Positions 1-64,000 of a stretch of 64,000 nucleotides of DNA are shown piece by piece. A program made the translations under genes and the position numbers. Under the pieces are notes generated by a model. That model saw only the letters and a list, made by a program, of their open reading frames with translations, did not search any database and was not told where the DNA came from. The stretch covers positions 109,219 through 173,218 of the forward strand of contig JAMFSS010000008.1 in NCBI GenBank assembly GCA_026225415.1, written 5' to 3'. Position 1 is the stretch's first letter. Each line of letters begins with the position of its first letter. Origin of the DNA: Alphaproteobacteria bacterium (GTDB lineage Bacteria; Pseudomonadota; Alphaproteobacteria; UBA9219).

Positions 1-333
1 CGAATAGCGGTGAAATCTTAAAGACGATTAAAGTGAACTTACGCAGGTATGGCGGATGGAAATTTATTTCTGTTCTTTATTGTGGAGCACAAATTTTGCA
101 GTACCGCTGTATGCCCCTTCCCCATAGGTAAGGTATTTGGCGTGCGGGGGCGAAGGATAAGGACAAAACAGGGGCATGCGACGTATTACCCCTATTGTGA
201 TAAGTGAGCAGCTGTGACTGCTTTTGCATATTTTTTGAGCATAAACAACGGCATCAACTTTTTTAGATAATTTAATTTCGCGCTGCAACAAGGGGTTAAC
301 CTTATCTCTTAACCTTAAAAGGCAAGAAAACCC
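1..333. other. Intergenic, no gene recognised
   Basis: No convincing coding region is seen upstream of the pga operon. A minus-strand open frame at 64-291 has no recognisable motif and no good ribosome binding site. A 7-bp inverted repeat, ATGCCCC at 111-117 and GGGGCAT at 171-177, encloses a GC-rich stretch; its role is unknown. The stretch 220-330 is AT-rich. Confidence 0.5.
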
Positions 334-363
334 TTGACGGGATTATGTCATTTTTGTGATAAC
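334..363 (+). promoter_or_regulatory. Putative sigma70 promoter of pgaABCD
   Basis: TTGACG at 334-339 and GATAAC at 358-363 are separated by 18 bp, 54 bp ahead of the pgaA start. The leader then carries a 7-bp stem, AAAGCTC/GGGCTTT with loop CTAT, at about 370-387, followed by a run of A. Whether this hairpin attenuates the operon cannot be told from sequence. Confidence 0.4.
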
Positions 364-417
364 CGCCCCAAAGCTCCTATGGGCTTTTAAAAAAAAATTG
401 CCTTTGTGGGAGAAGTT

Positions 418-3400
418 ATGACAGTTCGTTTCAAAAACATGGACGTAATGATGGGTCACGCCTTGGCTGTGGCGCTGTTGTTGGCTGGTTCTCCTTTTTC
501 CACCGCGCAAGCTGCGGATTCCACTTATTGGCGCGAAGATCAGGGCGCCGCGATGAAATTGGCGCGTGACGGTAATTTTGATGATGCGTTGCCTGTCTTG
601 CAACGTCTTCATAAAGAGCATCCTGAAGATGCGGATGTTACGCGTTCGTATCTTACCGTTCTGGATTGGAGCGGTCAGGATAATCAGGTTATCCCGCTTT
701 ACAAAACACTGACGGAAGAAAAACAGCCGGATTATGTCTTGCTGGCTGTTGGCCACGCCTATCGTTTGCTGGGCAAGCCGGAACTGGCGGCGGATATTTA
801 CCGCAAAGGGTTGGAGCAATATCCGGCTAATGCCGATTTTTCGACCGGCGAAATTCGTTCATTGATCGATGCCGGACATTTGGGCGATGCCGCCAAAGCC
901 GCCGATGCCGCCTTGGTCAATGCGCAAAAATCCAAAGAGCTGAACAGCGTTGTCGAAGAAGCGCGTCATGTTTATGCCATATCCGAAGCGCGTGAAGGCC
1001 GTTACACCGAAGCGTTACAAATCCTCGCCGAACTGCACGAAAATTATCCCAACGACGCGCGTATTACGCGCGATTATTTATCGGTCGAAGCATGGAGCGG
1101 CGATAATGCCGCCGCCCTTGATTTATACAAAGCCCTGCCCGCCGGGCAACAACCGGATTATGTTTATGCCGCCGCTGGCAAAGCGTATCGCGATGCGAAG
1201 CAACCCGCAGAAGCCACAGCCGTGTATCACGAAGCGCAGGTATATTATCCGGGCAACCGCGATTTTCAGACCGGTGAAATCAACAGCCTGATCGAAGCAG
1301 GTCAGAATGATCAGGCCGCCGCGCTGGCGACCACGCATTTGCAGGAAAATGCCAATGCGCCTGAGGATGTGAAGCAGTCGCTTGAACGCGCCCGCCAGAG
1401 CAAAGTGACCGCGCAGCAGGAAAACGCGGTTGAGTTGGCGCGTTCCGGTAAATATAAAGAAGCGTTGGCCATTTTAAAGCCGTTGGTTCAGCAGAACCCC
1501 ACGATTGTTTCAGTGCGTCAGGATTATATCGCGGTGTTGAGCTGGTCGGGGCAAGATGCCGCCGCAGTCCGCGCCTATGAATCTTTTGGCCGCGGCGAGA
1601 TGCCCGATTTCGCTTTGTCGGCGCTTGCGCATTCTTACCGCAACATCAAGAAATTCCCCGCAGCGCTGGCATTATACAAAAAAGGCCATGCGGCCGATCC
1701 GTCCAACGAAGCCTTCACCGCCGGTATTATCGGTTGTGAAATGGATATGAAACATTATGGCGAAGCGCAGAAAACCGCCGAAGCCGATCTGCGCGCCAAT
1801 GGCAACCGTTTGACCATTCTGATTTTGGCTTCGGCTGCCGCCGATGCCAATAACAAAGTTTATGAAGCGTTGAATTATGCGCAACGCGCCGTGGCCAGCG
1901 CCCCCAACGACCCCGCCGCGTTGCAGGCAAAAATTCACGCCGAACAACGGATTGGCGCTGCGGACGCCGCCGATGAGCTGGCCATTAAAAACCGCACCGC
2001 CTTGGGCGCGCGCGAAAAGAATGAGATTGAAGGCGATTTGGGCGCGTCACTGGTGCGTTGGGGCAAGCTTGAACCCGTTAGCGATGATCAGCGTTATAAG
2101 GGCAGCGACGAAGCCATTTCGACGCTGGATGCCAAAATTAAAAACGGAACGATACAGGGCAAGCCGGCTTCGCCTGAAATTATGCGCGCCCAGTTCGACC
2201 GCATTGTGGCTCTGCGTGACCGTTTCCGCATGCAGGAAGCGATCGACGCATACGAAGCATTGCGCAATCAGGGGGTGAAAGTTCCTGCCTATGTTTTGGG
2301 GCCTGTCGGCGATGCGTATCTCTATCTGCGTCAACCCGAAGCGGCGCGTGACACATACCTGATCGCGTTGAAAGAAACGCCGGATGATTTTGAAATCCGC
2401 CGTCAGTTGTTTTTCGCCTATGTCGAATGCGATGATTATGACAACGCCTATGCGACGATCGACAAACTGCGCGACGATCAGCCGATGTGGTATTATCTGA
2501 AGGGCGAACCCGAACGTCAGGCCAATGCCAACCGCATGATGGCCGAAATCGACGCCGGCAATGCGCGGCTGTATAGCGGCGAATTAGCGGATGCCAGTGA
2601 CCGGCTGCAACCTATCGCGGATAACGCGCCCAATGATGTGCATAGCAAAGAAGCGCTGGGCAGCCTGTATCTGACCCGTGGGTGGCCCCGCGCCGCGTTG
2701 GATGAATTTCATCTGGGTACACGCGCGCAAGACGGCCATGATGTTGGCACAGAAACCGGTGCTGCTTTGGCATCGTTGGATATGCGTGATTATGCATCTG
2801 CCGACCAGCAAGTGCAGGTTTTGGGCAAGCAATATCCTGAAAATCTCGATTTGCAGCGCGTGCAGCGTCAGGAGGATGTGACCAATATGGCCGAATTGCG
2901 CGTCAACGCATTTTACAACCTTGCGCCTTCGGGCGGCAATGTTGTGGGTGGCGAAGGCTATGGCATCGACACAGACCTTTATTCTGCGCCTATCGATTAT
3001 AACTGGCGCATTTTTGCGGGCACCGGATACGCCCATGAAGATGAACCCAACGGCGAAGGCCCCGTTGCGTTTGAACACAGCCATGCGGGCGTCGAATATC
3101 GCGATATCAATCTGGTCGCCAGCGCCGCGCCAACTTATAACGTTTATCACGCGCATCAACGCGCCGGATTGGAAGGCGAAGGCGAATGGACGTTTAACGA
3201 TTATTGGACGGCGGGCGGCGGTTATGAATCTTTCTCCGCCGACACGCCGCTTCGCGCGCTTAACGCCGATGTGACCGCCAGCAAGTTTAGTGGCAATGTC
3301 GAATGGCGCCAGAGCGAGTCGCGTGAAATCCGCTATGATGGCGATGTGATGTCGTTCTCGGATGGCAATACGCGCTATGGCAACGCGTTGACCTATACCG

Positions 3401-3777
3401 AACGTTTATTCACCACACCCGATTGGCGTTTTGACGGCGTCGTCGACACCAGCGCTTCGCATAATTCGGGCAACCAGACCAGCCGCATTTATTACAATCC
3501 GAAACTGGATGCCACGGCTTTGGCAGGCTTGCGCGCGACGCAAACCTTATCGCGCCGTTATGAAACGCTTTATGAACACAGCCTGCAGGTAACGCCCGGC
3601 GGTTATTGGCAACAGGATTACGGCACACGTCCGGCCTGGGTGGTGACTTATGAGCAGAGCCTGCATTTGAATGACACATTGGAATTGGGCGCGGGCGTGA
3701 ATTACACGCATCAGGCTTATGACGGTGTTCAGGAAGATAATATCGGTTTTGTCGTTAATTTGGTGGAACGCTTCTAA
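418..3777 (+). CDS. pgaA: PgaA-like outer-membrane PNAG export porin
   Basis: This is the outer-membrane secretin for poly-beta-1,6-N-acetylglucosamine. A signal peptide ends near AQA-AD, a long TPR superhelix follows, and the last ~270 residues are a beta-barrel ending in Phe (VNLVERF). The chosen start is the ATG with GGGAGAAG five bases upstream; a GTG at 406 is in frame. At about 1119 residues it is longer than E. coli PgaA (about 807). The extra length lies in the TPR part, which contains three copies of a ~145-residue unit, each marked by a W-S-G motif. pgaB follows after 27 bp, so the two are cotranscribed. Family assignment rests on architecture plus the neighbouring pgaBCD genes. Confidence 0.87.
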   Translation: MTVRFKNMDVMMGHALAVALLLAGSPFSTAQAADSTYWREDQGAAMKLARDGNFDDALPVLQRLHKEHPEDADVTRSYLTVLDWSGQDNQVIPLYKTLTEEKQPDYVLLAVGHAYRLLGKPELAADIYRKGLEQYPANADFSTGEIRSLIDAGHLGDAAKAADAALVNAQKSKELNSVVEEARHVYAISEAREGRYTEALQILAELHENYPNDARITRDYLSVEAWSGDNAAALDLYKALPAGQQPDYVYAAAGKAYRDAKQPAEATAVYHEAQVYYPGNRDFQTGEINSLIEAGQNDQAAALATTHLQENANAPEDVKQSLERARQSKVTAQQENAVELARSGKYKEALAILKPLVQQNPTIVSVRQDYIAVLSWSGQDAAAVRAYESFGRGEMPDFALSALAHSYRNIKKFPAALALYKKGHAADPSNEAFTAGIIGCEMDMKHYGEAQKTAEADLRANGNRLTILILASAAADANNKVYEALNYAQRAVASAPNDPAALQAKIHAEQRIGAADAADELAIKNRTALGAREKNEIEGDLGASLVRWGKLEPVSDDQRYKGSDEAISTLDAKIKNGTIQGKPASPEIMRAQFDRIVALRDRFRMQEAIDAYEALRNQGVKVPAYVLGPVGDAYLYLRQPEAARDTYLIALKETPDDFEIRRQLFFAYVECDDYDNAYATIDKLRDDQPMWYYLKGEPERQANANRMMAEIDAGNARLYSGELADASDRLQPIADNAPNDVHSKEALGSLYLTRGWPRAALDEFHLGTRAQDGHDVGTETGAALASLDMRDYASADQQVQVLGKQYPENLDLQRVQRQEDVTNMAELRVNAFYNLAPSGGNVVGGEGYGIDTDLYSAPIDYNWRIFAGTGYAHEDEPNGEGPVAFEHSHAGVEYRDINLVASAAPTYNVYHAHQRAGLEGEGEWTFNDYWTAGGGYESFSADTPLRALNADVTASKFSGNVEWRQSESREIRYDGDVMSFSDGNTRYGNALTYTERLFTTPDWRFDGVVDTSASHNSGNQTSRIYYNPKLDATALAGLRATQTLSRRYETLYEHSLQVTPGGYWQQDYGTRPAWVVTYEQSLHLNDTLELGAGVNYTHQAYDGVQEDNIGFVVNLVERF

Positions 3778-3804
3778 AGCGGATTTTGTGTGAGAAGAAT
3801 GAAG

Positions 3805-5853
3805 ATGCGACGTGAAAATTTCTGTTCTTTGAAACAGTTGATGCGGAACGCGGCCTTATGCGTTGGCGCTTTGCTGCCTGTCGCCTGCGCCTCATCGAAC
3901 CAGACCGATTGGTATAACGCGCCTTCGGCGTCTGCGGAAATGCCCGCAGATTCGTTTATCTCGCTGTGCTATCACAATGTCGAAGATGAAGACCCCGATC
4001 AACGTTTTGACGGCGTAAGCAGCGCGCATCTGGTTGAACAGATGTCGTGGCTGAAACATGAAGGGTATCACCCGGTTTCCATCGACCAAATTCTGGCGGC
4101 CAAAGCGGGCAAGAAGCCCCTGCCCCCCAAAGCGGTTTTGTTGTCGTTCGATGACGGGTATAAATCTTTCTATACGCGCGTTTATCCTATCCTTCAGGTC
4201 TATCATTATCCCGCCGTCCTCGGCATCGTTGATGAATGGATGACGGGCAGCGCCACCCCCACCAAAGGACATCCGGGCGACCGCGTGCATTATGGCGAAA
4301 CGACCATGCCGCGCAGTGCGTTTTTGACATGGGATGAAGTGCGCGAGATGAAACGATCGGGTCTTGTTGAAATTGCATCGCACAGCCACGCTTTGCATTA
4401 CGGCACTGTTGCCAACCCGCAAGGCAATACCGAACCTGTGGCCGTGTCCTTGGCCTATAACACCAAGACACACAGCTATGAAACGCCTGCGCATTATCAG
4501 GCCAAGCTGGATGAAGATGCGGCGGAATCCGCCGATACTTTGCAACGCGAAACGGGATCGCGCCCGCGCGTGATGATCTGGCCTTACGGTGCGTATAACA
4601 GAACCTCCGTGGATGCCGAGAAGAAACACGGCATGCCGATTACCCTGACCCTTGATGACGGGTTTGCGAATATTCATGATCTGTCTGCTGTGCCGCGCTT
4701 TTTGGTGAAAGATGATCCGAACATCGAGGATTTCGCCATCAGCATGCGCCAGATTGGCCGCCCGGAACCGGTGCGTTCGGTTCAGATTGATCTTGATTAT
4801 ATTTATGACCCTGATCCCGCCCAAACCGACCGCAATGTCGATGCATTGGTGTCGCGCCTGCATGACATGAAGATCAGTACGGTTTATTTGCAAGGTTTTG
4901 CCGACCCCCATGGCACAGGTATCGCCAGCGCGACCTATTTCCCCAACCGCGTTTTGCCGATGCGCGCCGATTTGTTTAACCGCGTGGCTTGGCAGTTGGA
5001 CACGCGCGACGATATCAAGGTGTATGGCTGGTTGCCCGTATCATCGTTCGATTTGAAAGACGTTACGCCCGTTATGGCGTGGGATCCCGGTACCGATAGT
5101 GCCGCGCCAGATGCCAAAGCCTATCACCGCGCATCGATTTTCGACCCCAAAGCGCGTCATTTGATTGAAGAAATATACGAAGATATGGCGCGTTATGGTT
5201 CGATTGACGGCGTGCTGTATCATGATGATGCGCTTTTGTCGGATTTCGAGGATGCCAGCCCTGCGGCTTTGGAAGCATATAAAAAGGCCGGATTACCGGA
5301 TTCTATAAAGGCATTGCGTGCCGATCCTGCGACGTTGGACAAATGGACGAATTTCAAAACGCGGGCGCTTATCGATTTCACCAATGATCTGACCAGGCAC
5401 ATGGCGCGTTATCGTTCGCCGTTGACCACTGTGCGCAACATTTACGCGACACCTGTATTAAAGCCCAACAGCGAAGAATGGTTTGCGCAAAATTATCAGG
5501 CGTTCCTGCATAATTATGATTATACCGCAATCGAAGCGATGCCCGCCATGGAAAATGTGCCCGAAAGCGATGCCGATGAATGGTTTGCGACCCTGGTCAA
5601 AACCGCGACCCAGACCGAACCGGATGCGTTGCGCAAATCTGTTTTCGAACTTCAGTCTGTTGATTGGCGCAAAGCAAAAATTGGCGAAGACCGCCGGATT
5701 GATGCATCTGTGCTAAGTAAGCAAATGCGTTATCTGGCGTTGCACAGCGCGACGAATTTCGGTTACTACCCCGATGATTTTATCACCGACACACCACGCG
5801 CCACCGAAATACATAAAGATTTCTCCCTTCAAACCTATCCGTACAGACCATGA
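3805..5853 (+). CDS. pgaB: PgaB-like PNAG N-deacetylase lipoprotein
   Basis: PgaB partially deacetylates PNAG in the periplasm so that PgaA can export it. The N-terminus has a lipoprotein signal (LLPVAC). A polysaccharide-deacetylase domain follows, with metal and catalytic motifs LLSFDDGYKSF and ASHSHALHYG. The C-terminal half matches the glycoside-hydrolase-like domain of PgaB, with GVLYHDDALLSDFED. Start choice: ATG 3805 lies seven bases after GAGAAG; in-frame GTG 3790 and ATG 3799 are alternatives. The stop overlaps the pgaC start as ATGA, indicating translational coupling. Length, about 682 residues, is close to E. coli PgaB. Confidence 0.9.
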   Translation: MRRENFCSLKQLMRNAALCVGALLPVACASSNQTDWYNAPSASAEMPADSFISLCYHNVEDEDPDQRFDGVSSAHLVEQMSWLKHEGYHPVSIDQILAAKAGKKPLPPKAVLLSFDDGYKSFYTRVYPILQVYHYPAVLGIVDEWMTGSATPTKGHPGDRVHYGETTMPRSAFLTWDEVREMKRSGLVEIASHSHALHYGTVANPQGNTEPVAVSLAYNTKTHSYETPAHYQAKLDEDAAESADTLQRETGSRPRVMIWPYGAYNRTSVDAEKKHGMPITLTLDDGFANIHDLSAVPRFLVKDDPNIEDFAISMRQIGRPEPVRSVQIDLDYIYDPDPAQTDRNVDALVSRLHDMKISTVYLQGFADPHGTGIASATYFPNRVLPMRADLFNRVAWQLDTRDDIKVYGWLPVSSFDLKDVTPVMAWDPGTDSAAPDAKAYHRASIFDPKARHLIEEIYEDMARYGSIDGVLYHDDALLSDFEDASPAALEAYKKAGLPDSIKALRADPATLDKWTNFKTRALIDFTNDLTRHMARYRSPLTTVRNIYATPVLKPNSEEWFAQNYQAFLHNYDYTAIEAMPAMENVPESDADEWFATLVKTATQTEPDALRKSVFELQSVDWRKAKIGEDRRIDASVLSKQMRYLALHSATNFGYYPDDFITDTPRATEIHKDFSLQTYPYRP

Positions 5854-7145
5854 CAAAAATATTCGGCTTCTTTCTTATAATGCTCTTCGTCATGGTCGCG
5901 TTGGTGCGCGGCTATATGCTCGATTTCGTTTTTCTGTACCCCATGTTCATGTCCTTCATGTGGGTTATAGGCGGGTTGTATTTTTATGTGCAGTGGGAAC
6001 GCAAGACGCCCGGCCCCGACACCACGCCGGTTATCAAAGACCAGCCATTGGTTTCAGTGCTGATCCCCTGCTATAACGAAGGCCGCAATGCGGAAGAAAC
6101 CATTTATGCAGCCTGTATGCAAAATTGGGAAAACTTTGAAGTGATTGCCATCAATGACGGTTCATCGGACGACACGGTCGATGTGCTGGATGGTTTATTG
6201 GAAAAATATCCGCAATTGCGCGTTATCAATCTGGCGGATAACCAAGGCAAGGCGATGGCGTTGCGCATGGGCGCATTGTTCGCGCGCGGCGAGTTTCTGG
6301 TTTGCGTCGATGGCGATGCCATGATGCACCCCAATGCTTTGGCTTACCTGATCAAGCCGATGCTGGACAATCCGCGCGTCGGCGCTGTTACCGGTAACCC
6401 GCGCATTCGCACACGTTCGACCTTTTTGGGCAAGGTTCAGGTCGGCGAGTTCTCATCCATCATCGGCCTTATCAAACGCGCGCAACGCGTTTACGGGCTT
6501 ATCTTCACCATCTCTGGCGTGATTTGTTCCTATCGTCGTCGCGCCTTGCACCAATGCGGTTACTGGGACCCGACGATGATCACCGAAGACATCGATATCA
6601 GCTGGTCGTTACAGCTTAAGCATTGGCAGATCCAATATGAAGCCAACGCCTTGTGCTGGATTTTGATGCCGGAAACCCTGCGCGGTTTGTGGCGCCAGCG
6701 CGTGCGTTGGGCACAAGGCGGCGCGGAAGTGTTTTTCAAAAACATGAAACGCGTGTGGAATTGGTCCGACCACCGCATGTGGGTTCTTGTGCTTGATTTC
6801 GTTCTTAGCACCGCCTGGGCTTATTCTTACCTGCTGTGCGTGTTGTTGTGGGCATTGGGCAAATTCTACACCATGTCGGCGACATTCAACGTGCCGACAT
6901 TGTTCCCGCCCGCTTTCTGGGGATTGGTTTTGGCCACCGTCAATCTGGTGCAGTTTTTGGCTGCCATGCTTATCGAACGCCGTTATGAAAAGGATTTCAT
7001 TCGCCTGTTCTACTGGATGATCTGGTATCCTTTGTTCTTCTGGCTTATTTCGCTTCTTACAACATTGGAAGGCGTGCCACGCGCCTTGTTCAAGAAACAT
7101 TCCACGCGCGAAGCGTGGGGCGCATCCGATAGAGGTTTCCGATGA
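5850..7145 (+). CDS. pgaC: PgaC-like PNAG synthase, glycosyltransferase family 2
   Basis: This membrane glycosyltransferase polymerises UDP-GlcNAc into PNAG at the inner membrane. Two hydrophobic segments lie at the N-terminus. The GT2 core has NDGSSDDT, VDGDA, TEDIDISW and the processive-synthase motif QRVRW, and further membrane helices form the C-terminus. Both ends overlap neighbours by ATGA junctions (pgaB upstream, pgaD downstream). The length of 431 residues fits PgaC (about 440). In E. coli the PgaC-PgaD pair is activated by cyclic di-GMP; that control is inferred here from family knowledge only. Confidence 0.92.
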   Translation: MTKIFGFFLIMLFVMVALVRGYMLDFVFLYPMFMSFMWVIGGLYFYVQWERKTPGPDTTPVIKDQPLVSVLIPCYNEGRNAEETIYAACMQNWENFEVIAINDGSSDDTVDVLDGLLEKYPQLRVINLADNQGKAMALRMGALFARGEFLVCVDGDAMMHPNALAYLIKPMLDNPRVGAVTGNPRIRTRSTFLGKVQVGEFSSIIGLIKRAQRVYGLIFTISGVICSYRRRALHQCGYWDPTMITEDIDISWSLQLKHWQIQYEANALCWILMPETLRGLWRQRVRWAQGGAEVFFKNMKRVWNWSDHRMWVLVLDFVLSTAWAYSYLLCVLLWALGKFYTMSATFNVPTLFPPAFWGLVLATVNLVQFLAAMLIERRYEKDFIRLFYWMIWYPLFFWLISLLTTLEGVPRALFKKHSTREAWGASDRGFR

Positions 7146-7609
7146 CCAAAGAAAAAAAGCCGTTATTCCTGCCGACGATTATTAAATCATCGGGCAATGT
7201 CACGATGTTGGTGCGCATCCGCGATGCCGTTTTGACCGTTGCGTTGTGGTTTATTTACCTTTACCTGCTGCATGATTGCTATTTCTTTGCCATGGATATT
7301 TTCCACTGGCTGCATGACGGCACCGGCGAGGCGCGCGCCTATCCCAAGCTGCGTATTTTCCAGACGATGAAGGATTACAGCCTTGGGCTTTTGCTGCTGG
7401 CCACCGTTTTTATCGGATGGGCGCAATATAACCGCATTCGTTTTGCCGGTAAAAAGCGCCGCAAAACCACCGAAGCGGTCAGCGTCGATGATCTGGCGCG
7501 CATGTATAAGCTGGACGCCAAAAACCTTGAAGGCTGGCAGAAGAAACGGTCATTGATCGTTCATAATGATGCCAAGGGCCGCGTCACCAAAGTTGAAGCG
7601 GTACATTAG
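7142..7609 (+). CDS. pgaD: PgaD-like PNAG synthesis accessory membrane protein
   Basis: This is a 155-residue protein with two predicted membrane helices (about residues 26-48 and 78-98) and a basic cytoplasmic tail (AGKKRRKTTEAV). Size, topology and position after pgaC identify it as PgaD, the partner that stabilises and activates PgaC. PgaD sequences diverge strongly, so the call depends mostly on context. Its start overlaps pgaC by ATGA, and its stop overlaps by 3 bp the stop of the convergent gene on the other strand. It is slightly longer than the E. coli protein (about 137 residues). Confidence 0.78.
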   Translation: MTKEKKPLFLPTIIKSSGNVTMLVRIRDAVLTVALWFIYLYLLHDCYFFAMDIFHWLHDGTGEARAYPKLRIFQTMKDYSLGLLLLATVFIGWAQYNRIRFAGKKRRKTTEAVSVDDLARMYKLDAKNLEGWQKKRSLIVHNDAKGRVTKVEAVH

Positions 7610-8589
7610 GCTGACATCCGGCGCATTTTTACCAGCAAAGCGGTAACAATCGCGGCGGCGGCGACAGATGCGCCCAACGGATACACCACAGAGGCCACCG
7701 CAGCCCCAATAAGCCCTATATTCGCCAGCATAATGGTTAAAGACGTTTTGGCGTGCCCTGCCTTGGCGGCGGCTTTTTGATAAAAATGCTGACGATGCGC
7801 TTGCCATATTTTTTCACCGCGCAACAGGCGGCGGGCAATCGTAATGCCGCTGTCAGCAAGATAATAAAGCGGCAAAATAATGGCGGCGGCCAGATAACCG
7901 TTGGTCGCTAGCGATAAAAGGCAAAAACCTGTCATATAGCCTAAAGGCACGCTGCCCACATCGCCCATAAAGAGCCGCGCCGGGTGCCAGTTATAGGCGA
8001 GGAAACCCAGACAGCCGCCCGTAAGAACAAGCGTGAGAAAATCGACAGTGGGATTTTCAATCCCCGCCGCGGTCATTACAAGGCATAAGCCGGTGGCAAT
8101 TGAGATGGTTTCAACCCCCGTGATGCCATCGATGCCATCCATAAAATTATACAGATTGATAAACCACGCCCAGCCCAGAATCATGACGGTGCGATCCAGC
8201 CAGAATGGCAAGACACCCCCGAACAAGAACGCATCAGGCGCAAATGAAAAACTGCCGAGGCAGGCGGCGAAAATATGCAGGCTAAGACGCACCGCCGGCG
8301 GGACAGGTCGTTTATCATCCATCCATGAAATAGCGGCCAGCAAAAGCACTGCGGCTATAAGTCCTGCATGGCGATAATCGCCATCGATAAAAAACGCCGC
8401 GCCTATAAGGGCGGGAATGATAACCCCCAGTAAAGCCCAACCGCCCCCGCGTGGCACAGGGATTTTGTGGGAACTGCGCTCATTGGGGATATCCATGACC
8501 GACCGCGCAACCAAGGCGCGCAGGACGAGGCCGGTTAGCCCCAATGAGAGCAGGAAACTGATAAAAATGGTGAGAAGGGAAAAATTCAT
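7606..8589 (-). CDS. WecA/MraY-family polyprenyl-phosphate sugar-1-P transferase
   Basis: This multi-pass membrane enzyme (327 residues) transfers an aminosugar-1-phosphate from a UDP-sugar to undecaprenyl phosphate, the first step of O-antigen or related glycan assembly. Family motifs are visible: ISWMDDKRPVP (DD motif), NFMDGIDGITG and LFMGDVGSVPLG, in the usual order, with hydrophobic segments between. It ends head-to-head with pgaD (stops overlapping). It is not MraY itself, since no peptidoglycan cluster is nearby. The exact sugar substrate cannot be read from sequence. Confidence 0.85.
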   Translation of the reverse strand: MNFSLLTIFISFLLSLGLTGLVLRALVARSVMDIPNERSSHKIPVPRGGGWALLGVIIPALIGAAFFIDGDYRHAGLIAAVLLLAAISWMDDKRPVPPAVRLSLHIFAACLGSFSFAPDAFLFGGVLPFWLDRTVMILGWAWFINLYNFMDGIDGITGVETISIATGLCLVMTAAGIENPTVDFLTLVLTGGCLGFLAYNWHPARLFMGDVGSVPLGYMTGFCLLSLATNGYLAAAIILPLYYLADSGITIARRLLRGEKIWQAHRQHFYQKAAAKAGHAKTSLTIMLANIGLIGAAVASVVYPLGASVAAAAIVTALLVKMRRMSA

Positions 8590-8696
8590 GTGCGTCTTTC
8601 AATCTTTTTTAGAGCCGACCGAACTGTTCAGAATCTTTTCACCTCAGCATGGAAAGATCATGGACATGTTCAGCCTATAACTTATAGGTTAACCCC

Positions 8697-9923
8697 ATGT
8701 TCAACAATCGATTCCCCATGCGCGTGGCGCCTGATTTACCCCGCACCATCGCGTCATCGCTTACCCTGCCGCTTTATGTGCTGATCTCGACGCTTGGGGT
8801 CTTTATGGGCGGTCTTTGGGGGATTGCGGGCATAGGGGGAGCCATCCTCTTGTTCATCGCCGTTTATGTAAAATCCAAAGTTGCAGCTTTGCCCCCGCGC
8901 GAGATTGCTGTTTTTGTCGGAATTGTCCTATGTGTTTTTGCAGTCGAAATACCTTTTTCGTCGCAACCCGTTATCTCGTTACGAATGCTCGCGCAGCTTG
9001 GCAGCATTTTTCTCCCCCTGTCCTTGCTGACATCAGAAAAATTACAACGCGAGGCTTTTGCTTTGCGCCTTGTGCCTGTCATTGCTTTTGCCATGATTAT
9101 CGGCACGCTGGCGCTCGGCATTGAATTGCTGTCGGGCGGCGTATTATTGCATCATGTAAAAAACACGCAAACTGCCCTGAGCCAATATAATCGCGGTTTG
9201 GCCCATACTGTTATATTGGCCTTCCCTCTGTTAGCCGGGCTATGGATTGGCCGCAAAAAACCTGTGGCTGTTTTGTTATTGGCTGTTTTGCTTTTTGCGG
9301 CAAATTTTACAGAGTCGCATACCGCAAAGCTGGCCCTTATCCTTGGTCTTGTCACTGTGCTGGGCGATTTTGTTGTGCCTGTCGTTGTGCCCTATCTTAT
9401 GGGGCTGGCGACATTGGCGTTGCCCTTATGGCCTTTTGCCGCTTCATGGGTTTTTGAAAAACGGCATGGGCTTTATGATACGCTGGCAAAATCGGCGCAA
9501 CATCGTATTGAAATCTGGGATTATCTATCGTACCGGATTTTAGAAAAACCTGTTTTAGGATGGGGATTGGGTTCGACACGCACGCTCGATTTCCATTCAC
9601 CACACAGCGACCAATACCAACATGCGACATTCGCGGCACCGCATGCCCATAATTTAATCGTTTGTGTGTGGGTGGAAACAGGTATGGTTGGGTTAGCGCT
9701 TTGCCTCGCTTTTCTTTTGTTTGCCCTGCGAAGCGCCGCCAGGCTCTCGCCCACCCTTCGCCCCTTTGCCCTTGGGTGCTGGACAGCGGCTTTGACCGTT
9801 AGCCTGTTCGGGTTCGATGTCTGGACGGATGCATTATGGGCCTCTTTCGCCCTTGCTACGTTTATGTTGGGCGGGTTGCAAAATCATTATGCCGTCAAGG
9901 CAACTCCTGCGGAAAAGGTTTAG
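8697..9923 (+). CDS. O-antigen ligase/polymerase-family membrane protein
   Basis: The 408-residue protein has about ten hydrophobic segments and a large periplasmic loop (about residues 255-315) with features of the Wzy_C/WaaL fold: RIEIWDYLSYRILEKPVLGW and, after it, HSDQ and APHAHNLIV. Such proteins ligate or polymerise lipid-linked glycans at the periplasmic face. It is divergent from the transferase gene at 7606-8589, and the two may serve the same glycan. Whether it is a lipopolysaccharide ligase or a polymerase is not decidable here. No strong ribosome binding site is seen before ATG 8697; ATG 8718 is in frame. Confidence 0.75.
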   Translation: MFNNRFPMRVAPDLPRTIASSLTLPLYVLISTLGVFMGGLWGIAGIGGAILLFIAVYVKSKVAALPPREIAVFVGIVLCVFAVEIPFSSQPVISLRMLAQLGSIFLPLSLLTSEKLQREAFALRLVPVIAFAMIIGTLALGIELLSGGVLLHHVKNTQTALSQYNRGLAHTVILAFPLLAGLWIGRKKPVAVLLLAVLLFAANFTESHTAKLALILGLVTVLGDFVVPVVVPYLMGLATLALPLWPFAASWVFEKRHGLYDTLAKSAQHRIEIWDYLSYRILEKPVLGWGLGSTRTLDFHSPHSDQYQHATFAAPHAHNLIVCVWVETGMVGLALCLAFLLFALRSAARLSPTLRPFALGCWTAALTVSLFGFDVWTDALWASFALATFMLGGLQNHYAVKATPAEKV

Positions 9924-10029
9924 CGCCGGGTGCGTTGCCAAAAATAATTCGCGTGTCTATTAATCCCTATCGAACTTTTATATTTTTTATTTCAATTTGT
10001 TGTTTCCCGCCGACAACCAAGGTTTATCA

Positions 10030-10485
10030 ATGACAAAATATTTATCCGTCTTGCTTCTAGGCGCCGTCATATTTACGTTTCCTGCCCATGCGGCTTCGCC
10101 TGATCTTTCGCCCCAAACGGCGCACAGCGAAGGCGATGTGGACGCCAATAAACATGATCTTGTTCAGGGTTCGCATGTCGAAGGGCATATCGCTTTTCTA
10201 AAGGCGGAGATCGGGATTTCAGCCGCGCAGGAAGCAGAGTGGCAGCCCGTGGCCGCCGCCATGCGTGAAGATGTGCGCAACCTGAATGATGCGGAGCATC
10301 GCATAGCGCGCCAACAGGGTTCGGATACTGCATTGGACTATTTGCAAAACCGGGTTCTGTTCGCCAATCTTCGCGCACAGGGTGAACAACGTTTTCTGAC
10401 AGCTTTTCAACCGCTCTATGGTGTTTTGTCATCCCAACAGAAACGCGTGGCGGATGAATTGCTCATCCCCGCTGCGCCGCAATGA
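10030..10485 (+). CDS. Spy/CpxP-like periplasmic protein (LTXXQ family)
   Basis: A signal peptide of about 22 residues (ends PAHA-AS) precedes a helical protein of about 130 residues. Two helices resemble the LTXXQ repeats of Spy/CpxP: ISAAQEAEWQPVAAAMRE and LSSQQKRVADEL. Such proteins act as periplasmic chaperones or stress sensors. The start used is ATG 10030, directly before the signal peptide (MTKYLSVLL); an earlier frame start at 9997 would put 11 extra residues before it. The stop overlaps the next start as ATGA, so the two small envelope genes form a pair. Confidence 0.65.
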   Translation: MTKYLSVLLLGAVIFTFPAHAASPDLSPQTAHSEGDVDANKHDLVQGSHVEGHIAFLKAEIGISAAQEAEWQPVAAAMREDVRNLNDAEHRIARQQGSDTALDYLQNRVLFANLRAQGEQRFLTAFQPLYGVLSSQQKRVADELLIPAAPQ

Positions 10486-10772
10486 TTGCCATGAAATCCA
10501 TGCACACTCCTCGCCTCGCAAGGGTCGCGTTATTGTTTGGCATTCTGAGCCTCAGCTCATGCGTTGTTGATCCTGGCTATTATGATCCCGGCCCACCGGC
10601 TCCTTATTATGGCGGCGCTTATTATGGCTATGGGGCCGCCTATCCGTGGAACTCTGGCGTTGATATAGATATTGCCGGTGGCTATGGCCATGGTGGTGGT
10701 TATCGCGGTGGGTATAGAGGTGGCGGCAGGGGCGGATTTAGCCGCGGTGGCGGTAGAGGTTTCCGCCATTAA
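10482..10772 (+). CDS. Small Gly/Tyr-rich lipoprotein
   Basis: The 96-residue product has a lipoprotein signal with lipobox LSLSSC. The mature part is almost entirely Gly, Tyr, Pro and Arg (YYDPGPPAPYYGG, then GGYRGGYRGGGRGG), so it is low complexity and probably exposed in the periplasm. No function can be assigned. ATG 10482 overlaps the stop of the Spy-like gene; ATG 10491 is an alternative start. A GC-rich hairpin follows the stop by 4 bp. Confidence 0.65.
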   Translation: MIAMKSMHTPRLARVALLFGILSLSSCVVDPGYYDPGPPAPYYGGAYYGYGAAYPWNSGVDIDIAGGYGHGGGYRGGYRGGGRGGFSRGGGRGFRH

Positions 10773-10776
10773 TCTA

Positions 10777-10794
10777 GCGGCGCAATCACGCCGC
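10777..10794. terminator. GC-rich hairpin after the lipoprotein gene
   Basis: GCGGCG and CGCCGC pair around the loop CAATCA, four bases after the lipoprotein stop. No T run follows on either strand, so it may end transcription only weakly or protect the 3' end. Confidence 0.4.
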
Positions 10795-10812
10795 AGCCCT
10801 CGCGAAGGCGGA

Positions 10813-10858
10813 TGGTCGGGACGACAGGATTTGAACCTGCGCCCCCCAGTCCCCCAGA
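10813..10858 (-). pseudogene. 3' fragment of tRNA-Pro (possible attachment-site copy)
   Basis: This 46-bp stretch matches 44 of 46 bases of the 3' part of the intact tRNA-Pro(GGG) gene at 20265-20341, in the same orientation. It includes the encoded CCA end, the acceptor 3' strand, the T arm, and continues to the anticodon loop; the anticodon stem 5' side and D arm are missing. The two differences are at 10842 and 10847. A displaced 3' tRNA fragment at the far edge of a segment that starts at the tRNA's 3' end is the usual footprint of site-specific integration. It cannot make a working tRNA. Confidence 0.8.
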
Positions 10859-11059
10859 AAAGAAGAGAAAGGCTAACTTATTGAAATCAAAGAAACCAAT
10901 AGAGCCTAAATAGGCCAGATTGGGCACGAATATGCTTCCAATTCACAGTCAAAAATTTGACACATGGGATAGGTGAAATCCACGCTCCCAACAGACCCAA
11001 TTATTATTTAACCCAGATACTCACAATTCGATATGAGATATACTGGCTATATCAATTCT

Positions 11060-11761
11060 TTAATCATTGTCTTTCAGCCGATAACCGATGCCCGCCTCTG
11101 TAACGATATATTTAGGCTGCATCGGGTTATCGCCAAGTTTACGGCGTAGATGCTGGGTATAAATGCGCAAATAATGGCTATTATCCTCAACATGGCGGCC
11201 CCACACTTCATGAAGAAGTTGTTTATTAGTGACAACCTTGCCGATATTGAGCGCAAGGACACTCAACATCTTATATTCCGTAGGCGTCAAATCCACCTTG
11301 TCGCCCCTTAAAGTCACCAGTCTTTTTTCCAGATCAATCACTAGAGCGCCGCTGGTTATTTGTTGGTCTGGGCTGGCTGTATCTTTATGGGCATGACGTT
11401 GAGCAACTTTGATACGTGCCAGAAGTTCGGCGGCGCCGAAAGGTTTGGTCAGATAATCATCTGCACCTGACTCTAAAGCCATCACCTTATCCTGTTCCTG
11501 TCCCCGCGCCGACAGCACGATAATTGGCACACGGCTCCAGCGTCGCACCTGCCGGATGACCTCTTGCCCATCCATATCGGGAAGCCCTAGATCAAGAATA
11601 ACAACATCAGGTGGCTTGGCCTTGATGAGCTTGAGGCCTTCTTTGGCGGTTTCGGCAAAAGAAAAACGAAAACCGTGGTTGGATAGAACGACCTTGAGAA
11701 ATTTTCTGATTTCCGGCTCATCTTCTATAGCAAGAATGCATGCTTCAGGCGTTGAGGTCAT
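11060..11761 (-). CDS. kdpE: KdpE, response regulator of the Kdp system
   Basis: KdpE activates kdp transcription when phosphorylated by KdpD. The 233-residue protein has an N-terminal receiver (acidic pocket AIEDE, phospho-acceptor in VILDLGLPD, conserved Lys in LTKPFG) and a C-terminal OmpR/PhoB winged-helix domain (TPTEYKML, VWGRHVEDNSHYLRIY). The start is taken at ATG 11761, which overlaps the end of kdpD by 17 bp; longer readings extend into kdpD and lack homology. It is the last gene of the operon. Confidence 0.93.
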   Translation of the reverse strand: MTSTPEACILAIEDEPEIRKFLKVVLSNHGFRFSFAETAKEGLKLIKAKPPDVVILDLGLPDMDGQEVIRQVRRWSRVPIIVLSARGQEQDKVMALESGADDYLTKPFGAAELLARIKVAQRHAHKDTASPDQQITSGALVIDLEKRLVTLRGDKVDLTPTEYKMLSVLALNIGKVVTNKQLLHEVWGRHVEDNSHYLRIYTQHLRRKLGDNPMQPKYIVTEAGIGYRLKDND

Positions 11762-14453
11762 CAGGAACCCCAAGTTTGGCCTGATCGGCAAGCGGTAAAG
11801 TGAAACAGAATTTGGCACCACTATCGGGCAAATTGCTAACCCAAATGTGGCCACCATGGGCACGAATAATGCCTGCACAAATTGCCAAGCCTAAACCAGT
11901 TCCTTTATGCGTTTCACCACGTGTGACTGTATAGAATTTATCAAATATCTTTTCTTCTTCGCCCGCCCTTATACCACCGCCATTATCGCTGACCGTAACC
12001 ATAATCTCATTACCCTTGAGCACCGCGCTGACTGTAATCGCGGTTTGCGGCGTGGTGTGATGGACGGCATTTTCAATCAGATTCTGCAAAACCTGTTCGA
12101 TCAGCGTGCCATCAACCATTGCCATGGGCAAATTATCTGTGGCATGCGTTTGAAGGGCACGACCAGTCAATAACGGCTCCAACCGCGCCAAGGCCGAACC
12201 GATGATCTCCTGTATAAAATAAGGTTGTTGGTTAAGTTTAACCTGCCCCGACTCCAACGTCGTCACATCCAGTAAATTGGTCACAATACGCGACAGGCGC
12301 GAGGCTTCGCCCTGTATCGATTTCGCCAACTCGTGGATAGTCGCCCTTGGCATTGTTTCGGCATCCATCGCAATACTACTTGAGGCGCCGGTGATAGAGG
12401 CCAAAGGCGTACGCAAATCATGCGATACGGAACTGAGCAAGGTATTGCGCAATCTTTCGCTTTCGGCTTCGATAATCGATCTTTCGGCAAGCTCTGCCGC
12501 GTTAGCACGTTCCAAAGACGCAGCCAGCAAACTGGCCGTTGTTTCCAGAAGCGCGTTTTCTTCAACCGAAAAGACAGTATCTGCTTGACGTGGAACAACA
12601 CCTAAAACACCCGCTGCCCCATCCGCCAACAACAAAGGCAGATAAAGGGCACGGGCGCTCGGCATCGTGTCTGTCGCGCGTCCGGCAGGTTTTTTATTAT
12701 CAAAGCACCAAAGCAAAGCGCTGTGTTCCTTTGCATGATTTTCGTTAGGCAATTTTCCATAGACGGATTCAAGATTATTATGCTGACGCGGCACCCAGAT
12801 CGTTACATCAACGGCAAGCGCATCCCCTATTTGGGAGGCAGCAGCAGCCGCGATATCTGTGTCATCATGCAAAGATGCCAAGCGTTTGGTAAGCGCATAA
12901 AGCGCTTGGGTATTTTGTTCACGCCGTCGCGACATGATATTCTGTAACCGAAGCCGCGAGGCTTGATTGGCAATAACCGAGCCTGTCACCAGCAAAACGA
13001 ACAAAGTCGCCCAGTAAGACCTATCGTAAATACTGAAAGAATAAGTGGGGGCTATAAAAAAGAAATCGAGACAGGCGGCACTGAGGAAAGCATAAAACAA
13101 AGCCGGCCCCATGCCATAACGCGATGCAACCGCGACAACACCTGTCAGATATATCAGCGCTTCGTCGGAGGCATTGATAAAATCACGCGCAAGGATGCCA
13201 ATGGATGTTGCCAGCACAACGGCGAAAGAGGCTGCCCCATACAAATTCCATTTCGCTTTATGAAGGCTGCTGCTGCCATAATGCGGACCAACATTACCCC
13301 CTTCGCCTGTAATGACATAGACATCGATATTCCCACTTTTGCGGATAAGACTGTCGCTTAATGTGCCTTCGACAAAAATCCGCCATGCCGGTTTCAGGGG
13401 ACGCCCGATAATAATTTTGGTGACGCGGTGCGCATGCGCATAATCAATAATCTGGTCGGCGGCATTATCACCCTGAACCGTCACAACTTTCCCACCCATA
13501 TTCTCTGTCAGGCGAAATATCGCGCGCAAGGAGCTTAGCCCTTGTTTACTTAGTCGGTAATGGCGGGGATTTTCGATGTAAAGCGCAAACCATGGCGCCT
13601 TCATCGAAGCCGCCATGCGTTTGGCAGTGCGCACCAGTTTAGCCGACAGGACATCGGAGCCGATGCAAACTAAAATTTTATCGGCGATGGGAATCTGGTT
13701 GCGTTCTTCGTTTGTCAGACCCTGTTCTTCACGCTGCGCATCAATGCGCTCGGCCGTGCGGCGCAAAGCAAGTTCGCGCAAGGCGATCAGGTTATTTTTC
13801 TTGAAAAAATTATCAGCAGCATTGGCCCGCGCCCGCTCGGCGATATAAACTTTACCTTCGCTCAAACGCTTAAGAAGATCATCAGCATTAATATCAACAA
13901 GGATAATATCCGCGGCATCGTCAAAGACGGAATCGGGAATAGTCTCTTTGACCACAATGCCCGTCGTTCCGGCGATCAAATCGCTCAGGCTTTCAATATG
14001 CTGCACATTAAGCGTCGTATACACATCAATGCCCGCATCTAACAATTCTTCAACATCATTCCAACGTTTAGGGTGCCGCATGCCGGGCGCGTTTGTATGC
14101 GCAAACTCATCGACCAGTAAAATGGCGGGCTTGCGTTTTAAAGCCGCGTCCAGATCAAGTTCCCTTAAATTTACGCTGCGGTAAAGTAGGGTAAGGGTTT
14201 CTAGGGCTGGCAGGCCTTGCAGAAGCTTTTCCGTCTCAGGTCGTCCATGCGTTTCGATAATGCCCGCGACAATATCAACGCCTTCGTCACGTTTTTCATG
14301 CGCCGCCGAAAGCATGGCATAGGTTTTTCCTACGCCAGCACAACTGCCAAAAAATATCTTGAGTTTACCGCGGCGTGATCTTTTCTCTTCTTCCTGGATA
14401 TGTCGGAGTAAAGAGTCAGGTTGCGGACGCTGAGGGTCGGCTTGATTTGTCAT
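11745..14453 (-). CDS. kdpD: KdpD, potassium/turgor sensor histidine kinase
   Basis: Domains run in the order expected for KdpD (902 residues). First is the KdpD-specific ATP-binding domain, with Walker A GSCAGVGKTYAML near residue 32 and VDEFAHTNAPGMRHP. A universal-stress-like domain follows (KIIIGRPLKPAW), then four closely spaced membrane helices at about 400-500, a GAF-like region, the HisKA site SVSHDLRTPLASI, and the ATPase boxes NLIENAVHH, DNGGGI and GTGLGLAI. It phosphorylates KdpE. It starts 9 bp after kdpC. Confidence 0.95.
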   Translation of the reverse strand: MTNQADPQRPQPDSLLRHIQEEEKRSRRGKLKIFFGSCAGVGKTYAMLSAAHEKRDEGVDIVAGIIETHGRPETEKLLQGLPALETLTLLYRSVNLRELDLDAALKRKPAILLVDEFAHTNAPGMRHPKRWNDVEELLDAGIDVYTTLNVQHIESLSDLIAGTTGIVVKETIPDSVFDDAADIILVDINADDLLKRLSEGKVYIAERARANAADNFFKKNNLIALRELALRRTAERIDAQREEQGLTNEERNQIPIADKILVCIGSDVLSAKLVRTAKRMAASMKAPWFALYIENPRHYRLSKQGLSSLRAIFRLTENMGGKVVTVQGDNAADQIIDYAHAHRVTKIIIGRPLKPAWRIFVEGTLSDSLIRKSGNIDVYVITGEGGNVGPHYGSSSLHKAKWNLYGAASFAVVLATSIGILARDFINASDEALIYLTGVVAVASRYGMGPALFYAFLSAACLDFFFIAPTYSFSIYDRSYWATLFVLLVTGSVIANQASRLRLQNIMSRRREQNTQALYALTKRLASLHDDTDIAAAAASQIGDALAVDVTIWVPRQHNNLESVYGKLPNENHAKEHSALLWCFDNKKPAGRATDTMPSARALYLPLLLADGAAGVLGVVPRQADTVFSVEENALLETTASLLAASLERANAAELAERSIIEAESERLRNTLLSSVSHDLRTPLASITGASSSIAMDAETMPRATIHELAKSIQGEASRLSRIVTNLLDVTTLESGQVKLNQQPYFIQEIIGSALARLEPLLTGRALQTHATDNLPMAMVDGTLIEQVLQNLIENAVHHTTPQTAITVSAVLKGNEIMVTVSDNGGGIRAGEEEKIFDKFYTVTRGETHKGTGLGLAICAGIIRAHGGHIWVSNLPDSGAKFCFTLPLADQAKLGVPDDLNA

Positions 14454-14462
14454 ACCGACACA

Positions 14463-15065
14463 CTACTTGGTCAAATCATCCAGCGCCAGATTGAGTTTCA
14501 ACACATTAACCACGGGCTCGCCGATAAAGCCCAAAAACCGGCCTTGCGTATAGTTCGTAACCAGCCCCGTTACCGTGCTTTCCGGCAATTGCCGTGCCTT
14601 GGCAATGCGTGGCACCTGAAAAGCGGCGGCGGCAGGCGTAATATGCGGGTCCAGGCCGCTGCCCGATGTTGTGACCAGATCAATGGGTACCCTTATGTCA
14701 GTTCTTTCTGTATGCAAAGTGTCTGTATCGGCCTTAACGCGATCAACCAAGCTTTGGTTGGTTGGGCCAAGATTGGAGCCAGAGGAGTTAGCGGCATTAT
14801 AAGGTAAAGGCACCGTTTTTGTCGCATCATTGGGGTCTGCCGTTGTCGTCGCAGAAGGGCGGCTATGGAAATAGCTATCGCTGGTAAAACTCTGACCGAT
14901 AAGCGCGGAGCCTATCACCCGACCTTGGCGTTCAATCAGACTGCCATTGGCCTGATAGGGGAAAAGCAATTGCGCCAACCCTGTTATAGCCAAAGGATAG
15001 GCAAGGCCGGTCACCAAAGTCATACCGAAAATGAAAACGCACGAAGCGCGCAGATGTTGTTGCAT
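14463..15065 (-). CDS. kdpC: KdpC, K+-transporting ATPase subunit C
   Basis: The 200-residue subunit has one N-terminal membrane helix and a periplasmic domain typical of KdpC ([42 protein letters not shown]). In the KdpFABC complex it assists potassium binding and assembly. It begins 9 bp after kdpB and ends 9 bp before kdpD. Confidence 0.95.
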
Positions 15066-15074
15066 TATCCCCTC

Positions 15075-17138
15075 CTATACCCATCCCAGTGAAGCGATAG
15101 CCATATCAATGGCCTTGATGCCAACAAAAGGCACAATAACGCCGCCAATGCCATAGACAACCAAATTGCGGCTTAACAGGCGCAATGCACTTTCGGCGCG
15201 GTATTTCACGCCCTTCAGCGCCAGCGGTATCAATGCGACGATAATAAGCGCGTTAAAGATAATCGCCGATAAAATCGCGCTTTGAGGCGAGGTTAAACGC
15301 ATGACATTGAGTATATTGAGACTAGGGTAGAAGGCCGCGAACATTGCCGGAATAATGGCAAAATATTTGGCGACATCGTTAGCAATGGAAAAAGTCGTCA
15401 AGGCTCCACGCGTCATTAAAAGCTGTTTGCCGATCATGACGATTTCAATCAACTTTGTCGGGTCAGAATCAAGGTCAACCATATTACCTGCCTCACGCGC
15501 GGCCTGCGTACCGGTTTGCATGGCAACGCCCACATCGGCCTGAGCCAAAGCTGGCGCGTCATTGGTGCCATCACCACACATGGCAACCAGTTTGCCTTGC
15601 GCCTGTTCATCACGGATTAGTTGTAACTTGTCCTCAGGCTTGGCCTGCGCGAGGAAATCATCGACACCGGATTCAGCAGCAATAGCAGCCGCGGTAAGGG
15701 GATTATCGCCGGTGATCATCACCGTGCGTATACCCATATGGCGCAATTCGGCAAACCGTTCGCGAATGCCTGCTTTAACAATATCCTTCAAATAAATGAC
15801 ACCAAGCAATCTGCCGTCGCGCGCAACCGCCAACGGCGTTCCGCCAGCGCGGGCGATTTTATTCGTGATAGCTTCAAGTTCTAACGGCGCATTACCTTTG
15901 CCGCCAACAAAATCCACCACCGCATCCACCGCGCCCTTGCGAATAGTGGAACCGGCTCGCAAATCAACACCACTCATGCGCATCTGCGCAGTGAAGGGCA
16001 CAAAATGCGTATCGGCGGATGCGGCATCCATCGTATTTTGCCCATATTTTTCACGTGCAAGCTGCACGATGGAGCGGCCTTCCGGCGTTTCGTCGCTGAA
16101 CGACGCCAGTAAGGCAGCTAGCGCCAGATCATGATCCTGCACGCCCGGCAAAGGAAAAAATTCCACTGCCTGCCGGTTGCCCAAAGTAATCGTGCCGGTT
16201 TTATCAAGCAGCAAAACATCGACATCGCCCGCCGCTTCTACCGCACGTCCGGACATAGCAAGCACATTGAATTTAACCAGCCTGTCCATACCGGCAATGC
16301 CAATAGCCGACAGCAAAGCGCCAATGGTGGTGGGGATAAGCGTGACGAACAAGGCCACCAGAACCACGACCGGTATATTACCTTTTGCATAAGCGGCAAA
16401 AGCCGGAATGGTGACAACGACAAAAATAAAGATAATTGTCATACCAGCCAGCAAAATATTCAACGCGATTTCATTCGGCGTTTTCTGGCGCACTGCTCCT
16501 TCAACCAACGCAATCATGCGGTCGAGGAAACTTGAGCCCGGCGCCGCCGTAATACGCACGATAATCCAGTCTGATAAAACAAGTGTACCGCCCGTTACCG
16601 CCGAACGGTCGCCGCCGCTTTCGCGGATGACGGGCGCGGATTCACCGGTAATGGCCGATTCATCGATCGAAGCGATGCCTTCGACCACATCGCCATCGCC
16701 GGGGATAACATCTCCCGTTTCGACCAAAACATAATCATTCTTTTTAAGCCCCATAGCCGAAACGAGGCTGTAGTCACGTGTACCTGGGCTTTGTAATTTC
16801 TTGGCCTGCGTATCGGTGCGTGTACGACGCAGGGCTTCGGCCTGCGCCTTGCCGCGCCCTTCGGCGACAGCCTCGGCAAAATTGGCAAAAAGGACGGTGA
16901 ACCACAGCCATCCGACAATCTGCGCCGTGAACCCAATATCTCCCTGCCTTGTCGCTATATCGCGAAACAGCAAAATGGTTGTTAAGGCAGCGACAATTTC
17001 AACCGTGAACATCACGGGATTTTTAATCAAAACCGCTGGGCTAAGCTTGCGAAAAGACTCGATAATCGCCGCCTTGACGATATCGCCGCTCATGCCCGTT
17101 TTGTTTTTGCCCTGTTTTTTTTGCGCTGTTGTCATCAT
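15075..17138 (-). CDS. kdpB: KdpB, K+-transporting P-type ATPase catalytic subunit
   Basis: The P-type ATPase subunit (687 residues) drives high-affinity K+ uptake. Visible motifs are the phosphorylation site [14 protein letters not shown], the actuator motif [13 protein letters not shown], the nucleotide-binding region with [10 protein letters not shown], and the hinge motif [18 protein letters not shown]. Length and motif spacing match KdpB. It lies 7 bp after kdpA. Confidence 0.97.
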
Positions 17139-17145
17139 GTGCCTC

Positions 17146-18873
17146 TTAAAATAATGTTCCGGCTTGCATCAGCGTATGTTCGACAATCGGCCCCAAAGCC
17201 AGTGCAGGAAAGAAAGTCAACCCACCCACAATGGCAATCACGCCGACCAGTAAAGCGACAAACAACCCATTATCGGTTGGGAAAGTGCCCGAAGAAGGCG
17301 GCACCGATTTTTTCATTGCAAGCGAGCCCGCAACAGCCAGCATCGGCACAATCATAGCAAAACGGCCCAGCAGCATGGCAAAACCAAGCGTCAGATTATA
17401 AAAAAAGGTATTGCCGTTTAACCCGGCAAAGGCGCTGCCATTATTCGCCGTGGTCGATGTATAGGCGTATAAAATTTCGCTGAACCCATGCGGACCGTTA
17501 TTGGAAATCCCCGCCAGACCCGCCGGCATTAATAATGCCAGCGCGGTAAAGCCGAGCATTGAAAAAGGCAAAATCAAAATGGCCAGCATGGTCATTTTAA
17601 CTTCATACGATTCCAGTTTCTTACCGACATATTCAGGTGTACGCCCGACCATAAGACCCGCCACAAACATCGCGACAATGGCAAACAACAACATGCCATA
17701 AAGTCCGGAACCGACACCGCCGAAAACAATTTCACCCAATTCCATATTAATCAATGGAATCATACCGCCCAGGGGTGTGAAGCTGTCATGCATGCCATTG
17801 ACGGCGCCACAGGAAGCATCGGTTGTTATGGCAGCGAAAAGCGCGCTGTTGGCTATACCGAAACGCGCCTCCTTGCCTTCCATATTACCGCCCGTTTGCA
17901 AGACGCTGGCCGATTGATCGACACCCAAGGCGGCAAAGGCAGGGTTACCCGCGCTTTCTGCCGCATAAACGACCAGTGTGCCCGCGAGGAATAGGACGCT
18001 CATAGCGCCGAACAAGGCCCACCCCTGCAGAGGATTACCGACCATACGGCCGAAGACATTGGTGAGCGCCGCAGCAATGGCAAAGATCAAAACCATTTGC
18101 ACAAGATTGGACAGCGCAGTCGGATTTTCATAAGGATGCGCAGCATTGGCATTAAAGAAGCCACCCCCATTCGTGCCAAACATCTTGATTGCGATTTGCG
18201 AGGCAACCGGCCCCTGCGCCAAAGTCTGCTTGGCCCCTTCCAAAGTCGTGGCATCGACATAGGCACCAAGATTTTGCGGTATTCCCTGCCAGACAAGTAA
18301 AAGCGCAATAATAAAAGAAACAGGCAAAAGGATATAAAGCGTGCAACGCGTCATATCGACCCAGAAATTACCGATGGTTTTGGAGACATTGCGCGCAAAA
18401 CCGCGACATAAAGCGATAGCCAACGCGATACCTGTCGCGGCGGAAAGAAAATTATGCACTGTTAGTCCCGCCATCTGCGTCAGATAGCTCATGGTGCTTT
18501 CGCCACCGTAATTCTGCCAATTGGTGTTGCTGATAAAACTGATGGATGTGTTGAAAGCCAAATCGGGCGCGACATTATCCATACCTTGGGGATTGAGCGG
18601 CAAGAAAAGCTGCGCTCTTTGCAGAATATAAAGCGTGATAAAGCCGACCAGACTAAAAACCAGCATAGAGATGCCGTAATTTTTCCAATCCTGTTCGGCT
18701 TTCTCATCTACCCCCGCTAAACGATAAAACAGTTTTTCAATGGGGCGCATAAGCGGCGACAAGAAAACCCATTCACCCGAAAAGACGCGTAGCATATAGC
18801 CGCCCAAAGGCTTGGTCAGCGCAAGGATGATCAGAAAGAAACAGGCGATCTGTAAAAAACCATTAGCTGTCAT
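17146..18873 (-). CDS. kdpA: KdpA, potassium-binding channel-like subunit
   Basis: KdpA (575 residues) is the membrane subunit related to potassium channels. The four selectivity-filter-like regions can be located: [35 protein letters not shown] with the following GGVGSG, and [15 protein letters not shown] 18873 (MTANGFLQ) is preferred because AAGGGA lies six bases before it and the protein then has the normal KdpA N-terminus. It follows the outer-membrane gene by 10 bp. Confidence 0.96.
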
Positions 18874-18883
18874 GGCCATTCCC

Positions 18884-19735
18884 TTAAAACTTTTGTGAAA
18901 TGCCGAAATAAGGCTGCAAATCATTCGCCGCCCTGTTGAGTCCGACATTCACACCCGCATCGAACTGCAAATTATTTTTGGCCGCCCACGAAACTGCAAA
19001 ATCTGCCGTATATTGGGTAGCAGCCCCTTGGTCGTTATTCACATCACTCCAGAATTCGGCATAGCCCGTAAGGCTGTCGTCAAAAACCGTATGGCTGAAA
19101 TTGATCAGGTTACTGAAGTTAGCGTGATCGCCATTCAAGGAAGCATTTTCAAGAATATCAATCTCACTGGTGATATTCATTACCCAGCCTTGGGGCAGAT
19201 TGGCGATGAAAGGCGCATAAGCTCCGCCTTCCCAATGATTATTGCCAATATTATGCGCGGCGGCAGGCGCCTTCACATAAGGCGTAATGGCCAAGGCGTA
19301 ATCGCCGCCATCATTACCAAAAATGTTATATTTGAGCCGCGTATAAATATCGCCAAAACCCGATGCGGTATTATTGGTATCTGTGTCACGCACATGGCTT
19401 TGGTTGAAATTAAGGGGCGCCAACGCCAGTTCGAGATCGGTTTTGTTGGTAAGGCCTGCCTTTAAAACCGTATCAGCAACCATAAAATTGGATGTGGTTG
19501 CGCCAGATGAATTATATCGATCATAAGCCCAATTCACAAAATCGGATTCATATTGGTAATGCCCCGCATCAACCGTATAGGGTGTGGATGATTTTGTCGG
19601 GCGGTCGGTCGAAAAACTCCGCATCTGGTCTTCAGGCGCTGGGTTAAAAAGAGTGTAGCCGGATTTATCGGGCGCATCGTCGGCCAAGGCCGGACAGGCA
19701 AACAAAAGCGCGGCAGTAATAATCAGTTTTTTCAT
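18884..19735 (-). CDS. Outer-membrane transporter-like protein inside the kdp operon
   Basis: The 283-residue protein has a signal peptide ([10 protein letters not shown]) and a beta-barrel-like body of alternating strands ending in Phe (YFGISQKF). It resembles the transporter family first named for MetA-pathway phenol degradation, a broad group of uncharacterised outer-membrane proteins; this assignment is from overall look, for example [20 protein letters not shown] near the mature N-terminus. It sits between kdpF and kdpA, with AGGTGG five bases before the ATG at 19735 and only 10 bp to kdpA, so it should be made together with the Kdp pump. A role in letting K+ cross the outer membrane, or in envelope adaptation to low K+, is inference. 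Confidence 0.75.
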
Positions 19736-19744
19736 ATTACCCAC

Positions 19745-19834
19745 CTAAAATTTTTCAGGACGGACAAGGGCGTATATCAGATAGCCCAGCAAGAAAGCCG
19801 CCACCGCACCGCCAAGGATCATGTCAAGCGTCAT
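19745..19834 (-). CDS. kdpF: KdpF, small K+-ATPase subunit
   Basis: This 29-codon reading frame encodes a single membrane helix: it begins MTLDMILGGAVAAFL and ends YALVRPEKF. The GGAVA core and the LVRPE(R/K)F tail are the KdpF signature. KdpF lies in the membrane beside KdpA and stabilises the complex. The gene ends 9 bp before the outer-membrane protein gene and begins 7 bp after the 27-codon frame upstream. Confidence 0.88.
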   Translation of the reverse strand: MTLDMILGGAVAAFLLGYLIYALVRPEKF

Positions 19835-19841
19835 GACCACC

Positions 19842-19925
19842 TCATAATTTCTGGCAAAGGGAAAGATAGGCAACCAGGGCGGCAAAAGAACCAATCCCCA
19901 GCGCAAGCATGATGATGTCAGTCAT
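19842..19925 (-). CDS. 27-residue membrane peptide at the head of the kdp operon
   Basis: A short frame starts at ATG 19925 after TGAGG and encodes one hydrophobic helix followed by a short tail with a single Cys (SLCQKL). From memory, similar peptides with a C-terminal C..(R/K)L tail often precede kdpF in other bacteria, usually unannotated. Its place as the first frame of the operon, its own ribosome binding site and the tight 7-bp gap to kdpF support it being translated. Function is unknown. Confidence 0.62.
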   Translation of the reverse strand: MTDIIMLALGIGSFAALVAYLSLCQKL

Positions 19926-19984
19926 GAGAACCTCAGCATGTGAAATACTGATGCCTATTGTCTCTCTAACGACCGACCCAAAGC

Positions 19985-20001
19985 TATAAAAATAATGTAA
20001 A
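19985..20001 (-). promoter_or_regulatory. Putative KdpE operator upstream of the kdp operon
   Basis: On the minus strand the 17 bases read TTTACATTATTTTTATA, two TTTA(C/T)A half-sites on one strand with 5 bp between them. The E. coli KdpE site, as I recall it (TTTATACTTTTTTTACA), has the same half-sites and spacing in the reverse order. It lies 60 bp before the first start codon of the operon. Confidence 0.5.
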
Positions 20002-20125
20002 AAATTCTTTCAAGGCGTGGTCACATTTTTGAAATTCGCTTCAAAAAAAATTCTCAGTCATCAAAACATTGCGAGCATAGTTTTTTCTCTCACATTCGAC
20101 AAAAAATGGATGGACTCACAGTCGG

Positions 20126-20145
20126 TTTCACAGACACATGTGAAA
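20126..20145. promoter_or_regulatory. TTTCACA/TGTGAAA palindrome upstream of kdp
   Basis: A perfect 7-bp inverted repeat, TTTCACA at 20126-20132 and TGTGAAA at 20139-20145, has a 6-bp spacer. Another TGTGAAA stands at 19939-19945, near the operon start. The 339-bp stretch between the kdp operon and tRNA-Pro is AT-rich and holds no gene I can support. The palindrome could be an operator of an unidentified regulator. Confidence 0.35.
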
Positions 20146-20264
20146 TGAATTATGCTCACTTTTGTGAACAACATATTGAATGATAAAAACAATAACGAAA
20201 ATTGAGCGCACGCCCCCTAGTTTCGAAACTAGAGGAAACACATGCCTTAAGTTATTGAAAATAA

Positions 20265-20341
20265 TGGTCGGGACGACAGGATTTGAACCTGCGACCCCTA
20301 GTCCCCCAGACTAGTGCGCTACCAGGCTGCGCCACGTCCCG
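20265..20341 (-). tRNA. tRNA-Pro (anticodon GGG)
   Basis: The minus strand folds as a complete tRNA. Acceptor strands are CGGGACG and CGTCCCG with discriminator A and encoded CCA. The D arm has GCGC/GCGC. The anticodon stem CTAGT/ACTAG holds loop CTGGGGG with anticodon GGG, and the T arm has GGTTCAAATCC. It reads CCC codons. Its 3' end faces the kdp segment, whose far edge carries a copy of the 3' half at 10813-10858. Confidence 0.96.
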
Positions 20342-20524
20342 ACCTAAAAACCCCGTTAAGAGAGGCGCGAATATAGGGGCAAGCCCTGCCAAACGCAATA
20401 ACAGAATACGCTGGAATACCGGCCTTTTATCGCACTTGCCCTGCAACGCAAATCAGTTTAAACCCTCCATTATCGCGCTGCACTCTGCTGTGGCGCTTCC
20501 TCGCATCCTTATCGGTTTTGCCCC

Positions 20525-21697
20525 ATGAATATCCATGAATATCAGGCCAAAAGCCTTCTGAAAAAATATGGCGTTACAGTCCCCAACGGCGGCGTTGCCT
20601 TTACCCCTGCCGAAGCGGTTGACGTTGCCAAGACCCTGTCGACCCCTGTTTGGGTCGTGAAATCACAAATTCATGCAGGCGGTCGCGGCAAAGGCGGCGG
20701 CGTTAAAGTTGTGAAATCGCTGGCCGATGTCGAAGCCGAAGCCAAGCGCATGATCGGCATGACCTTGGTCACCCATCAAACGGGCCCCGCCGGACAAAAA
20801 GTTCAACGCGTCTATATTGAAGAAGGTTGCGATATTAAGCGCGAGCTGTATCTGAGCCTGCTGATCGACCGCGCCACCAGCCGCGTGACGATTATGGCCT
20901 CGACCGAAGGCGGCATGGAAATTGAAGAAGTGGCGGCCCATTCGCCCGAAAAAATCATCAAGGTCGCGATTGATCCCGTAACCGGCCTGCAACCTTATCA
21001 CGCGCGTCAGATTGCGTTTGGTTTGGGATTGAAAGACAAGCAAGTCGGCAAATGTGTCAGCTTCCTGCAATCGATGTATGCGGCGTTCACCGATCTGGAT
21101 TGCGCGATTGTCGAAATCAATCCATTGGTTGTCACCGGCGCTGATACCATCATCGCTTTGGATGCGAAAATCACGTTTGATGATAACGCTTTGTTCCGTC
21201 ATCCCGATATCGAAGCGATGCGCGACGAATCCGAAGAAGACCCCGCCGAAATCCTGGCCGGCAAGCATGGCCTGAACTACGTCAAGCTAGATGGTTCTAT
21301 CGGCTGTATGGTCAATGGCGCCGGTTTAGCGATGGCGACCATGGATATTGTGAAGCTGTATGGCGGCGAACCCGCCAACTTCCTCGATGTCGGCGGTGGC
21401 GCGACCAAGGAACGCGTAACCACGGCGTTTAAGATCATTCTGTCCGATAAAAACGTGCAAGGCATTTTTGTCAATATCTTTGGCGGCATTATGCGTTGCG
21501 ACATTATCGCCGAAGGCATCATCGCGGCGGCCAAGGAAGTGCAATTGCATGTGCCATTGGTTGTGCGTTTGGAAGGCACGAATGTCGATTTGGGCAAGAA
21601 GATTTTGGCCGAAAGCGGTTTGCCGATCCTGTCTGGTGATAATCTCGCCGATGGCGCAGAGAAGATCGTTAAAGCCGTTATGAAAAAAGCCGCATAA
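20525..21697 (+). CDS. sucC: Succinyl-CoA ligase (ADP-forming) beta subunit
   Basis: SucC (390 residues) forms the nucleotide-binding subunit of the TCA-cycle enzyme that converts succinyl-CoA to succinate with ATP synthesis. It starts with the family's MNIHEYQAK and has the ATP-grasp features [31 protein letters not shown] and [10 protein letters not shown], and ends with the CoA-ligase part ([10 protein letters not shown]). sucD follows after 12 bp. No other TCA genes are in the window. Confidence 0.97.
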
Positions 21698-21709
21698 TAA
21701 GGAACCAGC

Positions 21710-22585
21710 ATGTCCGTTCTCATCAATAAAAACACCAAAGTCATCTGTCAGGGCTTCACCGGCTCGCAAGGCACTTTCCATTCACAACAAGCCGTTGCTT
21801 ATGGCACGCAAATGGTCGGCGGCGTTACACCGGGCAAGGGCGGCACGCTGCATCTCGATCTGCCCGTGTTCGATACAGTTGCCGAAGCCAAATCCAAAAC
21901 CGGTTGCAACGCTTCCGTCATTTATGTTCCGCCTCCCTTTGCCGCCGATGCGATTTTGGAAGCGGTTGATGCGGAAATTCCTTTGGTTGTCTGCATCACC
22001 GAAGGCATCCCCACGCTTGACATGGTGCGCGTCAAACGCGCGATGCAGGGCAGCAAGACACGTTTGATCGGGCCTAACTGCCCCGGCGTTATCACGCCCG
22101 GCGAATGCAAAATCGGCATCATGCCCGGCCACATCCACAAACGCGGCAAGATCGCGATTGTGTCGCGCTCCGGCACATTGACCTATGAAGCCGTTGCACA
22201 AACGACCGCAACCGGCCTTGGCCAAACCACCTGTATTGGTATCGGCGGCGACCCCGTTAATGGCACCAACTTTGTCGATTGTTTGGAAATGTTCCTGAAT
22301 GACGATGAAACACAGGGCATCATCATGATAGGCGAAATCGGCGGCAGTGCCGAAGCCGAAGGCGCGGCGTTTTACAAAGCGTTCAAGAAGAAGAAACCAA
22401 TTGTCGGCTTTATCGCCGGTGTCACGGCGCCTCCGGGTCGTCGTATGGGCCATGCGGGCGCGATTATCTCGGGCGGTGCCGACACGGCAGAAGCCAAGAT
22501 CGAAGCAATGAAATCGGCAGGTTTCTTTGTTTCCGACAGCCCCGCCGCGCTGGGCACCACCATGCTGAAAGCTATGGCGGCTTAA
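21710..22585 (+). CDS. sucD: Succinyl-CoA ligase alpha subunit
   Basis: SucD (291 residues) carries the CoA-binding domain ([22 protein letters not shown]) and the catalytic, phosphorylated histidine in [13 protein letters not shown]. The Rossmann and ligase domains are in the usual order, with [19 protein letters not shown] in the middle. It forms the enzyme together with sucC directly upstream; an AAGGAACC ribosome binding site lies just before the ATG. Confidence 0.97.
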
Positions 22586-22691
22586 TCTGGCCGTCTATTT
22601 GGCTTTTTGTGTTAACCATAGATCGCGATTGACGGTGATTTAGGGGACATGCAAAGCTTGCGCATAATTTCATTTATATGAAGGATGTGCC

Positions 22692-23234
22692 ATGAGCCAA
22701 GCAGCCCCCGCCCCCGTTACGCCCTCTGCCGCCGAAGAAACAATGCACGTCTTTGTTGTGCCTTGGTTTAGATATGAAAGCTGGCTTAAAATAAATGGTA
22801 CGCCTACAGGCATAAGCGTTCATAAAATGCCGAGTGATTTAAAGATTTTTAGAAGTAATTATGAAGAATCTTTAGCGCAGTCTCATATCGATGCCTTGAC
22901 GAGGCTTGCCAACGATCCAGACACACCGGCAACCATCAAAGAATCCATGTTGAAAGATGCCGCCGAAATGGAAGCAAGAATGCGCTCTAAAAACTTTCCT
23001 CGCTCACCGGACGAATTTCCTATACCCAACATGGCACTTGTCCAAACCGTAGAAATCTCTCAAACAAGCACAGTGGCGCACCAACTATCTGACATCAGCT
23101 CATTCACATGCTTTGGAGTCATGTTAGAAAAAACAGCCTTGGAAACAGTCCTAGCGAATGAATTCATGCAGCCTTGCCCCTCTTGCCCCACGACCAACCC
23201 ACGCTCTATTGCTGCACCAACTGCAGAAGCGTAA
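22692..23234 (+). CDS. Hypothetical protein, 180 residues
   Basis: I do not recognise this protein. It has no signal peptide or membrane helix. An Ala/Pro-rich start (APAPVTPSAAEE) is followed by a mixed central part, a charged helix (KESMLKDAAEMEARMR), and a C-terminal Cys pair in PCPSCPT. AAGGA stands before the ATG, which supports translation. Base composition is lower in GC than sucCD and rsmE on either side, so it may be a later arrival. Confidence 0.6.
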   Translation: MSQAAPAPVTPSAAEETMHVFVVPWFRYESWLKINGTPTGISVHKMPSDLKIFRSNYEESLAQSHIDALTRLANDPDTPATIKESMLKDAAEMEARMRSKNFPRSPDEFPIPNMALVQTVEISQTSTVAHQLSDISSFTCFGVMLEKTALETVLANEFMQPCPSCPTTNPRSIAAPTAEA

Positions 23235-23270
23235 TTTGGCAATTTATAAGACAGGCGTACAGCTCACTCA

Positions 23271-24017
23271 ATGACTGATATCCGCCACACACACCGTCTC
23301 TTCACCACCGCCGCGCTGGCGCCAAAGGCGATTGCGCCTTTGTCGGAAGACCAAACGCATCATCTGGTTCATGTGTTGCGACTGGCGACTGGTGATGTTT
23401 TGCGTTTGTTTAATGAACGCGACGGCGAATATGTGGCGGTGGTAACGGCCACCGGCAAAAAAACCATCGAAGTCACCGCGCAAGAACAAATTCGCGCCGC
23501 AGCAAGCGAAGCTGATTTGTGGTTATGCCCTGCGCCGATTAAAAAAACCCATTTCGATTATATGATCGAAAAAGCAACCGAATTGGGCGTATCGGAAATT
23601 CAGCCTATCCTGACCCATCGCACGCAAATCCGCGAAGTGAATGCCGACCGTTTGTATAAAATTTGCCGCGAGGCCGCCGAACAGTCCGACCGGCTATCGG
23701 TGCCGGCGATTGGTTTGCCGGTTTCTATCGCCGATTTAGTGAGCGTGTTTCCCGCCGACCGCGCCGCGATTATTTGCGCGGAATATGGCGAGGCTGCGCC
23801 GGTACATGCCGCGTTATCGTCCCTTGCCCTGCAAAAATTCACCAAGGCCGCGATTATCACGGGGCCTGAAGGCGGGTTTGCGGAAGAGGAATTCGACGCG
23901 TTGCGCCAAATACCCAATGCGCATTTTGTCCGTTTGGGCCCGCGCATTCTCCGCGCCGATACCGCCGCGATTGCGGCGATTACCTGCTGGCAAGCCGTTC
24001 GCGGCGACTGGCGATAA
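23271..24017 (+). CDS. rsmE: 16S rRNA m3U1498 methyltransferase
   Basis: RsmE methylates U1498 of 16S rRNA using S-adenosylmethionine. The N-terminal PUA-like part begins RHTHRLFTTAAL. The C-terminal SPOUT knot shows IITGPEGGFAEEEFDAL and RLGPRILRADTAAIAAI. The length of 248 residues matches the family. It converges with the methyltransferase gene on the minus strand, with 5 bp between stops. Confidence 0.93.
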   Translation: MTDIRHTHRLFTTAALAPKAIAPLSEDQTHHLVHVLRLATGDVLRLFNERDGEYVAVVTATGKKTIEVTAQEQIRAAASEADLWLCPAPIKKTHFDYMIEKATELGVSEIQPILTHRTQIREVNADRLYKICREAAEQSDRLSVPAIGLPVSIADLVSVFPADRAAIICAEYGEAAPVHAALSSLALQKFTKAAIITGPEGGFAEEEFDALRQIPNAHFVRLGPRILRADTAAIAAITCWQAVRGDWR

Positions 24018-24022
24018 AACGA

Positions 24023-24765
24023 TTATTTGGCTTGCCGGAATTCAACCGCCCCGCAATGCCGCAGAATATTCTCGGCCTCATCGGTAAAACCACCCTCGGC
24101 ATTATGCAAACCCAGAGGCTGGCAATGCTGCACAAATTGCGGGGCGTCTTTGCGCGCGCGGATGATGATGCGTTTGGCCTCACCACCCGTTTTCGGCGAT
24201 AAGGGCAAAATCTCGATTTCACCGAAGCAACAGCGCAAATGAAAACAGATTTCCTTTAAACGGTCGGCGCGGTGAATAAGCGTCAGGCTGCCCGATGTTT
24301 TCAACGCCGCGCCTGCCGACGCGACCCATGCACCCAAATCACCGTCTTTGTCGGCATTGGCGGTGCGACGATGCGCATCATCCGAAACATCATGCCGCGC
24401 TTCGTCATGGAAAGGCGGGTTCATCAACACATGGTCAAACGCGCCCGCCATTTCCGGCGGCAACGCGGCAACATCACCCACACGCACGCGCAATCCACCG
24501 GCAAAAACATTCCGCGCGATATTGCGTTGGCAGATTGTGGTGAGTTCAGTTTGGATTTCTATACCCATACCCCGCACGTCTTCATTGCGGCACGCAACCG
24601 CCAGCATCGCCCCGCCCACACCGCACCCCATATCCAATATAGTATCGCCCGCCACAACGGGCACAGCAGCAGCCAGCAAAACAGTATCAACCGCCACGCG
24701 AAAGCCATGGGCCGGTTGTTCCAACGCGACGCGTTTGTTTAATATGCCGTCAAGGGTGGTTTCCA

Positions 24766-24766
<1 letters not shown>
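24023..24766 (-). CDS. TrmN6-like N6-adenine methyltransferase
   Basis: A Rossmann methyltransferase of 247 residues. Motif I is DMGCGVGGAMLAVA and the amino-methylating motif is LMNPPFHDEA. The arrangement resembles YfiC/TrmN6, which modifies A37 of tRNA1-Val. The start is a GTG at 24766 that overlaps the TAG stop of uvrB (TAGTG), so it is translationally coupled to uvrB. Substrate assignment is by similarity only. Confidence 0.8.
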
Positions 24767-26874
<2,108 letters not shown>

Positions 26875-26959
26875 GTTTTAACCATTATTTTCTTTAGGAT
26901 AGTATATTGGTTTGTTATAAAATGCGCCAACAATTACAGGAAAGTATTGCAAAAAAACC

Positions 26960-27817
26960 ATGTCGAATACTGTAAAACCAGAAACTATTGTCATTAAAAT
27001 CGGTACCGATGCCCTCAGCAAAGGCGGCAAGCCGGAAGTGCCTCTTTTGAAAAAGCTGGTCGCGGAAATCGCCACGCTTAAAAAGGACGGGCATCATGTC
27101 GTGGTCGTGTCTTCGGGCGCCGTTGGCGCCGGACGCGCCTTTATTAAAGGCGCATATGAAATAACCGCCAGAAGCGAGATCATAGAAAAACAACTGCTCG
27201 CCAGCATTGGACAACCGCGGCTTATGAACACTTATACACGCCTGTTTTCCACGCATGGGCTGCATGCCACGCAAGTCCTGTTGACCCATGATAATTGCCG
27301 GGGCAAAGGTCTTGAAGAACTTACCCATTATTTTGACGGCGTTCGCAGAAATCCGATTTTTGTGCCTATCGTCAATGAAAACGACACGGTATCGACCGAA
27401 GAATTAGAAGAATTAAAGGTTTTCAGAGATAATGACGAACTGGCCGTTTTGGTCGCAAAACTTGTCGGCGCCAATCGGGTCATTTTATTGACGAATGTCG
27501 AGGGTGTTTTCAATCACCACCCCTCAAGACCCGGAGCCCAGCTCATCCCCGTCCTCCATCTTTCCTGCCCTGCGCCCCTTACTATCGACACAAGCGGCAA
27601 ATCCGATAACGGCAGAGGCAGCATGGAAAGCAAGCTCAATGCAGCCCGCCAGTTGCATAGAGCGGGCATCAATGCCCATATCGCATCGTCGCGCACCCCC
27701 GACATTATTACCCGCATCATGAAGAACGAGGATGTTGGCACCTATATTCCGCGCGTTCTTCCAGACAAATGGGTTCCGGCCACGCGCACAGGCAAAACAT
27801 TTGAGGCCGCGCTTTAA
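26960..27817 (+). CDS. proB: Glutamate 5-kinase without PUA domain
   Basis: ProB phosphorylates glutamate in the first step of proline synthesis. The amino-acid-kinase fold shows VIKIGTDALSKGG near residue 12, VVVVSSGAVGAGR, FVPIVNENDTVS and GRGSMESKLNAA. The protein has 285 residues and ends soon after the kinase domain, so the C-terminal PUA domain present in the E. coli enzyme (367 residues) is absent. proA is not next to it. It is divergent from uvrB. Confidence 0.9.
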   Translation: MSNTVKPETIVIKIGTDALSKGGKPEVPLLKKLVAEIATLKKDGHHVVVVSSGAVGAGRAFIKGAYEITARSEIIEKQLLASIGQPRLMNTYTRLFSTHGLHATQVLLTHDNCRGKGLEELTHYFDGVRRNPIFVPIVNENDTVSTEELEELKVFRDNDELAVLVAKLVGANRVILLTNVEGVFNHHPSRPGAQLIPVLHLSCPAPLTIDTSGKSDNGRGSMESKLNAARQLHRAGINAHIASSRTPDIITRIMKNEDVGTYIPRVLPDKWVPATRTGKTFEAAL

Positions 27818-27881
27818 GCCTTTGGCAATGCCGAAAATCCTGCTAAAACAGGGGTGTTCCAGCGTTTCCCCATAGGTAGTT

Positions 27882-29228
27882 ATGTCCGTCAATGTCCGCA
27901 TCGCCCCCTCGCCCACCGGATTGCTCCATATCGGCAATATCCGCGCAGCCTTGTTCAACTATCTGTTCGCCAAAAAACACGGCGGCTCATTTATGTTGCG
28001 GCTGGACGATACTGACAGCACGCGTTCGACCCAGGAATTTGCCGACGCGATCAAACGCGATCTGACATGGTTGGGTTTAACATGGGATAATTTTGCCCGC
28101 CAATCCGACCGTTTGGCGCGATACAGCGAAGTGTTGGAACAGCTGAAATTATCGGGCCATGTTTATCCTTGCTATGAAACGCAGGGCGAATTGGACCTGA
28201 AACGCAAAACGCAATTGGGTCGTGGATTGCCACCCGTTTATGACCGCGCCGCGCTGAAACTTACGGATGCCGACCGCGCCGCGTTTGATGCGCAAGGGCT
28301 CAAACCGCATTGGCGGTTTAAACTGAACCATACCGATGTATCGTGGGATGATTTGGTTCAGGGGCGCAAGACATTTCCGGCATCATCCATTTCCGATCCG
28401 GTTTTGGTGCGCGGCGATGGCGTGCCGCTTTATACTTTCTGTTCCGTGGTCGATGATGTGGATGATAAAACCACCCATATTATCCGCGGTGAAGATCATG
28501 TCACCAACACTGTTGTGCAAATCCAAATCTGGCAGGCTGTGACTGCGCTTCCCTTACCAGCTTTTGCCCATTTCCCGTTAATTGTCAGTGCCAGCGGCAT
28601 TGAAATGAGCAAGCGTCTGGGCACTTTGTCGATCGCCAGCATGCGCGATGACATGCAGATTGAACCGATGGCGATTAACGCGCTTTTGGCCAAACTGGGC
28701 ACATCCGACCCCATCGCACCGCGTTTGACCGTGGCCGAACTTGCCACTGAATTCGATCTCGATAAAATTTCCAGCTCCACACCGAAATTCGATCTGGAAG
28801 AACTGAAAATGCTAAATGCCAAAATTCTACACCTAACGCCTTTTGCGTCAGTGCGCGAACGGCTGGCGAGCATGGGTTTGGATGCTATTGATGAGAATTT
28901 CTGGAACATTGCCCGCGCCAACATTACGATGCTGGGCGATATCCACAACTGGTGGAAAGTGGCGCAAGGCCCGGTAACGCCCGTTATTCAAGACGCCGAT
29001 TTTCTGTCGCAAGCGGCATCTGCCCTGCCGCCCGCGCCGTGGAACGACAACACATGGGGCGCCTGGACGGCGCAGATAAAAGAAAAGACGGGCCGCAAGG
29101 GCAAGGAACTTTTCATGCCGTTACGCCTTGCGCTCACGGCGCAGGAACATGGACCAGAGATGAAATGCCTGTTGCCGATTATCGGCGAAAAACGGGTGCG
29201 TGATTTGCTTGCCGGAAAGGCCGCGTAA
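27882..29228 (+). CDS. gltX: Glutamyl-tRNA synthetase
   Basis: A class I synthetase of 448 residues. The HIGH-type motif is in RIAPSPTGLLHIGNIRAALF and the KMSKS-type motif is EMSKRLGTLS. The middle has IRGEDHVTNTVVQI, as in GluRS. Many alphaproteobacteria carry two GltX proteins, one of which may charge tRNA-Gln for the amidotransferase route; which one this is cannot be told. cysE begins directly after the stop. Confidence 0.94.
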   Translation: MSVNVRIAPSPTGLLHIGNIRAALFNYLFAKKHGGSFMLRLDDTDSTRSTQEFADAIKRDLTWLGLTWDNFARQSDRLARYSEVLEQLKLSGHVYPCYETQGELDLKRKTQLGRGLPPVYDRAALKLTDADRAAFDAQGLKPHWRFKLNHTDVSWDDLVQGRKTFPASSISDPVLVRGDGVPLYTFCSVVDDVDDKTTHIIRGEDHVTNTVVQIQIWQAVTALPLPAFAHFPLIVSASGIEMSKRLGTLSIASMRDDMQIEPMAINALLAKLGTSDPIAPRLTVAELATEFDLDKISSSTPKFDLEELKMLNAKILHLTPFASVRERLASMGLDAIDENFWNIARANITMLGDIHNWWKVAQGPVTPVIQDADFLSQAASALPPAPWNDNTWGAWTAQIKEKTGRKGKELFMPLRLALTAQEHGPEMKCLLPIIGEKRVRDLLAGKAA

Positions 29229-30020
29229 ATGAATGCCGTAAAAATCAAAACTTCATCCCTGTGGCCGCGCCTGCAACAGGAAGCCCAATTGCAGAAGAAA
29301 CAAGAGCCATTGCTGGCCAGTTTTCTGCACGCCTCCATCACCGCGCATAAAACATTTTCGGAGTCGCTTGGTTACGTCCTTGCACATAAACTGGCCGACC
29401 CCAATCTGGGTTCCGTTCCTTTATGGCGTTTGTTTTCCGAAATTTACACGGAGCATAAATCCCTGTCGCGCGATGCGCTGCTTGACCTTGCCGCCATTTT
29501 GGAACGCGATCCTGCGGTGCGCACCGCCTCGCAAGCCTTCCTTTATTTCAAAGGTTTTCACGCCTTACAGGCCTATCGCATTGCGCATGTGTTGTGGCAA
29601 CAAAAACGCGAAGGGTTGGCTTATCATTTGCAAAACCGCATTGCGGAAGTTATCTCGGTCGATATCCACCCCGCCGCCAAAATTGGCCATGGCATTATGA
29701 TGGACCACGCCACCGGCGTTGTGATCGGTGAAACTACAGTAATTGGCGATAATGTTTCTATGCTACATGGTGTCACCTTGGGTGGCACCGGTAAAGAAAG
29801 CGGCGACCGCCACCCTAAAATAGGCAATGGCGTTTTGTTGGGAACCGGTTGCCGCGTTTTGGGCAATATCACACTGGGCGCGGGCGCCAAGGTTGCGGCG
29901 GGCAGTGTTGTGTTGGAAGATGTTCCCGCCCATACGACGGTGGCCGGCGTTCCCGCCAAAATTATCGGCAAATGCCACGGCGTGCCGGGCAAAACCATGA
30001 ACCAGAAAATTTGCAACTAA
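29229..30020 (+). CDS. cysE: Serine O-acetyltransferase
   Basis: CysE acetylates serine for cysteine synthesis. The N-terminal helical domain (SFLHASITAHKTF) is followed by left-handed beta-helix hexapeptides, with DIHPAAKIGHGIMMDHATG and the active-site region MLHGVTLGGTGKESGDRHPK. The protein has 263 residues. It abuts gltX and precedes cysS by 8 bp, which places cysteine formation and its charging onto tRNA in one operon. Confidence 0.95.
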   Translation: MNAVKIKTSSLWPRLQQEAQLQKKQEPLLASFLHASITAHKTFSESLGYVLAHKLADPNLGSVPLWRLFSEIYTEHKSLSRDALLDLAAILERDPAVRTASQAFLYFKGFHALQAYRIAHVLWQQKREGLAYHLQNRIAEVISVDIHPAAKIGHGIMMDHATGVVIGETTVIGDNVSMLHGVTLGGTGKESGDRHPKIGNGVLLGTGCRVLGNITLGAGAKVAAGSVVLEDVPAHTTVAGVPAKIIGKCHGVPGKTMNQKICN

Positions 30021-30028
30021 GGCGGCAT

Positions 30029-31411
30029 ATGCTTTATCTTCACAACACCCTGACGCGCGCCAAGGAAGAATTTAAACCGATCGACCCGAACCATATCAAA
30101 ATGTATGTGTGCGGCCCAACGGTTTATGATTTCGCCCATCTGGGTAATGCGCGCGCGATTGTGGTTTTTGATACGCTGTATCGTTTGTTGCAAAGGCATT
30201 ACCCGCAAGTCACCTATGCCCGCAATATTACGGATGTCGACGACAAGATTATGGCCAAAGCCGCAGAAACCGGCGAAAGCATCGAAACCATAACGACACG
30301 CACGACGCAGGCTTTCCATGACGATATGGCGGCATTGAACGCTTTGCCACCTACCGTCGAACCCCGCGCCACACAATATATCGGCGAGATGATCGACATG
30401 ATCAAAACCCTGATCAAAAAGGGGCATGCCTATGTCGGCGAAGGCCATGTGTTGTTCAATGTGCCGTCGATGCCCGATTATGGTCAACTGTCGCGTTCGA
30501 CACATGATGAATTGATAGCGGGTGCCCGCGTCGATATCGCACCCTATAAAAAAGATGCGACCGATTTTGTTTTATGGAAACCCAGCACCAAGGAACAGGT
30601 CGGTTGGGACAGCCCGTGGGGACGCGGTCGACCCGGCTGGCATATCGAATGTTCGGCGATGGCGGCAAAAAATCTGGGCGAGATTTTCGATATTCACGGC
30701 GGCGGCCTTGATCTGCGTTTCCCCCATCATGAAAATGAAATCGCGCAAAGCCGTTGTGTCCATGGCACCACTGTGATGGCCAATTACTGGCTGCATAACG
30801 GCTTTCTGATGGCCAATGGCGAGAAAATGTCAAAATCGCTTGGCAATTTTTATACGGTACGGGATTTGCTCACTGTTGCGCCCGGCGAAGCGTTGCGTCT
30901 TGCGCTTCTATCCAGCCATTATGCCAAGCCTTTGGATTTTTCGATTGAGGCGTTGCAAGCGGCGAAGGCAAAGCTTGATAAATGGTATGGTGCGTTACGT
31001 GTTGTGAATTGGACTCCACATACTACTGGCAAGCCAAATTCAGAAATTGAAGATGCTCTACTTGATGACTTGAACACTCCTTTAGTTATAAGTCATATTG
31101 ATGGTTTGGTAAAACACGTTCACGCACGAAGAATTTCACAAGGTGGAGGAGATGAAGGAGTTAAGAACGAACTCTTAAACAGTGCCCATACACTGGGCCT
31201 GCTTCAACAATCCCCCGAAGAATGGTTCCGCTGGCAACCTGCCGCGCAAACAGGCCCCACGGAATCTGAAATCGAAGCACAAATTACCGCCCGCCTCGCC
31301 GCGCGTCAGGCCAAAAATTACGCCGAATCCGACCGCATCCGTGACGCGCTTGCGGCACAGGGCGTTATACTGGAAGATGCCGCAACCGGCACGACATGGC
31401 GCAGAGGATAA
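30029..31411 (+). CDS. cysS: Cysteinyl-tRNA synthetase
   Basis: CysRS of 460 residues. The zinc/active-site motif is MYVCGPTVYDFAHLGNAR, followed by HIECSAMAAKNLG, DLRFPHHENEIAQS and the KMSKS loop EKMSKSLGNF. The start is ATG 30029 (MLYLHNTL), close behind cysE; the open frame extends further upstream inside cysE but without homology. Codons in about 31010-31190 are strikingly AT-rich compared with the rest of the gene, although the frame stays open and the domain looks continuous. Confidence 0.95.
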   Translation: MLYLHNTLTRAKEEFKPIDPNHIKMYVCGPTVYDFAHLGNARAIVVFDTLYRLLQRHYPQVTYARNITDVDDKIMAKAAETGESIETITTRTTQAFHDDMAALNALPPTVEPRATQYIGEMIDMIKTLIKKGHAYVGEGHVLFNVPSMPDYGQLSRSTHDELIAGARVDIAPYKKDATDFVLWKPSTKEQVGWDSPWGRGRPGWHIECSAMAAKNLGEIFDIHGGGLDLRFPHHENEIAQSRCVHGTTVMANYWLHNGFLMANGEKMSKSLGNFYTVRDLLTVAPGEALRLALLSSHYAKPLDFSIEALQAAKAKLDKWYGALRVVNWTPHTTGKPNSEIEDALLDDLNTPLVISHIDGLVKHVHARRISQGGGDEGVKNELLNSAHTLGLLQQSPEEWFRWQPAAQTGPTESEIEAQITARLAARQAKNYAESDRIRDALAAQGVILEDAATGTTWRRG

Positions 31412-31414
31412 AGA

Positions 31415-31858
31415 ATGACCACAATCAAACACCGCAATATCATCAAGGAAGTCAACGAAAACGCAGGGCGTCTGGAAAAAACCGCGGTGTGGATTACCGA
31501 CAAAGTCGGCACAATGGGCTTCTTTCTTATTATCTTCTTGTGGACGGCGTTCTGGCTGGGCTGGAACTTCCTCGCGCCCAAGGAATTGCAATTCGACCCG
31601 CCAATGGGTTTTGTGTTCTGGCTGTTCCTTTCCAACCTGATTCAAATCCTTCTTATGCCGCTCATCATGGTCGGCCAAAACATTCAGGGACGCCATGCCG
31701 AAGCCCGCGCCGAATATGATCTGGACGTCAATGTGAAGGCCGAAAACGAAATCGAAACCATCCTGCGCCATTTGGAAACGCAAAATAATATGCTCATCGC
31801 TTTGGTCGAAAAACAAGGCATGACTTTGGAAGAATGCCATAACAGACCACGCAAATAA
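31415..31858 (+). CDS. DUF1003-family membrane protein
   Basis: A 147-residue protein with two membrane helices (about residues 30-52 and 67-88) and a C-terminal helical tail. The pattern around FDPPMGFVFWLFLSNLIQIL and PLIMVGQNIQGRHAE is that of DUF1003 proteins, whose function is unknown. It begins 3 bp after cysS and is followed by trmJ after 7 bp, so it is part of the same run of genes. Confidence 0.8.
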   Translation: MTTIKHRNIIKEVNENAGRLEKTAVWITDKVGTMGFFLIIFLWTAFWLGWNFLAPKELQFDPPMGFVFWLFLSNLIQILLMPLIMVGQNIQGRHAEARAEYDLDVNVKAENEIETILRHLETQNNMLIALVEKQGMTLEECHNRPRK

Positions 31859-31865
31859 ATATAGT

Positions 31866-32618
31866 ATGCAACCGCCCGTCATCTTGCTCGTTGAACCACA
31901 GTTGGTCGAGAATATCGGCATGACGGCGCGCGCCATGATGAATACCGGCCTGTACGAATTGCGGCTGGTTAACCCGCGCGATCCGTGGCCACTCGGCGAA
32001 ATTCACCAACAACGCATGGCGGCGGCATCCAGCGGCGCGGATGATGTTCTGAACAATGCTAAAATCTTCCCGACATTGGAAGAAGCCATGACAGACTTAC
32101 ACTACATCTATGCTACCACGGCGCGCACCAACGACATGACCAATGTTATCATGACGCCACGCGCCGCCATACCCGATATGGTCGCGCGTTCCACGGGTGG
32201 TCAGAAAACCGCCGTGATGTTCGGGAAGGAACGCACAGGCTTGACCAACGATCAGATCATGCTGGCCAACGCCAAAATCACCATTCCGCTTAATCCCGAA
32301 TTTTCTTCGCTTAATCTGGCGCAGGCGGTCTTGTTGATCGGTTATGAATGGTATCAGGCGCATGACAAGACCCCCGATAATGTTTTGTATATGGGCGACA
32401 GCACGCCCGCGACCCGCGAAGAATACCTAAATTTCTTCCACCGGTTGGAAAGCGCATTGGATGAAGGCGGGTTTTTCGTCACCCCCGAAATGCGCCCCAC
32501 TATGGTTCGTAATCTACAAAACACGTTGCAGCGCGCCCAGATGACCGAACAGGAAATACGCACATGGCATGGCGTTTTGTCATCCCTGCTCGGCATACCG
32601 AAACGCAACAAGGCATGA
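31866..32618 (+). CDS. trmJ: TrmJ-like tRNA/rRNA 2'-O-methyltransferase
   Basis: A SPOUT-class methyltransferase of 250 residues. It has the N-terminal VEPQLVENIGMTARAM, a central FGKERTGLTNDQIM, and the knot LNPEFSSLNLAQAV. These are hallmarks of TrmJ, which 2'-O-methylates position 32 of tRNAs. The stop overlaps the folB start (ATGA). TrmJ versus a related rRNA methylase is likely but not certain. Confidence 0.88.
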   Translation: MQPPVILLVEPQLVENIGMTARAMMNTGLYELRLVNPRDPWPLGEIHQQRMAAASSGADDVLNNAKIFPTLEEAMTDLHYIYATTARTNDMTNVIMTPRAAIPDMVARSTGGQKTAVMFGKERTGLTNDQIMLANAKITIPLNPEFSSLNLAQAVLLIGYEWYQAHDKTPDNVLYMGDSTPATREEYLNFFHRLESALDEGGFFVTPEMRPTMVRNLQNTLQRAQMTEQEIRTWHGVLSSLLGIPKRNKA

Positions 32619-32986
32619 GCGACGGCATCAAACTCATCATCCGCGATTTGCGCGTTGATTTGCGCATAGGCCACTGTGAAACCGAACAGGACAAAACTCA
32701 GCCCCTTCTTATCAACATCGAATGTCTGGCATCCCTTTCCCGCCGGTATGACGATATTCGCGAGAATGATTTGTCCGAAGTCATCAATTACCGTCCGGTT
32801 TACGAATTTGTCTGTCATGAATTAACGCAAATGGGGCATATCTTTTTATTGGAAAGCGCGGCCGAAAAAATTCTCGATTTCTGTTTTCACGACCCGCGCA
32901 TTACAACCGCAACTGTGCGTATAGAAAAGACCACCATCTTCACCCATGCCGCTTCTGGCGGTATTGAAATGCAAAGGACACGCTAA
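32615..32986 (+). CDS. folB: Dihydroneopterin aldolase (FolB-like)
   Basis: The 123-residue protein fits the FolB fold: LIIRDLRVDLRIGHCETE at the N-terminus, LINIECLASL, and the VINYRPVYEFV helix. FolB acts in folate synthesis. The start ATG 32615 overlaps the trmJ stop, and the stop overlaps the following reductase start (TAATG). The glutamate in the LLESAAEKI segment is where the family's conserved residue lies. Confidence 0.85.
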   Translation: MSDGIKLIIRDLRVDLRIGHCETEQDKTQPLLINIECLASLSRRYDDIRENDLSEVINYRPVYEFVCHELTQMGHIFLLESAAEKILDFCFHDPRITTATVRIEKTTIFTHAASGGIEMQRTR

Positions 32987-33663
32987 TGGCCAAAGGTTGG
33001 GCTCTTGTCACAGGTTCGGCGCGCCGCATTGGCCGCGCCATTGCGCTCGACCTTGCCACGCATGGATGGGATATTATCGTGCATTACCACCGTTCCGCCG
33101 ATGAGGCGCAAAAACTGGCACAGGAAATCGACGCGCTGGGTCGTTCTGTATGTCTCGCGGAAATCAATCTGGCCGACCCGCAGGCCGCCGCAAATCTGAT
33201 CCCCTCTCTGGCCGAAGAAATCGGCATGATTGACGCGTTGATCAATAATGCAGCATTGTTTGAGCCCGACAATACAGACCCCGATGGGACACGCCATTGG
33301 GCGGTCAATGCCGATGCGCCACGTTTGCTGAGCAAAGCCTTCCGCGACCATCTACCGCCGACCGAAAAAGCTGCCATTGTTAATCTATTGGATGCGACGC
33401 CGCCGGTAAATAACTTCACCGCCTATGAAAAAGCGAAAATTTTTCGCGCCGACCTGACCGCCAATATGGCCAAATCTTTTGCACCACAGGTACGCGTTAA
33501 TGGCGTCGCCTGTGGTTATGTGCTGCCCAGCCCGCGCCAATCGGAAGAAGACTTTCGCAAAATATCAGGCGGCAAAATCGTCACGCCCCAACAAATCGCC
33601 ACCGCTGTGCGGCAACTTCTGGAAACGCCCGGCCTTACCGGACAGATGACGACAATTGCCTAA
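32986..33663 (+). CDS. SDR-family pteridine-reductase-like enzyme
   Basis: A short-chain dehydrogenase of 225 residues. The cofactor motif is VTGSARRIGRAIALDLA and the catalytic Tyr-Lys is in YEKAKIFRADL. The TGSARRIG variant and the HYHRSADEA segment are typical of pteridine reductases and FolM-like dihydromonapterin reductases, and the gene is coupled to folB. A role in reducing pterins or dihydrofolate is therefore likely. The usual NNAAL motif is present (LINNAALF). Confidence 0.82.
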   Translation: MAKGWALVTGSARRIGRAIALDLATHGWDIIVHYHRSADEAQKLAQEIDALGRSVCLAEINLADPQAAANLIPSLAEEIGMIDALINNAALFEPDNTDPDGTRHWAVNADAPRLLSKAFRDHLPPTEKAAIVNLLDATPPVNNFTAYEKAKIFRADLTANMAKSFAPQVRVNGVACGYVLPSPRQSEEDFRKISGGKIVTPQQIATAVRQLLETPGLTGQMTTIA

Positions 33664-34023
33664 AATGGGCGTTTCTATTGCGCGGAACATGCGTGTGCAG
33701 GCCGGTCAACTAACAAATTTTAATATGTGCAAAACTTTCCCGCTTGACTCATTTGCCCACCCCATGCAGCAACACCGCATCTTGTTCACACCCACATTGA
33801 TTTCGCCTTATTTTCAGAAATCAAGCACACAAATCGGTTAATTTCACTTTTTGGCCACAAAGAAATTATGAAAAAACAACAGCTTGATTCAGACTGCCTA
33901 ATTCTTAGGCAGCAAGGTGAAAAGGGCAATTTTACGGGCGAAAAGAAACCACAAACAGGTTTTACAAACAGACTTATCCACAATTTTCGGGGATAAAGAA
34001 TCTATAAAACGGTATAAGGACAC
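33664..34023. promoter_or_regulatory. AT-rich intergenic region before uvrC with palindromes and DnaA-like boxes
   Basis: No gene is supported here. Two perfect inverted repeats are present: TTGATTTC/GAAATCAA (33797-33804 and 33817-33824) and CTGCCTAA/TTAGGCAG (33894-33901 and 33905-33912, 3-base loop). A perfect DnaA consensus box TTATCCACA lies at 33974-33982, and TTTTGCACA is on the minus strand at 33726-33734. The uvrC promoter must lie at the right end, possibly using TATAAA near 34002. Confidence 0.45.
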
Positions 34024-35907
34024 ATGACCAAAACGCCTGCCCCAAAACCTACAAAAACAGCGTCGAATTACGATGCGGGCGCCGCTATGTTACGCGCCCA
34101 TATCAAAACCCTGCCCGGCAAACCGGGCGTTTACCGCATGATTGATGCCAAAGGTTTGCCATTATATGTCGGCAAAGCCAAAGATTTGAAAAAACGCGTA
34201 TCGTCCTATACCCAACGCGCCCGTTTGCCTATTCGCCTGCAACGCATGGTCGCTCTGGCCAAAAATCTGGAAATCACCACCACGCCGACCGAAGCCGAGG
34301 CTTTGCTGCTGGAAGCGAATTTTATCCAGAAATTCCTGCCGCCCTATAATATCTTACTGCGCGACGATAAATCTTACCCCTATATTTTGATCACCAAAGA
34401 TCATGATTTTCCGCAAATCCTCAAACATCGCGGCACCAAAAATCGTAAGGGCAATTATTTCGGCCCCTTCGCATCTGGCGGCGCGGTAACGGAAACGCTT
34501 ACCCTGATGCAACGCGGGTTCATGCTGCGCAATTGCACCGACAGTTTTTTTGCCAACCGTTCGCGCCCCTGTTTGCAATATCATATCAAACGTTGCACTG
34601 CACCTTGCGTTGGCAAGGTTTCCATTGCCGACTATGCGCAACAGGTGACAGATGCGGTCGATTTTCTGAAAGGCCGCAATCAGGATATTCAGCAAAAACT
34701 GGCCGGCGAAATGCAGCACGCCAGCGACGCGATGGATTTTGAGAACGCCGCCAAATTGCGCGACCGTATCAAAGTATTGACCAGCATGCAGGCGCGCCAA
34801 AGCATTAATGTCGCGGGCATAGATGATGCCGATATCATTGGCATGCATCAGCAAAGCGGCAAGACCGCCATTCAAATCTTTTTCTTCCGGCAAGACCGCA
34901 ATTACGGTGCGCGCGTTTTCTACCCCACGCATGACAGCACCGACACACCGGCCGATATTATGGCCGCCTTTATCGCGCAATTTTATGCCGATAAACCGGC
35001 ACCGCCTATGTTAATCACCGACACATTGCCTCAAGATCACGCGTTGCTGGCCGAAGCGCTTTCCACTCAATCAGGCCACAAAACCCGCATTATGGTTCCG
35101 CAATCGGGCGATAAGAAACGCCTGATTGATATGGCGCAAAAAAACGCGCAAGAATCCCTCGCGCGCTCTTTGTCGGAGAATAAGGAACAAGCGCGATTGC
35201 TGAACCGCGTCGCGGAAATTTTTGCCTTGCCCGAACCGCCCAAACGTATCGAGGTTTACGACAATTCGCATATTCAGGGCAGCTTTGCCGTCGGCGCGAT
35301 GATTGCAGCGGGCGCGGAAGGTTTTCTGAAAAAAACTTACCGCAAATTCAATATAAAATCTGCCCAAACCAATGACGATTTCGCCATGATGCGCGAAGTC
35401 CTGACCCGTCGCTTCCAACGGTTGATAGAAGAAGACCCCGAACATAAATCCGATATGTGGCCGGACTTGCTTCTCATCGACGGCGGCGCGGGGCAATTGA
35501 ACAAAGTCTTCGCAGTGTTAAATGAATTGGGCGTGGGCGATATCGCGGTGGTCGGCATTGCCAAAGGCCCCGACCGCAATGCGGGACGCGAGCGTTTTTT
35601 TATGCCCGACCGCGAACCGTTTGATCTGCCGCACGAAGATCCTGTGTTATATTATCTGCAGCGGCTGCGCGACGAGGCTCACCGTTTCGCCATCGGCACC
35701 CATCGCGCCCGCCGTACCAAGGCCATAGGCGTGTCGAAATTGGATGAAGTGCCGGGCATAGGCGCGACTCGCAAACGCGCCCTTCTGCACCATTTTGGAT
35801 CGGCCAAGGCAGTTGAAGGTGCGTCTTTGGAAGATCTTATGCGCACCCCCGGCATTAACCGCAGCATTGCGCAAAAAATCCATGATTATTTCCGCAAAGG
35901 CGGATAG
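34024..35907 (+). CDS. uvrC: UvrC, excinuclease ABC subunit C
   Basis: UvrC (627 residues) makes the two incisions in nucleotide excision repair. The N-terminal GIY-YIG nuclease shows GVYRMIDAKGLPLYVGKAKD. A Cys-rich insert (RPCLQYHIKRCTAPC) and the UVR motif (DAMDFENAAKLRDRIKVL) follow. The C-terminal RNase H-like domain has EVYDNSHIQGSFAVGAM and DLLLIDGGAGQLN, and tandem HhH motifs end the protein (EVPGIGATRKRALLHHFG). Confidence 0.98.
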   Translation: MTKTPAPKPTKTASNYDAGAAMLRAHIKTLPGKPGVYRMIDAKGLPLYVGKAKDLKKRVSSYTQRARLPIRLQRMVALAKNLEITTTPTEAEALLLEANFIQKFLPPYNILLRDDKSYPYILITKDHDFPQILKHRGTKNRKGNYFGPFASGGAVTETLTLMQRGFMLRNCTDSFFANRSRPCLQYHIKRCTAPCVGKVSIADYAQQVTDAVDFLKGRNQDIQQKLAGEMQHASDAMDFENAAKLRDRIKVLTSMQARQSINVAGIDDADIIGMHQQSGKTAIQIFFFRQDRNYGARVFYPTHDSTDTPADIMAAFIAQFYADKPAPPMLITDTLPQDHALLAEALSTQSGHKTRIMVPQSGDKKRLIDMAQKNAQESLARSLSENKEQARLLNRVAEIFALPEPPKRIEVYDNSHIQGSFAVGAMIAAGAEGFLKKTYRKFNIKSAQTNDDFAMMREVLTRRFQRLIEEDPEHKSDMWPDLLLIDGGAGQLNKVFAVLNELGVGDIAVVGIAKGPDRNAGRERFFMPDREPFDLPHEDPVLYYLQRLRDEAHRFAIGTHRARRTKAIGVSKLDEVPGIGATRKRALLHHFGSAKAVEGASLEDLMRTPGINRSIAQKIHDYFRKGG

Positions 35908-35937
35908 AATGACCCGTCTTTGAACAGGGAAGCCCCC

Positions 35938-36228
35938 ATGCAATTCACCGTCCTGACCCGCCGCAAAACCGAACAATTTACCGACGCACAATTCGCGCCC
36001 TTGCTGGATGGTGAAGCCGACCGCGTGCGTGAATTATACGCCGAAGGTTTTATCCGCCAAATCTGGATGCGTGGTGACACACCAGGTGCCTTTATGATGG
36101 TCGAAGCAGTCGATGAAAAAGACGTCCGCGACCGGCTGCACACCCTGCCCTTGCATCAGGCCGGTATGCTGGAACTGATCGCCCTTATCCCCCTGCGCCC
36201 CTATCGCGCTTTTTGCCCCAAAACGTGA
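35938..36228 (+). CDS. Small ferredoxin-fold protein, muconolactone-isomerase-like
   Basis: A 96-residue protein with the alpha/beta pattern of muconolactone isomerase-like and YciI-like dimeric barrels: a strand (QFTVLTRRK), a helix, QIWMRGD, GAFMMVEAVDE and ELIALIPLRPYRAF. It may be an enzyme subunit or a structural dimer; nothing nearby fixes a pathway. The start is ATG 35938 with AGGGAAG seven bases upstream. Follows uvrC after 30 bp. Confidence 0.65.
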   Translation: MQFTVLTRRKTEQFTDAQFAPLLDGEADRVRELYAEGFIRQIWMRGDTPGAFMMVEAVDEKDVRDRLHTLPLHQAGMLELIALIPLRPYRAFCPKT

Positions 36229-36258
36229 AATTAAGAACAAAAAATGGCAAAGAGACTC

Positions 36259-36344
36259 CCTCTCCCCTTGCGGGAGAGGAAGTAAAATCTTAGGCTTGCC
36301 CTTCTTGGCAAGTCTTAGATTTTACAGGTGAGGGGGTTCCTCAC
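36259..36344. repeat. Hairpin repeat element, copy A
   Basis: Three hairpins stand side by side. CCTCTCCC/GGGAGAGG is at 36259-36279. A 19-bp stem with two mismatches, starting GTAAAATCTTAGGCTTGCC, is at 36282-36325. GTGAGG/CCTCAC is at 36328-36344. The same layout occurs at 57352-57419 and 58172-58240. It lies between two plus-strand genes and may also act as a terminator. Confidence 0.75.
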
Positions 36345-36376
36345 TTGTTATTAAATATCAAAGAACGTAACGCTTC

Positions 36377-36925
36377 ATGTCCTACTCCCTCGCCAACAAA
36401 CTGACCTTCTCGCGGATTATGGCTATTCCGGTCATTCTGCTTTTGCTTGCCATTCCCCATGGTTGGGCAGCGTGGATTGCGTTGGTCATTTTCTCCGCCG
36501 CCGGCATAACGGATTATTTCGACGGCTATCTGGCGCGGCGCGATAATGAAATCACCAAACTCGGCCAATTTCTTGACCCCATCGCCGATAAATTACTGGT
36601 GGCCGCTGTTTTGTTGATGCTTGTGTATAACGGCCAGATTTCGGGCATGAGCGTGTTGCCTGCCGTTATCATCTTGCTGCGCGAAGTCGCCGTTTCCGGC
36701 TTGCGCGAATATCTGGCGGGTTTAAGCGTCAGCGTGCCGGTAACGCAATTGGCGAAATGGAAAACCACGATTCAGATGCTCGCACTCGGTTTTCTTATCG
36801 TCGGCAAATATGCGCCGGATTGGATCCCCTCAACAACAATAGGCGATTGGGGCATCTGGATTGCCGCAACCATTACCGTTATCACCGCCTATGATTATTG
36901 GCGCGCCGGTTTGAAGCATTTTTGA
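36377..36925 (+). CDS. pgsA: Phosphatidylglycerophosphate synthase
   Basis: PgsA (182 residues) joins CDP-diacylglycerol and glycerol-3-phosphate in phosphatidylglycerol synthesis at the inner membrane. The CDP-alcohol phosphotransferase motif is complete: DYFDGYLARR, then G and LDPIADKLL at the right spacing. Several membrane helices are present, and the N-terminus is NKLTFSRIMAIPV. Confidence 0.94.
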   Translation: MSYSLANKLTFSRIMAIPVILLLLAIPHGWAAWIALVIFSAAGITDYFDGYLARRDNEITKLGQFLDPIADKLLVAAVLLMLVYNGQISGMSVLPAVIILLREVAVSGLREYLAGLSVSVPVTQLAKWKTTIQMLALGFLIVGKYAPDWIPSTTIGDWGIWIAATITVITAYDYWRAGLKHF

Positions 36926-36939
36926 TTATATTCGATTGA

Positions 36940-37185
36940 TTATCCTATGTTATATCTCTGTAGAGCGTATGTATGATGTGCATAGCCAGAAAGTGCAGAG
37001 AGAACACCATACCCTACAATAAATCCAGCAATAGATAAATGATCAAAAGAAGGTTCAGCAATCACCCTAGGAAGCTCCCAAACAAGGGCACCAACTGCTG
37101 CAAAAGCTCCAACAGTATTTGCAATACAGAGAACAACTTCATCTGCACTTGTCTTCCATAATTCCTTAACACCAATTTTTTGCAT
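36940..37185 (-). CDS. Small membrane protein, 81 residues
   Basis: I do not recognise a family. Two hydrophobic stretches (about residues 19-41 and 51-68) suggest a two-helix membrane protein with a His pair (GYAHHTYALQRY) at the end. AGGAG lies just before the ATG and a good promoter lies upstream, so expression is likely. It is clearly more AT-rich than pgsA and putA on either side, which suggests later acquisition. It converges with pgsA. Confidence 0.65.
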   Translation of the reverse strand: MQKIGVKELWKTSADEVVLCIANTVGAFAAVGALVWELPRVIAEPSFDHLSIAGFIVGYGVLSALSGYAHHTYALQRYNIG

Positions 37186-37220
37186 TTTTTTCTCCTATAA
37201 ATTAAAAATTTCTAACTCAA

Positions 37221-37248
37221 AATATATACTTCCTATTTCTATTTTCAA
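37221..37248 (-). promoter_or_regulatory. Putative sigma70 promoter of the 81-residue membrane protein gene
   Basis: On the minus strand TTGAAA (37243-37248) and TATATT (37221-37226) are 16 bp apart, about 36 bp ahead of the ATG at 37185. The whole upstream region is AT-rich. Confidence 0.45.
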
Positions 37249-37272
37249 TAATTTTATATGGTTAATTTACTC

Positions 37273-38838
37273 TTACTCCGAAGCCGCCATTAAAAGGGAC
37301 GCATTCCCGCCTGCCGCAGTCGTGTTAATGCTCGTCACGCGTTCGCAGGCAAAGCGGAGCAGATAATGCGGGCCGCCCGCCTTGGGTCCTGTGCCCGACA
37401 GCCCCTCGCCACCGAAAGGTTGCACACCGACAACAGCACCGATCAATGACCGGTTCACATAAAAATTACCGACATGCAAATCGCGTTCGACCAATGCCAC
37501 GCGATCTTCTATGCGGCTATGTAACCCACCCGTCAACCCAAACCCTGTTGCATTAATCTGCGCAATCAGTGCACCCAGCTCTTCGGGTTTATAGCGCACG
37601 ATATGCAAAATGGGGCCGAACACTTCATCGGTCAGAAAATCAATCGCCGGAATCTCCCACGCTTGCGGTGCCACAAAATTGCCGGCCAGCCCCGATACAT
37701 CGCATGAGTAAATTTCCTTTGCGCCATCCCGCAAATAATCAATATGAGTTAATAATCGTTCCTTGGCCGCATCGTCAATCACGGGGCCAACATCGGTCGA
37801 CAGGCGCGACGGATGCCCCACCACCAATTCACGCATCGCGCCACGCAACATGGCAATGATTTTATCGGCGACATCATGCGGTAAACACAAAATGCGTAAG
37901 GCCGAGCACCGTTGCCCCGCCGAACGGAATGCCGACGTCACAACATCATCCACCACCTGTTCCGGCAGAGCGGAATTATCGACAATCAACGCATTCTGCC
38001 CACCGGTTTCGGCAATCAAAGGCACAATCGCGCCGTCCTTGGCCGCCAGTGCGCGGTTAATCGCCCGCGCCGCTTTGCCAGAACCCGTGAAGGCCACACC
38101 GGCCACATGCGGATCCGCGACAATCGCCGCGCCCACATCCGCACCACCCGTCACCAATGTGAACACATCTTGCGGAATACCCGCATCACGCATCATCGCA
38201 GCCACAAATTGCGCAATACGCGGTGTCTGCGGTGCGGGTTTGGCGACAACCGCGTTGCCCGCAACCAATGCCGCAACCACCTGCCCCAGAAAAATCGCCA
38301 AGGGGAAATTCCATGGGCTGATGCACACAAAAACGCCGCGCCCTGCGTGACGCAGATAATTTTTCTCGCCGGTCGGACCAGGCAATGTTATCGGCGCAAA
38401 ATCCACCCGCGCGCGCATCGCGTAATAACGGCAGAAATCGACCGCTTCGCGTACTTCGCCCAAAGCATCGGGAATAGTTTTACCGCCCTCACTTATCATC
38501 AACGCAATTAACGCGGCATTATTCGCCTCTAATTTATCGGCCAGCTTTTCCAAACAGCCCGCCCGCGCATCCACATCCACCCGCGACCAGCCGTGAAACG
38601 CCGCCTGCGCCTTGGCAAAAACCGCATCAATATCCGGCGTGGTTTCGGCAAATTCTGGCATACGGAACGCGGCGATATCTGCCAACAAAGCATCGGTCAC
38701 AAAAGGATCCGCTAAATCCATCCCGCGCGAATTGCGCCGTTCCGGCAAATAGATATCCGCCGCCACGCGCACTGCAGGATGCCGTACGCCTGTCTGTTTG
38801 CGAAAAATATCTACGGGGTCGGCCACTAGTTCAGCCAC
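37273..38838 (-). CDS. putA: PutA C-terminal part: P5C dehydrogenase
   Basis: This half of PutA oxidises L-glutamate-semialdehyde/P5C to glutamate with NAD+. Motifs: SPWNFPLAIF, AFTGSGKAARAI, the general-base Glu in AETGGQNALIV, and the nucleophilic Cys in SAGQRCSALRIL. The C-terminus TTAAGGNASLL is that of PutA. It lies in the same frame as the proline dehydrogenase upstream, separated only by one TAG codon at 38839-38841. Its first codon is GTG (38836-38838), with AAGGA 7 bases before it, so it could be started separately. Without the TAG the two would form one protein of about 1004 residues. Confidence 0.9.
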   Translation of the reverse strand: MAELVADPVDIFRKQTGVRHPAVRVAADIYLPERRNSRGMDLADPFVTDALLADIAAFRMPEFAETTPDIDAVFAKAQAAFHGWSRVDVDARAGCLEKLADKLEANNAALIALMISEGGKTIPDALGEVREAVDFCRYYAMRARVDFAPITLPGPTGEKNYLRHAGRGVFVCISPWNFPLAIFLGQVVAALVAGNAVVAKPAPQTPRIAQFVAAMMRDAGIPQDVFTLVTGGADVGAAIVADPHVAGVAFTGSGKAARAINRALAAKDGAIVPLIAETGGQNALIVDNSALPEQVVDDVVTSAFRSAGQRCSALRILCLPHDVADKIIAMLRGAMRELVVGHPSRLSTDVGPVIDDAAKERLLTHIDYLRDGAKEIYSCDVSGLAGNFVAPQAWEIPAIDFLTDEVFGPILHIVRYKPEELGALIAQINATGFGLTGGLHSRIEDRVALVERDLHVGNFYVNRSLIGAVVGVQPFGGEGLSGTGPKAGGPHYLLRFACERVTSINTTAAGGNASLLMAASE

Positions 38839-40287
38839 CTACACATCCTTGTCCAACATGCGATGCACGAACGAACTGTTCGCACCATTTTCCAAAATGC
38901 GCCGCACAAGATACCCTAACAACACATCATGCGAACCAACGGGCGCATAAATACACCCATGCAGCCCGTCGCGGCGCATAAGGTCGTGCAATTCGCCGCC
39001 CATACCATGCAACCTTTGAAACTCGATACCGTTCGCGTCACCGGCCAAGGCGCAAATATGCGCCACGCTCATCGCATTATGCCCACCGAAAACCGGGTTG
39101 ATAACATCACGTGCGCCCAACAACCGCCGCGCACAGGCGTTATAGGCAAGGTCTGTATTATTCTTGCGCGTATAAACAGAAAAATCCGGCCAGCCGCGTT
39201 CCTGTCCGCGTTTAATTTCCGTATCCCAATAGGCACCTTTGACCAAACGCACATGAATGCGCCGGCCATTTTGCCGCGCCAATGCCGCCAGAAAATCAAT
39301 CACCGCCGGTGCGCGTTTATCATAGGCCTGCACTGCAAAACCAAGCCCACCCCAATCCGCAGGCAGTTGTTCGATAACGGCAGCCCCAACCTCCAACGAT
39401 AATTGCAAACGGTCGCCTTCTTCCGCATCAATCGTCACCGGCATATCAAATGCCGCCGCGCGTTGGCATAACGCCACTAATACCGACACCATTTCACCCA
39501 ACACACGATCATGCTGCGCCATTTCATAACGTGGATGGAGTGCGGAAAGCTTGACCGATATGCCGGAAGGACGCGGAAAATCATGCGCCTTCTGATGCGC
39601 ACCGATTTTATCTATCGCCTGTTCGTAATCGCGCAGATAACGCGCAGCATCCTCTGCCGTTCGCGCACCTTCGCCCAACATGTCGAAAGAATAACGCACG
39701 CCGTCGCGCATGGCGCTTTCGGCGCGTTGCAATGCCTTGTCTATCGTTTCGCCCATTACGAATTGATCGGCCATCCATTGCATTGCGACCTTGATCGCCT
39801 CGCGGATAACCGGTTGCCCCGCGCGCGAAACCAGATGTTTCAACGCACTGCCCGCGCTGGCTTTATCGTCATCCAGTTTGATGATTTTGCCGGTCAAAGC
39901 CAATGCCCATCCGGTCATATTAATCGACCAGGAACTACCCCCCGACAAAGCCTTGTCCCAATGGGCTTCATCTAATTTATCCTTGATCAACGCATCCGCC
40001 GTCGCGCGGTCGGGTATGCGCAGCAAGGCTTCAGCCAGACACATCAACGCCAAACCTTCTTGCGAGGTCAGCCCGAACCGCGCCAGCAAATCGGTTACTG
40101 TTGCCGATGGTTTATGGGTGCGGCGGATTTCTTCAACCCACGCGCCCGCCCGCGCCTGAGCCGCCCGCCGCGCTTCCGGCGGCAAGGTTGCATCGGGCAA
40201 TAGTTTTTCTAAACACGCCCCCTCATCCGCGCGATACAGCGCGGCAAGGATGGCGAAATGGTGCTGGGAATCGAATGAGATAGACAT
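38839..40287 (-). CDS. putA: PutA N-terminal part: proline dehydrogenase, ends at in-frame TAG
   Basis: This half oxidises proline to P5C with FAD. It lacks the N-terminal ribbon-helix-helix DNA-binding domain of E. coli PutA. Visible parts are the helical arm (SWSINMTGWALALTGKI) and the barrel (GISVKLSALHPRYEMAQHD; IDAEEGDRLQLSLEV; RLVKGAYWDTEIKRGQ). The C-terminal helix GANSSFVHRML runs straight into the linker of PutA. The frame ends at TAG 38839-38841, and the next codon continues with VAELVADPV, the normal PutA sequence. Thus this is either a nonsense-split gene, a read-through gene, or two coupled genes. Confidence 0.9.
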   Translation of the reverse strand: MSISFDSQHHFAILAALYRADEGACLEKLLPDATLPPEARRAAQARAGAWVEEIRRTHKPSATVTDLLARFGLTSQEGLALMCLAEALLRIPDRATADALIKDKLDEAHWDKALSGGSSWSINMTGWALALTGKIIKLDDDKASAGSALKHLVSRAGQPVIREAIKVAMQWMADQFVMGETIDKALQRAESAMRDGVRYSFDMLGEGARTAEDAARYLRDYEQAIDKIGAHQKAHDFPRPSGISVKLSALHPRYEMAQHDRVLGEMVSVLVALCQRAAAFDMPVTIDAEEGDRLQLSLEVGAAVIEQLPADWGGLGFAVQAYDKRAPAVIDFLAALARQNGRRIHVRLVKGAYWDTEIKRGQERGWPDFSVYTRKNNTDLAYNACARRLLGARDVINPVFGGHNAMSVAHICALAGDANGIEFQRLHGMGGELHDLMRRDGLHGCIYAPVGSHDVLLGYLVRRILENGANSSFVHRMLDKDV

Positions 40288-40337
40288 ACAAAAAGCCTAT
40301 CACGGGATTTGCCATTTCAAAACGGCAAAGAAATGCG

Positions 40338-41642
40338 TTATCCACGCCCGATCGAACTATACAAAAATCCGGCGGCCCGCATTTCCGCAGGTTTATAGAT
40401 ATTGCGCAAATCGACCAGAACCGGCGTTTTCAGCAACGACTTAACCTTGTCGATATCAAGGGCGCGGAATTCATTCCATTCCGTCAAAATCGCCAAACCA
40501 TCGGCCCCCTTCATCGTGTCATAGGCATCGGCGCACCACACGACATCGGTTAATGACTTTTGCGCTTCCTTCATGCCTTCAGGGTCATAGGCGCGGATGG
40601 TGGCACCCGCTTTTTGCAGTGCCGGAATAACATCCAGGCTGACGCTATCACGCATATCATCCGTGTTGGGTTTAAACGTCAAACCCAAAATGGCGATGGT
40701 CTTGCCGCCGACATCGCCGCCACAGGCCGAAATAATCCGTTGCGCCATGTGTTTTTTGCGGCGGTCATTCACATCAATCGTCGCTTCGACCAGACGCAAA
40801 GGTACACCTTTGTCTTGCGCGGTACGAGCCAGCGCGAGCGTGTCCTTGGGAAAACATGAACCGCCATAACCGGGGCCCGCATGCAAAAATTTGCGGCCAA
40901 TGCGGCCATCCAGCCCCATGCCTTTGGCAACGGTTTGCACATCGGCGCCGACTTTTTCGCACAAATCGGCAATTTCGTTGATAAAGGTAATTTTCGCCGC
41001 CAGGAAAGCATTGGCCGCATATTTGGTTAGCTCGGCTGTTTCCAGATTCGCAATCACCATCGGCGTTTCGATCAGATACAGTGGCCGGTACAGCTTCTTC
41101 ATCACATCGGCGGCGCGTTCGCTCTCGCACCCGATCACTACGCGGTCAGGGCGCATAAAATCATTGATTGCCGACCCTTCGCGCAAAAATTCGGGGTTGG
41201 AGCATACATCGAATTCGGCCGCCGGATTTGTTTCGCGCACCAACCGCGCAATTTCATGCCCCGTCCCAACCGGCACCGTGGATTTGGTGACGATAACGGT
41301 ATAACGGGAAATGCTTTGCGCAATTTCACGCGCTGCCGCGTACACATAAGACAAATCGGCATGCCCGTCGCCGCGGCGCGTCGGCGTGCCCACTGCGATA
41401 AACACCGCATCGGCATCATTGATCGCGGGGTTCATCGTTGGCGCGAATTGCAGATTGCCGTTTTTCATATTACGGGCGACCAAATCATCAAGACCGGGTT
41501 CGAAAATGGGAATTTCGCCGCGATGCAACGCATCGATTTTTTCCTGCACCGGATCGACGCAAGTGACATGCACGCCAAACTCGGCAAAACAGGCCGCAGA
41601 AACAAGGCCGACATATCCGGCGCCAAGAACGACGATTTTCAT
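40338..41642 (-). CDS. ugd: UDP-glucose 6-dehydrogenase
   Basis: Ugd (434 residues) converts UDP-glucose to UDP-glucuronate with NAD+. The Rossmann start is VVLGAGYVGLVSAACFAEFG, the Lys/Asn region is TKYAANAFLAAKITFINE, and the catalytic Cys is in GYGGSCFPKDTLAL. It sits 3 bp after galU, so the pair makes UDP-glucose and then UDP-glucuronate for surface glycans. Confidence 0.96.
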   Translation of the reverse strand: MKIVVLGAGYVGLVSAACFAEFGVHVTCVDPVQEKIDALHRGEIPIFEPGLDDLVARNMKNGNLQFAPTMNPAINDADAVFIAVGTPTRRGDGHADLSYVYAAAREIAQSISRYTVIVTKSTVPVGTGHEIARLVRETNPAAEFDVCSNPEFLREGSAINDFMRPDRVVIGCESERAADVMKKLYRPLYLIETPMVIANLETAELTKYAANAFLAAKITFINEIADLCEKVGADVQTVAKGMGLDGRIGRKFLHAGPGYGGSCFPKDTLALARTAQDKGVPLRLVEATIDVNDRRKKHMAQRIISACGGDVGGKTIAILGLTFKPNTDDMRDSVSLDVIPALQKAGATIRAYDPEGMKEAQKSLTDVVWCADAYDTMKGADGLAILTEWNEFRALDIDKVKSLLKTPVLVDLRNIYKPAEMRAAGFLYSSIGRG

Positions 41643-41645
41643 AAC

Positions 41646-42521
41646 TTACTTTCCGATAATTTTTTGCAATGCCGTTCGAACTGCATCACCCATTTCCGGA
41701 TGGGCTAAAGCAAACGCGACATTCGCCTCAATAAAACCAACCTTGTCACCGCAATCATAACGCGTACCCTTGTACCGCAACCCGTGAAAAGCCTGTTTGC
41801 CGATCAAACGCGCCATGCTGTCCGTCAATTGTATTTCACCGCCCGCGCCGACCTGCTTGGCTTCCAGCTCATAGAAAATTTCCGGCTGCAAAATATAACG
41901 GCCAATCACGGATAATGTCGAAGGCGCTTGCGCCGGTTCCGGCTTTTCCACCAACCCGCGCACTTTGGCCAAACGCCCATCGTCGGATTCGACATCCAGA
42001 ATACCATAACGGTTGGTTTGTTCACGCGGCACATCGACCACCGCGACCATGTTGCCGCCTACCTCGTCATAGGCTTCCATCATTTGCGCCAGGCAAGGCT
42101 TTTCGGCCAGCACAACGTCATCGGCCAGAAGAATGGCAAAGGGTTCATTGCCCACCAAATGGCGCGCGCACCAGACCGCATGCCCCAAACCCAACGGTTC
42201 ACGCTGACGCGTAAACAGCAATTGGCCGGAATCGATATCGGTGGTTTTCAACAATTCCAAAGCCGCCGTTTTACCTTTGGCTTCCAAGGTGCGTTTCAGA
42301 TCATTGTTATTATCGAAATGATCTTCCAACGCGCCTTTGCCGCGGCTGTTCACGAAAATAAATTGTTCGATGCCTGCGGCGCGCGCTTCGTCCACCGCAT
42401 GTTGGATCAAAGGGCGGTCAACCAGCGTCAGCATTTCCTTGGGCATCGCCTTGGTCGCCGGCAAAAAGCGCGTCCCCAAACCGGCAACGGGGAATACGGC
42501 CTTGCGAATACGTCGTTTCAT
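41646..42521 (-). CDS. galU: UTP-glucose-1-phosphate uridylyltransferase
   Basis: GalU (291 residues) makes UDP-glucose. The nucleotidyl-transferase signature is AGLGTRFLPATKAMPKEML, followed by LLADDVVLAEKPCL and GEIQLTDSMARLI. Follows the CpdR-like receiver gene after 15 bp and precedes ugd by 3 bp. Confidence 0.96.
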   Translation of the reverse strand: MKRRIRKAVFPVAGLGTRFLPATKAMPKEMLTLVDRPLIQHAVDEARAAGIEQFIFVNSRGKGALEDHFDNNNDLKRTLEAKGKTAALELLKTTDIDSGQLLFTRQREPLGLGHAVWCARHLVGNEPFAILLADDVVLAEKPCLAQMMEAYDEVGGNMVAVVDVPREQTNRYGILDVESDDGRLAKVRGLVEKPEPAQAPSTLSVIGRYILQPEIFYELEAKQVGAGGEIQLTDSMARLIGKQAFHGLRYKGTRYDCGDKVGFIEANVAFALAHPEMGDAVRTALQKIIGK

Positions 42522-42536
42522 AATCTGAGGAACCTT

Positions 42537-42944
42537 CTATAAGGTACTGGATGGATTGACTAATGCGTTCTTAACCGCTTCACAGATTTCTTCAAGCGAA
42601 AACGGCTTGGCGACAATTTTATGCACCAATGTGTCCAAATTATGCGCCCGCATCCGTTCCTGGGCATAGCCGGAAATCATCACAATCCGCAAATCGGGGA
42701 ATAACCGCACCGCCTTCATGGCCAGCGCGATGCCATCCATATTCGGCATCACGATATCGGTGACCAGAACATTGAATTTCTCGCGGGTCAGGATATCCAA
42801 AGCCTGTTGCCCATCGACCGCCGCCGACACCTTGTGCCCGGCAGACCCCAACGAGCGCACGATAAATTCGCGCACAGCGGGGTTGTCTTCGGCGACCAGA
42901 ACATTGGCGCTTTCCACAACGAGTGAAGGGTTAAGGGGTGACAT
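42537..42944 (-). CDS. CpdR-like single-domain response regulator
   Basis: A stand-alone receiver of about 135 residues. It shows the acidic pair (VAEDNPAVREF), the phospho-acceptor Asp in VTDIVMPNMDG, and the Lys in VAKPFSLEEI. Layout and the segment between Asp and Lys resemble CpdR, which directs ClpXP proteolysis in the alphaproteobacterial cell cycle. ATG 42944 is used; it overlaps the upstream zinc-ribbon gene by 14 bp. CpdR versus another single-domain receiver is a judgement by similarity. Confidence 0.65.
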   Translation of the reverse strand: MSPLNPSLVVESANVLVAEDNPAVREFIVRSLGSAGHKVSAAVDGQQALDILTREKFNVLVTDIVMPNMDGIALAMKAVRLFPDLRIVMISGYAQERMRAHNLDTLVHKIVAKPFSLEEICEAVKNALVNPSSTL

Positions 42945-43701
42945 CCGGTTTTTCATCCTCGGCAGTGAACTCAAGATACACATCTTCGATGGTGCGTTCC
43001 ATAGAAGCCGCGATTTCCGTATGGAAAGGCGCGTCTGCCCCGGCATCCACGGAAGGAGCCGGAGCCCTCACCCACCAGCTCTGAATGATAGCTTTATCAG
43101 GGCCTAAAGCGCGAGCCTTAATATCAGGGATGAGTTGTATTTCATCGGTTGTGTTATGAATAACACCATCCACAAACAGCTTCATCGTGCCGCCGTCATA
43201 ACGCAATTCCGACTTGACCTGTTCAAACACCAAACCTTTGCCGGAATGGGCGACAGTGAGGCCAAAAGTCTCATATAAACCGCTTAAAGCAGGCACATGC
43301 TTAACAATAGTCTCGTGGTAATAAAGGGGCAGGCTCAACACCGCCATCAACACCCCCAAACCCAAAATCACCTTTTTTAACCATAAAGGCACTTTTTTGC
43401 CCTTAATAAGGGCGGGCAGATTGGGGATATGGATCACGGGCGCATGCGGCACAGCCGCCGCCGACGCCGGAGACTGGCTCAAAACTTTCTCGACAGGCGC
43501 AGGCGGGGGAACAGGGGCAACGGGCGCAGCCGCAATCGGCGCGGCCAAAGGTACAGGCGGCGTGAAAACATCAATACTGTTCGGCTTGGTCGCATGCCAC
43601 TCATGCTTGCATCGGGCGCAACGCACTTTGCGTCCGCCTGCGGCAAAAGCTTCGACCGGCACAAGATATCGCGCGCGGCAAGAGGGACATTCCAAGATCA
43701 T
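42931..43701 (-). CDS. Zinc-ribbon (MJ0042-type) single-pass membrane protein
   Basis: The 256-residue protein starts with a zinc ribbon, ECPSCRARYLVP and RCARCKHEWHA, giving two CxxC pairs. A Pro/Ala-rich linker (about 45-85), one membrane helix (VILGLGVLMAVLSLPLYY) and a C-terminal domain of the DUF3426 type follow. These proteins are common next to ftsEX in alphaproteobacteria; their job is unknown. The gene is divergent from ftsE and overlaps the receiver gene downstream. Confidence 0.75.
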   Translation of the reverse strand: MILECPSCRARYLVPVEAFAAGGRKVRCARCKHEWHATKPNSIDVFTPPVPLAAPIAAAPVAPVPPPAPVEKVLSQSPASAAAVPHAPVIHIPNLPALIKGKKVPLWLKKVILGLGVLMAVLSLPLYYHETIVKHVPALSGLYETFGLTVAHSGKGLVFEQVKSELRYDGGTMKLFVDGVIHNTTDEIQLIPDIKARALGPDKAIIQSWWVRAPAPSVDAGADAPFHTEIAASMERTIEDVYLEFTAEDEKPDVTP

Positions 43702-43809
43702 GGGTGCAATTTATAGGGGAAGAACCCGCGTGAGGCTAGGGGGGCTAGAGAATCTAACCACATAAGTCTAATCTTCCTGCCCGACCCTTAAACCACCAGC
43801 CTTGAATCC

Positions 43810-44487
43810 ATGCTCCTCTCCTTTGAAAATGTCACGCTGACCTATCCGCCCGAACGCAAGGTTCTGGACGATGTTTCGTTCGAGCTGGCCGAAGGTGGTT
43901 TTTGCTTTCTGACGGGGCCCAGCGGCGCGGGCAAATCGTCCCTGTTGCGCCTCATCTATCAGGCCGAACGCCCGACCAGCGGCCAGATTGCCCTGTTCGG
44001 CACACCGCTTAACCACCACAACGACCGCGCCGCGCAATCCGAATTGCGCCGCAAGGTTGGCATCGTGTTTCAGGATTTCCGGCTTATCCCGCATTTAACC
44101 GCATGGGAAAATGCCGCACTTCCGTTACGCCTGACCAGCGCCAGCGAAGATTACATCAAACGCCATTCGCGCGAATTACTGGAATGGGTTGGTGTGGGCG
44201 ATCGTTTGGACGCCTACCCCACCGAACTTTCGGGCGGCGAACAACAACGCATCGCCATTGCCCGCGCCGTTGTCACACGTCCACGTTTGTTGTTGGCGGA
44301 TGAGCCGACCGGCAATGTCGATGATGAAACTGCGCTGAAGCTTTTCCATTTGTTTGACGAACTCAATAAACTCGGCACCGCCGTTATCCTTGCAACCCAC
44401 CAAGGCCATCTGGTCGATAAATTCGGCAAGCAGGCTGTGCGTTTGCGCAACGGCATTTTGACTTCCTCCACTTTCAAAGCGGCTTAA
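43810..44487 (+). CDS. ftsE: FtsE, cell-division ABC ATPase
   Basis: FtsE (225 residues) powers FtsX to activate septal peptidoglycan hydrolysis. Motifs: Walker [18 protein letters not shown]-loop [16 protein letters not shown], signature [15 protein letters not shown], and Walker [13 protein letters not shown]. ftsX follows after 3 bp. Confidence 0.96.
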
Positions 44488-44490
44488 AAC

Positions 44491-45384
44491 ATGGCTCTTC
44501 CGCGTCATCTGTTCACACCTTCGTTTCGCCAGCAGCATCTGGGGCGATCCTTCGCCGCCATTGTCGGCATTATGGTTTTTATCGCGAGTTTTGCGACCGC
44601 CGCCGAGGCCGCCTTGCTGACCGTCAGTTATTTATGGGGGCAAACAATTGAAACGCGTTTGACGGTCGAAATCCCCGCCGTTGGTGACGAAGCCGCACAG
44701 CCGCAGGCCGAACGGGTGAAACAGGCGACCGGCATTATCCGCGCCATACCGGGCGTTGGGTTTGCGATGCCAATGGCCGATGATGAAGTCACACGATTGC
44801 TGGAGCCGTGGTTTAATGACAGCGATTTGCTGAAAACTTTGCCATTACCCACGCTCATTGATGTTGAACGCAAACAAGATGCCACCATTACCGCCGACCA
44901 AATTCAAACCGAGGTTCGCAAAGTCGTCAGCGACGCGCATGTCGATGATCACGGCGCATGGACGCAAGATGTATGGCGTCTGGTGCGCGGCTTGTCGATG
45001 ATTGGCGGTGTAACGATTGCCCTGACAGGATTTACGCTTATCATCGCCGTCACCCTTATTTGCCGCGCAGTTATGGCGGCGGAGCACGAAACCATCGCCC
45101 TACTGCATCTTCTGGGCACCGATGACCGCGATATCGCGCATCATTTCCAATTGCAGGCCGAACGCATAGCCTTGCGCGCCGCTAGCATAGGGTTCCTGTG
45201 TGCGTTGGCTGTAACCGGCGCCTTGCTTTATGCCACCCGTCATATCGCGGATTTATCTACGCTTGAAATCCGCCATTGGGTCGGGCTGGGCGCGGCGGCG
45301 TTTTTCGTACCGGTTTGCGCCATTGGCATCGCCGCACTGACCGCTCGTCTTTCCGTTCTAAGGATGATAAAATCCTTCCCATGA
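44491..45384 (+). CDS. ftsX: FtsX, cell-division membrane protein
   Basis: The 297-residue protein has the FtsX topology: a membrane helix near residue 25-47, a periplasmic domain, and three helices in the C-terminal half (around 170-195, 228-250, 268-288). The cytoplasmic HETIALLHLLGTDDRDIAHHF fits the coupling segment that contacts FtsE. It ends in an ATGA overlap with the YdcF-like gene. Confidence 0.9.
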   Translation: MALPRHLFTPSFRQQHLGRSFAAIVGIMVFIASFATAAEAALLTVSYLWGQTIETRLTVEIPAVGDEAAQPQAERVKQATGIIRAIPGVGFAMPMADDEVTRLLEPWFNDSDLLKTLPLPTLIDVERKQDATITADQIQTEVRKVVSDAHVDDHGAWTQDVWRLVRGLSMIGGVTIALTGFTLIIAVTLICRAVMAAEHETIALLHLLGTDDRDIAHHFQLQAERIALRAASIGFLCALAVTGALLYATRHIADLSTLEIRHWVGLGAAAFFVPVCAIGIAALTARLSVLRMIKSFP

Positions 45385-45971
45385 AGAATCTGTTTTCCTT
45401 TTCATCTATCCTTATGCTGGCCATCGCCCTATGGGTGTTTGGCTTTCTGACCTTCGTTGTTGATTTAAATTTGGCTATCGAACCCGATAGCGCAGACCTT
45501 GCCCCCACCGACGCGATTGTCGTTCTAACGGGCGGCAGTGAACGCGTTTCCACCGGCGTCGAACTCTTACAATCAGGCGTGGCGAAAAAACTGTTTATCT
45601 CCGGCGTGCATAAAAAATTATCGCTCGATCAAATTTTATCGCCGCATAATGTCGCGCCGGACTTGCGCCAATGCTGTATCACGCTGGGTTATCAGGCGGG
45701 CAGCACGATTGGCAATGCCGAAGAAACCCATGAATTTATGGTGGCGGAGGATTATCACTCGCTACGCCTCGTCACAGCCAATTACCACATGCCGCGCAGC
45801 TTATTATTGTTCCATCATGCGATGCCCGATATCGAGATCATCCCGCACCCCGTTGCGCCCGACAGCGTGAAACTGCATGAATGGTGGGAACATCCGCGCA
45901 CGATTGAATTGCTGGCAACCGAATACACTAAATATCTCCTCGCCTCCTTCCAACTTTGGGTCGGCCACTGA
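45381..45971 (+). CDS. YdcF-like DUF218 membrane-anchored protein
   Basis: A 196-residue protein with one N-terminal membrane helix (SSILMLAIALWVFGFLTFVV) and a DUF218 domain. Family marks are DAIVVLTGGSERVSTGVELL, the conserved GNAEETHEFM and RLVTANYHMPRSLLLF. Members are poorly understood; ElyC-like proteins affect envelope glycan or lipid-carrier homeostasis. It overlaps ftsX (ATGA) and plsC (TGATG), an arrangement commonly seen in alphaproteobacteria. Confidence 0.85.
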   Translation: MKNLFSFSSILMLAIALWVFGFLTFVVDLNLAIEPDSADLAPTDAIVVLTGGSERVSTGVELLQSGVAKKLFISGVHKKLSLDQILSPHNVAPDLRQCCITLGYQAGSTIGNAEETHEFMVAEDYHSLRLVTANYHMPRSLLLFHHAMPDIEIIPHPVAPDSVKLHEWWEHPRTIELLATEYTKYLLASFQLWVGH

Positions 45972-46678
45972 TGAAAATTCTTCGCGCTGTCTGGTTCAAC
46001 CTCACTTTCTACATCACCAATATTGTGATGAGCAGTTTGCTATCGCCCATGCTCCTCCTACCGCGTCCTCTTATCGTCAAAGGCGTCGAAATCTGGCTTG
46101 GCACCGTGGCATGGGTTGAAAAACATCTGGGCGGCATCGACTACCGCGTGATTGGCCGCGAACATTTGCCACAGGGCGCCTACATCCTCGCCTCCAAACA
46201 TCAATCGGAATGGGAAACTTTTAAGCTTCATCTGATCGTTAAAGATCCGGCGATCGTTTTAAAACGCGAATTACTGGATATTCCGTTGATCGGCTGGTGG
46301 ATGAGCCGTTCGGGTTCGATAGCGATTGACCGCAGCGCTAGAACGCAAGCACTCTCCAACATGACCAAAGCGGCACGCAAAGCCGCATCCGAAGGCCGCC
46401 CGATTGTAATTTTTCCCGAAGGCACGCGCGCGGCACCCGGTGAAAGCCGCCCCTATAAAACCGGCGTCGCGGCATTGTATCAGGAATTGAATATCCCTGT
46501 TGTCCCGATGGCGCTCAATTCCGGTTTACTCTGGCCGAAAAATTCGCTTTTCAAAAAACGCGGCATGATCACCGTCGAAATCCTGCCGCCCATCCCCGCC
46601 GGATTGCCGCGCGAAGCAATGATGCAACGCCTTCGTGATGAGTTGGAACCAGCGGCTTTGCGGCTTTTAAAAGAATAA
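45971..46678 (+). CDS. plsC: 1-acyl-sn-glycerol-3-phosphate acyltransferase
   Basis: PlsC (235 residues) adds the second acyl chain in phosphatidic-acid synthesis. The acyltransferase block I is SKHQSEWETFKL, where the usual HX4D ends in Glu, as I recall for many alphaproteobacterial members. Block III is FPEGTRAAPGESRPYKTGV, and IPVVPMALNSG gives block IV. An N-terminal membrane helix is present. ATG 45971 overlaps the stop of the preceding gene. Confidence 0.9.
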   Translation: MKILRAVWFNLTFYITNIVMSSLLSPMLLLPRPLIVKGVEIWLGTVAWVEKHLGGIDYRVIGREHLPQGAYILASKHQSEWETFKLHLIVKDPAIVLKRELLDIPLIGWWMSRSGSIAIDRSARTQALSNMTKAARKAASEGRPIVIFPEGTRAAPGESRPYKTGVAALYQELNIPVVPMALNSGLLWPKNSLFKKRGMITVEILPPIPAGLPREAMMQRLRDELEPAALRLLKE

Positions 46679-46697
46679 AAAGAACCACAGCAGACAT

Positions 46698-46896
46698 CCC
46701 TCTCCGCCCACTCTTGGGTGGGGGGAGAGGGAAGAGCCCGCTTTATCCATAAGCACAAAAATTAAATAGGGTGAGGTGGGCTTCTCCACGATCCAACATT
46801 CTGATTATTGCAAACCCCACCTCACCCACCTTATCTTTCGGACTGCTGAAATATTGGTCTTCCCCCCTCTCCCCCCGAAGATCGGGCTGAGAGGGG
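46698..46896. repeat. Composite inverted-repeat region after plsC (copy E of the CT-rich hairpin family)
   Basis: Three nested or adjacent inverted repeats lie here. CCCTCTCC (46698-46705) pairs with GGAGAGGG (46724-46731), with an inner CCCA/TGGG stem. GGGTGAGGTGGG (46769-46780) pairs perfectly with CCCACCTCACCC (46816-46827). CCCCTCTC (46864-46871) pairs with GAGAGGGG (46889-46896). It shares the CT-rich stems and GGTGAGG motif of the elements at 36259 and 58172 but is longer, as if two copies met. Confidence 0.6.
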
Positions 46897-46963
46897 TTAG
46901 CAGCATGCCTTATGAAACTATATTAACCATGTTATTGTGGACGAAATTGCTTATATTACTAGC

Positions 46964-47392
46964 ATGGACAAAAATAAATTTCATCAAAGCATAATTGAAT
47001 TGCTTACCCGCGCTGAAATTCCACGCGAAGGCTGGCCTGCTCTTTTGAGAAAAAGCGCGAATGAAATCACACGTGAACTTGCCCCTGGCAAGCAACGCCG
47101 TGGACGTCCGACCGATCCGGTTGGAACAATCGCTAGATTGACAAAAAATTTTCAAGATTCGTTAAAAATATTCTCGCAAATGGGCACTGAAAATGCACCC
47201 GATAGCCCTACCCTTCAACTGTTAGTTAAAGCCTATGAGCGTTTAAAAACAAGAGGCATCGACATCGCGAAACCTGAGGATATGGAATATATCAGGGTCG
47301 CTCGTCGAATCTTAAAAGCCAGATCACGCACTACCAAACGTCCACAAAATCATTTAAAAAAAGACACTCCAGAACAAGCGCCCCCTACATAA
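46964..47392 (+). CDS. Hypothetical protein, about 142 residues
   Basis: I do not recognise this basic, helical protein. It has FHQSIIELLTRAEIPREGWP at the start, a basic patch GKQRRGRPTDP, and a Lys/Arg-rich C-terminus (ILKARSRTTKRPQNHL), which could suit nucleic-acid contact. There is no signal peptide or membrane helix. ATG 46964 is used; GTG 46937 is in frame; neither has a clear ribosome binding site. The gene is AT-richer than plsC and xseA around it. Confidence 0.5.
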   Translation: MDKNKFHQSIIELLTRAEIPREGWPALLRKSANEITRELAPGKQRRGRPTDPVGTIARLTKNFQDSLKIFSQMGTENAPDSPTLQLLVKAYERLKTRGIDIAKPEDMEYIRVARRILKARSRTTKRPQNHLKKDTPEQAPPT

Positions 47393-47401
47393 CATCAATA
47401 A

Positions 47402-48763
47402 TTACTCCGACACCGTGTTCTTCGCCCCGTCCCCAAACTCTATCCGCAACCTGTCACCCGCCTTCACCTGCACCGCACTCACAACCACCGCGCCAGAAGC
47501 ATCCTGCACTAACGCATAACCGCGCCCCAGAACGGCGCGGGGCGACAAATGCCCTAAAACGCCGCCGATATTTTCCACACGGTTTGACTTGCGGGTAAAA
47601 ATCTCGCGCCACGCAAAACCCAATTTCTGTTCCGCGCCAACCAATCGCTGTGCCGCCAAACGCACAATATCGCGCGGATGCCGCAAGCGCCCACCGGCTT
47701 CGCCAACGCGCGATACGCGCCTGTCATAAAATCCGCGCCAGCCCAAAGCCAAACGTTCGGTCTTTTCATCCAGCCTTTGCGCCAGCGGTTCAATCGCCCG
47801 CGCCGGATCGCCCAACGCCCGTTGCGTTAAATGCAACCGTTCGCGCCGGTCACCCACCACGCGCAACATCGCCTGCATCAACCGCACGCCGTCTTCGGCC
47901 ACGCTGGCGAGCAAATCCGCCCGCACAGGCACCGCCTTTTCCGCCGCCGCCGTTGGCGTGGGCGCGCGCAGATCGGACGCAAAATCAATCAATGTCGTAT
48001 CCGTTTCATGCCCCACGGCGGAAATCACCGGTATCCGGCTTTCGGCCACAGCCCGCACAACATTTTCTTCGTTGAACGGCATTAAATCTTCAACGCTGCC
48101 GCCACCCCGCGCGACGATCAACACATCCGGTTTTTGTCCATCCGTCATCGCATTAAAACCGTGTATAGCCGCCGCAATCTGCGCGGCTGCCGCCTCGCCC
48201 TGAACCGCAACAGGCCACACCAAAACATGGCGCGGAAACCGTTCATCCAACCGATGCAGAATATCGCGGATAACGGCACCCGTCGGCGAAGTCACCACGC
48301 CGATAATGCGCGGCAAAAACGGCAAAGCGCGTTTGCGCGATGCGTCAAACAACCCCTCTGCCGCCAATTTCTTTTTGCGTTCTTCCAGCATTTTAAGCAA
48401 CGCGCCCATGCCGGCCAACGCCATTGCCTCGATCACCAATTGATATTTCGATTGCCCGCCGAAAGTCGTTAACCGTCCGGTGCAAACAACCTCCATCCCC
48501 ACTTCGGGGCGCAAACCCAATCGCCCCACCTGCCCTTTCCAGCATACCGACGCCAAAACAGCTGAGCCTTCTTTCAAGGTCAGATACAGATGCCCGCTGG
48601 AATGCAGCTTGCAGTCGGAAATTTCACCGCGCACGCGCACATGACCGAATGTGTCTTCAATTGTCTTTTTGACGAGGTTAGAAAGGTCGGCAACCCCAAA
48701 TTCAGGCGTGTTAAGGCCTTTGGCTGGCTGGTCAAACAGAGATGATTGCTGTTTCATGTTCAT
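47402..48763 (-). CDS. xseA: Exodeoxyribonuclease VII large subunit
   Basis: XseA (453 residues) carries the nuclease activity of exonuclease VII, which degrades single-stranded DNA. The N-terminal OB-fold segment is [20 protein letters not shown]. The nuclease motifs include [33 protein letters not shown] and [18 protein letters not shown] coiled-coil region and the C-terminal LGRGYALV follow. xseB is not adjacent. Confidence 0.95.
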
Positions 48764-48821
48764 GCCCGTATTGTGTAGAAACGCCTGTCAAAGCGCAATT
48801 CCCAAAAATTCAATTACACAC

Positions 48822-48854
48822 TTGACCCTACAATTAAGAATGATTATTAATATC
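48822..48854 (+). promoter_or_regulatory. Promoter with overlapping Fur-like box before the iron-uptake operon
   Basis: TTGACC (48822-48827) and TATTAA (48845-48850) are 17 bp apart. The 19 bases 48836-48854 (AAGAATGATTATTAATATC) match 14 of 19 positions of the classical Fur box. The operon that follows encodes an FTR1-type iron permease, so repression by an iron-sensing regulator is likely, but alphaproteobacteria also use Irr and RirA. Confidence 0.5.
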
Positions 48855-48892
48855 ATAACTCAGGCAATGGCCATCTTTCGTCAAGGAACACT

Positions 48893-49213
48893 ATGAAATA
48901 CCTTCTTCTCACAACCGCTTTCATCCTCTCCATAATGGCCGTCGCGCATGCCGATGATTATGTCCTGACTCTCAAAGATCATCAATTTTCGCCCAAAGAA
49001 CTCACCATCCCCGCGAATGAAAAAATTAAAATCACTGTCAAAAACCTCGATTCAACAGCTGCCGAATTTGAAAGCAGCGATTTAAACCGCGAGAAAGTCG
49101 TAGCTGCCAACGGTGAAATCACAGTTTTTATTGGCCCTGTCGATGCTGGCACCTATGGCTATTTCGATGATTTTCACAGATCGACCACAACCGGGACGAT
49201 TATCGCGAAATAA
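48893..49213 (+). CDS. Periplasmic cupredoxin-domain protein
   Basis: A signal peptide (MAVAHA-DD) precedes an ~85-residue cupredoxin fold: YVLTLKDHQFSPKELTIPAN, then KITVKNLDSTAAEFESSDL and DAGTYGYFDDFH. This pattern is that of the cupredoxin domains in EfeO-type iron-uptake proteins rather than type 1 copper proteins, as no Cys-His-Met copper set is seen. AAGGAA lies before the ATG. It is the first gene of a three-gene operon ending in FTR1, so it may bind or hand over iron in the periplasm. Confidence 0.8.
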   Translation: MKYLLLTTAFILSIMAVAHADDYVLTLKDHQFSPKELTIPANEKIKITVKNLDSTAAEFESSDLNREKVVAANGEITVFIGPVDAGTYGYFDDFHRSTTTGTIIAK

Positions 49214-49246
49214 CCTTATGACGCCGCTCAAGCGGAAAGATTTCCA

Positions 49247-49981
49247 ATGCGCTTTTATCTCTCTCTCCTTATAGCCGCCTTTGCGGTTTTCATTGCCTCA
49301 CCTGTTTTGGCACTCGATGAAATTTATTCGCCCAACTCGGAATATGGCGAATACTCAATCGAATATAATGGAAGCCGCACCTACGACTCCAACCCTGACA
49401 AAAATAATGTGCAAGAACATGAACTCGCCCTAGAGGCCGGGCTGACCCCACGTTGGACAGTCGAAACAAGCGGTGGTTTTGTACGCGATGCCGATAACTC
49501 GCTTAAGCTTGAAGATATGGAAATTGAGAACCGCTTCCAATTCTTTGAAATGGGCGAAAACTGGATCGACTCGGGAATGCTCGTAGCTTATGATTTTGCC
49601 ACACAAAGCCAGCAACCGGACTCGCTTGAAGTCAAACTTCTGTTGCAAAAAGATATCAACAAAATCACGACCACAGCCAATATTGGTTTTACGCAAGATG
49701 TCGGCCAATATGCGGGTACGGGCGGCCCCGATTATGTGCTTCTTTCCAACACCCGCTATCGCCTGAATGAATATTTCCAGCCCGGCATTGAACTGCAAGC
49801 CGATATGGGGCAAGCGCATAGCGTCGGACGCTTTAACCAACAGGAAGATTACATAGGCCCGGCCGCCTATGGGCGTTTGTTCGGCCATCTGAAATATCAG
49901 CTTGGCTACTTTACCGGTATCAGCGATACATCGGCTGAAAGCGCCGTTCGCGCCCTTTTCGAATATGAAATGCATTTTTAG
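49247..49981 (+). CDS. Outer-membrane beta-barrel protein of the FTR1 operon
   Basis: The 244-residue protein has a signal peptide (SPVLA-LD) and a body of amphipathic strands ending in Phe (ALFEYEMHF), typical of an outer-membrane barrel. I do not know a named family. It lies 33 bp after the cupredoxin gene and 8 bp before the FTR1 gene, so it probably serves iron or metal entry across the outer membrane. This function is inferred from context only. Confidence 0.7.
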   Translation: MRFYLSLLIAAFAVFIASPVLALDEIYSPNSEYGEYSIEYNGSRTYDSNPDKNNVQEHELALEAGLTPRWTVETSGGFVRDADNSLKLEDMEIENRFQFFEMGENWIDSGMLVAYDFATQSQQPDSLEVKLLLQKDINKITTTANIGFTQDVGQYAGTGGPDYVLLSNTRYRLNEYFQPGIELQADMGQAHSVGRFNQQEDYIGPAAYGRLFGHLKYQLGYFTGISDTSAESAVRALFEYEMHF

Positions 49982-49989
49982 GAACAACC

Positions 49990-50823
49990 ATGCTTGCCAC
50001 ACTCATCATCGTCTTTCGTGAGATTATTGAGGCCGGTCTTGTCGTCGGCATCGTCATGGCCGCCACACGCGGTGTCGCTAAACGCGGATGGTGCATAAGC
50101 CTTGGCGTTCTTGGCGGCGTTATCGGCGCCTGCCTCGTCGCTGCATTTGCCAGTTCCATTGCGAATATGATGCAAGGATCGGGACAGGAAATATTTAATG
50201 CCAGCATCATGGGCGTCGCCGTCCTTATGCTCGCCTGGCACAATATATGGATGGCGCGCGAAGGCCGACATATTGCTTTGGAAATGAAATCGCTTGGTGA
50301 AGATGTCACCAAAGGCCGTCGTTCCTTAATGGCCATGGCCATCGTGGTTGGCGTTGCCGTGTTACGCGAAGGTTCCGAAATCGTCCTGTTTCTTTATGGC
50401 ATCATGCTCTCAGGCGGCAACTCCATACTCTCGATGATCACAGGGGGCATCATTGGGTTGGCGCTAGGGGCATTTGTTAGCGCCGCCATGTATTTGGGGC
50501 TTCTGCGCATCCCGACACGCCATTTATTCGCCGTGACAAGCGTCCTCATCATACTTCTTGCTTCCGGCATGGCTTCGCAATGCGTCGTCTTTTTGCAACA
50601 GGCCGGCATCGTAACTCTTTTTCCCCACATCATTTGGGATACTTCAACTATTCTCTCCAATGATAGTATTCTCGGCAAAGCCCTTCATGCGCTTATCGGA
50701 TATAGCGACCGGCCAACGGGCATGCAGATGATTGTCTATTTTTTGACACTCGCAACCATCTCTGCCCTCAGCAAGCTATTCGGCACGCACAAGGCCGCCC
50801 CCCTTGTAAAAGCGCATTCTTAA
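49990..50823 (+). CDS. FTR1-family high-affinity iron permease
   Basis: The 277-residue integral membrane protein has seven hydrophobic segments and the two REXXE iron-binding motifs of FTR1/EfeU, REIIEAGLVVG near residue 11 and REGSEIVLFLYG near residue 121. Length equals EfeU. With the periplasmic cupredoxin and the barrel protein upstream it forms a full iron-uptake path. No EfeB-like peroxidase or ferroxidase is in the window. Confidence 0.9.
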   Translation: MLATLIIVFREIIEAGLVVGIVMAATRGVAKRGWCISLGVLGGVIGACLVAAFASSIANMMQGSGQEIFNASIMGVAVLMLAWHNIWMAREGRHIALEMKSLGEDVTKGRRSLMAMAIVVGVAVLREGSEIVLFLYGIMLSGGNSILSMITGGIIGLALGAFVSAAMYLGLLRIPTRHLFAVTSVLIILLASGMASQCVVFLQQAGIVTLFPHIIWDTSTILSNDSILGKALHALIGYSDRPTGMQMIVYFLTLATISALSKLFGTHKAAPLVKAHS

Positions 50824-50832
50824 ATAAGGATC

Positions 50833-50852
50833 CTATCTTGCGCTCAAGATAG
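50833..50852. terminator. Hairpin after the FTR1 operon
   Basis: CTATCTTG and CAAGATAG pair perfectly around CGCT, 9 bp after the FTR1 stop. No T run follows, and purD begins 40 bp later, so it may be an attenuating or 3'-end-protecting structure. Confidence 0.4.
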
Positions 50853-50892
50853 CCATCAGGCTATATAAAGCCTTCACTTTGGATGGGATAAA

Positions 50893-52164
50893 ATGAAAGT
50901 CCTGGTCGTCGGTTCCGGTGGGCGCGAACACACAATCTGCGCGGCAATCGCCGCCTCGCCGCTATGCGAAAAACTATACTGCGCGCCCGGCAATGCCGGT
51001 ATCGCCGAGGTCGCCGAATGTTTGCCGATTGCTGTTGATAAAATCGCCGATCTCGTGACCGCCGCCAAAACGCACGCTATAGATTTTGTCGTTATCGGCC
51101 CCGAAATTTCCCTTGCGCTCGGTCTTGCCGATGCGCTTCGCGCCGTCAACATTCCTTGCTTTGGCCCGTCGCAGGCCGCCGCTGAACTTGAAAGCTCCAA
51201 AGGTTTTATGAAAGACCTTTGCGCCCGGGCAGGCGTGCCAACAGCCAGATACCAACGCTTCACCGATGTCGAAGCCGCCCGCGCCTATGTTCGCGCCGAA
51301 GGCGCACCAATTGTGGTGAAAGCCGACGGTTTAGCAGCAGGCAAAGGTGTAACAGTCGCTCGCAGCATCGAAGAAGCCATAAACGCAATCGACGATGCCA
51401 TGATCAACAATGCGTTCGGCGCATCGGGCGCGGAAGTCGTGATCGAAGAATGTATGGAAGGCGAGGAAGTCAGCTTCTTCGCGCTCAGTGATGGGCAAAC
51501 ATCCACATTCTTCGCAACCGCCCAAGACCACAAAGCAGTTTTCGATGGCGACAAAGGCCCCAATACCGGTGGCATGGGCGCCTATTCACCCGCGCCGATT
51601 ATCACCGATGCGCTGCGCGACCAAATTATACGCGACATTATCGACCCGACAGTCGCCGAGATGAAAAAAAAGGGATGTCCCTTTTCCGGCGTGTTGTTCG
51701 CCGGATTGATGATGACCAAAACGGGGCCGCGTTTGATCGAATTCAATGCGCGTTTCGGCGACCCCGAAACCGAAGTCATAATTCCGCGTTTGAAATCCGA
51801 TTTGCTGGCGGTGCTTTATGCCTGTGGCACCGGCAAGCTGGATAGCGTCAATCTTGAATGGCACGATTATGCCGCGCTGACGGTTGTTATGGCCGCCAAT
51901 GGTTATCCGGGCACTTATGAAAAAGGTTCCGTCATTCGTGGCATCGCCCTCGCGGACGCCTTACCAAATACAACCGTTTTCCACGCCGGAACCTTGCGCA
52001 ACGCATCGGGCGATATCACCGCCAATGGCGGGCGCGTGTTGTGCGTAACCGCAACCGCCGCCACTATCAAAGAAGCCCAAACCCGAACTTATCAAGCCAT
52101 CGATCAAATCGATTGGCCGCAAGGTTTCTGCCGCCGCGATATCGGCTGGCGCGCGGTGAAATAA
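50893..52164 (+). CDS. purD: Phosphoribosylamine-glycine ligase
   Basis: PurD (423 residues) catalyses the second step of purine synthesis. The start VLVVGSGGREHTICAAIA and the ATP-grasp motifs (VVKADGLAAGKGVTVA, EVSFFALSDG, DKGPNTGGMGAYSPAP, LIEFNARFGDPETE) are all in place. A ribosome binding site GGATGG precedes ATG. Confidence 0.97.
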   Translation: MKVLVVGSGGREHTICAAIAASPLCEKLYCAPGNAGIAEVAECLPIAVDKIADLVTAAKTHAIDFVVIGPEISLALGLADALRAVNIPCFGPSQAAAELESSKGFMKDLCARAGVPTARYQRFTDVEAARAYVRAEGAPIVVKADGLAAGKGVTVARSIEEAINAIDDAMINNAFGASGAEVVIEECMEGEEVSFFALSDGQTSTFFATAQDHKAVFDGDKGPNTGGMGAYSPAPIITDALRDQIIRDIIDPTVAEMKKKGCPFSGVLFAGLMMTKTGPRLIEFNARFGDPETEVIIPRLKSDLLAVLYACGTGKLDSVNLEWHDYAALTVVMAANGYPGTYEKGSVIRGIALADALPNTTVFHAGTLRNASGDITANGGRVLCVTATAATIKEAQTRTYQAIDQIDWPQGFCRRDIGWRAVK

Positions 52165-52170
52165 CGCGCA

Positions 52171-52204
52171 AAAAAAACGAGGGCATTTCTGCCCCCGTTT
52201 CTTT
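52171..52204. terminator. Bidirectional terminator between purD and the DUF1761 gene
   Basis: AACGAGGGCA pairs with TGCCCCCGTT (one mismatch) around TTTC. An A run lies on the left and a T-rich run on the right, so it can end transcription from both converging genes. Confidence 0.75.
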
Positions 52205-52216
52205 ATCAAGCCTAAA

Positions 52217-52621
52217 CTAGATCTTCTTCAATTTCAACATCACCACGCTGATCAGGATGCTGAGCAGCAAGATGTGCGAGAACACAACCAGCAACACAAT
52301 CTTGCCAAAGCCAAGAATGTTCAGCAAGGTCACGACCGGCAGGCCGATCGCAAAAGTGCCAACCGTCAGGCCCAGCTTGATGCCACCGCCAACATCCTTG
52401 GTTCCTGTCACTTTGATCAACAGGTCAAAGATATGCGTCAGCCCATAGCTGCTTACGATAATCAGCATCAACGACATCACATCGGTCTTCAGATAATCGA
52501 CCACGCCGCCGCTTGTCGTTGTCACAACGTCACCAAAGAAATGTGGGCTGTACCATAAATATCCGACCAGGATTTGTAGGATGGTAACGGCCAACACTGT
52601 AAAGATGTTTGTCTTGCCCAT
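52217..52621 (-). CDS. DUF1761-family membrane protein
   Basis: A 134-residue protein with four membrane helices. The conserved N-terminal segment LVGYLWYSPHFFGD is the DUF1761 mark. Function is unknown. ATG 52621 (MGKTNIF) is preferred over an upstream in-frame start because GAGG stands nine bases before it. It converges with purD. Confidence 0.78.
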   Translation of the reverse strand: MGKTNIFTVLAVTILQILVGYLWYSPHFFGDVVTTTSGGVVDYLKTDVMSLMLIIVSSYGLTHIFDLLIKVTGTKDVGGGIKLGLTVGTFAIGLPVVTLLNILGFGKIVLLVVFSHILLLSILISVVMLKLKKI

Positions 52622-52763
52622 AGTAACCTCCCCGTATGAAACGCGATGACATTTCACCGCATCACCATCTTACGAAATCATGGTTACGATCCGTTTAGGA
52701 TTGGCGTGTAATTCGTATATGCAGCGCACCAATTCGTCATTGCGGCGCAGCATGTGCGATGCA

Positions 52764-53207
52764 TCATCGCAAGCGCAAGAAGAAATCCTTCAACAATTCG
52801 CCCGCCACTTTTTCCTCCACGCCGCCGACAATTTCCGGCGCATGATGACAAGTGGGTTGCGAGAAAAACCGCGCGCCATGTTCAACCGCGCCACCCTTTA
52901 AATCATAGGCGCCAAAAACCACGCGCCGCAAACGCGCGAAACTGATGGCGCCCGCGCACATCGCGCAAGGCTCCAGCGTCACATACAAATCGCAATCCAT
53001 TAATCGCGGCGAACCGCGTTTGGCAGCCGCCGCCTGTATCACAATCATTTCGGCATGCGCGGTCGGGTTATAGTCGCCTTCGGTACGGTTTCCGGCCTGC
53101 GCCAAAATCTCGCCCGTCGCCGATACAATCACAGCCCCCACGGGCACCTCACCCCGCGCTGCCGCAGCTTCGGCCTCTTTTAAAGCCATTTGCATGTAAT
53201 CTTGCAT
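52764..53207 (-). CDS. tadA: tRNA-specific adenosine deaminase
   Basis: TadA converts A34 to inosine in tRNA-Arg(ACG). The 147-residue protein has the zinc site HAEM (with the catalytic Glu) and PCAMCAGAI, after GEVPVGAVIV. The start at ATG 53207 gives the family's normal length; the open frame upstream runs into the divergent rluB gene. It is divergent from rluB with 37 bp between the chosen starts. Confidence 0.92.
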   Translation of the reverse strand: MQDYMQMALKEAEAAAARGEVPVGAVIVSATGEILAQAGNRTEGDYNPTAHAEMIVIQAAAAKRGSPRLMDCDLYVTLEPCAMCAGAISFARLRRVVFGAYDLKGGAVEHGARFFSQPTCHHAPEIVGGVEEKVAGELLKDFFLRLR

Positions 53208-53244
53208 CTCGACCTGCGCCCCATCTTTCTTTATGGTGCCGTTT

Positions 53245-54033
53245 ATGACCCAAAAAACTAATAAAGCAAAGTCCGCGTTTGAAGGCGAACGCATTGCCAA
53301 ACGCCTCGCCCGCGCCGGTGTATGCTCGCGCCGCGAAGCCGAACGGCTGATCGAAGACGCCCGCGTCATGGTTAACAACAAGCTCATCATCTCGCCCGCA
53401 TTGAATGTCACCGAAACGGACATCATCACTGTCGACGGCAAACCGATAGACGCGCCCGAAGAAACGCGCGTCTGGCGCTACCACAAACCGGCAGGCGTTA
53501 TTACCACCGCCAAAGACCCGCAAGGCCGCCCAACCGTGTTCGAAAAAATGCCGCCGGAAATGCCACGCGTTGTCAGCATTGGCCGGTTGGATTTCAACAC
53601 TGAAGGATTGTTGCTGTTGACCAATGACGGCGAGCTGGCGCGGCACATGGAATTGCCGGCCAATGCGTGGTTACGCCATTACCGCGTGCGTGTTTATGGC
53701 GACGTTAATTCCGCGAAACTTGCGGCGCTTGCCAAAGGCATCACTATTTCCGGCATCCATTACGAACCGATGAAAGTGGAAATCGAGAAGAATGAAAAAG
53801 AGTCACAAGGCCACAACAAATGGCTGTCGGTGACGATTAAGGAAGGCAAGAACCGCGAAGTCCGTAAAATCATGGAACATCTTGATTTACAAGTTACACG
53901 CCTGATCCGCGTCGCCTTCGGCCCCTTCCCGCTCGGCAAACTGGCGCGTGGCGGCATCGAAGAAATTCCCCGCCGCGCTTTGCGCGACTCGCTGGGAACA
54001 TTCTTTACTGACCGCAAACATAACGGTCGCTGA
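53245..54033 (+). CDS. rluB: RluB-like 23S rRNA pseudouridine synthase
   Basis: An S4 RNA-binding domain (RIAKRLARAGVCSRREAERL) is followed by the RsuA-family catalytic domain. The catalytic Asp is in SIGRLDFNTEGLLLLTNDG and the end shows GKNREVRKIMEHLDLQV. It most likely makes pseudouridine 2605 of 23S rRNA. About 262 residues; in-frame ATG 53233 would add four. Confidence 0.88.
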   Translation: MTQKTNKAKSAFEGERIAKRLARAGVCSRREAERLIEDARVMVNNKLIISPALNVTETDIITVDGKPIDAPEETRVWRYHKPAGVITTAKDPQGRPTVFEKMPPEMPRVVSIGRLDFNTEGLLLLTNDGELARHMELPANAWLRHYRVRVYGDVNSAKLAALAKGITISGIHYEPMKVEIEKNEKESQGHNKWLSVTIKEGKNREVRKIMEHLDLQVTRLIRVAFGPFPLGKLARGGIEEIPRRALRDSLGTFFTDRKHNGR

Positions 54034-54063
54034 TGAACTGCCCTATCCAAAATCCTGCTGGTG

Positions 54064-54116
54064 TCCCCTTCCCCTTGTGGGGAGGGATAGGGAGGGGGTT
54101 CGCCAAAGGCGAAACC
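54064..54116. repeat. Hairpin pair after rluB (copy D, divergent)
   Basis: A CT-rich hairpin, CCCCTTCCCC with loop TTGT and GGGGAGGG, is followed by GGTTCGCC-AAA-GGCGAAACC. The first hairpin resembles the leading stem of the repeat family at 36259 and 58172, but the long AT-rich stem is missing. It lies between rluB and rsmD and may be a terminator. Confidence 0.5.
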
Positions 54117-54145
54117 ACTTTCTTTAATCAAGATGAGATATCTTC

Positions 54146-54709
54146 ATGCGCATAATAGGCGGCACCCTTCGCGGCAGAAAAATCGAACCGCCGATCAGCG
54201 AGGCAACGCGCCCGATGATGGATCGCGTGCGCGAAGCGTTATTCAACATCATCGCCCACCGCGATTGGGGCAAGCATATCGGCGCTATTTTTGAAGAGGA
54301 ACCTGTGGTGCTGGATGCGTTCTGCGGCACCGGCGCATTGGCGTTCGAAGCCATCTCGTGGGGCGCGAAACAGGCAACGCTTTTTGACAAAGACAATGCC
54401 GCCCTGAAAATCGCGCGGCAGAATGCCGCGACTTTGGGTATCGTCGATCAATGCGCGATTTTACCCGCCGATGCCACCAACCCGCCGCCAGCCGTAACGC
54501 CCTGCAATCTTATTTTCCTCTCCCCGCCCTATCGCAAGGAGCTTATCGCGCCCACATTTGCGGCGCTGGATAAAATGGGCTGGATTGCCAAACATGCGCT
54601 CATCATCTGTGAAACTGCCAAAACGGAAACGCTGGAAACATTGCCCGCCTGCACGCTTGTTATCGCCCGCAGTTATGGCGAGCCGATGCTGCATTTCATG
54701 ACGCGGTAA
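54146..54709 (+). CDS. rsmD: RsmD-like 16S rRNA m2G966 methyltransferase
   Basis: RsmD methylates G966 of 16S rRNA. The start MRIIGGTLRGRKIEPP and TRPMMDRVREALFNII are characteristic, and SAM motif I is DAFCGTGALAFEAISWG. The catalytic motif, normally (D/N)PPY/F, reads LSPPYRKEL here, with Ser in the first place. Length 187 residues fits the family. It is otherwise intact. Confidence 0.9.
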   Translation: MRIIGGTLRGRKIEPPISEATRPMMDRVREALFNIIAHRDWGKHIGAIFEEEPVVLDAFCGTGALAFEAISWGAKQATLFDKDNAALKIARQNAATLGIVDQCAILPADATNPPPAVTPCNLIFLSPPYRKELIAPTFAALDKMGWIAKHALIICETAKTETLETLPACTLVIARSYGEPMLHFMTR

Positions 54710-54712
54710 ATA

Positions 54713-55216
54713 TTAAAGCGCCAACCGGCCGGCTGACTTTGCCATAAGCATAGCAAAAGTAATGGCCTCTGCGACAGCGCTCACGCCCCATTCTTGTCTG
54801 GGCGCTTCAAAAGAAAACACTTCTTTCCTTGTCGGCAACCCCAACGAGTCTTTCTTGCTGCACAAATCGTCTTTCACCGCTTTGATAAGCCACCGGTCGG
54901 GTGAATCAAAAATGCCGATATCCACTTTATGGGCGGGGTATTTTCTGAACAGCCTGAAACCGCTTTTTTCTGTCTTCCATAGGCCAAAAACAAAACCGGT
55001 TTCTCTATGTTCACCAAAAGAAGCGACACGTTTGGGGTTATAAACCCTTAGTTCTGACGTAAGATTTTCTGCCAATTGTTCAATAACGCAATCCACCAAC
55101 ATTACGGCTTGCGCGCGAAATTCGCTTATAGTTTGTGGAATGGCGGCATCTAATTTTGCTGCCTCTGCAGAATTATAGGCGATTAAATGACCGACAGCAT
55201 TATCAAATGACATCAT
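54713..55216 (-). CDS. Hypothetical protein, 167 residues
   Basis: I do not recognise this soluble protein. It has no signal peptide. Segments such as FRAQAVMLVDCVIEQLAENL, SFGEHRETGFVFGLWKTE and RKYPAHKVDIGIFDSPDRW suggest a mixed alpha/beta fold. It converges with rsmD, 3 bp between stops. ATG 55216 and 55213 are both possible. Confidence 0.55.
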   Translation of the reverse strand: MMSFDNAVGHLIAYNSAEAAKLDAAIPQTISEFRAQAVMLVDCVIEQLAENLTSELRVYNPKRVASFGEHRETGFVFGLWKTEKSGFRLFRKYPAHKVDIGIFDSPDRWLIKAVKDDLCSKKDSLGLPTRKEVFSFEAPRQEWGVSAVAEAITFAMLMAKSAGRLAL

Positions 55217-55298
55217 TCTCTCTCAGAAAAATTATCGGGCTATTCAAAATGTATCACCAGCCAAAGCAACCACGCCACACAAAATTATAGTTAATGAC

Positions 55299-57254
55299 CT
55301 ATTTCTTCTCACTTCCCTCAACCACGCTATCGATAAAATCGCCGAACGCCTTTGACACATCATTGGTCACGGCACCCGCATCATCGATGACATGATCCAA
55401 TACACCGCCGCCGGTATGCAATGCCGTTTCCGGCAAGCCATGCTCAACTTCACTCATATAATTGTGCCATAACTGCGCGGGTAACGACCCACCGGCAACA
55501 TGCTTCATCGAACTGTTATCATCATTGCCCATCCACACCACGGTTGTGTAATCGGCGGTAAAACCTGCAAACCATGCATCATGGAAATCCGACGTCGTCC
55601 CCGTCTTACCCGCCACGGGCCGCCCGCCCAAAGACGCAGCCTTGCCGGTGCCGGAACGGATAACTTCTTCCATCATGCCGGTTAAGGTGCCGACCGCACC
55701 CGCATCGACCACTTGCGGCGGCGACACATCCGAATGGCGGAACAATACCTGCCCGTCACGACTATCCACTTCCTTGATCGCATAGGGCGTAATGCCTTTG
55801 CCACCCGCGGCCAGCGACGCATAGACCGTCGCCAATTCCAACGGCGTCACTTCGCTGGCACCCAAAGCCAGCGCAGCATCATGTTCCAAAGGCGAGGTCA
55901 CACCCAAATCCTGCGCGGTCTGGATAACATTGCCAATGCCCGCTTTTTGCAACACGCGCACCGCGACCGTGTTGATCGATTGCGCCAAAGCCTGCCGCAC
56001 CGTCACGGGGCCTTCATAACGGCCTTCGTAATTTTCGGGTGAATAACTGCCAATCGTTATCGGTTCGTCCACAATCACATCATCGGGCGACAGCCCTTGG
56101 GCAATCGCCGTCAGATAAACAATCGGCTTGAACGAAGACCCCGGCTGCCGCATCGCCTGCGTCGCGCGGTTAAACTGGCTTTCATGATAATCGCGCCCGC
56201 CTGTCAAAGCGCGCACCGCGCCATCGGGTGCCAACGATATCAACGCCGCCTGCGTTACATTTTTGGCCGCGCCCTGCTTATCCAGAATATCCGACAAATC
56301 ACGTTCGGCCACGCGTTCTTGCGACAAATCCAACGTGGTCTTCACAACCATGTCTTGCTGGGTATCGGCAATCATCGGCGCGAGTTGATCATAAACCCAA
56401 TCGGCGAAATAATGCCCATCGCCGCCGCTGCCCGGTTTGTGCGTTGGTACCGGCACGCCGCTTATCGCCGCAACGCGCTGCCTGTCTGTTATATAACCTT
56501 CTTCAACCATAGCCTGCATGACAACCCGCGCACGCTCCATCGATGCCGCCGGATCATGTAACGGCGAATAACGGGAAGGCGCACGCAGCAATCCTGCAAT
56601 CTGTGCGGACTCACGGATATTCAGATCATGCGCCGACTTGTTAAAATAAGTATGCGCAGCGGCATCAACACCGTAAGCCCCGCTGCCCAGATAAACGCGG
56701 TTCAGATACGCAATCATAATCTGGTCTTTGCTATAGGTATGCTCCAGCCACAAGGCGAGCATCATTTCCTGTACCTTGCGCTTCATCGTGCGTTCGGGTG
56801 ACAGAAACAGATTTTTTGCCAACTGTTGCGTCAGCGTCGACCCACCCTGAACCGTATGCCCTGCAATCACATTACGAACCATCGCCCGCATAACGCCCAA
56901 AACATCCACGCCGAAATGATGATAAAACCGCCGGTCTTCAATCGCCATAATCGCCTGCGGCAGATAAGGCGGCACATCGGCCAATGTCACATGATCGCCA
57001 ACCATATCCCCGTAACGGGCGAATACGGTGCCGTCCTGCGCCTGTAATTCCACCGAAGGGCGGCGCGGCGGTTGGGTAACTTGGTGGATATCCGGCAAAT
57101 CAATCGCGCAATAGGCCACATAAAGCGCGATGGCAACCACAACCCAGATCGAAACGACCAAAAAAGCCTGCAGCAAAATCCCTTTAAAACCGCGCTTTTT
57201 CTTAACCGGCTTGGCAGATTTGCGCGCAGGCGCCGAGCGTTTCTTGGGGGGCAT
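55299..57254 (-). CDS. Class A penicillin-binding protein (PBP1A type)
   Basis: The 651-residue bifunctional peptidoglycan synthase has a basic cytoplasmic N-terminus and one membrane helix (about 27-50). The glycosyltransferase domain shows EDRRFYHHFGVDVLG, QGGSTLTQQLAKNLFL and YLNRVYLGSGAYGVDAA. The transpeptidase domain shows SSFK in RQPGSSFKPIVYL, the SIN of QSINTVAV, and KTGTT in AGKTGTTSDFHDAWF. It is divergent from infC. It is shorter than E. coli PBP1A, having no large inserted domain. Confidence 0.92.
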   Translation of the reverse strand: MPPKKRSAPARKSAKPVKKKRGFKGILLQAFLVVSIWVVVAIALYVAYCAIDLPDIHQVTQPPRRPSVELQAQDGTVFARYGDMVGDHVTLADVPPYLPQAIMAIEDRRFYHHFGVDVLGVMRAMVRNVIAGHTVQGGSTLTQQLAKNLFLSPERTMKRKVQEMMLALWLEHTYSKDQIMIAYLNRVYLGSGAYGVDAAAHTYFNKSAHDLNIRESAQIAGLLRAPSRYSPLHDPAASMERARVVMQAMVEEGYITDRQRVAAISGVPVPTHKPGSGGDGHYFADWVYDQLAPMIADTQQDMVVKTTLDLSQERVAERDLSDILDKQGAAKNVTQAALISLAPDGAVRALTGGRDYHESQFNRATQAMRQPGSSFKPIVYLTAIAQGLSPDDVIVDEPITIGSYSPENYEGRYEGPVTVRQALAQSINTVAVRVLQKAGIGNVIQTAQDLGVTSPLEHDAALALGASEVTPLELATVYASLAAGGKGITPYAIKEVDSRDGQVLFRHSDVSPPQVVDAGAVGTLTGMMEEVIRSGTGKAASLGGRPVAGKTGTTSDFHDAWFAGFTADYTTVVWMGNDDNSSMKHVAGGSLPAQLWHNYMSEVEHGLPETALHTGGGVLDHVIDDAGAVTNDVSKAFGDFIDSVVEGSEKK

Positions 57255-57351
57255 GAAGTACCGAGGGAGAGAGAAGAACGAGAGAGAATGGGGAAGATAG
57301 GGGAAGATAGGGGCAAAAGTAAGGAAAAAGGGACGAACCCCACCGAGAGAT

Positions 57352-57419
57352 ACCTCCCCCTTTATGGGGGAGGTTGCAAAAACTTAGGCTTGCCCCTCTT
57401 GGCAAGTCTTAGTTTTTGC
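57352..57419. repeat. Hairpin repeat element, copy B
   Basis: ACCTCCCCC/GGGGGAGGT with loop TTTAT (57352-57374) is followed by a long stem beginning GCAAAAACTTAGGCTTGCC (57376-57394) that pairs with 57401-57419 around CCTCTT. It is closely similar to copy A in the second stem. It lies in the divergent gap between the PBP and infC genes. Confidence 0.75.
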
Positions 57420-57551
57420 TGGTGGGGGTGCCGTTTAATATTATCCCACTCCCACAAACCCCGCATTACCCATTGACGAACCCACATAATACTCTATTTT
57501 ACCGCCTCTATCGGCATTTGCCGCATTTTATAACGATTAAAGGAGCTTCCT

Positions 57552-58118
57552 ATCTCACCTCCACCCATTACCCGCGGACGTAATAACAACGAACCGCCAC
57601 GCCGTGAAAAAGATGACGGCCCCCGTGTCAACACCAGCATAACCGCGCGCCAAGTGCGGGTCGTGGATGCCGAAGGCGAAATGCGCGGCGTTATGGCCAC
57701 GCGTGATGCCATTATTCTGGCCGAAGAATCCGGACTCGATCTGGTCGAAATTTCGCCGAATGCCGAACCGCCCGTGTGCAAGGTTCTGGATTACGGCAAA
57801 TACAAATACGAAATGCAGAAGAAGGCCGCCGAGGCGCGTAAAAAGCAAAAAGTGATCGAGCTGAAAGAAATCAAGCTCCGCCCTACGATCGACGACCACG
57901 ACTTCAACATCAAGATGAAGCAGGCCACATCGTTTTTGAAAGAAGGCGACAAGGTCAAGGTTACGATGCGTTTCCGTGGCCGCGAAATGGCGCATCAGGA
58001 AATCGCGCATCAGGTCTTTATCAAAGTCCGCGCCGAACTGGACACCTATGGCAAGGTCGAATCCGACCCCAGCTTTGAAGGCCGCCAGATGGTCATGATT
58101 ATGACCTCTAAAACCTAA
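57552..58118 (+). CDS. infC: Translation initiation factor IF-3, probable AUC start
   Basis: IF-3 binds the 30S subunit and checks initiation codons. The N-domain has RVVDAEGEMRGVM, GLDLVEISPNAEPPVCKV and LDYGKYKYE; the C-domain has KEIKLRPTIDDHDF, MRFRGREMAHQE and the end GRQMVMIMTSK. No ATG or GTG starts a full-length protein: GTG 57654 would remove the first 34 codons, including the conserved DGPRVN segment. AAAGGAG (57539-57545) lies exactly six bases before an in-frame ATC at 57552. That gives 188 residues, near the usual IF-3 size. An ATT at 57567 is a second candidate. rpmI and rplT do not follow. Confidence 0.9.
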   Translation: MSPPPITRGRNNNEPPRREKDDGPRVNTSITARQVRVVDAEGEMRGVMATRDAIILAEESGLDLVEISPNAEPPVCKVLDYGKYKYEMQKKAAEARKKQKVIELKEIKLRPTIDDHDFNIKMKQATSFLKEGDKVKVTMRFRGREMAHQEIAHQVFIKVRAELDTYGKVESDPSFEGRQMVMIMTSKT

Positions 58119-58171
58119 ACGGGTTTTATCCTCCGCGCCATCTTCCAACTTCGTCATCCAAGCAAGAATTT

Positions 58172-58240
58172 CCTCTCCCCTAGGGAGAGGAAGCAAAAAC
58201 TTGGGCTTATGCTCTTGAGGCATAAGCCCAAGTTTTTTGC
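58172..58240. repeat. Hairpin repeat element, copy C
   Basis: CCTCTCCC/GGGAGAGG (58172-58190) is followed by GCAAAAACTTGGGCTTATGC (58193-58212), which pairs with 58220-58240 around TCTTGAG, then AGGTGAGGGG. The stem differs from copies A and B on both sides in matching ways (GGGCTTATGC with GCATAAGCCC, versus AGGCTTGCC with GGCAAGTCT), so pairing has been kept. It lies 54 bp after the infC stop. Confidence 0.78.
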
Positions 58241-58311
58241 AGGTGAGGGGTAACGCAGCTTGTCGTTACGACTCACAAAAACACAATTCCCAGAAACATG
58301 TGATTTTTCCC

Positions 58312-58340
58312 TTGACGGCCACCCCGCCCTCCGCTATAAC
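58312..58340 (+). promoter_or_regulatory. Strong sigma70-type promoter
   Basis: TTGACG (58312-58317) and TATAAC (58335-58340) are spaced by exactly 17 bp. It is the best promoter in this part of the window and drives the structured leader that follows. Confidence 0.7.
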
Positions 58341-58345
58341 AAACC

Positions 58346-58501
58346 CGTCTGCTGGCAACAGACGCCTTCGTCCCCCGCCGAAGCCTGTAAGTCATGAATT
58401 ACAGGAAACATCGACCGGCGGCAGACAAGGCAGGGAGCATGCACCGTCCCATAAAATCATTTGATCTATGGGATTTCGAAGGAACCGCGGTTCTTCTTTT
58501 T
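58346..58501 (+). promoter_or_regulatory. Structured leader, resembling the rplJ (L10) autoregulatory leader
   Basis: Downstream of the promoter lie several pairings: GTCTGC (58347-58352) with GCAGAC (58431-58436), GCCTT with AAGGC, an outer CGCCG/CGGCG stem, and an inner hairpin CCTGTAA/TTACAGG (58384-58405). Further on are TCCCATA/TATGGGA (58447-58473) and a 12-bp palindrome GAACCGCGGTTC followed by TTCTTTTT, a terminator-like end. The nested stem recalls the ribosomal L10 leader, but I cannot verify this. It could also be a small RNA of about 155 bases. Confidence 0.42.
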
Positions 58502-58519
58502 AAACAGGAGTCAAAGACA

Positions 58520-58564
58520 ATGCCCACCCCAGAAAAACAGGAATTAACCACAACGCATCATTGA
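58520..58564 (+). pseudogene. 14-codon frame resembling the start of rplJ
   Basis: CAGGAGT lies nine bases before ATG 58520. The product, MPTPEKQELTTTHH, then stops. The EKQEL segment looks like the N-terminus of ribosomal protein L10, and the leader upstream also looks like that of rplJ. It may be a decayed copy of the rplJ start left by a duplication, or a true leader peptide. It is too short for certainty. Confidence 0.35.
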
Positions 58565-58618
58565 CCTAGCCCCTTCATCCGTGAAATTCTTCCTGCGTCA
58601 CTTTCACCGGGGAAAAAC

Positions 58619-58966
58619 ATGGCCACCAAATTTGAATATGGCTTGGGCGCAGCCTTTGCTATCGCAGCCTCATACATGATGATGAAAAAAGCGGATCAGG
58701 AAATCACCGCGTTTTTCGCGCAACCTTCTTATGCTGAAGTCAACCAAACGGTTCGATCAATGGCTGATGATGCCCTCTCGGATAATACATTTTCGCTTGG
58801 TGAAAAATTCATATCCTGCATGCCCAACAACGATATCTGCGCCACCGGCATCGTCACGCGCATGCCTGACATCAAGCAACCACCCCTCATTGCCATTGTT
58901 GAAGAGAGCGTCCCCAATCAGGCAAAGGTCGATTTTCGCGGCGCTATTTATTACAGCCCCAAGTAA
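58619..58966 (+). CDS. Small membrane-anchored hypothetical protein, 115 residues
   Basis: The N-terminus has one hydrophobic helix (YGLGAAFAIAASYMMM) and the rest is soluble, with two Cys in SCMPNNDICATG. No family is recognised. ATG 58619 follows GGGGAAA. It would be transcribed from the promoter at 58312 if the terminator-like hairpin is read through. It lies between the rplJ-like leader and lexA. Confidence 0.55.
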   Translation: MATKFEYGLGAAFAIAASYMMMKKADQEITAFFAQPSYAEVNQTVRSMADDALSDNTFSLGEKFISCMPNNDICATGIVTRMPDIKQPPLIAIVEESVPNQAKVDFRGAIYYSPK

Positions 58967-58986
58967 GATGCCCTTAAAAGCACACC

Positions 58987-59015
58987 TTGACATAGAAAGA
59001 GAACCAAAGTAGAAC
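58987..59015 (+). promoter_or_regulatory. lexA promoter with LexA box
   Basis: A perfect -35 TTGACA (58987-58992) and TAGAAC (59010-59015) are 17 bp apart. GAAC-N7-GAAC (59001-59004 and 59012-59015) is the reverse complement of the GTTC-N7-GTTC box bound by alphaproteobacterial LexA and covers the -10 region, as expected for autorepression. Confidence 0.85.
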
Positions 59016-59046
59016 GTTCTTGTTTCATTCTTTCCGGGGGTTGCCC

Positions 59047-59751
59047 ATGCTGACGCGCAAACAAAAAGAACTTCTGCTTCTTATCCGCGACCGTCTTGCC
59101 GCCGATGGCGTGCCGCCTTCTTTCGACGAAATGAAGGAAGCGTTGGGGCTGAAATCCAAATCCGGCATTCACCGACTTATAACAGGGTTGGAAGAACGCG
59201 GCTTTATCAAACGGCTGGCACACCGCGCCCGCGCGCTTGAAATTGTCAAATTGCCGGAAGGCAGCGACACCAAACCCGCATCGCGCAAAAAGACCGAAAC
59301 ACCGCGTGATATCAAAATGCCCGACATGGCCGCAATCGCAGCAGCCAATGCCATCAGCCTGCCCCTTTATGGCCGCATAGCAGCCGGCACCCCCATCGAA
59401 GCGCTGCGCGACCCGAATGGCAGCATCGATATACCCGTCGGATTATTGGCATCGACCCGTGGCGCACGAAACGCCGCCGAACATTACGCGTTGGAAATTT
59501 CGGGCGACAGCATGATTGACGCCGGCATTATGGACGGTGACCGCGTTATCATCCGCGCCTGCGACAATGCCGAAAACGGCGCGATTGTTGTCGCCTTGGT
59601 CGACGATCAGGAAGCGACCTTAAAATATCTGTTCCGCAAAGATGGCCAGATTGAATTGGAACCTGCCAATAAAAATTACGAAACCCGTCGCCTGCCCGCG
59701 TCGCGAGTCAAGGTGCAGGGCAAACTTGTCGGACTTTTGCGCCAATATTGA
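59047..59751 (+). CDS. lexA: LexA, SOS repressor
   Basis: LexA (234 residues) represses SOS genes and cleaves itself with RecA. The winged helix starts [17 protein letters not shown] with [20 protein letters not shown]. The cleavage site Ala-Gly is in [11 protein letters not shown], the catalytic Ser in [11 protein letters not shown] and the Lys in [12 protein letters not shown] 59047 is used since it begins the winged helix as in other LexA proteins. Confidence 0.97.
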
Positions 59752-59759
59752 TAAGCGAT

Positions 59760-59912
59760 CTAGCCTGACCGTGGCTGGCTGGGGAAATTTTTAAAAAAGT
59801 TTTTCCAAAAATCCGGCAACGGCCTTTCGGCAAATTTTTGCGAAGCGCTCGCCGCCGTTTCCGAAACGGGAAGCTGTGCAGATTTCGTGTCGGCAGGTTT
59901 ATAATTTTCCAC
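59760..59912 (-). CDS. Possible small protein, 50 residues
   Basis: A short frame starts with GTG at 59912, seven bases after AAAGGA. It encodes a soluble, Lys/Pro/Phe-rich peptide with SETAASASQKFAERP and PDFWKNFFKNFPSQ. Codon choice looks like that of real genes nearby. No family is known to me. It converges with lexA, ending 8 bp from its stop. Confidence 0.42.
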   Translation of the reverse strand: MENYKPADTKSAQLPVSETAASASQKFAERPLPDFWKNFFKNFPSQPRSG

Positions 59913-60261
59913 AACTCAATCCTTTCGATTTATGTGTCGCATCCTAACATCCGTTGAATTGTAAAACAATTCGCCCACCACAACCATTGCCTTCACGAAA
60001 CGAAGTGTGACTCGCGAAGCACAACGCGGGACAAAGGCCGATTCTCGCACCCGTTTCGACTCGTTATGGTAAATTTTTGCTTAACGGAAAGTAATTCGTG
60101 GAGTAGAAAGGAAACGCAAAACAGCATGATTGTTGAATAAATACGGCGTTCTACACCGAATCAAATCCTTTCACTTTCAACAAACGGGAACTGTCTGTGA
60201 ATTCTTTGAATACATCACGACAACAACCAATGATTGAATCGCTGCATGCGCGGGGTTCACA
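59913..60261. other. Intergenic, no gene recognised
   Basis: This 349-bp stretch between the small minus-strand frame and the gene at 60262 is AT-rich and holds no supported gene. I see no tRNA, clear promoter or strong hairpin in it. The upstream signals of the two divergent genes must lie here. Confidence 0.5.
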
Positions 60262-61182
60262 ATGAATCTGCGCCCAAAGGCCGCCAACGCCAACAATCAC
60301 GATCTGCCGGAAACCACCCCCACAATGCGCAACCCGCGTTTACTGGAATGGCTGGCACGATTGACGCAACCCGGATTCTCGCTCGATATGCTGGCGCAAC
60401 CTTTCGACCTCAATAAAAAAACCTGCGCCGCACCGCATGAATCATCGCCATCCCACGACGACTGGAACGGCATCATCCATTTGTGCGGCCATGCGCCCAA
60501 AGATTTCGCCGATGCAGGCGCGCCGATGCCGGTGAGCGCCGCCGAAATCGATTATTTCCGCCGCAACCATCGCGGCACCGAAAACCATATCACGCGCGAT
60601 TTTCTTACCGCGCAAACCGACCTGCCCTCGCCGCTGGCCGAACTCTATGGCCTCTATCGCCACCGCGCGCGTATTGATGCCGAAGCGGCTTTGTTCCTCG
60701 CGCAATCCACAAACTCCATGCGCGTCGCCCGCGTGATGGCCGACCTGCTCGCGATGGGCGCATTCGCCAACGGGTTGGAATATGTGGGACATCTGGGCAC
60801 CAGCTATTCCGTTCCATGCGCGTTTGACACATCAACCGAAATCGACAGCGCCAACCGCGAAGCGGCGCGTCGTCTGGCGCTGCCTATCGATCACCCGTCG
60901 CATTTACTGAAACTGACGCCCGATGAAATCGGCGTACTGGCCGCATCGGTTGCCGAGAAAAACGCGCTGACCCCCGACGAATTTATGGAAAAAGCCAATA
61001 TCCTGTCCGAAGCGCGGCAGGATGTGAACCGCCTGCCCATTTGCCAGCATTTCGCCACCGCGGTGGTCGAACGCGATTTAACGATGCAAAGCGGCTGGAT
61101 GGAACGTCTGGCCAGCGCCTATGCCCGCATCCTGCCCAATTGGGTTGCGCACTTGCCGGAAATTCAGTCGGTGATACATTAA
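60262..61182 (+). CDS. Hypothetical protein, 306 residues
   Basis: I do not recognise this soluble, mainly helical protein. It has a basic N-terminal region, DDWNGIIHLCGHAPKDFADA, SAAEIDYFRRNHRGTENHI, and a long helical middle with ARIDAEAALFLAQSTNSMR. The end is ILPNWVAHLPEIQSV. There is no signal peptide. The start at ATG 60262 is weakly supported; ATG 60325 (MRNPRLLEWL) is an alternative close to the likely start of the fold. gpt follows after 27 bp. Confidence 0.6.
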   Translation: MNLRPKAANANNHDLPETTPTMRNPRLLEWLARLTQPGFSLDMLAQPFDLNKKTCAAPHESSPSHDDWNGIIHLCGHAPKDFADAGAPMPVSAAEIDYFRRNHRGTENHITRDFLTAQTDLPSPLAELYGLYRHRARIDAEAALFLAQSTNSMRVARVMADLLAMGAFANGLEYVGHLGTSYSVPCAFDTSTEIDSANREAARRLALPIDHPSHLLKLTPDEIGVLAASVAEKNALTPDEFMEKANILSEARQDVNRLPICQHFATAVVERDLTMQSGWMERLASAYARILPNWVAHLPEIQSVIH

Positions 61183-61209
61183 GCCCTTCTGAAACAGAAG
61201 GACAATGCC

Positions 61210-61725
61210 GTGACGAATGTAAATCCCCAAAAATACTTCCCTGTCAGCTGGGAAGAACTGCACCGCAACGCCAAAGCGCTTGCGTGGAAACTGCATGACA
61301 TCGGCGCATGGAAAGGCCTTATTGCGGTTACACGCGGCGGGTTGGTTCCGGCGGCGGTTGTGGCGCGCGAACTGGATATCCGTATTATCGAAAGCGTGGC
61401 CGTGATCAGCTACGGCGCCGATGACAGCAACCCGGAATTGCAAGGCGAAGCCAAAGTCATCAAACCCGCCGCCAATATCGGTGACGGCGAAGGTTGGCTG
61501 GTGATTGATGATCTGGTTGATACGGGTCGCACCTTTGATGTGTTGCGCCGCCTGTATCCCAAAGCGCATTTTGCCACGGTCTATGCCAAACCGATGGGCA
61601 AACCTTTGGTCGAAACCTTTGTGACGGAAGTCAGCCAGGACACATGGATTTATTTTCCGTGGGATATCGAATTGCAATTCACGCAACCCATTGCCCGCCA
61701 AACCAAAGGCAGCACGCCTAAATAA
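61210..61725 (+). CDS. gpt: Xanthine-guanine phosphoribosyltransferase
   Basis: Gpt (171 residues) salvages xanthine and guanine. The N-terminus FPVSWEELHRNAKALAWKL, TRGGLVPAAVVARELDI and the PRPP-binding motif VIDDLVDTGRTFDVL are characteristic, and it ends with YFPWDIELQF. The start is GTG 61210 with AAGGAC seven bases upstream. Confidence 0.94.
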   Translation: MTNVNPQKYFPVSWEELHRNAKALAWKLHDIGAWKGLIAVTRGGLVPAAVVARELDIRIIESVAVISYGADDSNPELQGEAKVIKPAANIGDGEGWLVIDDLVDTGRTFDVLRRLYPKAHFATVYAKPMGKPLVETFVTEVSQDTWIYFPWDIELQFTQPIARQTKGSTPK

Positions 61726-61745
61726 ACCTTAACCCACAGCCCCTC

Positions 61746-62615
61746 ATGCCCCTCGCCTCTTCCGACGGCACACTCGTCGAAAAATCATCCTTGCGGATAT
61801 CCGTAACCGATTACGGCTTTGCGCGGGGCTTGACGATTTTCGAATTGGCGCGCGTTTATGGCGGCAAGGTTTTTCGCCTCGATGATCACCTAAACCGTCT
61901 TCAAAATGGTGCGGCGTTTCTGGGTTTATCGCTGCCCTCGCCAATCGAAAAAATAAAAAACGATGTCGCGGAAATTATCGCGGAAAATAAATTCCCGCAC
62001 AGCGCGATTAAATTTTACCTGACCGCTGGCGAAAGCCAAACGTCACCCCAATCCTTCGCCGCTCCGCACAATTTCACATCGCATCTCGTGATTATCGAAG
62101 ACGAAATTCACCCCCAACATCCCGAAGCACCCTATGGTTTAGAAACCTACATACGCGGGCAAAAAATTAGGATAATGCCGGTCGAACGCACCCTGCCCTC
62201 GATAAAATCCACCAACTATGCGCAGGGATTTGTTGCGGCCAGAAACGCAGGCGCCGAATGGGACGATATCCTGTTCACGCACCGCGACGGCCATGTGACC
62301 GAAGCGACAAAATCCAATTTCTTCTGTGTGATCGATGGCGTGTTATCCACGCCGGGTAGCGATATGTTGTTGGGCATAACCCGCAAAACCATCTTGGAAA
62401 TCGCGCAGGAATTGCGCATTCCCACAGCCGAACGCCGCCTGACGCCCGACGATATTTTTCGCGCCACCGAAGCTTTCACCACGGGCAGCATTGCGGAAAT
62501 CTGGCCGATCAAACAAATCGACAATCACATCCTGCCGACAACGATGGATGGCGATATTTTCAAAAAATTGCGCGCGCGGTTTACAGAAATTTTAGCCGCG
62601 CTTAACCCGGCATAA
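61746..62615 (+). CDS. Class IV PLP aminotransferase (D-amino-acid/branched-chain type)
   Basis: A fold-type IV aminotransferase of 289 residues. The PLP lysine is in LPSIKSTNYAQGF, followed by the typical EATKSNFFCVIDGVLSTPG and LGITRKTILEIAQEL. It could be a D-alanine aminotransferase, a branched-chain aminotransferase or aminodeoxychorismate lyase; the sequence does not decide. It follows gpt by 20 bp, and its 3' end overlaps the convergent deaminase-like gene by 14 bp. Confidence 0.85.
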   Translation: MPLASSDGTLVEKSSLRISVTDYGFARGLTIFELARVYGGKVFRLDDHLNRLQNGAAFLGLSLPSPIEKIKNDVAEIIAENKFPHSAIKFYLTAGESQTSPQSFAAPHNFTSHLVIIEDEIHPQHPEAPYGLETYIRGQKIRIMPVERTLPSIKSTNYAQGFVAARNAGAEWDDILFTHRDGHVTEATKSNFFCVIDGVLSTPGSDMLLGITRKTILEIAQELRIPTAERRLTPDDIFRATEAFTTGSIAEIWPIKQIDNHILPTTMDGDIFKKLRARFTEILAALNPA

Positions 62616-63843
62616 AATCGGCCAGACTTGCCAATGGCACAGGCGGACGCGACAACGCGGTGTCCGTCACATCATGCGCGGCAAACAAAAAACGCGTCCG
62701 CACATCCCGTTCCGCAAGCACTGCATCGGAAACGCTGGATCCGTTATAGGCGAAATTGTCATTCGCCTTCCACACCCGCGCCCACATCGGTTGCGAATTA
62801 TTGACAAAAGATTCATCGCGCAAGACCGTAATGGCGGCGCCTGCATCATGATAACCGCCCGCAATTATTCTCAGGAAATCGGCGTTGCCCAATGCGGGTG
62901 TTTCGCGCGCATCAAATTGCAAATGCTGCAACCCCTGCGGCATCGCAACATGATGAACCTTGTTGATTCCCGTCCAACCCATTTCCGCAAATAACAACGG
63001 CCCGATTTCGGATGATGTCGTGTACAGCTCTCCATCAACGCCCCAGGATTCCAAAATATTTTCTTCATCGCGATATTTTTTGCACGCCTTGCGCACAGCC
63101 GAAACTTCTGCCGTCGCGTTTAAATTTATCTCCGACCGCGCGTCGTCGCCAATTGCATAAACACTGCCCTCGCGGACAATCACCGCCGTTGCCGCCCGCG
63201 CCGATGCCAAAACATCCCGCACATCCTGCGGCACCTGATTGAAATCTGTTTTGCTGGCGCGAATTAAATTTTCTTTGTTGCCGGGATCACGCGCGAACAA
63301 AATCATCGCATCCGCATATTGCGCATCGTAAAAATGCGCGATGCGGAATGTGTCATCATAAGTCGCGCCATATAACGCCGCGAAACCGCCCTGCTGAATC
63401 AACCCACGCGCCAACAAATCACGCGCCATAATTTCCTGTTTGGTGTGGCATGTCGTGCAGGATTGCCCCGAAGACAGCATCCAGACCGTCACTTCCTGAC
63501 TGGCCTTTTGAAACGCCGTCAATTTTTCAACCAACACCTGATAATTATCGGGCTGCAAGGCCTGATCTTCGGCATGGGCGCTGGCAATACCGCTGCCGAT
63601 GACATTATTCCCGCGCGCATCGCCAATAATCTCTAACCTGTCGCCATAACTTACCGCCAATGCAGCACCAAAAGGGCCGCCGCGCGGGAATCGCTTGGGA
63701 ATCGGCTCGCCCTGTGCATTTAGAATCGAGCGCGATTCATCATCATGCGTCACGTTAAAAAACGCGATTTCATCAGTAAATTGCAGGGTTTCTTGCAATT
63801 GTTCGCGCAAACGCGAGGAAATACGGGGTAAAAATCGTGACAT
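62602..63843 (-). CDS. Two-domain cytidine-deaminase-fold protein
   Basis: The 413-residue protein holds two deaminase-like domains. The first has GGPFGAALAVS, SAHAEDQAL and SCTTCHTKQEIMARDLL, with a His-Ala-Glu and a CxxC that should bind zinc. The second repeats the layout (NLNATAEVSAVRKACKKY, then LYTTSSEIGPLLFAEMGW) but has lost the zinc ligands. Arrangement resembles guanine or tRNA deaminases of the CDA superfamily. ATG 63843 (MSRFLPRIS) is used because CAGGAA precedes it; the frame extends upstream to 63975. Substrate is unknown. Confidence 0.7.
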   Translation of the reverse strand: MSRFLPRISSRLREQLQETLQFTDEIAFFNVTHDDESRSILNAQGEPIPKRFPRGGPFGAALAVSYGDRLEIIGDARGNNVIGSGIASAHAEDQALQPDNYQVLVEKLTAFQKASQEVTVWMLSSGQSCTTCHTKQEIMARDLLARGLIQQGGFAALYGATYDDTFRIAHFYDAQYADAMILFARDPGNKENLIRASKTDFNQVPQDVRDVLASARAATAVIVREGSVYAIGDDARSEINLNATAEVSAVRKACKKYRDEENILESWGVDGELYTTSSEIGPLLFAEMGWTGINKVHHVAMPQGLQHLQFDARETPALGNADFLRIIAGGYHDAGAAITVLRDESFVNNSQPMWARVWKANDNFAYNGSSVSDAVLAERDVRTRFLFAAHDVTDTALSRPPVPLASLADFMPG

Positions 63844-64000
63844 GCTCTGTTCCTGAAAAAAATCGATTGGGTTTTTGCAAATTTTTAAAAAATCGCGCCG
63901 TTTCTTTTGCCAATGTATATTTTTTTTTGCCTGAAACGCAATAATTTTATGTCTTAACAAATCTTCATAAAACATAATAAAACAGCAGTTTCTTACATGT

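What the first reader, a model, noticed from the sequence alone, without database searches (positions are those of the whole stretch)
37273..40287. putA split by a single in-frame TAG between its two enzyme domains
Seen: proline dehydrogenase ends with KDV-TAG, and the very next codon continues VAELVADPV in the same frame into P5C dehydrogenase. Both halves keep all key motifs. AAGGA lies seven bases before the GTG that follows the stop, so re-initiation would give two separate enzymes. TAG is used as a normal stop elsewhere here (for example pgaD, kdpF, uvrB). Possibilities are gene fission, amber read-through, a recent nonsense mutation, or an assembly error.
Basis: partly seen in the sequence, partly recalled or inferred. 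Interest (0 to 1): 0.75.

Follow-up and report, generated by a model that had tools for sequence, protein, structure and literature searches.

The report
putA split by one stop codon
In this alphaproteobacterium a single TAG codon divides the normally fused proline-degrading enzyme PutA exactly between its two enzyme parts, right in front of a ready-made translation start, so it probably now makes two separate proteins; it looks like a young one-step gene fission, though an early loss-of-function mutation cannot be excluded.

Summary
On the minus strand, proline dehydrogenase (40287..38839) ends in TAG, and the next codon, GTG (38838), opens an in-frame P5C dehydrogenase ORF to 37273, with AAGGA seven bases before that GTG. 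All seven other family genomes that carry putA have it uninterrupted, including the syntenic copy of one of the closest relatives (G005). G005 has TCG at this codon and already carries AAGGA-N7-GTG inside its fused gene, so the start signal probably predates the stop and one base change would create the split. The TAG sits in a variable loop between the domains. Both halves keep the conserved residues, the PutA alpha-domain and the C-terminal lid, and show no clear relaxed selection or second lesion. Neither half has a second copy in this genome. No CTA-anticodon tRNA was found and RF1 is intact, so read-through is unlikely. Best reading: a recent one-step fission into two translationally coupled cistrons whose products probably still assemble. 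The main rival is a young nonsense mutation at the start of gene loss, because putA is undetected in 6 of 9 genus mates. A wrong base or minority strain cannot be excluded without reads. No other linker split appeared in the listed results of roughly 900 searched genomes.

The parts
38839..40287 (-). Proline dehydrogenase half of PutA (482 aa, ATG start, TAG stop): PutA N-terminal arm, alpha-domain and catalytic barrel
38839..38841 (-). In-frame TAG in the loop between the two enzyme domains; relatives have TCG, CCG, CCA, CCC, GGT, AGT, TTG or GAT at this column
   Evidence: loop position in the structure model
38846..38850 (-). AAGGA Shine-Dalgarno-like motif, 7 bases before the GTG; also codes for the Lys-Asp of the proline dehydrogenase C-terminus
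   Evidence: the same motif and spacing in G005
38836..38838 (-). GTG, probable start codon of the separate P5C dehydrogenase, directly after the TAG
37273..38838 (-). P5C (glutamate semialdehyde) dehydrogenase half of PutA (521 aa), keeping the catalytic residues and the PutA-type C-terminal lid

Best explanation
A type A (bifunctional, about 1000-residue) PutA was recently split into two cistrons by one nonsense change in its inter-domain linker. SHOWN by sequence: relatives of the same family and genus that carry putA have it fused; a TAG separates the halves at a variable loop; an AAGGA-N7-GTG start that also exists in the fused gene of G005 stands right at the stop; both halves are otherwise intact. 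INFERRED: ribosomes end at TAG and at once re-initiate at the adjacent GTG, giving coupled amounts of a 482-residue proline dehydrogenase and a 521-residue P5C dehydrogenase. These probably still dock in the PutA manner, because the domains and the C-terminal lid that shape the substrate tunnel are retained, and together oxidise proline to glutamate.
For: Same-locus comparison: pgsA-putA-ugd is syntenic in G005, where putA is one frame of about 1002 codons. Every other putA found in the family is uninterrupted: G002, G005, G007 (cut by a contig end), G013, G015, G016 and G019. G005 reads GAC AAG GAT ATT TCG GTG where the window reads GAC AAG GAT GTG TAG GTG. The TAG falls between the last barrel helix (453-468) and the first Rossmann helix (528-540), in coil, in a model with mean pLDDT 79. 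Residues invariant over 13 PutAs, window included, cover the P5CDH residues N660, K683, E760, C794 and E888 and most of the PRODH YLVRR motif. Changes at otherwise family-invariant sites are 7/181 and 6/232, like those of the fused relatives. dN is well below dS in both halves, though dS is near saturation. The alignment to BjPutA runs to residue 1000, while alignments to monofunctional P5CDHs stop near 979; in PutAs the C-terminus forms a lid on the channelling tunnel (PMC12398946). Each half has a single copy in this genome. Re-initiation needs overlaps or very short distances, and such gene pairs often encode subunits of one complex (PMC10666635). Separate PruB and PruA of M. tuberculosis show evidence of channelling (PMC10537722).
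Against: Only one genome has the split and no close strain was available, so persistence of the TAG is not shown. putA was not detected in 6 of 9 genus mates, so loss is tolerated. The re-initiation signal is not a new adaptation, since G005 has it without the stop. The G000 branch is slightly longer than its genus mates' (0.27 against 0.17-0.23), and one outgroup gives a borderline rate excess in both halves. No expression data exist.
Confidence: 0.6

Rival explanations
1. A young nonsense mutation: putA has just taken the first step towards loss, and the neat position is luck. Some P5C dehydrogenase may still be made from the adjacent GTG, but nothing maintains it.
For: putA was not detected in 6 of 9 genus mates and is patchy across the family. 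putA genes with several lesions exist in other alphaproteobacteria: G319 (two in-frame stops) and G029 (frame changes). A very recent stop leaves no trace of relaxed selection. The start signal was there before the stop.
Against: No second lesion in 3015 bases. In one search, in G005 exactly one of 207 codons one base from a stop lies in the linker with a start and Shine-Dalgarno behind it, so a random stop would rarely land there. The 18 or so other genes comparable with G005 around it look intact.
Confidence: 0.25
2. The TAG is a wrong base or a minority-strain allele in the assembly, and the real gene is fused.
For: Only one base separates TAG from the codon in G005. Reads were not available. 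The assembly is in 11 contigs, and no tRNA-Ile(GAT) or Ala(TGC) was among the 40 tRNAs found, so it is probably not fully closed.
Against: No other interrupted gene was seen among about 18 orthologues compared with G005 in the same region. A random error would rarely hit this very codon.
Confidence: 0.1
3. Amber read-through yields full-length PutA, with or without a share of the short product.
For: The frame continues without shift and the linker conserved in fused PutAs (for example PERRNSRG) is retained.
Against: None of 40 tRNAs has anticodon CTA. RF1 is intact. TAG is an ordinary stop of 11 window ORFs. The RNA around the stop folds no better than shuffles (z -0.2).
Confidence: 0.05

Closest known systems
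Type A bifunctional PutA (Bradyrhizobium japonicum BjPutA, PDB 3HAZ)
   Same: Aligns nearly end to end (residues 16-1000, 1038 bits): arm, alpha-domain, PRODH barrel, linker, P5CDH, C-terminal lid
   Different: Here a stop and a start codon lie in the linker, so the halves are encoded as two polypeptides
Monofunctional PRODH + P5CDH pairs (Thermus, Mycobacterium PruB/PruA)
   Same: Two separate proteins for the two steps of proline oxidation; channelling between separate enzymes reported for M. tuberculosis (PMC10537722)
   Different: The window halves score far better against PutA models than against the monofunctional Thermus PRODH model (611 against 74 bits) and keep the PutA alpha-domain and C-terminal lid, so they derive from a PutA
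Translationally coupled adjacent genes (termination-reinitiation)
   Same: Start codon directly at the stop of the upstream gene, in the distance range where coupling works (PMC10666635)
   Different: Here the distance is 0 nt (TAGGTG), not the commonest -4 or -1 overlap, and both cistrons come from one ancestral frame

Membership tests
Type A PutA (bifunctional proline utilization A) | PRODH and P5CDH domains with PutA-type arm, alpha-domain and C-terminal lid motif | tested here: met
Type A PutA (bifunctional proline utilization A) | Both activities encoded in one uninterrupted reading frame | tested here: not met
   TAG at 38841-38839; relatives of the family meet it
Type A PutA (bifunctional proline utilization A) | Buried tunnel channelling P5C between the two active sites | not testable with these tools
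   Needs the complex of the two halves and a kinetic assay; the C-terminal lid segment is retained
Monofunctional PRODH / P5CDH enzymes | Separate genes for the two enzymes | tested here: met
Monofunctional PRODH / P5CDH enzymes | Sequence kinship with the monofunctional families rather than PutA | tested here: not met
   PutA models score far above the monofunctional PRODH and P5CDH models
Translationally coupled gene pair | Same strand, start codon within a few bases of the upstream stop, ribosome-binding motif before it | tested here: met
   0-nt distance, AAGGA at spacing 7
Translationally coupled gene pair | Translation of the second gene depends on translation of the first | not testable with these tools
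   Needs a two-reporter experiment
Programmed amber read-through / stop reassignment | Suppressor tRNA with anticodon CTA, or loss of RF1 | tested here: not met
   40 tRNAs, none CTA; RF1 intact; tRNAs in unassembled sequence cannot be excluded
Pseudogene | Further lesions or relaxed selection | tested here: inconclusive
   None found, but a very recent stop would not show them

The most novel reading that the evidence does not exclude
The fused putA of the genus already carried a working internal start in its linker (seen as AAGGA-N7-GTG in G005), so that ancestors made both full-length PutA and some free P5C dehydrogenase; one stop codon then turned this into a complete fission with little cost, leaving a natural split PutA that still channels its intermediate between two unlinked chains.
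Probability: 0.15. Interest if true: 0.6.

Novelty: new variant of a known kind. Interest (0 to 1): 0.42.

Why it matters
Gene fission is usually inferred long after the event. Here a fused relative at the same locus, a single-base route and a ready-made internal start are all visible, so the first step of a fission can be tested directly. A natural split PutA would also show whether covalent linkage is needed for channelling of the reactive intermediate P5C.

Tried and rejected
Suppressor tRNA or stop reassignment: none of 40 tRNAs has CTA and RF1 is intact. Structured read-through signal: the 101 bases around the stop fold no better than shuffles. A second, intact PRODH or P5CDH elsewhere in the genome: none found. 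Other linker splits: surveys of 387 class and 396 phylum genomes. Among the listed matches, which are the best-scoring and not all of them, the only short frames besides the window are G237 and G114 (both run off a contig end) and the degraded G319; G029, also degraded, came from the relatives and order-level searches. The genus-internal tree is unresolved, so whether TCG with AAGGA-N7-GTG is ancestral to G000 and G005 is not shown. YN00 dN/dS failed for all pairs with the window; NG86 values were used. One paper search on linkers in BjPutA found nothing, and the Thermus channelling paper is not held.

Full report
WHAT IS THERE. On the minus strand, an ORF of 482 codons (40287..38839) ends in TAG, and the very next codon, GTG, opens an in-frame ORF of 521 codons (38838..37273). 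The first is a proline dehydrogenase with the PutA-type N-terminal and alpha-domains, the second an aldehyde dehydrogenase of the P5C type. Read through the TAG, the 1004 residues align over nearly their whole length with the crystallised type A PutA of Bradyrhizobium japonicum (residues 16-1000, 1038 bits).

RELATIVES. The genome is 2.02 Mb in 11 contigs and holds one copy of each half. In the same family, seven other genomes carry putA, all with one uninterrupted frame: G002, G005 and G007 in the genus (G007 cut by a contig end), and G013, G015, G016 and G019. G005 has the same neighbours in the same order (uvrC, pgsA, putA, ugd). putA was not detected in six of nine genus mates. In the short stretches around pgsA retrieved from the genus mates, only G005 showed putA next to it.

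THE CODON. At the TAG column relatives have TCG (G005), CCG, CCA, CCC, GGT, AGT, TTG or GAT: a variable site. The structure model puts it in coil between the last barrel helix and the first helix of the Rossmann domain. G005 reads GACAAGGATATTTCGGTG where the window reads GACAAGGATGTGTAGGTG. So AAGGA, its seven-base spacing and the GTG are present in the fused gene of a relative, and one base change from a G005-like sequence would give the split. The genus tree is not resolved inside, so a G005-like ancestor is likely, not proven. Over 14 putA genes, about 1.2% of codons one base from a stop are followed within three codons by an in-frame start with a five-base Shine-Dalgarno match; only the window and G005 have this in the linker. 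These criteria were set after seeing the case, so the figure is a guide, not a test.

SELECTION. Both halves keep the columns that are invariant over 12 other PutAs, with one exception (a Thr to Ser in the first half), and the catalytic Cys794 and Glu760 are among those kept. Changes at sites invariant in the other family members number 7/181 and 6/232, within the range of the fused relatives. Relative-rate tests against G005 are not significant with three outgroups and borderline with the fourth, in both halves alike. dN is well below dS, but dS is near saturation. There is no second stop or frameshift. About 18 other genes comparable with G005 over the surrounding region look intact. A very recent stop would leave the same picture, so this does not settle the age.

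DECODING. Forty tRNAs were found, none with anticodon CTA; RF1 is intact. tRNA-Ile(GAT) and Ala(TGC) were not among them, so some sequence is probably missing from the assembly. TAG ends 11 of 58 window ORFs of at least 100 aa. No unusual RNA fold surrounds the stop. Read-through is therefore unlikely.

MECHANISM. Termination at TAG followed by re-initiation at the adjacent GTG is the natural reading: coupling works at overlaps and very short distances, and such pairs are enriched for subunits of complexes (PMC10666635). The P5CDH half keeps the PutA C-terminal segment that forms a lid over the channelling tunnel (PMC12398946), a segment that alignments to monofunctional P5CDHs do not reach. 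Separate enzymes of M. tuberculosis show evidence of channelling (PMC10537722). That the halves assemble here is inference.

SURVEYS. In 387 class genomes and 396 phylum genomes, overlapping in part, the listed matches contain no other split at the linker; lower-scoring matches were not listed. G237 and G114 have short frames because they run off a contig end. G319 has an in-frame TAG in PRODH and a second stop in P5CDH, and G029 has several frame changes.

VERDICT. A one-step fission of a type A PutA into two probably coupled cistrons (0.6), against a young nonsense mutation (0.25), a base or strain artefact (0.1) and read-through (0.05). It is a new variant of a known kind. Its value lies in the fused relative at the same locus and the start signal that appears to predate the stop.

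Noticed in passing
window 36940-37185 (-): 81-codon hydrophobic ORF with a strong AGGAG motif in an AT-rich stretch (34% GC against 52-56% around it), no Pfam match, no match in the syntenic G005 locus
   Followed up: partly
L170 (G319:C68) about 3516-6515 (-): putA of another alphaproteobacterium with an in-frame TAG in PRODH and a second, non-TAG stop in P5CDH: apparently decaying
   Followed up: partly
L121 (G029:C2) about 7471-10490 (-): putA broken by several frame changes in a two-contig genome of the same order: decay or long-read indel errors
   Followed up: no
genus of the window (G001, G003, G004, G006, G008, G009): putA not detected in six of nine genus mates, five of them at least 96% complete
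   Followed up: partly
own genome G000: No tRNA-Ile(GAT) or tRNA-Ala(TGC) among the 40 tRNAs found; the rRNA operon may be missing from the assembly (not tested)
   Followed up: no
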